The translations under genes were made by a program, and so were the position numbers. This document shows positions 1 to 46,216 of a stretch of 46,216 bases of DNA, piece by piece. Every line of letters begins with the position of its first letter. Within the stretch, counting starts at the first letter, position 1. Under the pieces are notes generated by a model. It had not been told where the DNA came from and did no database searches. It saw nothing but the letters and a program-made list of their open reading frames with translations. Source of the DNA: an uncultured Clostridia bacterium (GTDB lineage Bacteria > Bacillota > Clostridia > Oscillospirales > CAG-272); contig CALWJT010000045.1 of assembly GCA_944381075.1 (NCBI GenBank), positions 1-46,216 of the forward strand. The letters are read 5' to 3'.

Positions 1-46
1 CTGCATAAAAAAGTCAATATTATTTGAAAAAAACGACAAATAGTTA

Positions 47-75
47 TTGACAACTTGACTTTTCGGTGCTATACT
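47..75 (+). promoter_or_regulatory. SigA-type promoter of rpoBC
   Basis: TTGACA at 47-52, a 17-base spacer and TATACT at 70-75. Transcription would start near 82, leaving an untranslated leader of about 155 bases before rpoB. The leader has short T-runs and G/C blocks (around 108-165) that could be attenuator-like, but I cannot support a defined structure. Confidence 0.85.
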
Positions 76-236
76 TGTAAATTGCATTACAATTGCTTGT
101 ATTATCGCCTTTTTTGGAGAAACGCCGATGAGACGGGCTTTTTTCCGCCTTTTGAAAGACGGTATTGCAGGCTGTGGAAAAATATCATATATTTACCAAA
201 GTAAAGGCAAGCTTAAATTAGAATTGGAGTGATTTT

Positions 237-4145
<3,909 letters not shown>

Positions 4146-4163
4146 GTGGGAAGGAGAGACAAG

Positions 4164-7721
<3,558 letters not shown>

Positions 7722-7751
7722 TCCTGCCTGCGGTAAGCACTTTGTAAAAAT

Positions 7752-7787
7752 AAAAAGTCCGCAGGGCAGGGACCTGCGGACTTTTTT
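7752..7787 (+). terminator. Intrinsic terminator of rpoBC
   Basis: The stem GTCCGCAGG / CCTGCGGAC is flanked by A-rich and T6 tracts, about 30 bases after the rpoC stop. It separates rpoBC from the ribosomal str-type operon, which has its own promoter. Confidence 0.9.
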
Positions 7788-7900
7788 GCAGATTGGCGAT
7801 TCTTTTTAAAATTTCAGCGAAATATAGAGTTTTTGACGCCGTATGCCGCAGCAGGACCAGAAAAATAAAAGGATTTTTCTGAGATTTTTTGCAATTTCCG

Positions 7901-7929
7901 TTGACAACACGGCAATTTGGTGATATTAT
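7901..7929 (+). promoter_or_regulatory. SigA-type promoter of the L7Ae-rpsL-rpsG-fusA-tuf cluster
   Basis: TTGACA at 7901-7906, a 17-base spacer and TATTAT at 7924-7929. It lies about 115 bases after the rpoBC terminator and about 90 bases before the first gene. Confidence 0.85.
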
Positions 7930-8016
7930 ATACGATAGCTATATATGCGGAAATCCTATCTTTTCGTGGGTTGTTTTTAAAATGGATGGATTTCTGGAAA
8001 GGATGATGGACTGAAA

Positions 8017-8259
8017 ATGTCATCTGACAGTACTGTGCCTGTCATCGTGGCGGGCTTCAATCAATCGAAAAAGCATATTCGGGGCGGAACGGCGAGGACG
8101 GCCTATGTGGCATCCGACGCCGAAGGGAAAATCGTTTCCGCTGTCAAGGAGCTCTGTCGGGAATGCGGCGTGGAGCTGGACCTTCAGCGCACAAAATCCG
8201 AACTCGGAAAGCTTTGCGGCATTGAGGTGGATTGCGCAGTCTGCGTCCTGCTCAAATAA
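8017..8259 (+). CDS. L7Ae/L30e-family ribosomal protein-like (YbxF/RplGB type)
   Basis: This 80-residue protein sits between rpoC and rpsL, exactly where Firmicutes carry the L7Ae-family gene (ybxF in Bacillus). Family members bind kink-turn RNA. The start of the fold is recognisable (VIVAGFNQSKKHIRGGTARTAY, in two parts GFNQSKKHIRGG and TARTAYVASDA), as is a C-terminal hydrophobic strand with cysteines (IEVDCAVCVLL). GAAAGGA lies about 14 bases before the ATG, a little far. It is most likely co-transcribed with rpsL. The role in kink-turn binding is inferred from position and family. Confidence 0.8.
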   Translation: MSSDSTVPVIVAGFNQSKKHIRGGTARTAYVASDAEGKIVSAVKELCRECGVELDLQRTKSELGKLCGIEVDCAVCVLLK

Positions 8260-8337
8260 GGTATACGACCGTTTCCCGCAAGGGTCTCGGTGGTAGATAT
8301 AAACAAAATTAAAAATTTTGGAAAAAGGAGGTTTAAC

Positions 8338-8760
8338 ATGCCAACATTCAATCAGCTCGTTCGCAACGGCCGTGAGAAAAAGGAGTATAAGTCCAAGGCG
8401 CCTGTCCTTCAGAAGAGCTTCAACTCGATCACAAAGCTTCAGACAAATCTGAGCTCTCCTCAGAAAAGAGGCGTCTGCACAAAGGTCTATACGACCACGC
8501 CGAAAAAGCCGAACTCCGCTCTGCGTAAGGTTGCCAAGGTGAAATTCACCAACGGAATGGAAGCCATCTGCTACATTCCCGGAATCGGACACAACCTTCA
8601 GGAGCACTCCGTTGTGCTGATCCGCGGCGGAAGAGTGCGTGACCTGCCTGGTGTGCGTTATCACATCATCCGCGGTACGCTCGATACGCAGGGCGTCGCC
8701 AACCGGAAGCAGGGCCGTTCCCTTTATGGGGCAAAACGCGGCAAAAAGGCCGGCAAATAA
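8338..8760 (+). CDS. rpsL: 30S ribosomal protein S12
   Basis: This is a decoding-centre protein of the small subunit. It has 140 residues, starting at ATG 8338 with a perfect AAGGAGG seven bases upstream (an in-frame upstream GTG is ignored). The motifs [12 protein letters not shown] and the [20 protein letters not shown] loop are conserved. The lysine positions where streptomycin resistance usually arises are unchanged. The protein begins with the normal MPTFNQLVR. Confidence 0.98.
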
Positions 8761-8931
8761 GGCCGAACGAGGTATTTTAGCATTCTGATCGCATGTGACT
8801 CCCATTTGAAAAGATTTGTTTATAGTCCGAAGTGGGCTGGGACCATCTTGGAAAACGGATGCTCGCACGATCGGGAGGAAACTTTCGAGTACCTATGATA
8901 TCATGAATTTTTAATGAAGGAGGGAATAACA

Positions 8932-9402
8932 GTGCCAAGAAGAGGTCAAATTTCCAAAAGAGATGTGCTCCCGGATCCGCTTTACAATTCCAAGCTTGTG
9001 ACAAAGCTTGTCAACAACGTCATGCTCGACGGCAAAAAGGGCGTTGCGCAGAAGATCGTTTACGACGCCTTCGCGACTGTGGAAGCCAAAACGGGCAAGC
9101 CCGCGCTGGAGGCTTTTCAGCAGGCGCTTGACAATATCATGCCGGTGCTGGAGGTCAAGGCTCGCCGTCTCGGCGGCTCGACCTATCAGGTCCCGATGGA
9201 GGTCCGCGCCGAGAGAAGACAAACGCTCGGACTGCGCTGGCTCGTTCTTTACGCAAGAAAACGCGGAGAAAGAACCATGGCGGAAAAGCTGGCAGCCGAA
9301 ATCATCGACGCGCTCGGAAATACCGGCGGTGCGGTGAAGAAAAAAGAAGAAACGCACAAGATGGCGGAAGCCAATAGAGCATTCGCTCATTTCAGATATT
9401 GA
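8932..9402 (+). CDS. rpsG: 30S ribosomal protein S7
   Basis: S7 is the primary 16S rRNA-binding assembly protein of the 30S head. I place the start at GTG 8932 ([16 protein letters not shown]), because AAGGAGGG lies eight bases before it and all S7 proteins begin near this point. The in-frame ATG at 8914 would put the Shine-Dalgarno sequence inside the gene. The protein is 156 residues, the usual length. The 170-base gap after rpsL holds no ORF and could carry autoregulatory structure, as S7 binds the S12-S7 spacer in E. coli, but I could not show that here. Confidence 0.97.
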
Positions 9403-9458
9403 TAAAAGTATCGTCTGAATGTGTAAATTTATGGATACAAGGTTGAAGGAGCAAAAAT

Positions 9459-11537
9459 ATGGCGAGAGAATACCCACTTGAATCAACACGAAATATCGGT
9501 ATTATGGCCCATATTGATGCAGGAAAAACAACAACAACGGAAAGGATTCTGTTCTATACCGGAAAGACGCACAAGCTCGGCGAGGTCCATGACGGCGCCG
9601 CGACGATGGACTGGATGGAACAGGAACAGGAAAGAGGTATCACCATCACCTCCGCTGCGACGACATGCTACTGGAAGGGCAATCGGATCAATATCATCGA
9701 CACGCCCGGACACGTCGATTTTACGGTGGAGGTAGAACGGTCTCTGCGTGTGCTGGACGGAGCGGTCACGGTTCTGTGCGCCAAGGGCGGCGTAGAACCG
9801 CAGTCGGAAACCGTTTGGCGGCAGGCCGACAAATATCAGGTCCCGAGAATGGCATATGTCAACAAGATGGACATCACGGGTGCGGATTTCTACCGCGTCG
9901 TCAAGATGATCAAGGACCGCCTCAAAGCAAATCCTGTGCCGATACAGCTTCCTGTAGGCAAGGAGGATACGTTCCGCGGCATTGTTGACCTGATCAATAT
10001 GGAGGCCGATATCTATTACGACGACCTCGGCAAGGACATCCGTGTGGAGCCGATCCCGGAGGATATGAAGGAGCTTGCGGAGGAATACCGCCAGCAGATG
10101 ATCGAATCCATCGCGGAAACGGACGAGGCGCTGTTTGAAAAATACTGTGCAGGAGAGGATATTTCCGCGGAGGAGCTGAAAAAAGCGCTCCGCAAGGCGA
10201 CCATTGCCAATACCATTGTGCCGGTCGTCTGCGGAACATCTTACCGCAACAAGGGCGTACAGAAGCTGCTCGATGCTATCGTCGATTATATGCCGGCTCC
10301 GACGGACATCCCTCATATCAAGGGAATCAATCCGGATACGGATGAGGAAGAGGAAAGACCCTCCTCCGACGATGCGCCGTTTGCAGCGCTGGCCTTTAAG
10401 ATCATGACGGACCCGTATGTCGGGAAGCTCTGCTTTTTCCGCGTTTACTCCGGCAGCATCGGCGCCGGCGAAACGGCGCTCAATACCGAAAAGGGACAAA
10501 GGGAGCGGTTCGGGCGTATCCTTCAGATGCATGCCAATGAGCGCAAGGATATCGACCGCGTTTACGCAGGCGATATCGCCGCTATTGTCGGTACCAAGAA
10601 TACGACGACAGGCGACACGCTCTGCGATGAGAAGCATCCGATTATCTTGGAGTCGATGGAATTCCCAGAGCCTGTCATTAAGGTCGCCATTGAGCCCAAG
10701 ACCAAGTCCGGTCAGGAAAAGATGGGCATCGCGCTTGCGAAGCTGGCGGAGGAGGATCCGACGTTCCGTGCCTATACGGACGAGGAAACGGGTCAGACCA
10801 TCATCGCCGGTATGGGTGAGCTTCACCTCGAGATCATCGTGGACAGACTTCTGCGTGAGTTCAAGGTCGAGGCCAACGTCGGCAAGCCGCAGGTATCCTA
10901 TAAGGAAACTATCACCAAATCTGCGGACGAGGACTGCAAATATGCGCGTCAGTCCGGCGGTAAAGGCCAATACGGTCATGTCAAGATCACAATCGAGCCC
11001 AATGAGCCCGGCAAGGGATATGAATTTATCAACAAGGTCGTCGGCGGTGCGATCCCGAAGGAATACATTCCTGCGGTCGACGCCGGTATCCAAGGCGCAA
11101 TGCAGTCGGGCGTGCTGGCCGGCTACAACGTAGTCGATGTAAAGGTAACGCTTTACGACGGCTCTTATCACGAGGTCGACTCGTCGGAAATGGCATTCAA
11201 GATCGCCGGTTCGATGGCGTTCAAGAACGCGATGAAAAAGGCCGGTCCGATCCTCACAGAGCCTATCATGAAGGTCGTCGTTATCACGCCGGACGATTAT
11301 ATGGGAGACGTCATGGGCGATATCAACTCGCGCCGCGGACAGATCCAGTCCATGGAGCCGATCGCAGGCGCACAGCAGATCACCGCGATGATTCCGCTCT
11401 CCAACATGTTCGGCTATGCGACGGACCTGCGTTCTAAGACGCAGGGACGCGGACAGTATTCGATGGAGCCGAGCCACTTTGCGGAGGTCCCGAAGAATAT
11501 TGCGGCCGACATCATTGCCGGAAAAGCCGGCAAATAA
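9459..11537 (+). CDS. fusA: Elongation factor G
   Basis: EF-G is the GTPase that drives ribosomal translocation. It has 692 residues, full length. It contains G1 ([14 protein letters not shown]), G2/G3 ([19 protein letters not shown]) and G4 (NKMD), and ends with the domain IV/V sequence [22 protein letters not shown] lies eight bases before the ATG. It is the fourth gene of the str-type cluster. Confidence 0.99.
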
Positions 11538-11630
11538 TGCTTCGTCCGGCTTGGACGGAGAAAAGCGAAGCGAAAAGAAATTAATTAAAAATACAACGCG
11601 AGCATTCGCAAATTTAAGGAGGATTTTTCA

Positions 11631-12836
11631 ATGGCAAAGGCTAAATTCGAAAGAACAAAACCCCATGTTAACATTGGTACCATCGGTCACGTCGACCACG
11701 GTAAGACGACGCTTACCGCTGCCATCACCAAGACGCTTTCTCTGAAGAACGGCAACGTTGAATTTCTCGCATACGACCAGATCGACAACGCTCCCGAAGA
11801 GAGACTTCGTGGTATCACAATCAACACAAGACACGTTGAGTATGAGACCGACAAACGTCACTATGCGCACGTCGACTGCCCTGGACACGCCGACTACGTA
11901 AAGAACATGATTACCGGTGCCGCTCAGATGGACGGCGCGATCCTGGTTGTTGCGGCGTCCGACGGTCCGCTGCAGCAGACCCGCGAACACGTTCTGCTCG
12001 CCCGTCAGGTCGGCGTTCCTGCTATCGTTGTATTCCTGAACAAGTGCGACCTCGTAGATGACGAGGAGCTGCTCGAGCTGGTGGAGATGGATGTCCGCGA
12101 TCTGCTTTCCCAGTACGACTTCCCGGGCGACGACACCCCGATCATCCGCGGCTCTGCAAGAGAGGCGCTGGAATCCACTAGCACAGATGTCAATGCTCCT
12201 GAGTACAAGTGCATTCTGGAGCTTATGGATGCTGTCGACAGCTATATTCCGACGCCTGAAAGAAAATCCGATCTGCCGTTCCTGATGCCGGTCGAGGACG
12301 TATTCTCCATCACCGGCCGCGGTACGGTTGCGACGGGCAGAGTTGAGAGAGGTACGGTCAAGGTCGGCGATGAGGTCGAAATCATCGGTCTTACCGAGGA
12401 GAGAAAGAAGACCACGGTTACCGGCGTCGAGATGTTCAAGAAGCTTCTCGATCAGGCGGAGGCCGGCGACAACATCGGCGCGCTGCTGCGCGGTATCCAG
12501 AAGGATGAGATCGAAAGAGGTCAGGTTCTCTGCAAACCCGGCACCATTCATCCTCATACGAAATTCAAGGGACACGTTTACGTTCTGACCGAAAAAGAGG
12601 GCGGACGCAAAAAACCGTTCTTTGCCGGCTACAGACCGCAGTTCTATTTCAGAACCACCGACGTTACCGGTGTCATCGAGCTTCCTGACGGGGTTGAGAT
12701 GTGCCGCCCTGGCGACAACGTCGATATGACCGTTGAGCTGATCACGCCGATCGCGATCGAGGAGGGACTTCGTTTTGCTATCCGTGAGGGCGGCAGAACG
12801 GTCGGTTCCGGCGTCGTTTCCGAGATCATCGCATAA
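11631..12836 (+). CDS. tuf: Elongation factor Tu
   Basis: EF-Tu is the GTPase that delivers aminoacyl-tRNA to the ribosome. It has 401 residues. G1 ([10 protein letters not shown]), G3 ([12 protein letters not shown]) and G4 (NKCD) are present. The switch I segment reads [13 protein letters not shown], slightly divergent from the usual APEEKARGITIN. AAGGAGG lies before the ATG. The gene closes the cluster; the usual S10 ribosomal operon does not follow. Confidence 0.99.
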
Positions 12837-12853
12837 AATTTAGAATAGTCTCA

Positions 12854-12884
12854 AAGGGAAGGGACGGCTGCCGTCCCTTCCCTT
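12854..12884 (+). terminator. Strong hairpin after tuf
   Basis: A perfect 14-bp stem (AAGGGAAGGGACGG / CCGTCCCTTCCCTT) with a 3-base loop. The T-run after it is poor, so termination may be incomplete. A second G/C inverted repeat at 12887-12907 follows at once. Confidence 0.6.
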
Positions 12885-12910
12885 AGCGCCGCCATAAAGG
12901 GCGGCGGAAT

Positions 12911-13021
12911 ATCTTTGGGGGTTGGTGAAATTCCACATCGGCGGTAAAGTCCGCGAACGCCGAAACGGCGCCGAGCAGGTGTGATTCCTGCACCGACGGT
13001 ATAGTCCGGATGAGAAAAGAT
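12911..13021 (+). promoter_or_regulatory. FMN riboswitch (RFN element)
   Basis: The conserved core elements are in order: GGTGAAATTCC, ATCGGCGGTAAAGTCCGCGA, a GCCGAAACGGC stem, GTGTGATTCCTGCACCGACG and GGTATAGTCCGGATG. The closing stem ATCTTT/AAAGAT is at 12911-12916 and 13016-13021. It controls the riboflavin transporter gene downstream. I see no clear promoter between the tuf hairpin and this element, so partial readthrough from tuf is possible. Confidence 0.96.
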
Positions 13022-13051
13022 AAAAAATGCACACGGATTTTCCGTGAGATC

Positions 13052-13078
13052 CCCCCTTGTATCAAGGGGGCTTTTTTA
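13052..13078 (+). terminator. Expression-platform terminator of the FMN riboswitch
   Basis: CCCCCTTG / CAAGGGGG stem with a TAT loop, followed by CTTTTTTAT. It is preceded by a short hairpin (CACGGA/TCCGTG, 13031-13046) that could belong to the antiterminator. FMN binding is expected to favour the terminator and lower ribU expression. Confidence 0.88.
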
Positions 13079-13109
13079 TCTTTCCGAATCAGAATTTTGG
13101 GAGGATAGA

Positions 13110-13790
13110 ATGAAAAAATACGATATCAGACGATATGTCGTGCTTGCCGTATTTGCGGCACTTGCCTATGCGAGCCTTTATGTGTTCCGCATCAGCGGGA
13201 TCGGCGGATTTTTGACGTTCGATGTGAAGGATGCGATTATCACCGTATGCGCCATGCTGTTCGGCCCCGTATCCGGCGTCGCGATCGCGCTTCTGGTTTC
13301 TCTTTTGGAGATGGTGACTGTAAGCGGAACCGGCCCGTGGGGCTTCCTTATGAATTTTGTCTCCAGTGCCGTATTTGCCGCAGTGGGCAGCGCGGTTTAC
13401 CGTTATGCGCCAAGATTTAAGAAGTCCATTTCCGGCGCCGTGCTCGGCCTTGTCGGCTCCGTTCTGGCTGCGACCTTCTGTATGCTGCTCATGAACCTTT
13501 GGGTGACGCCGATCTATTACGGAATCTCTGTGGAGGCGGTGAAAGAAATGATCCTGCCTCTGCTGTTCCCGTTCAATCTCATCAAAACCGCAATGAACGC
13601 GGCGATCGTCCTTGTTCTATATAAGCCGCTCTCTACGGCGCTGAAGCGTGCGAGGGTGATCGAGGGCTCGCCGGAGAATTTTCAGTTTGACAAAACTACG
13701 CTTATTATGCTGATATCCGGTGCGCTCATCATCATAGCATGTACGGTCCTGTTGATTTTTGGGTTGGACGGCGAATTCCAGCTTTGGTAA
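13110..13790 (+). CDS. ribU: ECF transporter riboflavin-binding S component RibU
   Basis: RibU is the membrane-embedded riboflavin-binding subunit that works with the shared EcfAA'T energising module, which is not in this window. The start at ATG 13110 is preceded by GGGAGGA. The protein has 226 residues with about six hydrophobic segments. The signature FLTFDVKDAIITV and the segment FGPVSGVAIALLVSLLEMVT followed by GTGPWGFLMNFVSS match RibU. The FMN riboswitch in front supports the substrate call strongly. The C-terminal tail (after residue 195) adds one more transmembrane helix. Confidence 0.95.
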   Translation: MKKYDIRRYVVLAVFAALAYASLYVFRISGIGGFLTFDVKDAIITVCAMLFGPVSGVAIALLVSLLEMVTVSGTGPWGFLMNFVSSAVFAAVGSAVYRYAPRFKKSISGAVLGLVGSVLAATFCMLLMNLWVTPIYYGISVEAVKEMILPLLFPFNLIKTAMNAAIVLVLYKPLSTALKRARVIEGSPENFQFDKTTLIMLISGALIIIACTVLLIFGLDGEFQLW

Positions 13791-13828
13791 AAATTTTAAA
13801 ATCTGATGCAGATTTTTGCCGAAATACC

Positions 13829-13857
13829 TTGCAATTGGATTTGTCCTGTGATATAAT
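13829..13857 (+). promoter_or_regulatory. SigA-type promoter of the metK transcript
   Basis: TTGCAA at 13829-13834, a 17-base spacer and TATAAT at 13852-13857. It sits directly in front of the SAM-I riboswitch. Confidence 0.85.
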
Positions 13858-13870
13858 TGAAAAAAATAAA

Positions 13871-13955
13871 CTTATCAAGAGCGGCTGAGGGACTGGCCCG
13901 ATGATGCCCGGCAACCTGTCAGAGGATGACAAGGTGCCAATTCCCGACAGATGAG
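13871..13955 (+). promoter_or_regulatory. SAM-I riboswitch (S-box)
   Basis: The S-box core is present: CTTATCAAGAGCGGCTGAGG, GACTGGCCCGATGATGCCCG, GCAACC, AAGGTGCCAATTCC and the closing GATGAG. It is followed by the terminator at 13968-14003. It senses S-adenosylmethionine and represses metK when SAM is plentiful. Confidence 0.97.
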
Positions 13956-13967
13956 TCCGCATATTTT

Positions 13968-14003
13968 ACTCGCTTTCGGGATAGAACGGAAGCGAGTTTT
14001 TCA
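13968..14003 (+). terminator. Expression-platform terminator of the SAM-I riboswitch
   Basis: CTCGCTTTC pairs with GGAAGCGAG (one G-U pair) around an 11-base loop, followed by TTTTTC. Confidence 0.88.
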
Positions 14004-14054
14004 TTGTCTTCCGTGGGATCGGCTTATTCTCAGCATCAAAAAAGGAGTTAGGGT

Positions 14055-15248
14055 ATGGAGAAGAAATTTTTTTCCTCAGAGTCGGTGACGGAGGGACATC
14101 CGGATAAGCTGTGCGACCGGATCTCAGATTCGATCCTCGACAAAATCTTAGAGTCAGACCCGATGGCGCGCGTCGCATGTGAGACCTGCGCTACGACCGG
14201 ACTTGTCATGGTCATGGGAGAAATCACGACCTCTGCTTATGTGGATATCGCGGAAACGGTCAGAGCCGCGATTGCGGATATCGGCTATAACCGTCCGGAA
14301 TACGGATTTGACGCCGCATCCTGCGCTGTACTCAATTCCATTCACGAGCAGTCGCCCGACATTGCGCTGGGCGTTGACAAATGCCTTGAGGCAAAGCTCG
14401 GTGTGCAGAGCGACAAGTATGATGTTGGCGCGGGCGATCAGGGTATGGTTTTCGGCTTTGCCTGCAACGAAACGGAAAGCCGGATGCCGCTCGGATACGT
14501 GCTTGCGAACGAGCTTTCCAAAAGGCTCGCGAGGGTACGCAAGGAGGGCGTTCTCTCCTATCTTCGTCCGGACGGGAAGACGCAGGTCACGGTAGAGTAT
14601 GACGGCGATACGCCGGCAAGACTTGACAATATCGTCGTTTCCACGCAGCATGATCCGGATGTGACGCTGGAAAAGATCCGTGCGGACGTCATCGAGGCTG
14701 TCATCGAGCCGGTGATCCCGGTGCACCTGATCGATGCGGGCACGAAGATCTATGTCAATCCGACGGGACGGTTCGTCATCGGCGGTCCGCAGGGCGACAG
14801 CGGACTGACGGGACGAAAGATCATCGTCGACACCTACGGCGGCTATGGCAGACACGGCGGCGGCGCATTTTCCGGCAAGGATCCGACGAAGGTAGACCGC
14901 AGTGCGAGCTACGCCGCGCGCTACGCCGCGAAAAATATTGTCGCGGCGGGCCTTGCGGGAAAGTGCGAGGTCCAGATCTCTTATGCCATCGGCGTCGCCA
15001 ATCCGCTGTCGGTGAACGTCAATACGTTCGGTACCGGCAGACTGGCAGACGATCGGATCGCCGCGCTCATCCGCGAAACCATCGACCTGCGTCCGGCGGC
15101 TATTATCGACGCCTTTGACCTGCGCCGTCCGATCTATTCCGCGCTTTCCGCCTACGGTCACTTCGGCAGGGAAGAGCTGAACGTCGCATGGGAAAAGACG
15201 GATATTGCCGATATCCTGCGGGAAAAAGCAGGCGTGCTTGCTGGATAA
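14055..15248 (+). CDS. metK: S-adenosylmethionine synthetase
   Basis: MetK makes SAM from methionine and ATP. It has 397 residues, normal length. The motifs [32 protein letters not shown] and [16 protein letters not shown] are intact. AAAGGAG precedes the ATG. Its leader holds a SAM-I riboswitch, which gives feedback control. It probably also feeds transcription into the closely packed genes that follow (15314 to 19937). Confidence 0.99.
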
Positions 15249-15313
15249 TCACCAAAACCGCTCCCTTTTCATAAGATACGGTAAGAACGTATGGAGGAAA
15301 AGGAGAGCTTATC

Positions 15314-15643
15314 ATGTCGACGGGAGAATATCTGATTGCGGTCCTGCTGGGAATGGCGGCGGTCTATGGGCTTTATATGCTGATCTGTGCGCTTGCCGCG
15401 AGGTTTGGCAGACGGGAGCTGATGCGTTCCGGCGTTTCTTCAGAGGACAATGGGGATATCAATATTTATGCCAATGCGGAAAGTCTGGAATACTATATCC
15501 GCTGCGCGCTGATGTCGTCGAATCTGGAACGGATCCGGATCGTAGTCAACATCCGGAAAAGCGATGCGGAAAAGGAAGAAATGATCGACATCACACAGCG
15601 GCTCGGCAGGACCCATAAGAATCTTACATACCGCCTGATATGA
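15314..15643 (+). CDS. Small membrane protein of unknown function
   Basis: A 109-residue protein with one N-terminal hydrophobic segment (about residues 6-30) and a mixed-charge cytoplasmic part. I do not recognise a family. The ATG follows AAAGGAGAG. It starts 65 bases after metK, and its stop overlaps or nearly abuts recD2, so it is probably in the same transcript. The cytoplasmic part (INIYANAESLEYYIRCALMS) is well formed and not low-complexity, which supports a real gene. Confidence 0.75.
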   Translation: MSTGEYLIAVLLGMAAVYGLYMLICALAARFGRRELMRSGVSSEDNGDINIYANAESLEYYIRCALMSSNLERIRIVVNIRKSDAEKEEMIDITQRLGRTHKNLTYRLI

Positions 15644-15675
15644 ACGTTTGGTCCGGTTTGGAATGGAGCTTGAAT

Positions 15676-17892
15676 ATGGATAAGGAACAACGGGATGATC
15701 TTGTCTCGGTCGAGGGGATCGTCGAAAAAATCATTTATCAGAACGAGGAGAACGGCTATACGGTCTGTGAGCTTACCGCGCCGTCGGACGAAAGCTTCAT
15801 CCTTGTCGGCTCGATGCCCTATCTTTGCGAGGGGGAGTCGATTTCCGCGCTTGGAAACTGGACGACGCACCCTTCCTTTGGCAGGCAATTCCGGGTGGAA
15901 TTCTATGAAAAGCAGCTTCCGGCGACGGCGGCGACGATTTTAAAGTACCTTTCTTCCGGCGCCATTCGGGGCATCGGTCCCGCGACGGCGAAAAAAATCG
16001 TGGAACAGTACGCAGACGAAACGCTGGAGGTGCTGGAGCAGCATCCGGAATGGCTTGCGGATATCCCCGGCATTTCCCGCCGCAAGGCGGAGGAGATCGG
16101 CGAGCTGTTCCGCACCCAGTTCGGTATGCGCCGCGTGATGCTGTTTCTCAGCTCCTATCTGAGCCCGTCCTGTGCGGTCAAGGTCTATCAGAAGTGGGGT
16201 TCCGGTGCGGTCGAGATCGTGCGTCAGAATCCATATGTTTTATGTGACGGGATCGACGGCATCGGGTTTGAAAAGGCCGACCAGATCGCACGCGACCTCG
16301 GCGTGAGAGAAAATTCCTCGGAACGGATCGCGGCGGGGCTCGCCTTTGTGCTCTCCTACAACATGAACCAGAACGGACATGCCTATCTTCCGCAGGACAA
16401 GCTGATCCCGGCGGCAGCGAGACTTCTTTCCTGCAAGGAAGAGGAGGCGGAGGACGAGCTTGCAAGACAAGTGATGACAGGGAAGCTTCGGGCGGCAAAA
16501 ATAGAAGGACGCACCTGCATTTATCTTGTCCGCGCATTTGAAGCGGAAAAATACATCTGTGCGAAGATGGACGCGCTGGAGCGCACAGACCATGTGTCGG
16601 ATGCGGACAACCTTGCCTTTCTGATTGAAAAAGCGGAGCTGGAAAACGGCATTCAGTACGAGAGGCTTCAAAAGAAGGCGATTTCGGATGCGGTAAAAAA
16701 TTCGGTGCTGATCCTCACGGGCGGCCCCGGCACCGGAAAAACGACGGTGGTGCGGGCGATCATCCGGATCTTTGAGAGCATGGGGCTGGATATCGCGCTG
16801 GCAACGCCGACCGGCAGAGCGGCAAAGCGGCTTTCCGAGGTGACGGGAATGGAAACAAAGACCATCCATCGGATGCTGGAGATGGACTTCACCGGAGAGT
16901 CGGGACATACGTTCCATCGGGATGAAAACAGCCTGCTCGAGGAGGACGTCATCATCATCGACGAGGCGTCGATGATCGACCTGTTTCTGATGGAAGCGCT
17001 GCTGCGCGCGATCCGTCCCGGCGCAAGACTCATCCTTATCGGAGACGCCAACCAGCTCCCGCCGGTCGGGGCGGGATATGTGTTCCGCGATATCCTGGAA
17101 AGCGACCGGTTTTCGACTGTGGAGCTGACGCATATTTTCCGCCAGGCGAGCGAGAGCCTTATTGTAACCAACGCGCATCTGATCCACCGCGGCGAGCCGC
17201 TCGACCTTTCTCAAAAGGACAGCGATTTTTTCTATCTTGCCGCCGCAGACGAGGAAAAAACCTCGCAAATCATTGCCGGACTCTGCAAAACCCGTCTTCC
17301 GCGCGCCTATGGGGCGAGCGTATATGAAGGGATTCAGGTGATCACCCCTTCGAGAAAGGGGCAGAATGGAACGGAATACCTGAACCATATCCTTCAGGAG
17401 GCCATCAATCCTGCATCGGAGGGGAAGAAGGAGAGGAAATTTCGGGATCGGGTCTTCCGCGAGGGAGACAAGGTCATGCAGACGAAGAACAATTACGATA
17501 TCCCGTGGAAAAAAAACGGCGCGGACGGTTTCGGCATATTCAACGGGGATATTGGCGTAATCCGGAGCATCGATATGATCTCTCAGGTCCTGCATATCGA
17601 TTTTGACGGGCGCATGGCGGAATATGATTTCATGATGACTGAGGAACTGGAGCTTGCGTATGCGATCACCGTTCATAAAAGTCAGGGAAGCGAATATCCG
17701 ATCGTCATTTTCCCGCTTTACCGGTATACGCCGAAGCTTTTGACGCGGAACCTGTTTTATACGGCCGTCACGCGCGCGCAGCAGATGGTCATTTTGGTCG
17801 GAGACGGAGAGGTGGCGAATCGTATGATCGAAAATAACCGGCAAACCAAGCGGTATACCGGACTTGGATATTGGCTCACGCAGTATGACTAA
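15676..17892 (+). CDS. recD2: RecD2-type 5'-3' DNA helicase
   Basis: A superfamily 1B helicase of the RecD2 (RecD-like, RecBC-independent) family, with roles in DNA repair. The start is chosen at ATG 15676, behind GGAG; an alternative ATG at 15640 overlaps the upstream stop and adds 12 residues. The protein is about 738 residues. The order is an N-terminal OB-like region, tandem helix-hairpin-helix segments (SSGAIRGIGPATAKKIVEQY; DIPGISRRKAEEIGE), Walker A (GGPGTGKTTV, about residue 350), Walker B (IIDEASMID), motif III (GDANQLPPVG) and motif VI (VHKSQGSEYP, TAVTRA). It lies in an operon-like run with comF. Confidence 0.95.
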   Translation: MDKEQRDDLVSVEGIVEKIIYQNEENGYTVCELTAPSDESFILVGSMPYLCEGESISALGNWTTHPSFGRQFRVEFYEKQLPATAATILKYLSSGAIRGIGPATAKKIVEQYADETLEVLEQHPEWLADIPGISRRKAEEIGELFRTQFGMRRVMLFLSSYLSPSCAVKVYQKWGSGAVEIVRQNPYVLCDGIDGIGFEKADQIARDLGVRENSSERIAAGLAFVLSYNMNQNGHAYLPQDKLIPAAARLLSCKEEEAEDELARQVMTGKLRAAKIEGRTCIYLVRAFEAEKYICAKMDALERTDHVSDADNLAFLIEKAELENGIQYERLQKKAISDAVKNSVLILTGGPGTGKTTVVRAIIRIFESMGLDIALATPTGRAAKRLSEVTGMETKTIHRMLEMDFTGESGHTFHRDENSLLEEDVIIIDEASMIDLFLMEALLRAIRPGARLILIGDANQLPPVGAGYVFRDILESDRFSTVELTHIFRQASESLIVTNAHLIHRGEPLDLSQKDSDFFYLAAADEEKTSQIIAGLCKTRLPRAYGASVYEGIQVITPSRKGQNGTEYLNHILQEAINPASEGKKERKFRDRVFREGDKVMQTKNNYDIPWKKNGADGFGIFNGDIGVIRSIDMISQVLHIDFDGRMAEYDFMMTEELELAYAITVHKSQGSEYPIVIFPLYRYTPKLLTRNLFYTAVTRAQQMVILVGDGEVANRMIENNRQTKRYTGLGYWLTQYD

Positions 17893-18634
17893 TTTTTTGC
17901 GCGGACTTTTGTTCGTCCGAAAATGTATCCTTTGCGGCGAGGTGCTGACAGACGGGACGGTATTCTGCGGAAAATGCCGTCTGGAGTATGAAAAGCTGGG
18001 GAGGCTCCCATGCCGGCTCTGCGGGAAAAAGCAGACGCTGTGCCGCTGCATACCGGAGAGCTGCCGGGGCGTGGTATCCTCTGCCGTCCATCTTTTTGAA
18101 TACGACGAGGATATCTCCCGACGGGTGGTTTCCCTGTTCAAGACGAAGAATCTGCGTGTGCTTCAGGATTTTCTCATAAAAGAGCTTGCGGCGGCGCTTT
18201 CGGACGCGGTCGGGGACGAGCTTTCCCATTATTCCGTGACATTTGCCCCGCGCTCGGCGAAAAATATTCGGGTGTACGGGTTTGATCAGGCAAGGATCCT
18301 TTGCGAGGGACTTTCCGACGCCTTGCATATTCCCATGACGGAGCCTTTTCGTCATGCGCGCCGGTTTGGAGAACAGAAGCTGCTGGATTCGGAAAAACGT
18401 GCAGAAAATGCGGAGAAAAGCTATGCGCTCCGGCGCCGGTGGACACGCGAATCAGAACGGCTGATCCTGGTGGATGACGTCGTGACCACGGGAAACACCG
18501 CTGCAAGGCTCGCCCGCCTTGCGAGGGAGGCGGGATATTCTGAGATCCTTCTTGCGACAGCCGCACGGACCCCCTATCGAAAGAACGAACAAAAAAGTGA
18601 GGATGAAGAATGCCGCTTGCTAAAAAAAGTCTGA
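17885..18634 (+). CDS. comF: ComF family phosphoribosyltransferase-like protein
   Basis: ComF proteins are linked to DNA uptake and recombination in competent bacteria. The gene begins within the last bases of recD2 (ATG 17885, 8-base overlap, translationally coupled; no strong Shine-Dalgarno). It has 249 residues. A zinc-ribbon-like set of cysteines opens the protein (CILCGE, FCGKC, CRLCGKKQTLCRC), followed by the PRPP-binding motif LILVDDVVTTGNTA at about residue 200. The neighbouring recD2 helicase fits a DNA-processing theme. Competence itself cannot be inferred from one gene. Confidence 0.92.
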   Translation: MTNFLRGLLFVRKCILCGEVLTDGTVFCGKCRLEYEKLGRLPCRLCGKKQTLCRCIPESCRGVVSSAVHLFEYDEDISRRVVSLFKTKNLRVLQDFLIKELAAALSDAVGDELSHYSVTFAPRSAKNIRVYGFDQARILCEGLSDALHIPMTEPFRHARRFGEQKLLDSEKRAENAEKSYALRRRWTRESERLILVDDVVTTGNTAARLARLAREAGYSEILLATAARTPYRKNEQKSEDEECRLLKKV

Positions 18635-19428
18635 AAAACCGGCTGATGAATTATAAATATTATTATACCTATGGGCTTTTTGACGTCATGCGAAAACGGG
18701 AAAAGTCCCTGCTTTCTGCCTTTTCTCCGGAGACGCTGCATACGGTCGCGGACTGCGATGCCGAACGGTGTGACTGCCTGATTTTGGTAAGTGAGGCCCA
18801 TCCCGTGACGCAGGATAAGGAGGCGGGACTGGTTCTTGTCGATGAGAAAAATTTTGCAGCAGAGGAGATGGCAGAGCCGCTGCGCGTGCTGATTTCCGCC
18901 TGCGAGGAGACGTGCGCAGAGAAGATCCTGTTTACGAGCATATACAGGACGCTTGCCTTTCAGTCCTCGATTTATGGGGTCAATCCATTTGCCGCAAGGC
19001 CGGGAGAGAGCGAGCATCATTCCGGACTTGCGGCGGACATCAAGGTGGACGGCTATGCCCAGCGGCGCTTCATCATGTCCGGTACGGGGAAATGGATGGC
19101 GAAAAACGCACACCGCTACGGATTTATCATTCGATATCCGCTATGGGCAGAGAAGCGGACCGGCGTTGATTATGAGCCGTGGCATTTGCGTTATGTCGGG
19201 ATCCCTCATGCGGAGCTGATTTACCGCCAGAAGATCACGCTTGAGGAGTATTTGGAGACGCTGGAGCCGGGACGCTTTTACCGCTTCGGCGGCTGGGTAA
19301 TTTCCCGTCAGACGGGAAATCGGCTTGCCATGCCGCAGAATGCGCAGAGCATCCGCTATTCGGCGGATACCCGCGGCGGCTGGATCGTCTGGGGAAAGGA
19401 GCGGCCGTCATGCAGCACGTTATCGTAG
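18610..19428 (+). CDS. VanY-type D-alanyl-D-alanine carboxypeptidase (M15B)
   Basis: A zinc peptidase domain of the M15B family. The metal-binding motifs SEHHSGLAADIKVD (about residues 136-149) and EPWHLRYVG (about 194-202) are both present, so it should be active on D-Ala-D-Ala or similar wall peptides. It has 272 residues. I see no clear signal peptide or transmembrane segment at the N-terminus (MPLAKKSLKNRL...), which is odd for a wall enzyme. The upstream gene overlaps its start by 25 bases, and its end overlaps grpB by 19 bases, which indicates one transcript. Confidence 0.88.
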   Translation: MPLAKKSLKNRLMNYKYYYTYGLFDVMRKREKSLLSAFSPETLHTVADCDAERCDCLILVSEAHPVTQDKEAGLVLVDEKNFAAEEMAEPLRVLISACEETCAEKILFTSIYRTLAFQSSIYGVNPFAARPGESEHHSGLAADIKVDGYAQRRFIMSGTGKWMAKNAHRYGFIIRYPLWAEKRTGVDYEPWHLRYVGIPHAELIYRQKITLEEYLETLEPGRFYRFGGWVISRQTGNRLAMPQNAQSIRYSADTRGGWIVWGKERPSCSTLS

Positions 19429-19937
19429 TGCCGTATTCTCCCGAATGGCCCGCCCTGTATGAGGCGGCGCGTGCGGAGCTTTCCGCCGTGCTTGGCGGAG
19501 AGCTTACGGCCATTTACCATATCGGCAGTACGGCGGTGCCGGGACTTGCAGCAAAGCCCGTTATCGATATCATGCCCGTTGTCCGCCGTATCGGCGCCGC
19601 GGATGAGGTGCGGGCCGCTCTGGAAGCGCTCGGCTATGAATATATGGGAGAGTTCGGAATCCCGGGACGGCGGTATTTGAGGCGCGGCGGGACAGAACGC
19701 ACCCATCAGGTGCATATTTTCGGAGAAGAGAGCGAGCGGGATATCCGCCGTCATCTGGCGGTCCGGGACTATCTTCGCGCGCATCCCGACGCGGCGCATG
19801 CTTACGGGGAGCTGAAAGGGGCGCTTGCCCGCCGGTTTCCTTACGACATCGACGGATACTGCGACGGTAAGGATGCTTTTGTAAAGGAGCTGGAGAAAAA
19901 GGCGCTTCTCTGGTACAGCAGCTCCTCCGTCCGGTAG
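19410..19937 (+). CDS. GrpB/UPF0157 family nucleotidyltransferase-fold protein
   Basis: A 175-residue GrpB-like protein. The family signature is clear: VPYSPEWPALYEAARAEL, then HIGSTAVPGLAAKPVIDIMP, then VHIFGEES. The fold is related to nucleotidyltransferases, but the substrate is unknown. The ATG at 19410 has AAAGGAG upstream and overlaps the end of the peptidase gene. It is the last gene of the metK-to-grpB run and stops with TAG. Confidence 0.9.
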   Translation: MQHVIVVPYSPEWPALYEAARAELSAVLGGELTAIYHIGSTAVPGLAAKPVIDIMPVVRRIGAADEVRAALEALGYEYMGEFGIPGRRYLRRGGTERTHQVHIFGEESERDIRRHLAVRDYLRAHPDAAHAYGELKGALARRFPYDIDGYCDGKDAFVKELEKKALLWYSSSSVR

Positions 19938-19975
19938 AAAAGGCAGAAAAGGACGGGCGGGGGAGCCCCGTTGGG

Positions 19976-20012
19976 AAAAAAGAGCCGCACGCCTGTGCGG
20001 ACGCGCGGCTCT
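19976..20012 (-). terminator. Inverted repeat with minus-strand T-run
   Basis: AGAGCCGC / GCGGCTCT with an inner CCGCAC/GTGCGG stem. The A6 tract at 19976-19981 reads as a T-run on the minus strand, so it would terminate leftward transcription. No leftward gene is evident to its right before groEL. Confidence 0.55.
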
Positions 20013-20053
20013 CACTGCGCCGCACGTCAAGGCTTCGGATGTTTGTTATCGAG

Positions 20054-20098
20054 AAAAAAGCCGCTTCTTCCTTGTTGAAAGGAAGAAGCGGCTTTTTT
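20054..20098. terminator. Bidirectional terminator between grpB and groEL
   Basis: GCCGCTTCTTCCTT / AAGGAAGAAGCGGC, perfect pairing around a GTTGA loop, with A6 on the left and T6 on the right. It would end transcripts from both directions. Confidence 0.88.
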
Positions 20099-20506
20099 CT
20101 GCGTAGGAGAGAGCGGCTGGTCCGATCATGACCGTACGCATGGCGGCGCCGTACTGCATCTGATGTCTGCTTTGATACTTCACCGCCTGCATCTTCCCTT
20201 GTATGAACCGCTGTACTTCTCGCTGTCCAAGACAATGGAACGACCCGGTGAGAAGAGAGGGCGGGGAGCCGATGCTTCTAACCGGCTTTGGAGTTATGGC
20301 GTCTCTGTTCCGATGGTATCGGCCGCGTGATTCTCTGCCTTGTTCCCTCGCGCTTTCTTTGGAAAGTTCCTGCGGGGAGGCAGGCTTGTCCGAGCGTCCT
20401 CTGTATTTTGAAGATAGAATCGGAAGGTCATCCGCGTGAAGGATGGCGATGGGAGAGAGGCGGCATACGGGGATACGCTGCGGCGGGGAACCGCTGCATG
20501 AAAAAA
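20099..20506. other. Gene-free stretch between convergent units
   Basis: About 400 bases of normal GC with no ORF having a convincing start, ribosome-binding site or family match on either strand, and no tRNA or known ncRNA core that I can recognise. Long open frames here are out-of-frame extensions of groEL or run through terminators. Confidence 0.5.
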
Positions 20507-20545
20507 CGAAAAAACTGTACCGGATTTTATCCGGTACGGTTTTTG
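20507..20545. terminator. groEL terminator
   Basis: GTACCGGAT / ATCCGGTAC with a T3 loop. It is flanked by A-rich sequence on the left (T-run on the minus strand) and GGTTTTTGG on the right. It lies 12 bases beyond the groEL stop. Confidence 0.85.
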
Positions 20546-20556
20546 GTTTTGGAAAA

Positions 20557-22498
<1,942 letters not shown>

Positions 22499-22547
22499 GA
22501 TGCAATTCCTCCATTTTGATTTATATCATAAATTGGTTAGCGATTTG

Positions 22548-22574
22548 TTGGCACTCATATGGTCTGAGTGCTAA
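22548..22574 (-). promoter_or_regulatory. CIRCE operator (HrcA site)
   Basis: On the plus strand it reads TTGGCACTC-N9-GAGTGCTAA, one base off the perfect TTAGCACTC-N9-GAGTGCTAA inverted repeat. It lies between the groE promoter and groES, the standard position for HrcA repression. Confidence 0.95.
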
Positions 22575-22585
22575 TTGCTACGCAT

Positions 22586-22614
22586 ATTCTAATACGTCTG
22601 CGCAAAAAAATCAA
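22586..22614 (-). promoter_or_regulatory. SigA-type promoter of groESL
   Basis: On the minus strand, TTGATT (22614-22609), a 17-base spacer and TAGAAT (22591-22586). Transcription would start just before the CIRCE element. Confidence 0.85.
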
Positions 22615-22915
22615 GTCTTTTTTGAAAAAAATTTTAATTTTAACATTAAATTCATATTTTCAAATCGCAGAGTGCTAAATGGATACGCACGGAGCGGGAC
22701 ATGATCCCGAAGGCCGAGGCGTGAGGCTGGGTTTATGCGCATAGGGAAGCGGCAGCGGGGTCCCTTTCCTCTGCGGGCTTTATCCGTTTTGGAGAAACGG
22801 CCGGTCCTGCCGCACCGGGAAAGTGGGGAGCGGGAGGCGGTTTATATCGAAAAAAGCGGGAAGCGGGGAATCCGGAAAGATTCGCTGCTTCCTCTCATAT
22901 ATATTAGGAAAGAAA
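22615..22915. other. Intergenic region between groES and the symporter
   Basis: AT-rich at the left, then GC-rich. A lone GAGTGCTAA half-site of CIRCE type occurs near 22669. I see no gene; the open frame in this stretch is an upstream extension of the symporter frame without a ribosome-binding site. Confidence 0.5.
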
Positions 22916-24316
22916 ATGTCTCGAAATGAGGTGCATGCTTTGTCTTTCCTAAAAAGTATCGGGGATGCGGGCGTCGGCATCCTTCTGCCGCTGATTCTCA
23001 TTGCCTGCGGAATCTATTTTACGGGCTACCTCGGCGGATTTTATCTTCTCCATCCCATCAAAACGCTGAAGCTGATGGTCTCCCGCGAGGGCGCGGGGAA
23101 AACCTCGCCGCTGCGCGCGCTGTCCGTCTCGCTTGCGGGGACGCTCGGCGTCGGCAACATCGTCGGCGTTGCAGTCGCCATCGTCATGGGAGGCGCCGGG
23201 GCTCTTTTCTGGATGTGGATTTCCGCCTTTCTTTCCATGATACTCAAATATGCGGAGATTGTGCTTGCCATGCGGTATCGGATCCAGAATGGCGCGGAGC
23301 CGGCAGGCGGTCCGATGTATTATATGAAAAACGGGATCGGCGGAAAAACGGGCGGGATCCTTGCGGCGGTCTTCGCGGCTCTGGGCCTTCTTTCCTCTTT
23401 TACCATGGGGAATATCGTACAGATGAATGCGGCTGCCGATGCGGCATTTTCTACCTTTCACATCTCTAAACCGTTTTTCGGGATCGTCGTTGCCGCCTTC
23501 TGCGCTTTCGTTATTTTCAGCGGCTTTCGCGGGATATCCCGTGTGACATCCATCGCGATACCCGCCGTAAGCGCGCTTTACCTGTTCTTATGCGTGCGTG
23601 CGGTCCTGATCGACGCGGCGGGCATCCCGCAGGTTATGGGCGAGATCCTGCGGGGCGCATTTTCCGTTTCCGCTGCCGGCGGCGGAATCTTCGGGTTCCT
23701 GCTTTCCGGCGCCCTGCGGCATGGGGTTGCCAAGGGCTCCTTTACGCATGAGGCGGGCTGCGGCACAGCGCCGATGGCACATGTGAATTCCGACACGAAA
23801 ATCCCAGCCAAGCAGGGCCTGCTGGGGATTTTCGAGGTTTTTTTCGATACGATCGTCATGTGTACCTTGACAGGACTTGTCATCCTTCTTGCCTGCGACG
23901 GGGAATTCATCACGGACAACGGCATGCTGCTTGTCATTTATGCCTTTTCCAAGTATTATGGGAAAAAGGCGGCATATCTTATCAGCGCTTCCATCCTGCT
24001 GTTTGCCTTTGCGACGGTCCTATGCTGGGCATATTATGGAAAGACCTGCCTTTCCTATTTTATAAAAACGAAACGGGCGGAAACCATCTATCTTGCCGCG
24101 TACTGCGCGACCACGGCCGCCGGCGCGCTTATGAGTCAGGGGCTTGTCTGGGCGTTTTCGGACATTTCCGTGGCGGTCATGACCATTTTGAATCTTACTG
24201 CCGTTTTGTGGCTGAGAAAGGAGGTCCGTGCCGAAACCGAGTCCGCAGGGCTTTGCCTGCCGCGGCAGAGGCGAAAGCGGGAGGCAGGGTCCCGCATGAC
24301 CTCTTCCGCCCGCTGA
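22916..24316 (+). CDS. Sodium:alanine (AGCS family) symporter
   Basis: A secondary transporter of the alanine or glycine:cation symporter family, with about ten or more hydrophobic segments across 466 residues. Family motifs visible are GTLGVGNIVGVAVAI, GGPMYYMKNGIGG, FTHEAGCGTAPMAHVNS and FEVFFDTIVMCTLTGLVIL. The start is at ATG 22916 with AGGAAAG upstream; longer in-frame extensions lack a ribosome-binding site. The usual EAGLGSAP motif reads EAGCGTAP here. Alanine or glycine uptake is inferred from family. It is probably a single-gene transcript. Confidence 0.9.
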   Translation: MSRNEVHALSFLKSIGDAGVGILLPLILIACGIYFTGYLGGFYLLHPIKTLKLMVSREGAGKTSPLRALSVSLAGTLGVGNIVGVAVAIVMGGAGALFWMWISAFLSMILKYAEIVLAMRYRIQNGAEPAGGPMYYMKNGIGGKTGGILAAVFAALGLLSSFTMGNIVQMNAAADAAFSTFHISKPFFGIVVAAFCAFVIFSGFRGISRVTSIAIPAVSALYLFLCVRAVLIDAAGIPQVMGEILRGAFSVSAAGGGIFGFLLSGALRHGVAKGSFTHEAGCGTAPMAHVNSDTKIPAKQGLLGIFEVFFDTIVMCTLTGLVILLACDGEFITDNGMLLVIYAFSKYYGKKAAYLISASILLFAFATVLCWAYYGKTCLSYFIKTKRAETIYLAAYCATTAAGALMSQGLVWAFSDISVAVMTILNLTAVLWLRKEVRAETESAGLCLPRQRRKREAGSRMTSSAR

Positions 24317-24500
24317 GGCGCGGCTTGCAGGAATGCTTTTATGCGCGGACGCCGCCTCGTTTTTCCTGCGGAAATTGCAGTGATTTCCTGAGCTGGAAAA
24401 TGATTTGCAGGCGATCTTTTTTCGATTGGATAACCTGAACAATCAAGCTCGCATAAATTCGACAAAATAGACAAACTTGCGGAGTAAATGCCGAATTGGA

Positions 24501-24529
24501 TTGACTTTTTTTACGAACCGCGCTATAAT
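24501..24529 (+). promoter_or_regulatory. SigA-type promoter of the M6 protease operon
   Basis: TTGACT at 24501-24506, a 17-base spacer and TATAAT at 24524-24529. The leader of about 105 bases to the next start contains a small GCCC...GGGC hairpin. Confidence 0.87.
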
Positions 24530-24641
24530 ATTTCATGTATAGGATAGAAAAACTGCCGGTTTAAAATTGACTTTTTGGGGCTTTGCCCATATCGGGCGGC
24601 GTTTGCGGCACGGAAAGTTTTGGGATAAAGGAGAGAAGCTT

Positions 24642-24740
24642 GTGTCTGGTCAGATCAAAAAACGGTTGGTAAGGATTCTCTGCGGCGTGCTCGCTTTGCT
24701 GCTGGTGCTGGGCTGCCTTTCGGCGCTTGTATACTTTTGA
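24642..24740 (+). CDS. Short membrane peptide ahead of M6 proteases
   Basis: A 32-residue ORF that starts with GTG behind a good AAAGGAGAG ribosome-binding site. It has a basic N-terminus (MSGQIKKRLVRIL) followed by one hydrophobic helix (CGVLALLLVLGCLSALVYF) and then stops. It is the first translated element after a consensus promoter and precedes the two secreted proteases. I recognise no family. It could be a small membrane protein or a leader peptide; the ribosome-binding site and position are the only support. Confidence 0.55.
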   Translation: MSGQIKKRLVRILCGVLALLLVLGCLSALVYF

Positions 24741-24824
24741 GCATTTTCGGCGTTTTTTGGAGAATCCGGCGCGCCGCGCCGGTATATCCTTGGGAGTTTG
24801 CTTGTGGGATAAGGGAGTGAGTAG

Positions 24825-27263
24825 ATGAGAATGAAAAAGCTGTCAGCGCTGCTGCTTGCCGTCGTGTTCCTTGTTTGCCTTGTTCCGGCCGCTGTTCAGG
24901 CGGAGGACGGATGGGTCCTGGAGGAACTGGAAAAGGAGGACGCCAGTCTCGGGCCGATCCCGCTTCTGGTGATCAAAATCAATTACGATGCGGACGGCGA
25001 TGGAAAGGATGCGTACATAGAGGGCGTCGATGCGGCGACCGTCAGGGAAACGGGCGAGCAGTGGACGCATACCACGGATTCCTATTGGAGTGAGCTTTGC
25101 TTCTCCGATGATGGAAAAACGCTGAAAAATTATTACAAGACGGTTTCAAACGGAAGCTTTTATTTTTATCCTGCGGAAGAGACCTACGAAAATGCCAAGG
25201 CCGGAGGAGAGGAAAACGATGGTGTTGTGACCGTGACCATCCCGTATGCACATCCGAACAGCACGACGGGCACTGTCGACACGGAGGATCATCTTTCGAG
25301 GATCGCCTCTCTGAAGGCGGCCGATGAATATGTGGATTTTGCAAGCTATGACAAGAATGGCGACGGTTATATCGATTACACCGAGCTTGCGATCCTGTTT
25401 GTATGCGGCGGCTATGAATATTCTTCCACCTATAACGGGAGCACGCGGGACCAGTTTTCCGTGCATGCGCACTATACCATAGGCTCCGGCTGCGAGCTCG
25501 ATGGCGTGATGGTGCAGCAGAGCGGACACTCAGGCTTTGTAAGGGTCGGCGAATACGGAAGCGCGGAAGAGGGACTTTCTCTTGGCACGATCGCGCACGA
25601 GCTTGGACATTTTCTCGGCGCCTATGATTTGTATGATACCAATCACAACGGCGACAACCGGGAATGGAACTATGCCAGCGACATGTCGCTGATGTCCAGT
25701 GGCAGCCACAACAGCTATTCGGGCGAGAGGAGCGGAACGAGCCCGGCCTATATGGACCCTTACCATTCGATCATGCTTGGCTTTGTGGAGGCGCAGACGG
25801 CGCTTGACGGCACCTATACGTTGTATTCGAGGCAGAGCGAAGAAGACGACTACAACATTCTGAAGATCAATACGCCGAATCCGGGCGAGTACTACCTGAT
25901 CGAGAACCGCAACGGCGGGACAGAAAGCGAAATGTTCGACGCCATATCGAGCGGCGCACGCGGGATCGTGATCTGGCATATCGACGAATCGGCGATCGCG
26001 GATGGCTATATCAACAACGAGGGAAGCGGACATGATCCCGGCATCGCTGTGATGGGCACGACCAGCTTCTTTGTGCCTTACGGCTTTTTCTACAATGAAA
26101 ATGCCGCAGAAAGCTTTTATCATTTTGACAGCAGTATCTATAAATTCCCTGTCAGCGGAACGGCTTATACAAGCCTTACGGAAGAGCAGGCGTCGGAATT
26201 CCATTTGGAGATCGAGATTTTGTCGGAGCGTTCCGACGAAATGCAGGTGAAGATCACCGGCGCGTGGGCGCATACCCCATCACTGAGCGTGCTTTCCTCA
26301 GGGAAAACCACCTCCTCGCTTACGTTTGACGCGGTCATCGGCGATTTGAACGGCGGCAACGTGACCTCCTGCGGCTTTATCTTCTCCGAAAAGGAGGATT
26401 ATACGACCGATCCGAATGCCATTGTGATCGAGGCAAAGCCGGACGCGGCGGGAAACTTCAGCTATACCTTTGAAAACCTTGACAGCAACACCAAATATTA
26501 TTGTACGGCGTTTGCCGAGGGCAGCAACGGACGGACGGAAAAGCGCGCGCAGGGCTTGACGGAGATGCTTCCGACGGACCGCGATTATTACATCGCGCAT
26601 CTCTATATGAGGAAAAATGAGTCGGACACCTCTTATGACGTCAGACTGGAGCCTGGCGATACCATTCCGGATGCCATTACCAAATCCATGAAAAAGACGG
26701 GTTATGTATTCGGCGGCTGGTATCTGGACGAGGAATGCACACAGCGCTTTGATCTGAATTCCACGCAGACGGAGAATATCGATATCAATTTGTACGCAAA
26801 ATGGATTGAGGAGGATCTTGCGGTAGAACTGCGGATCCACGACGCTACCTCGCGCTATGGAATGACCTTTGCGACCGAGGTCGGCGGGACCTTTGCCGTT
26901 CCGGATATTGCGGACAGACCGGGGTACGTGTTCGACGGCTGGTATGCGGACGAGGCGCTTACCGTCAAATTCGATTTCGACACGGTGGCAGAGAATACGG
27001 ACGGCGTTGATATTTGGGCAAAGTGGGTGGTAGATGAGTCCGTCCCGCCGGAAACGACGGCGGAAACAGAGCCGCCGGAGACGACGGAGACAGAGCCGGA
27101 AGCCTCTGATACGACGTCCGGCGAGACGACGGCGTCGTCTGCCGAAACTCCTGCGGAAAACGTAGGGAACGGCGTTTGGTGGATCATAATTGCAGCGGTG
27201 ATCATCGTAGCTGCTGTTGTGGTAATATATGTTCTTTTGAAGAAAAAGCAAAAAAATTCATGA
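24825..27263 (+). CDS. Secreted M6-family metalloprotease with InlB-type repeats
   Basis: An exported 812-residue protein. It has a signal peptide (residues 1-26, ending VQAED), a M6-like catalytic domain with the zinc motif HELGHFLGAYD at about 258-268, and an EF-hand-like calcium loop (DKNGDGYIDYTEL, about 176-188). Two Listeria-Bacteroides/InlB B-type repeats follow (GYVFGGWYLDEECTQRFDL; GYVFDGWYADEALTVKFDF), then a Thr/Glu-rich linker and a C-terminal transmembrane helix with a KKKQK tail. No LPxTG is present, so it is probably held by that helix. The family includes immune inhibitor A-like proteases. The substrate is unknown. It is paralogous to the next gene. Confidence 0.88.
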   Translation: MRMKKLSALLLAVVFLVCLVPAAVQAEDGWVLEELEKEDASLGPIPLLVIKINYDADGDGKDAYIEGVDAATVRETGEQWTHTTDSYWSELCFSDDGKTLKNYYKTVSNGSFYFYPAEETYENAKAGGEENDGVVTVTIPYAHPNSTTGTVDTEDHLSRIASLKAADEYVDFASYDKNGDGYIDYTELAILFVCGGYEYSSTYNGSTRDQFSVHAHYTIGSGCELDGVMVQQSGHSGFVRVGEYGSAEEGLSLGTIAHELGHFLGAYDLYDTNHNGDNREWNYASDMSLMSSGSHNSYSGERSGTSPAYMDPYHSIMLGFVEAQTALDGTYTLYSRQSEEDDYNILKINTPNPGEYYLIENRNGGTESEMFDAISSGARGIVIWHIDESAIADGYINNEGSGHDPGIAVMGTTSFFVPYGFFYNENAAESFYHFDSSIYKFPVSGTAYTSLTEEQASEFHLEIEILSERSDEMQVKITGAWAHTPSLSVLSSGKTTSSLTFDAVIGDLNGGNVTSCGFIFSEKEDYTTDPNAIVIEAKPDAAGNFSYTFENLDSNTKYYCTAFAEGSNGRTEKRAQGLTEMLPTDRDYYIAHLYMRKNESDTSYDVRLEPGDTIPDAITKSMKKTGYVFGGWYLDEECTQRFDLNSTQTENIDINLYAKWIEEDLAVELRIHDATSRYGMTFATEVGGTFAVPDIADRPGYVFDGWYADEALTVKFDFDTVAENTDGVDIWAKWVVDESVPPETTAETEPPETTETEPEASDTTSGETTASSAETPAENVGNGVWWIIIAAVIIVAAVVVIYVLLKKKQKNS

Positions 27264-27283
27264 ATGGAGAATAGGAGAGAACT

Positions 27284-29590
27284 ATGAAGAAAAAACTGTC
27301 AAGAATCTTTGCCGCATCCCTTGCGGCGATGTTCCTTGTCCTGATGCTTCCTTTCAGTGCGCTGGCGGTCAATCTGCTTGTGACCACCGAGCCCTCGGAA
27401 GAAGTCGAAGACTGGGAATATTCCGGCTGGACGGATATCCCCCTGCTTGTGATTAAAATCAACTATGCGCCGGAAAACGGGACACAGACTTTTATCAAAA
27501 CGACCGACGATACGTACTGGTATGACATGCTGTTCGGCGACGGTGAAAAAAGCATGAAGTCCTATTGGGAAACGATTTCCGACGGACATTTCCGCTTTGT
27601 ACCGGCCACGGAGAACTATGTAAATGAGGATCATAACAACGTGGCGAATGACGGCATCGTCGAGGTCACGGTCAATGTGGCGCATCCGGGCGGCACCAAC
27701 CGCGGTGAGGTCGGCGCCGCGATCGCTGCGGCTTCCGAATATGTAGATTTTACGGTATTCGATAAGGACGGCGACCGTACCGTCGACGCGTCTGAGCTTG
27801 CCATCGCGTTTATCTGCGCGGGATATGAGGCAACGAGAAATTCTTCCGACAGCCCGAGCAACCATGCGTTTTATATCGGCTCTGCCAATTCGGCAGACGG
27901 CGTATCCTTGGCGGGCGGCTATATCAAGGTCGGAGAAATGATGAACGATACGACGCCGCTTACGGTCGGAACCTTCTGCCATGAGCTTTCGCACTTCCTG
28001 GGAGCAGTCGACCTTTACACCGACAAGAGCTGGGGCGGCGCAAACTCTCCGGCAGGCAAGGTATCGGTCATGGCAGGCAACGGCTCTGCCGGTAAAAACA
28101 GCGACGAGCACACGGGCGAGAGTCCCTCTTATCTGGATGCTTGGCATATCACGGCACTTGGCTTCTATCCCTATACCGTTGTCGGAGATGGCGAATATAC
28201 GCTGTATTCCCGTCAGAGCACGGAAGGGAAATATAACATTCTGAAGATCGAAACACCGAATCCGAATGAATATTATCTGATCGAGAACCGTTATTATGAT
28301 GACAGCACGGAGCATTTCGACAGCGAGACCAACTACGACGGCACCCGCGGCATCATCATCTGGCATGTGGATGAGAACTATGCGCAGCCCTACGGCAGCG
28401 GCGCGAACAACGGCTCCGATATCGGCGTTGCGGCGCTGTCTCCTAATAGTGAGTGGCCGTATAACTCCGGCGTATTCGGCGTTGCGGGGCAGGTGTTTGA
28501 CTGCACGAATTATGAATTCCCGGGCAGCGGCTCCTGGAATACGAGCACGGGTGAGAGATGGAACGACTTCTTCCAGCTGAAGATCGAGATCCTTTCCGAT
28601 GCGGGACATGAAATGAAAATCAAGGTGACGGGGACCAAGACCGGGGATTTCCCGGACGACACCGTATCCATCGTGCCGCTTTCGACGAGCATCACGATGA
28701 GAGGCCAGATTCTAGATCTCCACGGACAGACGCTGACCGGTGTTTCGCTTCAGATCGCAAGCGACTGGCAGTATACGAATATCCTCCAGACGATCGATGT
28801 CGAGGTAGACGAAAACGGCTGGTACGGCGGAACGATCGAAAATCTGGAATCCTCCAAGGGTTACTATACGAGGATCATCTATCATATGGAGAACGGCGAT
28901 TACTATTATGAGGATTATGCGACGACAAAGAGAGAGGCCAATCCCGATAAATGCGTGATCTCCTTCTTCCGCGGACTGACGGACAATGACAAGGCATATG
29001 AGCTGACAGTGGATGCGGGAGAGCCGATCGTCGTCAAATTCCCGATGAAAAAGACAGGCTATGTATTCGCGGGCTGGTATACGGATCCGGGTTACACCGA
29101 GTATTATGAGGTGTCCAATCCTGCGGAGGGCGGCGAGCTGATTCTTTACGCAAGATGGGTTGAAGAGGGCAGCGCTGCCAAGCTTGAGGTGAAGGGCGCG
29201 ACGCTTGTCAATTCAAACGTGAATCCGGCAGGCTACGGTGTCGTAGGCGAGACATTCCGTGAGCCGGTCGTGGAAGCCAAGGACGGCATGAAGGTCGTCT
29301 GGTATGCAGACGAGGCGTGCACGACTCCGTTTGACTTTAGCAAGGTCATCGAATCCACGGATACGGTGACGATCTATGCGCAGTATGTAGAGGATGTTCC
29401 GGAGGATACGACGTCAGGGACCGATACGCCTGTCGAGACGACGGCGCCCGGCGAGACGACGACAGGAAGCGAGACTGAGCCTTCTGAGGGCGGCCTTTCG
29501 ACCGGCGTCATCATCGGGATCGTCGCAGCGGCGGTCGTTGTCATCGTCGTGATCGTCGTTGTTGTCGTCATGAAAAAGAAAAAGAAATAA
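27284..29590 (+). CDS. Second secreted M6-family metalloprotease
   Basis: A 768-residue paralogue of the preceding gene, 20 bases downstream, with AGGAGAG before the ATG. The layout is the same: a signal peptide (about 1-29), a degenerate EF-hand-like loop (DKDGDRTVDASEL) and the zinc motif HELSHFLGAVD (about 233-243). One clear InlB-type repeat (GYVFAGWYTDPGYTEYY) follows, then a second, weaker one, a Thr/Gly/Glu-rich linker, and a C-terminal helix ending KKKKK. Glycine in the first paralogue's motif is serine here (HELSH), which is tolerated in M6 enzymes. Together they look like a surface proteolysis pair made by tandem duplication. Confidence 0.87.
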   Translation: MKKKLSRIFAASLAAMFLVLMLPFSALAVNLLVTTEPSEEVEDWEYSGWTDIPLLVIKINYAPENGTQTFIKTTDDTYWYDMLFGDGEKSMKSYWETISDGHFRFVPATENYVNEDHNNVANDGIVEVTVNVAHPGGTNRGEVGAAIAAASEYVDFTVFDKDGDRTVDASELAIAFICAGYEATRNSSDSPSNHAFYIGSANSADGVSLAGGYIKVGEMMNDTTPLTVGTFCHELSHFLGAVDLYTDKSWGGANSPAGKVSVMAGNGSAGKNSDEHTGESPSYLDAWHITALGFYPYTVVGDGEYTLYSRQSTEGKYNILKIETPNPNEYYLIENRYYDDSTEHFDSETNYDGTRGIIIWHVDENYAQPYGSGANNGSDIGVAALSPNSEWPYNSGVFGVAGQVFDCTNYEFPGSGSWNTSTGERWNDFFQLKIEILSDAGHEMKIKVTGTKTGDFPDDTVSIVPLSTSITMRGQILDLHGQTLTGVSLQIASDWQYTNILQTIDVEVDENGWYGGTIENLESSKGYYTRIIYHMENGDYYYEDYATTKREANPDKCVISFFRGLTDNDKAYELTVDAGEPIVVKFPMKKTGYVFAGWYTDPGYTEYYEVSNPAEGGELILYARWVEEGSAAKLEVKGATLVNSNVNPAGYGVVGETFREPVVEAKDGMKVVWYADEACTTPFDFSKVIESTDTVTIYAQYVEDVPEDTTSGTDTPVETTAPGETTTGSETEPSEGGLSTGVIIGIVAAAVVVIVVIVVVVVMKKKKK

Positions 29591-29608
29591 GAAGAGTACG
29601 GCCATAGA

Positions 29609-29646
29609 AAAAGGTCCGGCGCGGTAAAACCGCGCCGGACCTTTTT
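29609..29646 (+). terminator. Intrinsic terminator of the M6 operon
   Basis: GGTCCGGCGCGG / CCGCGCCGGACC, a perfect 12-bp stem with a TAAAA loop and T5 tail. The A-run on the left makes it bidirectional in principle. Confidence 0.92.
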
Positions 29647-29679
29647 GAATGAGTACGTCGGAAGATTTTGACTTTCATG

Positions 29680-29708
29680 TTGACTTTTGCGGTCCCTTCT
29701 GCTATACT
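29680..29708 (+). promoter_or_regulatory. SigA-type promoter of the GH20 gene
   Basis: TTGACT at 29680-29685, a 17-base spacer and TATACT at 29703-29708, with the start codon at 29740. Confidence 0.85.
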
Positions 29709-29739
29709 GTGCATGATTTTATATAGGGAGGAATCCGGC

Positions 29740-31332
29740 ATGAAAAATTTTGATTCGTTCGGCGTGATGATCGACTGCTCACGCAATGCTGTCCCAAGCG
29801 TGGCGGGACTCAAGCGTTTCTTTCAGATGCTTTCCGGAATGGGCTATAACTGTGCGATGCTGTATACGGAGGATACCTACGAGGTGAAGGACGAGCCATA
29901 TTTCGGATACAAGCGCGGCCGCTATTCGGCGCAGGAGCTGCGGGAGCTTGACGAATATGCCGCTTCCGTCGGCATTGAGCTGATCCCGTGCATCCAAACG
30001 CTGGCGCACCTGAATGCAGCCTTCCGCTGGCGGGAATATCAGAAGATCCAGGACTGTGATGACATCCTGTTGCTGGATGACGAGCGTACCTATGAACTGA
30101 TCGACCGGATGTTCGCTTCCGTTGCCGGATGCCTGCGTTCCCGGAGGATCCATATCGGCATGGACGAAGCGCATCGCGTAGGACTCGGAAAATATTTGGA
30201 CGCGCACGGCTTCTGCGACCGCTATGCGCTTTTGCTGCGTCATCTGGACCGTGTCCGCGAGATCGCAAAGCGGTATGGCTATGAGCCGATGATGTGGGAG
30301 GATATGTTTTTCCGTCTTGCCGTCGGCGGCTATTACCGGAATGAGACCGTGGAATTTCCTGCGGAGGTGCTGCAAAAGGTGCCGCAGGATGTGACAATGG
30401 TATATTGGGATTACTATGGGGACAGCGCAGAATATTATGACAATATGATCCGTTCTTCTAAGAACCTTTCCGATAACGTTTGGTTTGCGGGAGGCGCTTG
30501 GATATGGGGCGGCTATGCCCCGCACAGCAGACTCAGCATCCGACGCAATGCGCTTGCCATTCCGGCCTGCATCCGCGCGGGGATCCGCAACGCATTCTTT
30601 ACCATGTGGGGAGACAACGGCGGCGAATGTCCGTATTTCTCGGCGCTTCCGGCGCTCATGCATGCGGCGGCGACGGCAGAGGGTATGACGGAGGAACAGA
30701 TGCGGGAGACATTCCGCGCCGTCACCGGCGAGGACTACGACGCCTTTTTGGAGCTCGACCTTCCAAACCATATTTTCGGGGAGGGGACGATGGTCGGCTC
30801 CGCGAACTACAGCAAAAACCGTCTCTATAACGATCCCTTCCTTGGGATTCTGGACCTCAACGCCGAGGGTGCGGACGGCAGCGTTTATCCGGAGTATGCG
30901 GCAAGACTGCACCGGCGCGCGGCGGAAAGCGGAAGCTTCGGATATCTGTTCGAGGCCATGGCGTATCTCTGCGATGCGCTGGAGGTCAAATTTTCCCTTT
31001 CCGAAAAGACGCGCGCTCTTTACGCAAGCGGAGACAAAGAGGGACTTCGCACGCTTGCCGAAAACGAGTATTCTGAATTTCTGGCGCGTCTCGATCGCTT
31101 CTACAAGGCTTATCGGACGCAATGGTATAAGGTCAATAAGACCTATGGCTTTGAAGTACAGGATGCAAGGCTTGGCGGGCTCATGCAGCGTGTGAAAAGC
31201 TGCCGCGAGAGACTGCTCGCGTATTGTGACGGCGCCGTTTCTGTCATCGAGGAGCTTGCGGAACCGGTGCTCCCGAACGACGGCGGCAATGTCCCGTTTT
31301 GGAAGGATATGATAACTGCCAACGTGATATAA
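29740..31332 (+). CDS. Glycoside hydrolase family 20 beta-N-acetylhexosaminidase-like protein
   Basis: A 530-residue protein without a signal peptide, so probably cytoplasmic. The ATG follows GGGAGG. The GH20 catalytic signature GMDEAH is at residues 140-145 (Asp-Glu pair 142-143), and EPMMWEDMFF follows about 50 residues later as in the family. It is expected to remove terminal GlcNAc or GalNAc from imported glycan fragments. It sits alone between its own promoter and terminator. The true substrate and whether it is an exo-hexosaminidase of the GH20C type are inferred. Confidence 0.82.
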   Translation: MKNFDSFGVMIDCSRNAVPSVAGLKRFFQMLSGMGYNCAMLYTEDTYEVKDEPYFGYKRGRYSAQELRELDEYAASVGIELIPCIQTLAHLNAAFRWREYQKIQDCDDILLLDDERTYELIDRMFASVAGCLRSRRIHIGMDEAHRVGLGKYLDAHGFCDRYALLLRHLDRVREIAKRYGYEPMMWEDMFFRLAVGGYYRNETVEFPAEVLQKVPQDVTMVYWDYYGDSAEYYDNMIRSSKNLSDNVWFAGGAWIWGGYAPHSRLSIRRNALAIPACIRAGIRNAFFTMWGDNGGECPYFSALPALMHAAATAEGMTEEQMRETFRAVTGEDYDAFLELDLPNHIFGEGTMVGSANYSKNRLYNDPFLGILDLNAEGADGSVYPEYAARLHRRAAESGSFGYLFEAMAYLCDALEVKFSLSEKTRALYASGDKEGLRTLAENEYSEFLARLDRFYKAYRTQWYKVNKTYGFEVQDARLGGLMQRVKSCRERLLAYCDGAVSVIEELAEPVLPNDGGNVPFWKDMITANVI

Positions 31333-31350
31333 ACGGATGGAAAAAGGCAA

Positions 31351-31381
31351 AAACGCCGGACCCGTATGGGTCCGGCGTTTT
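31351..31381 (+). terminator. Intrinsic terminator of the GH20 gene
   Basis: AAACGCCGGACCC / GGGTCCGGCGTTT around a GTAT loop. It is a perfect 13-bp stem that ends in T residues. Confidence 0.92.
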
Positions 31382-31464
31382 ACATTGTTTTTACATTTTT
31401 GTGCTTTTGAAATTTACAAAATTGAAATAAAATGGAAAACAGAAAAGCTGTGAGAGGAGGACAT

Positions 31465-32280
31465 ATGAAAAGAAAAGCAAAATGGCGGATACCGGCCGTG
31501 GTTTTGGGAACGGCTTTGCTGATTCTGTCGGGTTTTGTTCTTGCCAGCCGGATCAGTCAGAACGCAAAAGTAAAAGAACTTCAGAAAACGGCCAGTCTGA
31601 CGCTTGCGGAATACTACTTCGACGGGGATATGTCAGTAACCGAGTATATTCAGAAAGGGCCGATTGCTGCTTCTGCTGCCGGATACCATTATCGGATACA
31701 GGAATTTTACGTTGACCGCTGTACCGGGGTCGGTTATATGAAGTATATTGTTGAAAATCCGGACTTGAAAGAATTTCCGCGTCATACGGAGAGCGACTAT
31801 TTTTTGCTTTGGGCTCGTCTTGGTGCGGATGGTCCGCCGTATAACGGAACAACCGACCGCATTCTTTTAGAGGATAAAGTCGTTTGTTTTGCGGAATTTT
31901 GCCTGCCTGCGTCGGAAATGCGCCGGCTGGAGGGAAGCGACGTTTTGCCGCTTTATACGCTGACGCCGGATAAAGGGATCTTTCTGCCGGTTTGTGGGAT
32001 TCCCATTTCCAATATAGAACCCGTTGTTCTGCAAGAGGGGGAAGTAGAGGTCCTGCTTGACCCGTTTGGTTTTACGCTGGAGGGTCCATATTCCTATGTC
32101 TTTATTCCGGAATCTGTAGAAACAAGCTCTGTTATGACGATCCATTGGACCACAAAAAGCAGGCGAAACGACGTTTACAAGATAACGTGCGGATTCCATT
32201 CGATGATAGAGCCAGAGGATGTGAAGAGCATAGAGGAACTGAAAGAATGGGTGATAGAAAGGATAGAAGCTTCGCCTTGA
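31465..32280 (+). CDS. Membrane-anchored protein of unknown function
   Basis: A 271-residue protein. The start is placed at ATG 31465 (GAGAGGAGG just upstream), skipping an earlier ATG at 31432 that lacks a ribosome-binding site. It has a basic start (MKRKAKWR), one N-terminal transmembrane helix (about residues 8-28) and a large extracellular part with scattered aromatic residues. I do not recognise a domain. The GC content is lower than in the surrounding core genes. It has no obvious partner; the next ORF is a tiny exported peptide. Confidence 0.75.
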   Translation: MKRKAKWRIPAVVLGTALLILSGFVLASRISQNAKVKELQKTASLTLAEYYFDGDMSVTEYIQKGPIAASAAGYHYRIQEFYVDRCTGVGYMKYIVENPDLKEFPRHTESDYFLLWARLGADGPPYNGTTDRILLEDKVVCFAEFCLPASEMRRLEGSDVLPLYTLTPDKGIFLPVCGIPISNIEPVVLQEGEVEVLLDPFGFTLEGPYSYVFIPESVETSSVMTIHWTTKSRRNDVYKITCGFHSMIEPEDVKSIEELKEWVIERIEASP

Positions 32281-32435
32281 AAACGCCTTCCGATGCCAAA
32301 ATGTTGTTTGGAACCGATCTTTTTGAAAGCGGAGGCTGAGAGCGGCCTTTTACATAGAATTTACACCGGCGCGCTTACAAATTTCATATCAATGCAGTAT
32401 CCTGTCATAAAAAGGATAGACGAGGGGGAAATGAA

Positions 32436-32627
32436 ATGAAGCGTGAGAGACGATGGCTCCTTGTGCTGTGCGTATTTGCCGTTTTATGCGCGGCTTTTCT
32501 GTATCTTTGGTTCAACCGCGCGTCGATCGGAAGGACGGGGACGGCAAATGCGGCGGCGCATGTATGCCAATGCGAGTCCTGTATCATGTTTGAAAAGGAA
32601 GGAAGAGTCTCAGCTCCGAAAACATAA
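32436..32627 (+). CDS. Small exported cysteine-containing peptide
   Basis: A 63-residue ORF beginning MKRERRWLLVLCVF, with a signal-anchor-like hydrophobic segment (about residues 7-25) and a short exported tail. The tail holds CQCESC (about residues 44-49), a CxCxxC arrangement that could bind metal or form disulfides. GAGGGGG lies about 8 bases before the ATG. A terminator follows. I recognise no family. Confidence 0.55.
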   Translation: MKRERRWLLVLCVFAVLCAAFLYLWFNRASIGRTGTANAAAHVCQCESCIMFEKEGRVSAPKT

Positions 32628-32666
32628 ACGGGGGCAGCACACATCCCTCTCTCTCTGTATTGATGG

Positions 32667-32709
32667 AAAAGCTTCTGTGAAGATGACGATCCTCACAGAA
32701 GCTTTTGCT
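32667..32709 (+). terminator. Intrinsic terminator
   Basis: AAAAGCTTCTGTGA / TCACAGAAGCTTTT, a 14-bp perfect stem with a 12-base loop. It ends in T residues. Confidence 0.85.
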
Positions 32710-32966
32710 TTATCGCATGGAGAATACTCCTCTGCGGCAGGTGGGAAGCGCGGTCCTAAGCGAAGCGGGACCGGGCCTTGTTCATATTTTTTTAACAAAT
32801 AAAAGATCGCTTCTTGTCTTTTTTGTGATATAATAAAAAAATGTAAAAGAGGACGCGGTTTCAGCGGGAAGAGAGCGGAAAAATCGCTCTATGACACGGT
32901 TTTGGAAGAAAAACGCTGAGGGCGCGTTCGTCGATTGAAAAAATCAGACGATAGGAGGAATGCCAA

Positions 32967-33968
32967 ATGCAAAATCAAAATCCAGTTCCCGGGACCGGCG
33001 GCGACCGGTATGTTCCCTATGCAGAGCGCACGGGAGAGCAGTCCGCCGTCTACTTTACAAGAGATCTTTCCGCCGAAGGACTGCGGAAGATTTACGCCCG
33101 TGTTTGTTCCAATATCACGGGAAAGGTCGGAATCAAGCTGCATACCGGCGAGCCGCATGGGCCCAATATCATTCCGCGCGCTTGGGTGAAGTCGCTGATC
33201 GAGAACGATTTGCCGGATGCCTCGATTGTGGAAACCAATTCCTATTATGACGGTGCGCGCTATACCACGAAGCAGCATCTTGAAACGCTTAAAACCAACG
33301 GATGGACGTTCTGTCCGGTCGACATCATGGATGCGGAGGGAACGGCTGCCCTGCCGGTTCTCGGCGGAAAATGGTTTGACAAAATGTATATGGGAAAGAA
33401 CCTGCTCCATTACGATTCGCTGCTTGTGCTGACGCATTTTAAAGGCCATACCAAGGGCGGCTTCGGCGGTTCGGACAAGAACATCGGGATCGGCTGCGCG
33501 GACGGCCGCATCGGCAAGGCGATGATCCATACAACGCCGGGCTCGGACGACCAATGGGACATTTCCGGCGAAGAATTTATGGAGCGCATGACCGAATCTG
33601 CAAAGGCGGTGGTCGACCATTTTGCGGGACATATCAGCTTTGTGAACGTTATGCGCAATATGTCGGTTTCCTGCGACTGCGAGGGCGTGGAGGCGGAGCC
33701 GGTCGTGACGCCGAATGTCGGGATCTTGGCTTCTCTCGATATTTTGGCGATCGATCAGGCTTCGGTGGATTTGATCTATGCCATGAAGGAAAACGACCGT
33801 CATGCTCTGGTGGAACGCATGGAATCCAGACACGGACTGCGCCAGCTCACCTATATGAAAGAGCTTCATATGGGAAATGACCGTTATCGTCTGATAGATA
33901 TCGACAACGGAGACCGGAGCATTTCCGTCGGGGATGCGGTTCGGGATGTCGTTCCGTTCCGTGCGTGA
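32967..33968 (+). CDS. DUF362 domain protein
   Basis: A 333-residue DUF362 protein. The conserved core reads HFKGHTKGGFGGSDKNIGIG followed by CADGRIGK, as expected for this family, which often partners with iron-sulfur domains. Unlike many relatives it has no C-terminal CxxCxxC ferredoxin module, so it is a minimal version. A perfect AGGAGG lies eight bases before the ATG. The role is unknown; a redox or metal-related function is only a family-based suggestion. It ends at a good terminator. Confidence 0.85.
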   Translation: MQNQNPVPGTGGDRYVPYAERTGEQSAVYFTRDLSAEGLRKIYARVCSNITGKVGIKLHTGEPHGPNIIPRAWVKSLIENDLPDASIVETNSYYDGARYTTKQHLETLKTNGWTFCPVDIMDAEGTAALPVLGGKWFDKMYMGKNLLHYDSLLVLTHFKGHTKGGFGGSDKNIGIGCADGRIGKAMIHTTPGSDDQWDISGEEFMERMTESAKAVVDHFAGHISFVNVMRNMSVSCDCEGVEAEPVVTPNVGILASLDILAIDQASVDLIYAMKENDRHALVERMESRHGLRQLTYMKELHMGNDRYRLIDIDNGDRSISVGDAVRDVVPFRA

Positions 33969-34006
33969 GGGACCCCTCCTTGAGCGGGCTGCTCTCCGAA
34001 TATAAA

Positions 34007-34041
34007 AAGGACAGGCGCTGGGACTCCTGTCCTTCTTTTTT
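34007..34041 (+). terminator. Intrinsic terminator of the DUF362 gene
   Basis: AAGGACAGG / CCTGTCCTT with a 10-base loop, followed by CTTTTTTG. Confidence 0.9.
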
Positions 34042-34129
34042 GAGGAATGGAAGCAAAAAGAGGACCGGCGCCCAGGCGTCGGTCCCGGCTATGCGTTTTT
34101 TATGATACGCTGTATGGACAGCAGATTTT

Positions 34130-34384
34130 TTATCCCTTGAGGTGCATATATTTCTGACGGGTCGCTTCTCCGCCGCGCATATGCCGCTCCTGCTTGTTTT
34201 GCTCCAGAACACGTCCGACCTCGCGGTAAAGCCATGGATTGATGGTTTTGAGTCTGTCTGTGACATCTTTATGTACGGTTGATTTGCTGATCCCAAATTT
34301 TGCCGCCGCTTTCCGGACGGTATATTTGTTTTCGACGATATATTCTCCGAGCTTTATTGCCCTTTCCTCAACGATCCCTTTCAA
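34130..34384 (-). CDS. spoIIID: Stage III sporulation protein D (transcription regulator)
   Basis: SpoIIID is the mother-cell DNA-binding regulator of sporulation. The helix-turn-helix region KAAAKFGISKSTVHKDVTDR and the tail RHMRGGEATRQKY match the family closely. I prefer the TTG start at 34384 (84 residues, reading MKGIVEERAIKLGEYIVE), because AGGAGG lies six bases upstream and family members start here. The ATG at 34405 would place that Shine-Dalgarno inside the gene. It is convergent with the DUF362 gene and divergent from the sigma-factor gene. Confidence 0.95.
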   Translation of the reverse strand: MKGIVEERAIKLGEYIVENKYTVRKAAAKFGISKSTVHKDVTDRLKTINPWLYREVGRVLEQNKQERHMRGGEATRQKYMHLKG

Positions 34385-34472
34385 GTCGAGCCTCCTCTTT
34401 TCCAAATATATCAGTACATATATATGGATTTATGAGGACAAATATGCGGACAGAATCGTTTCATTTCCGCTA

Positions 34473-34501
34473 TTGACTTATCAGAACGTCTATGATATAA
34501 T
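34473..34501 (+). promoter_or_regulatory. SigA-type promoter of the sigma-factor gene
   Basis: TTGACT at 34473-34478, a 17-base spacer ending TATGA, and TATAAT at 34496-34501. This is a near-consensus vegetative promoter. Confidence 0.88.
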
Positions 34502-34517
34502 TTTAACATAGGATAAA

Positions 34518-34596
34518 AGCACTCCTTGTATAGGGGTTCGATATTCTTCCTGTCTTGCGGAATATTCCCCCTGACGGAGGACAGAAACAAGGTGCT
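34518..34596 (+). ncRNA. Structured 5' leader with possible pseudoknot
   Basis: The untranslated leader of the sigma-factor gene folds into nested elements by eye. An outer 10-bp helix pairs AGCAC (34518-34522) and CTTGT (34525-34529) with ACAAGGTGCT (34587-34596). An inner hairpin pairs GGGG and ATATTC (34533-34546) with GAATAT and CCCC (34560-34570). The inner loop CTGTC (34550-34554) can pair with GACAG (34580-34584) as a pseudoknot. The 3' strand motif GGTGCTGC recurs at 34626-34633, on top of the ribosome-binding site, so the 5' strand could switch partner. No known riboswitch class is recognised. Confidence 0.45.
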
Positions 34597-34635
34597 GCAT
34601 GCGTTTTTTAGGAGAAGCAAAGCGAGGTGCTGCGG

Positions 34636-35229
34636 ATGCTGATGGGTTTGCTCGCTGCATGTTGCGGCGAGGAGGAAAAACGCAAAATCGAATATATTTA
34701 TTTGCATTATGGGAAAACCATTTTCTACATCATTCACAAGAGGGTGGAGAGCCAGTCCGACGCAGAGGATCTGACGCATGATCTTTTTGTAAAGCTTATC
34801 AAGATGTCCGATCGCCTGGACCTTTCCAAACCCGGAAAATTGTATTCGCTTCTGGTGATTTTAGCGAAAAATATGGTCGTTGATTTTATGCGGAAATGCA
34901 GAGAGACGGATTTTGACGATTCCGAGGCCGGCGAGATATACAGCTCCGATGCCATATTGAACAGCCGCTCTCCGGTGGATTTTGTTTTAGGACGCGAGAA
35001 CTATCAGGAACTGCTTTCCTGTATCGGCAAGCTGAAAGAAAGGGACAAGATCATTTTTCAATTGAAATATATACACGGATATGACAATGCCGAAATTGCC
35101 GAATTTTTGGAGCTCCCATCAGCAGAGATAATCAGTGACAGGCTTTATAAGGGAAAGAAAATGCTTATGAAAATGATAGGAGGTGACCGGTACTTTGAAG
35201 ACGGACAAAAGAAGCGAAATGCAATTTGA
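34636..35229 (+). CDS. RNA polymerase sigma-70 family (ECF-like) factor
   Basis: A 197-residue ECF-like sigma factor. Region 2 (YLHYGKTIFYIIHKRVESQS then DAEDLTHDLF) and region 4 (KERDKIIFQLKYIHGYDNAE, then IAEFLELPSAEI) are both visible. ATG 34636 is chosen with GAGG eight bases upstream; GTG 34627 and ATG 34642 are alternatives. The end overlaps the next gene by 35 bases, the usual sigma/anti-sigma coupling. It has its own promoter and structured leader. Confidence 0.88.
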   Translation: MLMGLLAACCGEEEKRKIEYIYLHYGKTIFYIIHKRVESQSDAEDLTHDLFVKLIKMSDRLDLSKPGKLYSLLVILAKNMVVDFMRKCRETDFDDSEAGEIYSSDAILNSRSPVDFVLGRENYQELLSCIGKLKERDKIIFQLKYIHGYDNAEIAEFLELPSAEIISDRLYKGKKMLMKMIGGDRYFEDGQKKRNAI

Positions 35230-35953
35230 GGAGCTTTTGCGGCAGGCGATGCAGGAGGATCATGCAAATGAGCTTGAAAGGATCCCCTCCGAAGAAGAGC
35301 TGGAGGGGAAGGTCGTCTTCTCGAAGCGCCACTAGCGCCGGATGCAGAGGCTGTTTAACGGCGACAGTGCGGTGCTGGAGGGAAGCGCGAGGGGAACTCT
35401 GGGTACGCGCAGACTGATCAAGATCCTGATCGCATCGGCGCTGCTGATCGGCGCGGTCGTTTTAGGTATGATGGTCTACTCCTATTATAATCCGGTATCC
35501 GCCTTCTTTCCGATCATGGAGGATTTGAAGAGCATTTCCGGAGGCGCTCCGATCCGAGACGGCTCGCTGGAGCTTTCCTTCACGGAGAATATCAAAGTGT
35601 TTTCCAGCATCGAAGAGCTGGAAAACGAGCTTCATACCGGCGCGATGTATCCGAGAGCAGGGGAAGACGAGGCGCTCTCAGCCGTGCAGGTGAGATATGC
35701 GGAGTTTCCCGATAAAAAGGTCGCGTTGATTTCTTTGGAGAATGGATGCACCGTGAGTGTATATCTGAAATCGCCCGCCTATTTGACGGAAAACCTTCCG
35801 GCGGAAAATTTTCAAAACATTGCTGGGTGGTCTTGCTGTGTTTTGGATGTAAAAGGCGGCGTTCAGGCAACGATGACGCAGGATGGGATTGTCTATGTGA
35901 TCGTCGCACCGGATCTTGACACGCTGGAGAGAATCGTATCCTCCCTTCAATGA
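35195..35953 (+). pseudogene. Putative anti-sigma factor interrupted by an in-frame TAG
   Basis: A TTG start at 35195 sits eight bases after a perfect AGGAGGTGA inside the sigma gene. The frame encodes a cytoplasmic segment ending FSKRH, then TAG at 35333-35335, and continues in the same frame with RRMQRLF, a transmembrane helix (ILIASALLIGAVVLGMMVYS) and an extracytoplasmic domain to 35953. If TAG were a sense codon the protein would be 252 residues, a normal membrane anti-sigma layout. Reinitiation at ATG 35342 would give a 203-residue membrane fragment lacking the sigma-binding part. TAG is used as a normal stop elsewhere (grpB), so recoding is unlikely. A sequencing error or polymorphism is possible. 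Confidence 0.7.
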
Positions 35954-35994
35954 CTTGATGTTTTTGTAAAAATGAACTGAATAATTGTTTTTTT

Positions 35995-36037
35995 CACCGA
36001 ATTCTGAAATTTTTTCAGAATTCGGTGATTTTTTTTC
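35995..36037 (+). terminator. Intrinsic terminator after the anti-sigma gene
   Basis: CACCGAATTCTGAA / TTCAGAATTCGGTG, a perfect 14-bp stem with a short T-rich loop, followed by ATTTTTTTTC. Confidence 0.93.
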
Positions 36038-36106
36038 AAAAAAAGAGCGAGATTTGAGCTTTTTTTACGTATATATATATGGAATGTTTTTTTTCTTCAT
36101 GGAAAA

Positions 36107-36216
36107 TAAAAAAACAAACCGCAAAAGCGGTTTGTAAAATGTCCATCGACAGGTTGGAAAACCAACAAGGGAAACTCCCATATTCAACATGGAAAATATA
36201 TAAAAGAAGTTAGGCT
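36107..36216 (-). ncRNA. Putative guide-like ncRNA divergent from the Cas9-derived gene
   Basis: A short minus-strand transcription unit of about 110 nt. A perfect promoter (36251-36223) precedes it. From 5' to 3' it has an AT-rich segment without stable pairing (36216-36180), then hairpins GGGA/TCCC (36179-36169), GTTGG/CCAAC (36166-36153) and TGTC/GACA (36151-36140). It ends with a 9-bp perfect terminator stem ACAAACCGC/GCGGTTTGT (36135-36114) plus T6. The order of unpaired 5' end, hairpins and terminator is that of a single-guide RNA for Cas9. No repeat:antirepeat duplex of the usual length is visible, so the identification rests on architecture and location. Confidence 0.6.
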
Positions 36217-36222
36217 GGTAAT

Positions 36223-36251
36223 AGTATATAACATAATTTGAAAGATGTCAA
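36223..36251 (-). promoter_or_regulatory. Consensus promoter of the guide-like ncRNA
   Basis: On the minus strand, TTGACA (36251-36246), a 17-base spacer and TATACT (36228-36223). It lies directly against the ribosome-binding site of the divergent Cas9-derived gene (AGAAGGG, 36252-36258). I see no equally good plus-strand promoter; CATAAT at 36232-36237 with TTAGGC at 36210-36215 is a weak candidate. Confidence 0.85.
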
Positions 36252-36266
36252 TAGAAGGGTAAAAAA

Positions 36267-38066
36267 ATGTCGAATTATTTGATAGGTCTTTTTATCGGTT
36301 TGCATGAGGTCGGATATTCTGTGTGCGACGAGGGCGGAAGGCTGCTGCGGTTCAAGGGAGAAAACATGTGGGGCGTTTCCAGAATACGCTCTGCGCTGAC
36401 GGGAGAGGAATCTGCGTTTCAGACGGACTGGATCCGGCCTTTGCAGGCGTATTTTTCTCCTGCGGTCATGGGTTCCGATCCGGCGTTTTTTGAGCGTGTC
36501 CAGCAGGGCGGCTATGACAAAAGAAACGCTTGGCCTTTGCTGTCCGGCTCGGCCTCTAAGATAAAAGAATGGAAAAAGCAATATCCTACCGTGTATCATT
36601 TGCGGGAAAGGCTGGCGCATGAGAAAAACGGAGAGGATGCAAGGCTTGTATACCTTGCGCTGCATCATATCCTCAAGCGCGGCGGCTCTCCCGGCCAAGG
36701 AATTCGCACTTATGAAAAACATAAGGAAGATCTTGCTTTTTTAAAGAAAGTTTATCGAAAGTATGCACCGAAGCGATATTCGCCGATGTTTCATCATGCC
36801 AATCCGTGCGCCAATTATGTTGGATACAGAGCCATGCCGCCGGTGTGTACGAAGCAGGCGTTTTATGACCGGATCCGCGCGGAGCTTGCCGGACCGCGCC
36901 GGTTTGCGCCGGAGCTTCTGCGATGCTTCTCAGAAATCGAGAACGCGACTTTCCTGCCGCGTGCCGGGGACTTTTCTTCCTATGAACCGCCGGCGGCATG
37001 GGAGGTATCGCAGATCCTTGAAAATCAGGGCCGGACAAATCCCTTTTTCAGACGGGAGCGGCGGGATATCGAATCCTTGTGCGGCGGCCGGCGCATGAAT
37101 TGGATTTCAGAGCGGCGGAAGGAGGCGCGCGACTGTGTACGCGGAATGGTCAAAGAGATCGTAAAAATACAGGGCGCAGAACCGAAGCGCATTTTTATCG
37201 CTTATCATGCCGAATATGAAGAAAAAACGGCGGCGGCTGTTTCGCCGTTTCCCGTGAACGAAATCTGCCGGTGTCCGATATTTCTTGTCGGTACGGATTT
37301 TTTGGAAAAAGCCAAAGCGATATTCGGTCTGACGGACAGCCGGGCGGTCAATGACTATTTTTTTGCTCAGAACGCTTTTGCCGTTTCGATGCTCGGCGAT
37401 TGTGTGGTTTCCGATATGGCAGGAACCAAGCCTCGTGGAGGGATGCAGCCGCTGGGGAGGGAAAAATGTGCGGTCCCAGATCCCGCGGTGATTCTGCGTC
37501 ATCCTGAACTGGCAGAGAAAATCAGGCGTACCTTTGCTTATAAGAGCTTTTTTGAGTCGGGGCTCCCGCAGACGTCCCTGCGATATGAGCAAGGGATGCG
37601 GGCACGGCATGCCGGCGCAGATGTATGGGAAAAGGAAAACGGCAGATTGGAGAGGATCCTTTATGATGGAACGGAATATGGCGTGTTGGCGTCTGGAGAA
37701 CTGGTTTGTCTTACGCAGATCATGCTGCCGGCACGTTTGATAGATTTGTTAAATCTGGTCCTTGAAAAGAAAGAAATCCCCACAGAGGCGGAGCTTGTCG
37801 CTTTATACGAAGAGCTGCTGGACAAAGCGGAAAGATTCATCCCGTTTTACAAGCATACCAAAGCTTTTTCGGATGCTTTGCGGACATGGTTTTCCGCTTT
37901 GCCTGCTGAGGATAAACGAAGGTCGATCATTTCTCTGCTTCAGGGAGTGCAGGCGGGACGACCGTGCGGCATTTTTATCGAACATCTGCCTTTGGACCGT
38001 GTGATGCGTATCGATCGCTCCATTACGGGGATGTTTGAACAAAAAAGAAAGCTGGCGTCTACATAG
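36267..38066 (+). CDS. Cas9-derived protein, HNH-less and RuvC-inactivated
   Basis: An intact 599-residue ORF with AGAAGGG eight bases before its ATG. It aligns by eye with Cas9 from end to end. RuvC-I reads YLIGLFIGLHEVGYSV (F9 where Cas9 has Asp10). A typical FKGENMWGV follows, then a shortened bridge helix with few arginines. REC-like parts are KKQYPTVYHLRERL, LVYLALHHILK and YEKHKEDLAFLKKVYRKY. RuvC-II reads PKRIFIAYHAE (A312 for Glu762). The HNH domain is absent. RuvC-III reads NDYFFAQNAF (F366 and N369 for His983 and Asp986). The C-terminus keeps a WED/PI-like region ending RSITGMFEQKRKL. It should not cut DNA; RNA-guided binding is possible. GC content matches the host, and no cas1, cas2 or array is nearby. 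Confidence 0.88.
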   Translation: MSNYLIGLFIGLHEVGYSVCDEGGRLLRFKGENMWGVSRIRSALTGEESAFQTDWIRPLQAYFSPAVMGSDPAFFERVQQGGYDKRNAWPLLSGSASKIKEWKKQYPTVYHLRERLAHEKNGEDARLVYLALHHILKRGGSPGQGIRTYEKHKEDLAFLKKVYRKYAPKRYSPMFHHANPCANYVGYRAMPPVCTKQAFYDRIRAELAGPRRFAPELLRCFSEIENATFLPRAGDFSSYEPPAAWEVSQILENQGRTNPFFRRERRDIESLCGGRRMNWISERRKEARDCVRGMVKEIVKIQGAEPKRIFIAYHAEYEEKTAAAVSPFPVNEICRCPIFLVGTDFLEKAKAIFGLTDSRAVNDYFFAQNAFAVSMLGDCVVSDMAGTKPRGGMQPLGREKCAVPDPAVILRHPELAEKIRRTFAYKSFFESGLPQTSLRYEQGMRARHAGADVWEKENGRLERILYDGTEYGVLASGELVCLTQIMLPARLIDLLNLVLEKKEIPTEAELVALYEELLDKAERFIPFYKHTKAFSDALRTWFSALPAEDKRRSIISLLQGVQAGRPCGIFIEHLPLDRVMRIDRSITGMFEQKRKLAST

Positions 38067-38325
38067 CGAAAGTGCGCCGCCGACATTGGATAAGGAGGTT
38101 TTGTCCTCCCGCCTGCTTTTTAGCGCTTGGATTTATATCGTTCCGGAAAGCGGCGGCCGGGGCATGATGGAAGCTTTTCTTTTTCCTCCGCTGCCAACCG
38201 AATGAAAATGTTTTTGGCTCATTCTGTATAAATCGCCGAAAATTGCGGAAAATATCATTGAAAATATTTCAAATATTTGACTCGGTAAATGCCGATGACT
38301 TTGATGATACGGAGGATTATATAGA

Positions 38326-38877
38326 ATGAAAGCCACTGGAATTGTAAGAAGAATTGACGATCTCGGCAGAGTCGTAATTCCAAAAGAGATAAGGCGCACG
38401 ATGCGCATCCGTGAAGGGGATCCGCTTGAGATCTATACGGACAGGGAAGGAGAGGTCATTTTTAAAAAGTATTCTCCGATCGGCGAGCTGATGGATTTTG
38501 CGGCAGGATATGCGGAGACGCTCTATAAGACCTGCAATATTCCGGTCGCTGTTTGCGACAAGGACTGCATCATCGCCTGTGCCGGTATTTCCAAAAAGGA
38601 ATTTTTGGAAAAGAAAAATTCTGCCGAGCTGGACGCGATCATTGAGGGCCGCAGCCTTTATACGGCAAACCATGCGGAGGAGAAGATCTTTTTAACGGAT
38701 GATACGAAAAATCATTATGTCTCCTGTGCGATGCCGATCTTTGCCGAAGGGGATGTGATCGGCTGCGTCGCGTCGGTCGGAAGCACTGACGGAAAATCCG
38801 AAATGCTGGGGACCGATACGGAGGTCAAGCTGATCCAGACGGCAGCCGGCTTCCTCGGACGCCAGCTGGAATCGTAA
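38326..38877 (+). CDS. spoVT: Stage V sporulation protein T (AbrB-GAF regulator)
   Basis: SpoVT is the forespore transcription regulator. The N-terminal AbrB-type swapped-hairpin DNA-binding domain (MKATGIVRRIDDLGRVVIPK, then EIRRTMRIREGDPLEIYTD) is followed by a GAF-like domain (about residues 57-180). It has 183 residues, the family length. GGAGG precedes the ATG by about 12 bases. The 260-base region before it has no gene. Confidence 0.96.
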   Translation: MKATGIVRRIDDLGRVVIPKEIRRTMRIREGDPLEIYTDREGEVIFKKYSPIGELMDFAAGYAETLYKTCNIPVAVCDKDCIIACAGISKKEFLEKKNSAELDAIIEGRSLYTANHAEEKIFLTDDTKNHYVSCAMPIFAEGDVIGCVASVGSTDGKSEMLGTDTEVKLIQTAAGFLGRQLES

Positions 38878-38901
38878 GAAGATTCCTGCCGCCGGAATAC
38901 A

Positions 38902-38938
38902 GCAAGGGCCGGAAAGCATTCTGCTTTCCGGCCCTTGC
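38902..38938. terminator. Strong hairpin after spoVT
   Basis: GCAAGGGCCGGAAAGCA / TGCTTTCCGGCCCTTGC, a 17-bp perfect stem with a 3-base loop. There is no T-run after it, so termination efficiency is uncertain. Confidence 0.7.
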
Positions 38939-39099
38939 CTGGTATCGAAGAGAAAATTTTTTCTGTGCTGAAAGGAAAAAACAACAAATTATATGGGAAT
39001 ATCCATACAATTTTTGTTGATTTTGGGCAAATGCAAATTTTTTGTATTTTCCTCATAATTTTGTCATCCGTCGGGAACGCTAAGGGCAAAGGAGGTTAT

Positions 39100-39735
39100 A
39101 TGATGAAAAAATCTTTCATTCGCGCAGGCGTTTTTCTTCTTGCCTGCATTCTTTGCTTTGGAGCTATGACATCGGTGTCCGCCGCTTATGACGATGCCGA
39201 CACGGTTACGCTTTCCGGCTCCGGGTCTGTGTCCGTACCCGCTGATACAGCGGTGATCCGGTTTTGCATTGAGACTCACGGAAAAAGGGAATCGTCCGCC
39301 AAAACACAGAACGATGAGATCCTGGAAGAGGTGAAATCATACGGCGATAACCTCGGCCGAATTTCGGAAGAGTCCTATTGTTCCTTTGAAGACCCCGTCA
39401 GCGGCAGGGTGACGGTTTCCCGCTGTCTGTCGCTGACGACGGAGGACTTGGATTCGGTGACGTCACTTTCCGAACGGCTGATTGAGAGCGGCGTCACTTC
39501 CGTTCAGGGCGTTTGGTATTCTGTGAAGAATATGAAGGCCTTTGAACAGGAGGCGCTTCGGCTTGCCATTCAGAATGCGGAAAGCAAGGCCCAGTCGCTG
39601 GGACTCGGTCTCAGAGTATCGGAGATCAGCGATTATGGCTGTTACCAGCGCTGCGGATGCTTCGGATGTCAGGAGAACGACGGTATGATCACCACCATTG
39701 AATGCAATGTTTCCGTCGTTTATAAGCGCCGGTAA
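39100..39735 (+). CDS. Secreted SIMPL/DUF541 domain protein
   Basis: A 211-residue exported protein. The start is ATG 39100 or 39103, behind a perfect AAAGGAGG. A signal peptide covers about residues 1-28 (ends VSAAYDD). The rest is a SIMPL (DUF541) domain: VTLSGSGSVSVPADTAVIRF, then QNAESKAQSLGLGLRVSEIS. A CGCFGC motif near the C-terminus is unusual for the family. The function of SIMPL proteins is largely unknown. It is convergent with the lipoprotein gene across a shared terminator. Confidence 0.85.
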   Translation: MMKKSFIRAGVFLLACILCFGAMTSVSAAYDDADTVTLSGSGSVSVPADTAVIRFCIETHGKRESSAKTQNDEILEEVKSYGDNLGRISEESYCSFEDPVSGRVTVSRCLSLTTEDLDSVTSLSERLIESGVTSVQGVWYSVKNMKAFEQEALRLAIQNAESKAQSLGLGLRVSEISDYGCYQRCGCFGCQENDGMITTIECNVSVVYKRR

Positions 39736-39757
39736 GCGCATAGAGCCTGAAGCATGG

Positions 39758-39805
39758 GAAAAAGGCGTCCCCCGCTCCTGCAAGGAGCGGGGGACGCCTT
39801 TTTAT
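39758..39805. terminator. Bidirectional terminator between SIMPL and lipoprotein genes
   Basis: AAAAAGGCGTCCCCCGCTCC / GGAGCGGGGGACGCCTTTTT, a 20-bp perfect stem around TGCA with A-run and T-run ends. It serves both convergent genes. Confidence 0.95.
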
Positions 39806-39814
39806 TCCGATAAA

Positions 39815-40801
39815 TTATACGCCTGTATGCGGCTCGTAAAGGAGTTCTCCATATCGGTTATAGAGATGCGGTGTCCCATCTTCGATCTCCACATAGAAAT
39901 TCTCGTTGTCGGGGGATACGGAAAGCTCCGTGAGGTTCGGCGGCAGGGCTCCCTTGTCGATCCGGACAACAGAGGCGGGGATGTGGAGCTTTCTTACGCC
40001 GCTGCATCCGCTGAGAGCGGCTTCCTTGACGGCGAGCAGCCCTTCCGGAAGAGTAAGGTTTTGGACATTGGAGCCGTCGAACGCATGAGAGGCGATCATT
40101 TGAGTCCCCTGCGGGACAGCGTAGTCCAGAGAATCCCGCGCGGTCGGATATCTCAGCAGCATGGCGCCATCCTTGGTAAAGAGCACACCGTCCATATCAC
40201 AGTACCATGGATTGTCCTCCGCCACGTAAATCCCCTTTTTTACGGATAGCAGATACCCTTGGAAATCCTCGGCATTTTCATATCCGGTGCCGAGAATTTG
40301 CAGGGAGGCCGGCAGATACAGCTCCTCTAAGGTCGTTTTCAGCCCGATCGGGAAATTGGGATCCAGACCTTCGATCCCTTCGCTTAATACGAGCTTTTTG
40401 ACGCCGGAAAGATAGTAGAGCGCCTTTGAGGAAATTTTGGAGATCCGCCATATTTTCCCGTCGGAGTCTTCGATGGCGGCCGGAATGACAAGCTCCTCTT
40501 TTTCGGTGGAAATATCGACAAGCGATATTCCGCTGGTCAGGGAATATTCAAACGTATATTCGGCGCCGTCATACGTAAGCGTTTTGGTGAAAAAATGCTG
40601 AGGCTCCGAGGTTTCGATCGGTTCGGAGGAGGCCTCCGGCGTCTGCGAGGTATCCGCCGTGGATGCGGCAGGCTCCGTGCCGGCGGTCTCGAGCGGGCGG
40701 GAGGCCGATGTGGTCTGCGTTTGCTCGGCGCATCCGGCGGACAGGCAGCATACGGCGGCCAGCGTACAGCATAAAACGAAGGAAACGATGCGTTTTAACA
40801 T
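39815..40801 (-). CDS. Leucine-rich-repeat (BspA-like) lipoprotein
   Basis: A 328-residue predicted lipoprotein. The signal peptide ends in a lipobox LSAGC (Cys24). A Thr/Ser/Glu-rich linker (about residues 27-68) is followed by BspA-type leucine-rich repeats (for example LYLPASLQILG, LTLPEGLLAVKEAALSGCSG, LHIPASVVRIDKGALPPNL). GAGG precedes the ATG on the minus strand. It is likely a surface-exposed binding protein; the ligand is unknown. It lies 26 bases downstream of the two minus-strand fragments and may share their transcript. Confidence 0.82.
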   Translation of the reverse strand: MLKRIVSFVLCCTLAAVCCLSAGCAEQTQTTSASRPLETAGTEPAASTADTSQTPEASSEPIETSEPQHFFTKTLTYDGAEYTFEYSLTSGISLVDISTEKEELVIPAAIEDSDGKIWRISKISSKALYYLSGVKKLVLSEGIEGLDPNFPIGLKTTLEELYLPASLQILGTGYENAEDFQGYLLSVKKGIYVAEDNPWYCDMDGVLFTKDGAMLLRYPTARDSLDYAVPQGTQMIASHAFDGSNVQNLTLPEGLLAVKEAALSGCSGVRKLHIPASVVRIDKGALPPNLTELSVSPDNENFYVEIEDGTPHLYNRYGELLYEPHTGV

Positions 40802-40826
40802 AAAGGATACCTCTCTTTCTTTTCAT

Positions 40827-41156
40827 TCAGGAATAGGAAACGGATGCTGCTATGGTATAACGGATATAAGAGGAATAGGGCTCGCCAAGCTGCGTGTTCA
40901 TGGGGACCAGCGTGACGGATTCGGCAAGCGCTCCTCCAAATCTTTCCTGCTGTATCGTGATTCTCCCCGACTGGAGGGGCAAATCCTGTACGTCGTAATG
41001 CCCGTATGACTCTCTTATCATTTTACATACAAAATAGGCATTGTTTGTGGAGGTAAGGTCTATGGTGACCGTTAGGGTCTGAGGTGTGCTTATGTCCGCC
41101 GTGAACCTCTCTGGTAGTGTACAGAGGCTGTCGTCAAACTTTTTGTTCCGTTTCAA
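40827..41156 (-). pseudogene. Fragment resembling the C-terminus of a secreted protein
   Basis: A 109-codon minus-strand frame opening with TTG. It is rich in beta-strand-like pattern (LTVTIDLTSTNNAYFVCKMI; LPLQSGRITIQQERFG; VTLVPMNTQLG), which I associate with tails of large clostridial surface proteins. It has no ribosome-binding site of its own and overlaps the previous frame by four bases. Probably the downstream half of a frameshifted gene together with 41153-41383. Confidence 0.4.
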
Positions 41157-41383
41157 TTGGCGCCGGGCATCGAAAAATCGTTGATTCCGATGGTCGAACC
41201 ATTCTCGATGCTTCTATCCCAATCGGCCGGGAGGTCCGAATAGAAGTAAGCGGGCTTATAATTATTGACGACAAATTCGGCGAATCGCTCCTCAAAGGTT
41301 TCATTCTCGCCCATTTGTTGAAGAGCAGCTTCTACCACCTCAGAATCGTTAAGCGTGGTGCTTGTTAAGGAATCCGATAACAT
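41153..41383 (-). pseudogene. Upstream half of the same decayed secreted protein
   Basis: A 76-codon frame (MLSDSLTSTTLNDSEVVEA...), ending ENGSTIGINDFSMPGAN. Its end aligns with where the next frame takes up a plausible continuation, so a frameshift near 41153 is likely. No signal peptide is present, so the N-terminal part of the original protein is missing. AAGGA lies about 11 bases before the ATG, so translation as a small protein cannot be excluded. Confidence 0.4.
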
Positions 41384-42323
41384 GGCTCTTTTATTCCTTG
41401 CCGGCTATGATGCGGGTGAAAACGCGCCATCTCCCTTTTGGCTATATGTGGCGTCGGGGAAAAAACAGGCAGGGGACAGATATATAAAATATAGTTTTTG
41501 TATCTGTTTTTGTGGGATTCTGTATCCTATTATAAACCATTGGTTTTGCGAAAAAACGCGAATCCTGTCGAATAAGCTAAATCGATCACATGCAAAATTA
41601 TGGTTTGCTCTCTGATTGAGGAAGACATTTCTATGTCGGTCCAATGTGCGAGGCCAAAGGGTTTGCTGGAAACTGTGATGACAGCCGCCGAGAATGAAAT
41701 GGCAGAGCCATCCAGTATATTTTGACTGGTTAAATTTATATTGGTATGTTTGTATGGGGAAAAGGAGAATATTGTGAGCCCTTGGCAGGTATGGATACCT
41801 TTAACGCTAACGCTATTCAGAAGCCATTTTAATCAAAAGTATTTGAACTGTTGCCGTCTAATGGACGATTGACTTCCGATTCTTAAATAATGATAAATAA
41901 AATTCAATGAATTCCCATATTTACGTAATTTTTCAAAATATACATTTTGATGTCTAAAAAGTCATTGAAAAAATATCACGAATTATGTATAATATTCGTG
42001 ACATATGATGGGAGATGCTTCTTTGGGTAGTAGATAGATGGAACAAATACACACATAGGCGCTATCGATGTAAAAATAAAACCTATTTTCTTTATTTTAT
42101 GGATAATAACATCATGTAGAAGCAATGCTCTGCGCGTAAGGGAGTTATCTAATCCAAGTTCTGTAATTTAGTTCCATATTGGCAACGGGCCATAGAGAAC
42201 GTATGAATGAAATCCAATTGGGCTTGCGTTTCAGCTGGAATGAATAAGCGTTTCATTTGGCAATATCTTAGCTAGGGAAAATATAGTTTGAATTTGAGTA
42301 AAGGAAATAAAAGGAGGATGCTT
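41384..42323. other. AT-rich intergenic region at the island edge
   Basis: About 940 bases of low GC with no convincing gene. The longest open frame (41355-41615, plus) has no ribosome-binding site and an unlikely composition. A 34-codon frame at 42015-42119 is also unconvincing. It contains a consensus promoter with an inverted repeat at 41965-42001. The composition change suggests an acquired segment begins here. Confidence 0.55.
41965..42001 (+). promoter_or_regulatory. Promoter with overlapping operator-like inverted repeat
   Basis: TTGAAA at 41965-41970, a 17-base spacer and TATAAT at 41988-41993. An inverted repeat TCACGAAT (41976-41983) / ATTCGTGA (41994-42001) brackets the -10 box, the usual place for a repressor site. 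It would drive the restriction-modification pair after a leader of about 320 bases. Confidence 0.6.
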
Positions 42324-44315
42324 ATGAATAACGAACGACGGCTGATGGTAAATATATTGAGCCTTACCTCTGGTATAGATCCGGACATACTAAAATGTCT
42401 GTTATTGATTCGGTATATCGCAGCATCAGATGAGGAGCGGTGTTCGAGCAAAGCGATAAAATGCAATAACGGAGAAACGATGTGGAACATGATAGTGCAA
42501 GAGGCACACAAGACGGATGGACACATTCTTTCTGCAATAAGATTTGCCATCGATCAAATACAATCCGATTTGTTGTTTGCCGAAAAGATGGCTAAACGTT
42601 TGTGCACGGTTGCAGTAGATGAGTATACACTGAAAGACATCATACATCTGCTCTCAAATATGCCAGCAGATTACGACACCCTGTCTGCTATTTTCGAGTA
42701 TCATCTGGCTCGGGAAGTGCGGACCGGTTCGCCCAGCTCCGGTGATTTTTATACACCTAAACAAGTTGTTCAGTTCATGACAGAGCTGCTGGAAATTGAA
42801 CATGATGGAAAAGTATACGATCCTTGTTGTGGGAGCGGTGCAATGCTGTGCGGCGCAGCCCTTGCTCATCCCGACAAAAAACTACTGTTATATGGACAAA
42901 CACTCGATTGGGAAGCTTTTTTGAATTGTCAAATGAACCTTATGCTGCATGGTCTTTCTGCGGATTTAGGGAGAGATCCAGCCAATACACTTCTGAAGGA
43001 TATTCATACAGAACAATGCTTTGATTATATTCTCACAAATCCGCCGTTTAACTCTTCCGATTGGTGCAAAAACGATAATGTGGACGGGAATGTGCATTGG
43101 CGGTATGGATGTCCTCCGCAAAAAAACGCTAATTATGCGTGGCTCCAGCACATCATTGGTCACTTGTCCCCCAATGGACGCGCGGTTATACTGTTGCCGA
43201 ATGGAACGTTAACAACTCAGAATCTTACAGAAAGCAAGATCCGGAAGCAAATTCTTCTTGATGGACGGATTGAAGCGATCCTTGCACTTCCGGCTGGCCT
43301 TTTTTACGGGACAAAGATTCCCTGCTGTGCATGGATTATACGCGGTGCCTGCGCACACAAAACGGTTCTTTTTGTTGATGCAAGGCAGCGAAATCTTCTT
43401 GGGCAGCAGGACGGCAAAAAAATTTCTGACCTTTTATGCCAATACCGGCATGGCAAGCGACTTGAAGCAACAGAATGGTATGCCGCTGCATCCATAGAGG
43501 AAATTGCTCAAAAAAATTATGTTTTGAGTCCCAATTTTTACACACTACAAAGAAAAATCTCGTTACCTTCATTTGAGCAAATATCAGAAGAATTCAATAC
43601 ATCGATAGATAGATTGTGCAGCCGAATTCCGGCATCTCCGCTCTGTGAGAGCATCAAAAATTGGAAAACAAAAAACCTCCCTGAAGATTGGAGCGAAGTG
43701 TATTTATCCGAGTTATATAATATTTTTGGAGGTGTATGCGCGAATAAAGATGCCTTGGGGAGGGGCACTCCTATGGTCGACGTAAAAACTGTTATTCACC
43801 ATGTATTCCTGCCGGACGCTCTTCCTGCCTGCGTTGAGCTGCCGGCTGGAGATGCTCCTAAATATTACATCAAACGCGGAGATGTATTGTTGAATCGAAC
43901 CAGCGAGACCATAGATGAGTTGGCCTGCTGTAGTATAGCGTTAGAAGACCGAGCTGCAGTATATGGAGCTTATCTAAAACGTTTACGACCAAGACAAGAC
44001 GATCAGGTCGATCCTCGATATATGGCGGCATACTTTCGCAGCAAGATATATCGGAAAGAAATTGAGCGAGTTTCTTTTGTTTATACAACGCGGGCGAATA
44101 TCAACCTTCATCAACTTTCGATGATACGTTTATATTATCCTGATATAAGGTGGCAGCATGCAATTGGAAAAACGCTGTTTTCTGTAATCCATTTGAATCA
44201 AGAACACCCGGATATGAAATTAGAGGGATTAATAAATCATTTTATCGAGACTTTTATTGAGAAGTTTATTACATATCCTGTTTTAATTTTCCAGGAGGGG
44301 AGTGACAAAGGATGA
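42324..44315 (+). CDS. Type I-like DNA methyltransferase fused to a specificity domain (HsdM-HsdS)
   Basis: A 663-residue protein. The start is ATG 42324, six bases after AAGGAGG; ATG 42318 overlaps that site. The N-terminal part is helical. It is followed by an HsdM-type N6-adenine methyltransferase: SGDFYTPKQVVQFM, motif I YDPCCGSGAML (about residues 165-175) and motif IV NPPF (about 239-242). From about residue 440 a single target-recognition half-domain follows (VYLSELYNIFGGV, then YYIKRGDVLLNRTSE, then NLHQLSMIRLYYPDI), like half of an HsdS. It overlaps the HNH gene by four bases (ATGA). No HsdR motor is present. GC is well below the host genes. Confidence 0.87.
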   Translation: MNNERRLMVNILSLTSGIDPDILKCLLLIRYIAASDEERCSSKAIKCNNGETMWNMIVQEAHKTDGHILSAIRFAIDQIQSDLLFAEKMAKRLCTVAVDEYTLKDIIHLLSNMPADYDTLSAIFEYHLAREVRTGSPSSGDFYTPKQVVQFMTELLEIEHDGKVYDPCCGSGAMLCGAALAHPDKKLLLYGQTLDWEAFLNCQMNLMLHGLSADLGRDPANTLLKDIHTEQCFDYILTNPPFNSSDWCKNDNVDGNVHWRYGCPPQKNANYAWLQHIIGHLSPNGRAVILLPNGTLTTQNLTESKIRKQILLDGRIEAILALPAGLFYGTKIPCCAWIIRGACAHKTVLFVDARQRNLLGQQDGKKISDLLCQYRHGKRLEATEWYAAASIEEIAQKNYVLSPNFYTLQRKISLPSFEQISEEFNTSIDRLCSRIPASPLCESIKNWKTKNLPEDWSEVYLSELYNIFGGVCANKDALGRGTPMVDVKTVIHHVFLPDALPACVELPAGDAPKYYIKRGDVLLNRTSETIDELACCSIALEDRAAVYGAYLKRLRPRQDDQVDPRYMAAYFRSKIYRKEIERVSFVYTTRANINLHQLSMIRLYYPDIRWQHAIGKTLFSVIHLNQEHPDMKLEGLINHFIETFIEKFITYPVLIFQEGSDKG

Positions 44316-45175
44316 CGCAATCGGAACAAATGAAATTGGTTCTCCTTTATGCTATGAATGAAATAGGCGGCGGTGGAAAGCGGCATACGGTGTTGCAGTA
44401 TATTAATGACAATAGATATTGGTATAAAAATGATACAAATGATATATTGGGTACAACACGTCCATCTGAGTTAAAATGGCGAAATAATTTTTCATATGAG
44501 CGGCAGCATTTGGTCACTGCAGGATATATGAAAGCGGGGGGAGATGGCAATTGGATTATTACGGAGAAAGGGAAGGAATATCTGAACAAACTGATAGAGC
44601 GAGCCAGAAATATGCCGTCGGGGGAAGACCATTTGTTTACCCTGGAATTCTATCAAAAACTTTTTTCTACCACAGATAGCATAATCCCCAACGAAGAGGA
44701 TGAAGAAGCGCATTATATTGCGCAGATAGCGGCAGAAGATATGGACTCTGCATCTGTGCTGGATACTTTTTCGAACGAACCCGAGAGAAAACGCGCTTCT
44801 CGTATTTCAGGAAACCGCATTGTCTATCCGCGCGATCCATCTGTGGCTATGCGCGCACTTGGCCGGGCAAACCATTTGTGTGAAGTAGATTCTTCTCATA
44901 TATCATTTCTACGCAGAAATGGGCATGTGTTGTATATGGAGCCTCATCATTTAATTCCGGTATCTTTTACTGACTATTTTGGAGTAAATTTAGATCGAGA
45001 GCAAAATATTTTTTCACTCTGTAGCAATTGTCATAATCAAATTCATTATGGGAGAAAGGAGGATATAAGAAATTTAATCGCAAAACTGTTTTTTTCAAGA
45101 GCGCAAGAGATATGTTCGATACTGGGCAGAGAGATCAGCATTGAAGATATGTATCGCATTTATGGCGTTTTGTAA
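44312..45175 (+). CDS. Winged-helix/HNH restriction endonuclease
   Basis: A 287-residue protein, translationally coupled to the methyltransferase (ATG overlaps its TGA). The N-terminal about 100 residues look like an Mrr_N-type winged helix (LLYAMNEIGGGGKRHTVLQY, then GNWIITEKGKEYLNKL). The C-terminal part is an HNH nuclease: Cys190, MEPHHLIPVSF (about 209-219) and CSNCHNQIHYG (237-247), with the two CxxC-like cysteine pairs and the catalytic histidines present. It is most likely the cutting partner of the HsdM-HsdS-like protein, giving a two-gene restriction-modification system. Gene content and overlap support the pairing; cleavage specificity is unknown. Confidence 0.86.
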   Translation: MTQSEQMKLVLLYAMNEIGGGGKRHTVLQYINDNRYWYKNDTNDILGTTRPSELKWRNNFSYERQHLVTAGYMKAGGDGNWIITEKGKEYLNKLIERARNMPSGEDHLFTLEFYQKLFSTTDSIIPNEEDEEAHYIAQIAAEDMDSASVLDTFSNEPERKRASRISGNRIVYPRDPSVAMRALGRANHLCEVDSSHISFLRRNGHVLYMEPHHLIPVSFTDYFGVNLDREQNIFSLCSNCHNQIHYGRKEDIRNLIAKLFFSRAQEICSILGREISIEDMYRIYGVL

Positions 45176-45312
45176 TGATGAATTGAATTCATGTTACAAA
45201 TAGCATCTGCTTTTATGCATATTTGGAAAATTACGTATATTGACGATCAAGAACCGTCAGTGAATAAATAAATTTATTTTGGAATTTATAGGAAGTTATA
45301 TCATGTATCTGG

Positions 45313-46216
45313 TCTTTGGGTATCGTACCGCAGGTGCTGGGCCACGAGTTCACGCACCGGTTAAAGCAGCTTTCCGCGGACGATTATGCGCGGCTGGAGG
45401 CGTTTGCGCTCTCGCATTCGCAGACGGCGGATGAGGTGCGGGCGCGGTATGCCTCTCTGAATCTTTCGGAGCAGGATATGGCAGAGGAGATCACGGCGGC
45501 GTATGCCGAGATGCTGTTTTCCGACGAGCAGACCGCACGGCGCATTGCGAATGAGGACCGCGGACTTGCCAGGCGCATTTTGGATTTTATCAAGGACCTC
45601 ATCGGCCGGATTCGGGGCAAGGTCCCGTCGGAGCTGACACAGGCGGAGAGACTGTGGCGGAACGCGCTGCATTCCGCCGAGGGTCGGGTGCAGCAGCTTT
45701 CCCGGAATGCGGGGAAAGAGAGCGGGGCGGCGACAAAAAATACCGCCGGAGAGGACGGCGGCAAATTCAGTATTGCGTATACGACGGAAAATGAACCCGT
45801 TGTTGTCATTGAGGAAGATATTCTTGCGGGCGTTTCTAAAAGTAATTATGCAAAAGTAGTCCGTCAGGCAATGCGTAAGTTCGATAGAGGCATTCCTGTC
45901 GGGGGCCGGCTTATTAAGGTAAACGCTATAACGCGTAATGAGTTTACACGATCGAGAAACACGCAGTTCTATAAGGGTGATAATGAAGTAATTTATCGAG
46001 ACAAAATGAAAGCGGGCGGATACTTAGATGAAATTGTGCTTGCTTCAACAAACTATATCAACGAGGGATTAAACCATGCGAGGAAGGATAGCTTTAAGGA
46101 GTTTGCTCGTGGGAACGTTTATATGAAAATAGGCGAAAATTCGTATTCTGCCAAAGTAATTATAGGTTTTACGGGCAATGAAATGGTTTTATACGATATT
46201 GTCGACATACAGCCAG
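45313..46216 (+). CDS. Partial mobile-element (large polyvalent-type) protein
   Basis: An open frame with no plausible start that runs off the right edge. A stop lies at 45289-45291, and composition jumps from AT-rich to GC-rich near 45310, so the 5' part looks lost. The first residues contain an HExxH-type motif (GHEFTHRL), then a helical segment (EEITAAYAEMLFSDEQTARR) typical of the large multi-domain proteins of phages and conjugative elements. The last 150 residues (from FSIAYTTENEPVVVI) resemble the small nuclease-like domains (BECR/MuF-associated) that end such proteins; I am not certain of this. The GC content falls again after about 45,790, consistent with domain shuffling. Confidence 0.55.

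What the first reader, a model, noticed from the sequence alone, without database searches (positions are those of the whole stretch)
36267..38066. Nuclease-dead, HNH-less miniature Cas9 homologue retained as an intact gene
The ORF aligns with Cas9 in colinear order, including the RuvC-I strand, YPTVYHLRERL, LVYLALHHILK, RuvC-II, RuvC-III and the C-terminal SITGMFEQ motif. All four RuvC catalytic positions are replaced (F9, A312, F366, N369), the HNH domain is cleanly removed and the arginine-rich bridge helix is about ten residues shorter. A pseudogene would be expected to gather stops over 600 codons; here there are none, and a good ribosome-binding site remains. This points to selection for a non-cleaving role such as an RNA-guided repressor, by analogy with the nuclease-dead TnpB-derived repressors (TldR). 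That Cas9 itself has been domesticated in this way is, as far as I know, not well described.
Basis: partly seen in the sequence, partly recalled or inferred. Interest (0 to 1): 0.95.

Follow-up and report, generated by a model that had tools for sequence, protein, structure and literature searches.

The report
Dead miniature Cas9 with tracrRNA remnant
An uncultured bacterium carries a shrunken Cas9 gene that has lost its DNA-cutting centre and most parts that hold DNA, yet is still an intact gene next to what looks like a remnant of its old partner RNA, which suggests that evolution may have turned this enzyme into something new.

Summary
ORF 36267-38066 (599 aa) is a type II-A-like Cas9 derivative. 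All five RuvC active-site columns are replaced; HNH, REC2, REC3, most of the WED region, part of the PAM-strand region and the arginine-rich bridge helix are missing. REC1, RuvC motifs and the C-terminal domain remain. It does not look like ordinary decay: no stop in 599 codons, deletions that leave the frame open, the longest branch of the tree, and loss concentrated on active-site and bridge-helix columns. Three broken cas9 genes examined as contrast keep the RuvC-I aspartate and the arginine helix.

New here: on the minus strand, where 20 of 20 fetched family cas9 loci carry tracrRNA, the window has a promoter (36251-36223), a ~107-nt structured RNA candidate and a terminator (36135-36114). 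Its anti-repeat has diverged; no family-type repeat, other Cas9 or guide target was found in the genome, whose one Cas1 locus is type I-C.

An RNA-guided DNA repressor is possible but disfavoured, because the missing parts are those Cas9 uses to hold DNA. I favour a domesticated protein that binds its tracrRNA-derived RNA. Expression, RNA binding and function are inferred; no orthologue was found, so dN/dS is untested.

The parts
36267..38066 (+). 599-aa HNH-less miniature Cas9 homologue with replaced RuvC active site
36291..36293 (+). codon of F9, in place of the RuvC-I catalytic Asp (GLDIGT in relatives, GLFIGL here)
36399..36431 (+). site of the bridge-helix deletion (10-residue gap; arginine block absent; F51 and W55 replace conserved Arg)
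36453..36686 (+). first half of REC1 (residues 63-140, includes YPTVYHLRERL and LVYLALHHILK)
36702..37061 (+). second half of REC1 (residues 146-265), joined to the first by about 5 residues where L088 has about 154 (REC2)
37146..37214 (+). RuvC-II segment (residues 294-316) with A312 (37200-37202) in place of the catalytic Glu
37314..37394 (+). RuvC-III segment (residues 350-376) with F365, F366 and N369 in place of the conserved H, H and D
37644..38063 (+). C-terminal domain (residues 460-599, SITGMFEQ motif); about 90 residues before it (WED region) and about 20 inside it (PAM-strand region) missing against L088
36223..36251 (-). promoter-like TTGACA-17-TATACT, 15 nt from the start codon, placed like tracrRNA promoters of relatives
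36110..36216 (-). predicted tracrRNA-derived non-coding RNA (5' single strand, stem, two hairpins, terminator hairpin; alternative fold with a nexus-like hairpin); start predicted from the promoter only, not observed
36114..36135 (-). intrinsic-terminator-like hairpin at the end of the RNA candidate
35994..36028 (+). intrinsic-terminator-like hairpin (16 pairs) between the sigma/anti-sigma genes and the cas9 derivative

Best explanation
The locus is a domesticated derivative of a type II-A CRISPR effector: a catalytically dead, miniaturised Cas9 (REC1 + RuvC core + C-terminal domain) kept together with its divergently placed, strongly altered tracrRNA. The protein most likely still binds this RNA and acts as a crRNA-independent ribonucleoprotein regulator, perhaps first of its own expression, since the RNA's promoter lies in the leader of the cas9 gene. 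It probably no longer forms R-loops. Shown by computation: homology, catalytic loss, domain losses, open frame, place and signals of the RNA locus. Inferred: selection, transcription of the RNA, RNA binding, regulation.
For: Homology and colinear segments. Of 28 columns at least 98% conserved among 78 full-length Cas9s, 19 are kept; all 5 RuvC active-site columns are among the 9 lost (hypergeometric P 0.0013), with 2 bridge-helix arginines. Longest terminal branch among 79 sequences, 1.65 against a median of 0.36. A neutral simulation run to 32% changed residues gives 10.5 stops on average and 0 of 200 open frames; the real gene has none. Contrast: broken cas9 genes L035 (a stop and a frame change), L185 (frame changes and a stop) and L036 (truncated) keep the RuvC-I Asp and the arginine-rich helix. 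RNA: 20 of 20 fetched family loci have tracrRNA divergent to cas9; promoter 11 of 12, terminator of 9 pairs, fold z -4.7; the two tiles of 920 with this arrangement are both this place, and 0 of 2000 shuffles have it; the family tracrRNA model has its best window hit there, 17.8 bits against 8.5 for the next; the promoter stretch aligns with that of L088 as well as only 1 of 500 shuffles.
Against: No orthologue found, so conservation and dN/dS are untested. The RNA-model score is not significant over a genome: 79 kb of other sequence gave 18.0 and 14.5 bits, so the RNA's homology rests on place, strand and register. Of six relatives tested only L088 showed promoter similarity beyond shuffles. 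The nexus pocket that holds tracrRNA in SpCas9 (I473, R78, Y81; PMC11417352, passages) is not kept: by my alignment, with recalled SpCas9 letters, R78 and Y81 correspond to W55 and P58, and the I473 stretch lies in a deletion. The codon score, 0.087, is below the 15 other non-R-M genes scored (0.159-0.546), and reverse frames of three of those genes reach 0.094-0.112, so that score does not discriminate by itself. Foldseek matches of the full-length model have a TM-score of only 0.15. Transcription and binding are unproven.
Confidence: 0.45

Rival explanations
1. RNA-guided DNA repressor: the dead Cas9 uses its tracrRNA-derived RNA as a natural single guide (5' 17-21 nt as guide, a fused stem in place of repeat:anti-repeat) and blocks transcription, like TldR or like Cas9 with tracr-L.
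For: Active site lost; the RNA can fold as 5' strand + stem + nexus + two hairpins + terminator at -28.7 kcal/mol, against -29.5 for the best fold; no family-type repeat within 3 mismatches in the genome; tracr-L and scaRNA are precedents for repression by Cas9 (passages of PMC11417352, PMC8730458, PMC12231574).
Against: Bridge helix, REC2, REC3, WED region and part of the PAM-strand region are missing; the 17-nt 5' end has no other match at up to 2 mismatches in a 94% complete genome, while the reversed control pattern has 3; the best longer partial match is 20 of 22 with E 0.11; comparison with relatives suggests that the 5' part is the diverged anti-repeat rather than a guide.
Confidence: 0.2
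2. Late-stage remnant: a decaying cas9 that by chance still has an open frame, with a residual tracrRNA locus, and no function.
For: Orphan, no orthologue found; most functional domains lost; low codon score; broken cas9 genes are common among the relatives looked at; the neighbouring anti-sigma frame contains an in-frame TAG.
Against: No stop despite extreme divergence and several large deletions that all leave the frame open; loss concentrated on active-site and bridge-helix columns; the broken cas9 genes examined look different: L035, L185 and L036 keep the RuvC-I Asp and the arginine helix, and L093, L124, L131 and L160 are split by a change of frame with the later domains still present.
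Confidence: 0.25
3. A protein-only new role; the minus-strand RNA is incidental or acts only in cis as an antisense RNA to the leader of the cas9 gene.
For: The RNA locus would be antisense to any leader that starts upstream of it; the nexus pocket is changed; net charge is +16 with REC1b the most basic part.
Against: The RNA locus keeps the tracrRNA-like order of hairpins and terminator.
Confidence: 0.1

Closest known systems
Type II-A-like Cas9 of Clostridia; nearest in the tree is L088 (Clostridiales bacterium isolate AS23ysBPME_277)
   Same: RuvC-I, REC1, RuvC-II, RuvC-III and C-terminal segments in order; tracrRNA locus divergent from cas9; similar promoter DNA with L088
   Different: 599 aa instead of 1337; no HNH, REC2, REC3, WED, part of the PAM strand, or bridge-helix arginines; replaced active site; no family-type repeat found in the genome
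TldR (TnpB-like nuclease-dead repressors)
   Same: RuvC active site lost in a family of RNA-guided nucleases, gene kept
   Different: TldR derives from TnpB without apparent loss of guide-RNA and DNA binding (passages of PMC13418256); here DNA-holding parts are missing and no target was found
tracr-L / Cas9 autorepression (Streptococcus pyogenes)
   Same: a tracrRNA form and Cas9 used for regulation (passages of PMC11417352)
   Different: There Cas9 is full-length and active and the RNA directs it to the cas promoter; here no guide match was found and the nexus pocket is changed
IsrB (HNH-less homologue of IscB and Cas9)
   Same: RuvC protein without HNH (a passage of PMC8730458)
   Different: IsrB belongs to the IscB line (partly recalled); this protein keeps II-A-type REC1 and C-terminal domain and has a replaced active site
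scaRNA-Cas9 regulation (Francisella novicida)
   Same: Cas9 used for gene regulation with a small RNA (passages of PMC8730458 and PMC12231574)
   Different: FnCas9 keeps its cleavage activity and works with tracrRNA plus scaRNA; no scaRNA-like partner was looked for systematically here

Membership tests
Cas9 (type II effector) | sequence homology over REC, RuvC and PI regions | tested here: met
   TIGR01865 hit is below its curated cut-off (52 of 100 bits)
Cas9 (type II effector) | RuvC catalytic D, E, H, D | tested here: not met
   F9, A312, F366, N369
Cas9 (type II effector) | HNH domain | tested here: not met
   19 residues where L088 has about 174 between RuvC-II and RuvC-III
Cas9 (type II effector) | arginine-rich bridge helix | tested here: not met
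   10-residue gap, F51 and W55
Cas9 (type II effector) | cognate tracrRNA | tested here: inconclusive
   place, promoter, terminator and hairpin register fit; model score not significant genome-wide; anti-repeat diverged
Cas9 (type II effector) | CRISPR array with matching repeat | tested here: not met
   no family-type repeat at up to 3 mismatches (one 20-base pattern); no second copy of the RNA region; genome 93.6% complete
TldR-like RNA-guided repressor | inactive RuvC in an intact gene | tested here: met
   inactivity is predicted from the residues, not assayed
TldR-like RNA-guided repressor | guide RNA with a genomic target near a promoter | tested here: not met
   no other match to the 17-nt 5' end at up to 2 mismatches; shorter guides, or another start of the RNA, cannot be excluded
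TldR-like RNA-guided repressor | RNA-guided DNA binding | not testable with these tools
   needs ChIP-seq or binding assays; the anatomy argues against it
TldR-like RNA-guided repressor | conserved in several genomes | tested here: not met
Pseudogene | stops or frame shifts | tested here: not met
   none in 599 codons; simulation
Pseudogene | neutral dN/dS | not testable with these tools
   no orthologue found
IsrB | HNH-less protein of the IscB line | not tested
   no IsrB sequence was compared here; the best family matches are Cas9 models

The most novel reading that the evidence does not exclude
Cas9 has been domesticated in nature into a crRNA-free, DNA-independent ribonucleoprotein: a dead mini-Cas9 that keeps REC1, the RuvC core and the C-terminal domain, has shed the DNA-holding parts, and works with an RNA derived from its own tracrRNA.
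Probability: 0.33. Interest if true: 0.9.

Novelty: new variant of a known kind. Interest (0 to 1): 0.74.

Why it matters
Nuclease-dead TnpB descendants are known as natural RNA-guided regulators, but the listings of my full-text searches showed no report of a naturally dead, domesticated Cas9 (open-licence PubMed Central papers only, fixed phrases, so a report under other words or in a subscription journal could be missed). If this gene is functional, Cas9 itself has been exapted, and by an unexpected route: dropping DNA contact and not only cleavage. It gives a testable minimal Cas9 scaffold (REC1 + RuvC core + C-terminal domain) and asks what a tracrRNA can do without crRNA.

Tried and rejected
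Guide target: BLAST of the whole RNA region and a 17-mer pattern in the own genome gave no convincing target. The best partial match (20 of 22, E 0.11) is on contig C32 (L055), by my reading within the first codons of a gene on the other strand whose function I did not search; it was kept only as a lead, because A+T-rich stretches match by chance.

Link with the neighbouring ECF sigma factor (compare RNA-guided activation by Cas12f with sigma factors, recalled; the paper search gave nothing on it): considered, but a terminator-like hairpin at 35994-36028 and the anti-sigma-like gene lie between, so not adopted.

Orthologue hunt: genus, family, order, genome contigs, viral contigs, plasmids and phages. 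Among the loci kept, some have short cas9 frames. Of those not cut by a contig end, L093, L124, L131 and L160 are split by a change of frame with the rest of Cas9 following, L098 and L140 end early, and L157 is the same record as L035; all show the RuvC-I Asp, and none is a dead mini-Cas9. An entry of my notebook calls the kept loci about full-length or contig-cut, which is inexact for these. For the comparison, 64 frames of more than 1290 aa (with one viral contig and one phage record) joined 14 of the family; cut or short ones were left out, and near-duplicates were not removed.

Family loci: one search listed 22 of 395 genomes with a match. Besides the own genome, 20 were fetched; the match in G166 is weak, with a TGA inside, and a fetched stretch there gave no Cas9 match. 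Some of the 20 are cut by contig ends.

Synteny: around spoVT in five genus members (L080-L084) only spoVT was shared, apart from one weak LRR match in L082 and about 100 bases just upstream of spoVT in L080 (70%, E 1.1e-6), so no empty site could be shown. The anti-sigma-like protein has no match in the 6 other genomes of the genus.

The second (A9, residues 324-599) has pLDDT 67. RNA-model control on 79 kb removed the claim of genome-wide significance. Alignment A5 was misaligned and not used; A6 and A7 were not used beyond their correct segments.

Full report
1. What is there. The ORF 36267-38066 (+) is intact over 599 codons. Profile and sequence searches call it Cas9: Pfam Cas9_REC and, narrowly, Cas9_PI over their cut-offs, PADLOC Cas9 2.8e-32, solved Cas9 sequences at 3.7e-16. 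The NCBI equivalog model gives 52 bits against a cut-off of 100, so by that standard it is not a normal Cas9. In Foldseek against the PDB the 50 matches listed for the full-length model and for the separately modelled C-terminal half are Cas9 structures or complexes with Cas9 (best E 3.4e-9; best E 1.4e-4). But the full-length model superposes poorly (TM-score 0.15) and is reliable only for about the first 140 residues; the C-terminal half reaches a query TM-score of 0.54 with large rmsd.

2. Anatomy. I compared it with 14 full-length Cas9s of its own family and 64 frames of more than 1290 aa from other genomes, one viral contig and one phage record. Kept: RuvC-I (residues 3-40), both halves of REC1 (63-140, 146-265), RuvC-II (294-316), RuvC-III (350-376) and the C-terminal domain (460-599). 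Against L088, missing: the arginine-rich bridge helix (10 residues); about 150 residues of REC2; about 270 residues between REC1 and RuvC-II (REC3 and linker); about 155 residues between RuvC-II and RuvC-III (HNH); about 90 residues before the C-terminal domain (WED region); and about 20 residues in the part that carries the PAM-reading strand in SpCas9 (domain names and the PAM strand are assigned from recalled SpCas9 structure). Active-site positions: F9, A312, F366, N369, and F365 for the neighbouring histidine.

3. Decay or selection. Of 28 columns at least 98% conserved among 78 Cas9s, 19 are kept; the nine lost include all five active-site columns (P 0.0013 if loss were random) and two bridge-helix arginines. 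Of 33 further columns conserved at 90-98%, 20 are kept. Other Cas9s keep 96.6% of columns conserved at 90% or more on average, minimum 83.9%; this protein keeps 39 of 61. It has the longest terminal branch of 79 sequences (1.65; next 0.98; median 0.36). A simple neutral simulation run to 32% changed residues gives 10.5 stops on average and no open frame in 200 runs. Codon use is positive in frame in all six 100-codon windows and negative in the other five frames, but at 0.087 it is below the 15 other non-R-M genes scored (0.159-0.546), and reverse frames of three of those genes reach 0.094-0.112, so this measure is weak. As contrast, three broken cas9 genes of the same family or order (L035: a stop and a frame change; L185: frame changes and a stop; L036: ends after about 315 residues) keep the RuvC-I Asp and the arginine-rich helix. 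Four more among the relatives (L093, L124, L131, L160) are split by a change of frame with the later domains still present. Assembly errors could explain some of these. The window gene shows the reverse pattern. This is indirect evidence for selection: without orthologues dN/dS cannot be computed.

4. The RNA locus. In 20 of 20 fetched family cas9 loci a tracrRNA motif lies at the cas9 start on the opposite strand. The structure of 14 of them is supported by covariation (13 of 20 pairs with changes on both sides). The model built from these 14 finds tracrRNA beside cas9 in 17 of 17 further loci given to it, 6 of them from the 20 family loci (26-88 bits). The window has the same layout: TTGACA-17-TATACT at 36251-36223, 15 nt from the start codon, and a terminator-like hairpin at 36135-36114. 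Only 2 of 920 tiles of the window have this arrangement, and both are this place; 0 of 2000 mononucleotide shuffles have it. Under a somewhat looser rule only 8 of 20 family loci pass, so the rule is strict. The RNA folds well (z -4.7 and -5.0), with hairpins spaced much as in L041 and L037. The model's best hit in the window is here (17.8 bits, next 8.5; E 0.17 for the window, 0.0015 for a 401-base stretch), but 79 kb of other sequence gave 18.0 bits once, so the score alone proves nothing genome-wide. The promoter stretch aligns with that of L088, the nearest Cas9 in the tree (support 0.77, as printed after rooting), better than 499 of 500 shuffles; the other five relatives tested showed no clear excess. 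The anti-repeat has diverged, and no family-type repeat, second copy or guide target was found in the genome.

5. Genome context. The genome (2.0 Mb, 47 contigs, 93.6% complete) gave no other Cas9; the Cas9 family model gave this gene and one weak match of 17 bits on another contig, not examined further. The one Cas1 found belongs to a type I-C locus with a 19-repeat array. Neighbours are an ECF sigma factor, an anti-sigma-like gene without a Pfam match, and spoVT. One of the six other genus members has a full-length Cas9.

6. Mechanism. The missing parts are those that hold and read DNA in Cas9; the kept parts are REC1, which in SpCas9 binds the repeat:anti-repeat duplex (recalled), the RuvC core and the C-terminal domain. 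I therefore favour a crRNA-free ribonucleoprotein with the tracrRNA-derived RNA (0.45) over an RNA-guided DNA repressor (0.2), a fortuitously open remnant (0.25) or a protein-only role (0.1). Against my own reading: the pocket for the tracrRNA nexus is changed (I473, R78, Y81 in PMC11417352, passages seen; here W55, P58 and a deletion by my alignment), and neither the RNA nor its binding is shown.

7. Known relatives. tracr-L and scaRNA show that active Cas9 can regulate genes (passages of PMC11417352, PMC8730458, PMC12231574). TldR shows exaptation of dead TnpB (passages of PMC13418256; the original report was not held). The listings of my searches for a natural dead Cas9 showed no such report.

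8. Checking. One search was made for this check; it located the two tiles and examined the short cas9 frames.

Noticed in passing
window 35195-35953 (+): Anti-sigma-like frame next to the ECF sigma factor has an in-frame TAG at 35333; the part after it has no match in the 6 other genomes of the genus.
   Followed up: partly
L085 (G000:C47:8000-19138): Type I-C cas genes (cas3, cas5c, cas8c, cas7, cas4, cas1, cas2) with a 19-repeat array in the same genome.
   Followed up: yes
L185:3705-5666 (-): A broken cas9 with frame changes and a stop in another family of the order, with a well-kept tracrRNA (63.9 bits) beside it.
   Followed up: partly
L093, L098, L124, L131, L140, L160: Further interrupted or shortened cas9 frames among public relatives; breaks may be real or assembly errors.
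   Followed up: partly
window 42288-45175 (+): N6 DNA methylase with a type I specificity domain followed by an Mrr-N/HNH protein; both score negative for the window's codon use.
   Followed up: no
window 12907-13025 and 13869-13957 (+): FMN and SAM riboswitches.
   Followed up: no
L170 (MT835488.1 52274-64392): An unannotated record labelled Bacteriophage sp. carries a Cas9 frame of about 1370 aa.
   Followed up: no
L055:1560-1855: A stretch occurring twice at the end of contig C32, beside the weak match to the RNA.
   Followed up: no
G000:C22:8355-8546 (L032): Weak match (17 bits) to the Cas9 family model in the same genome, not examined.
   Followed up: no
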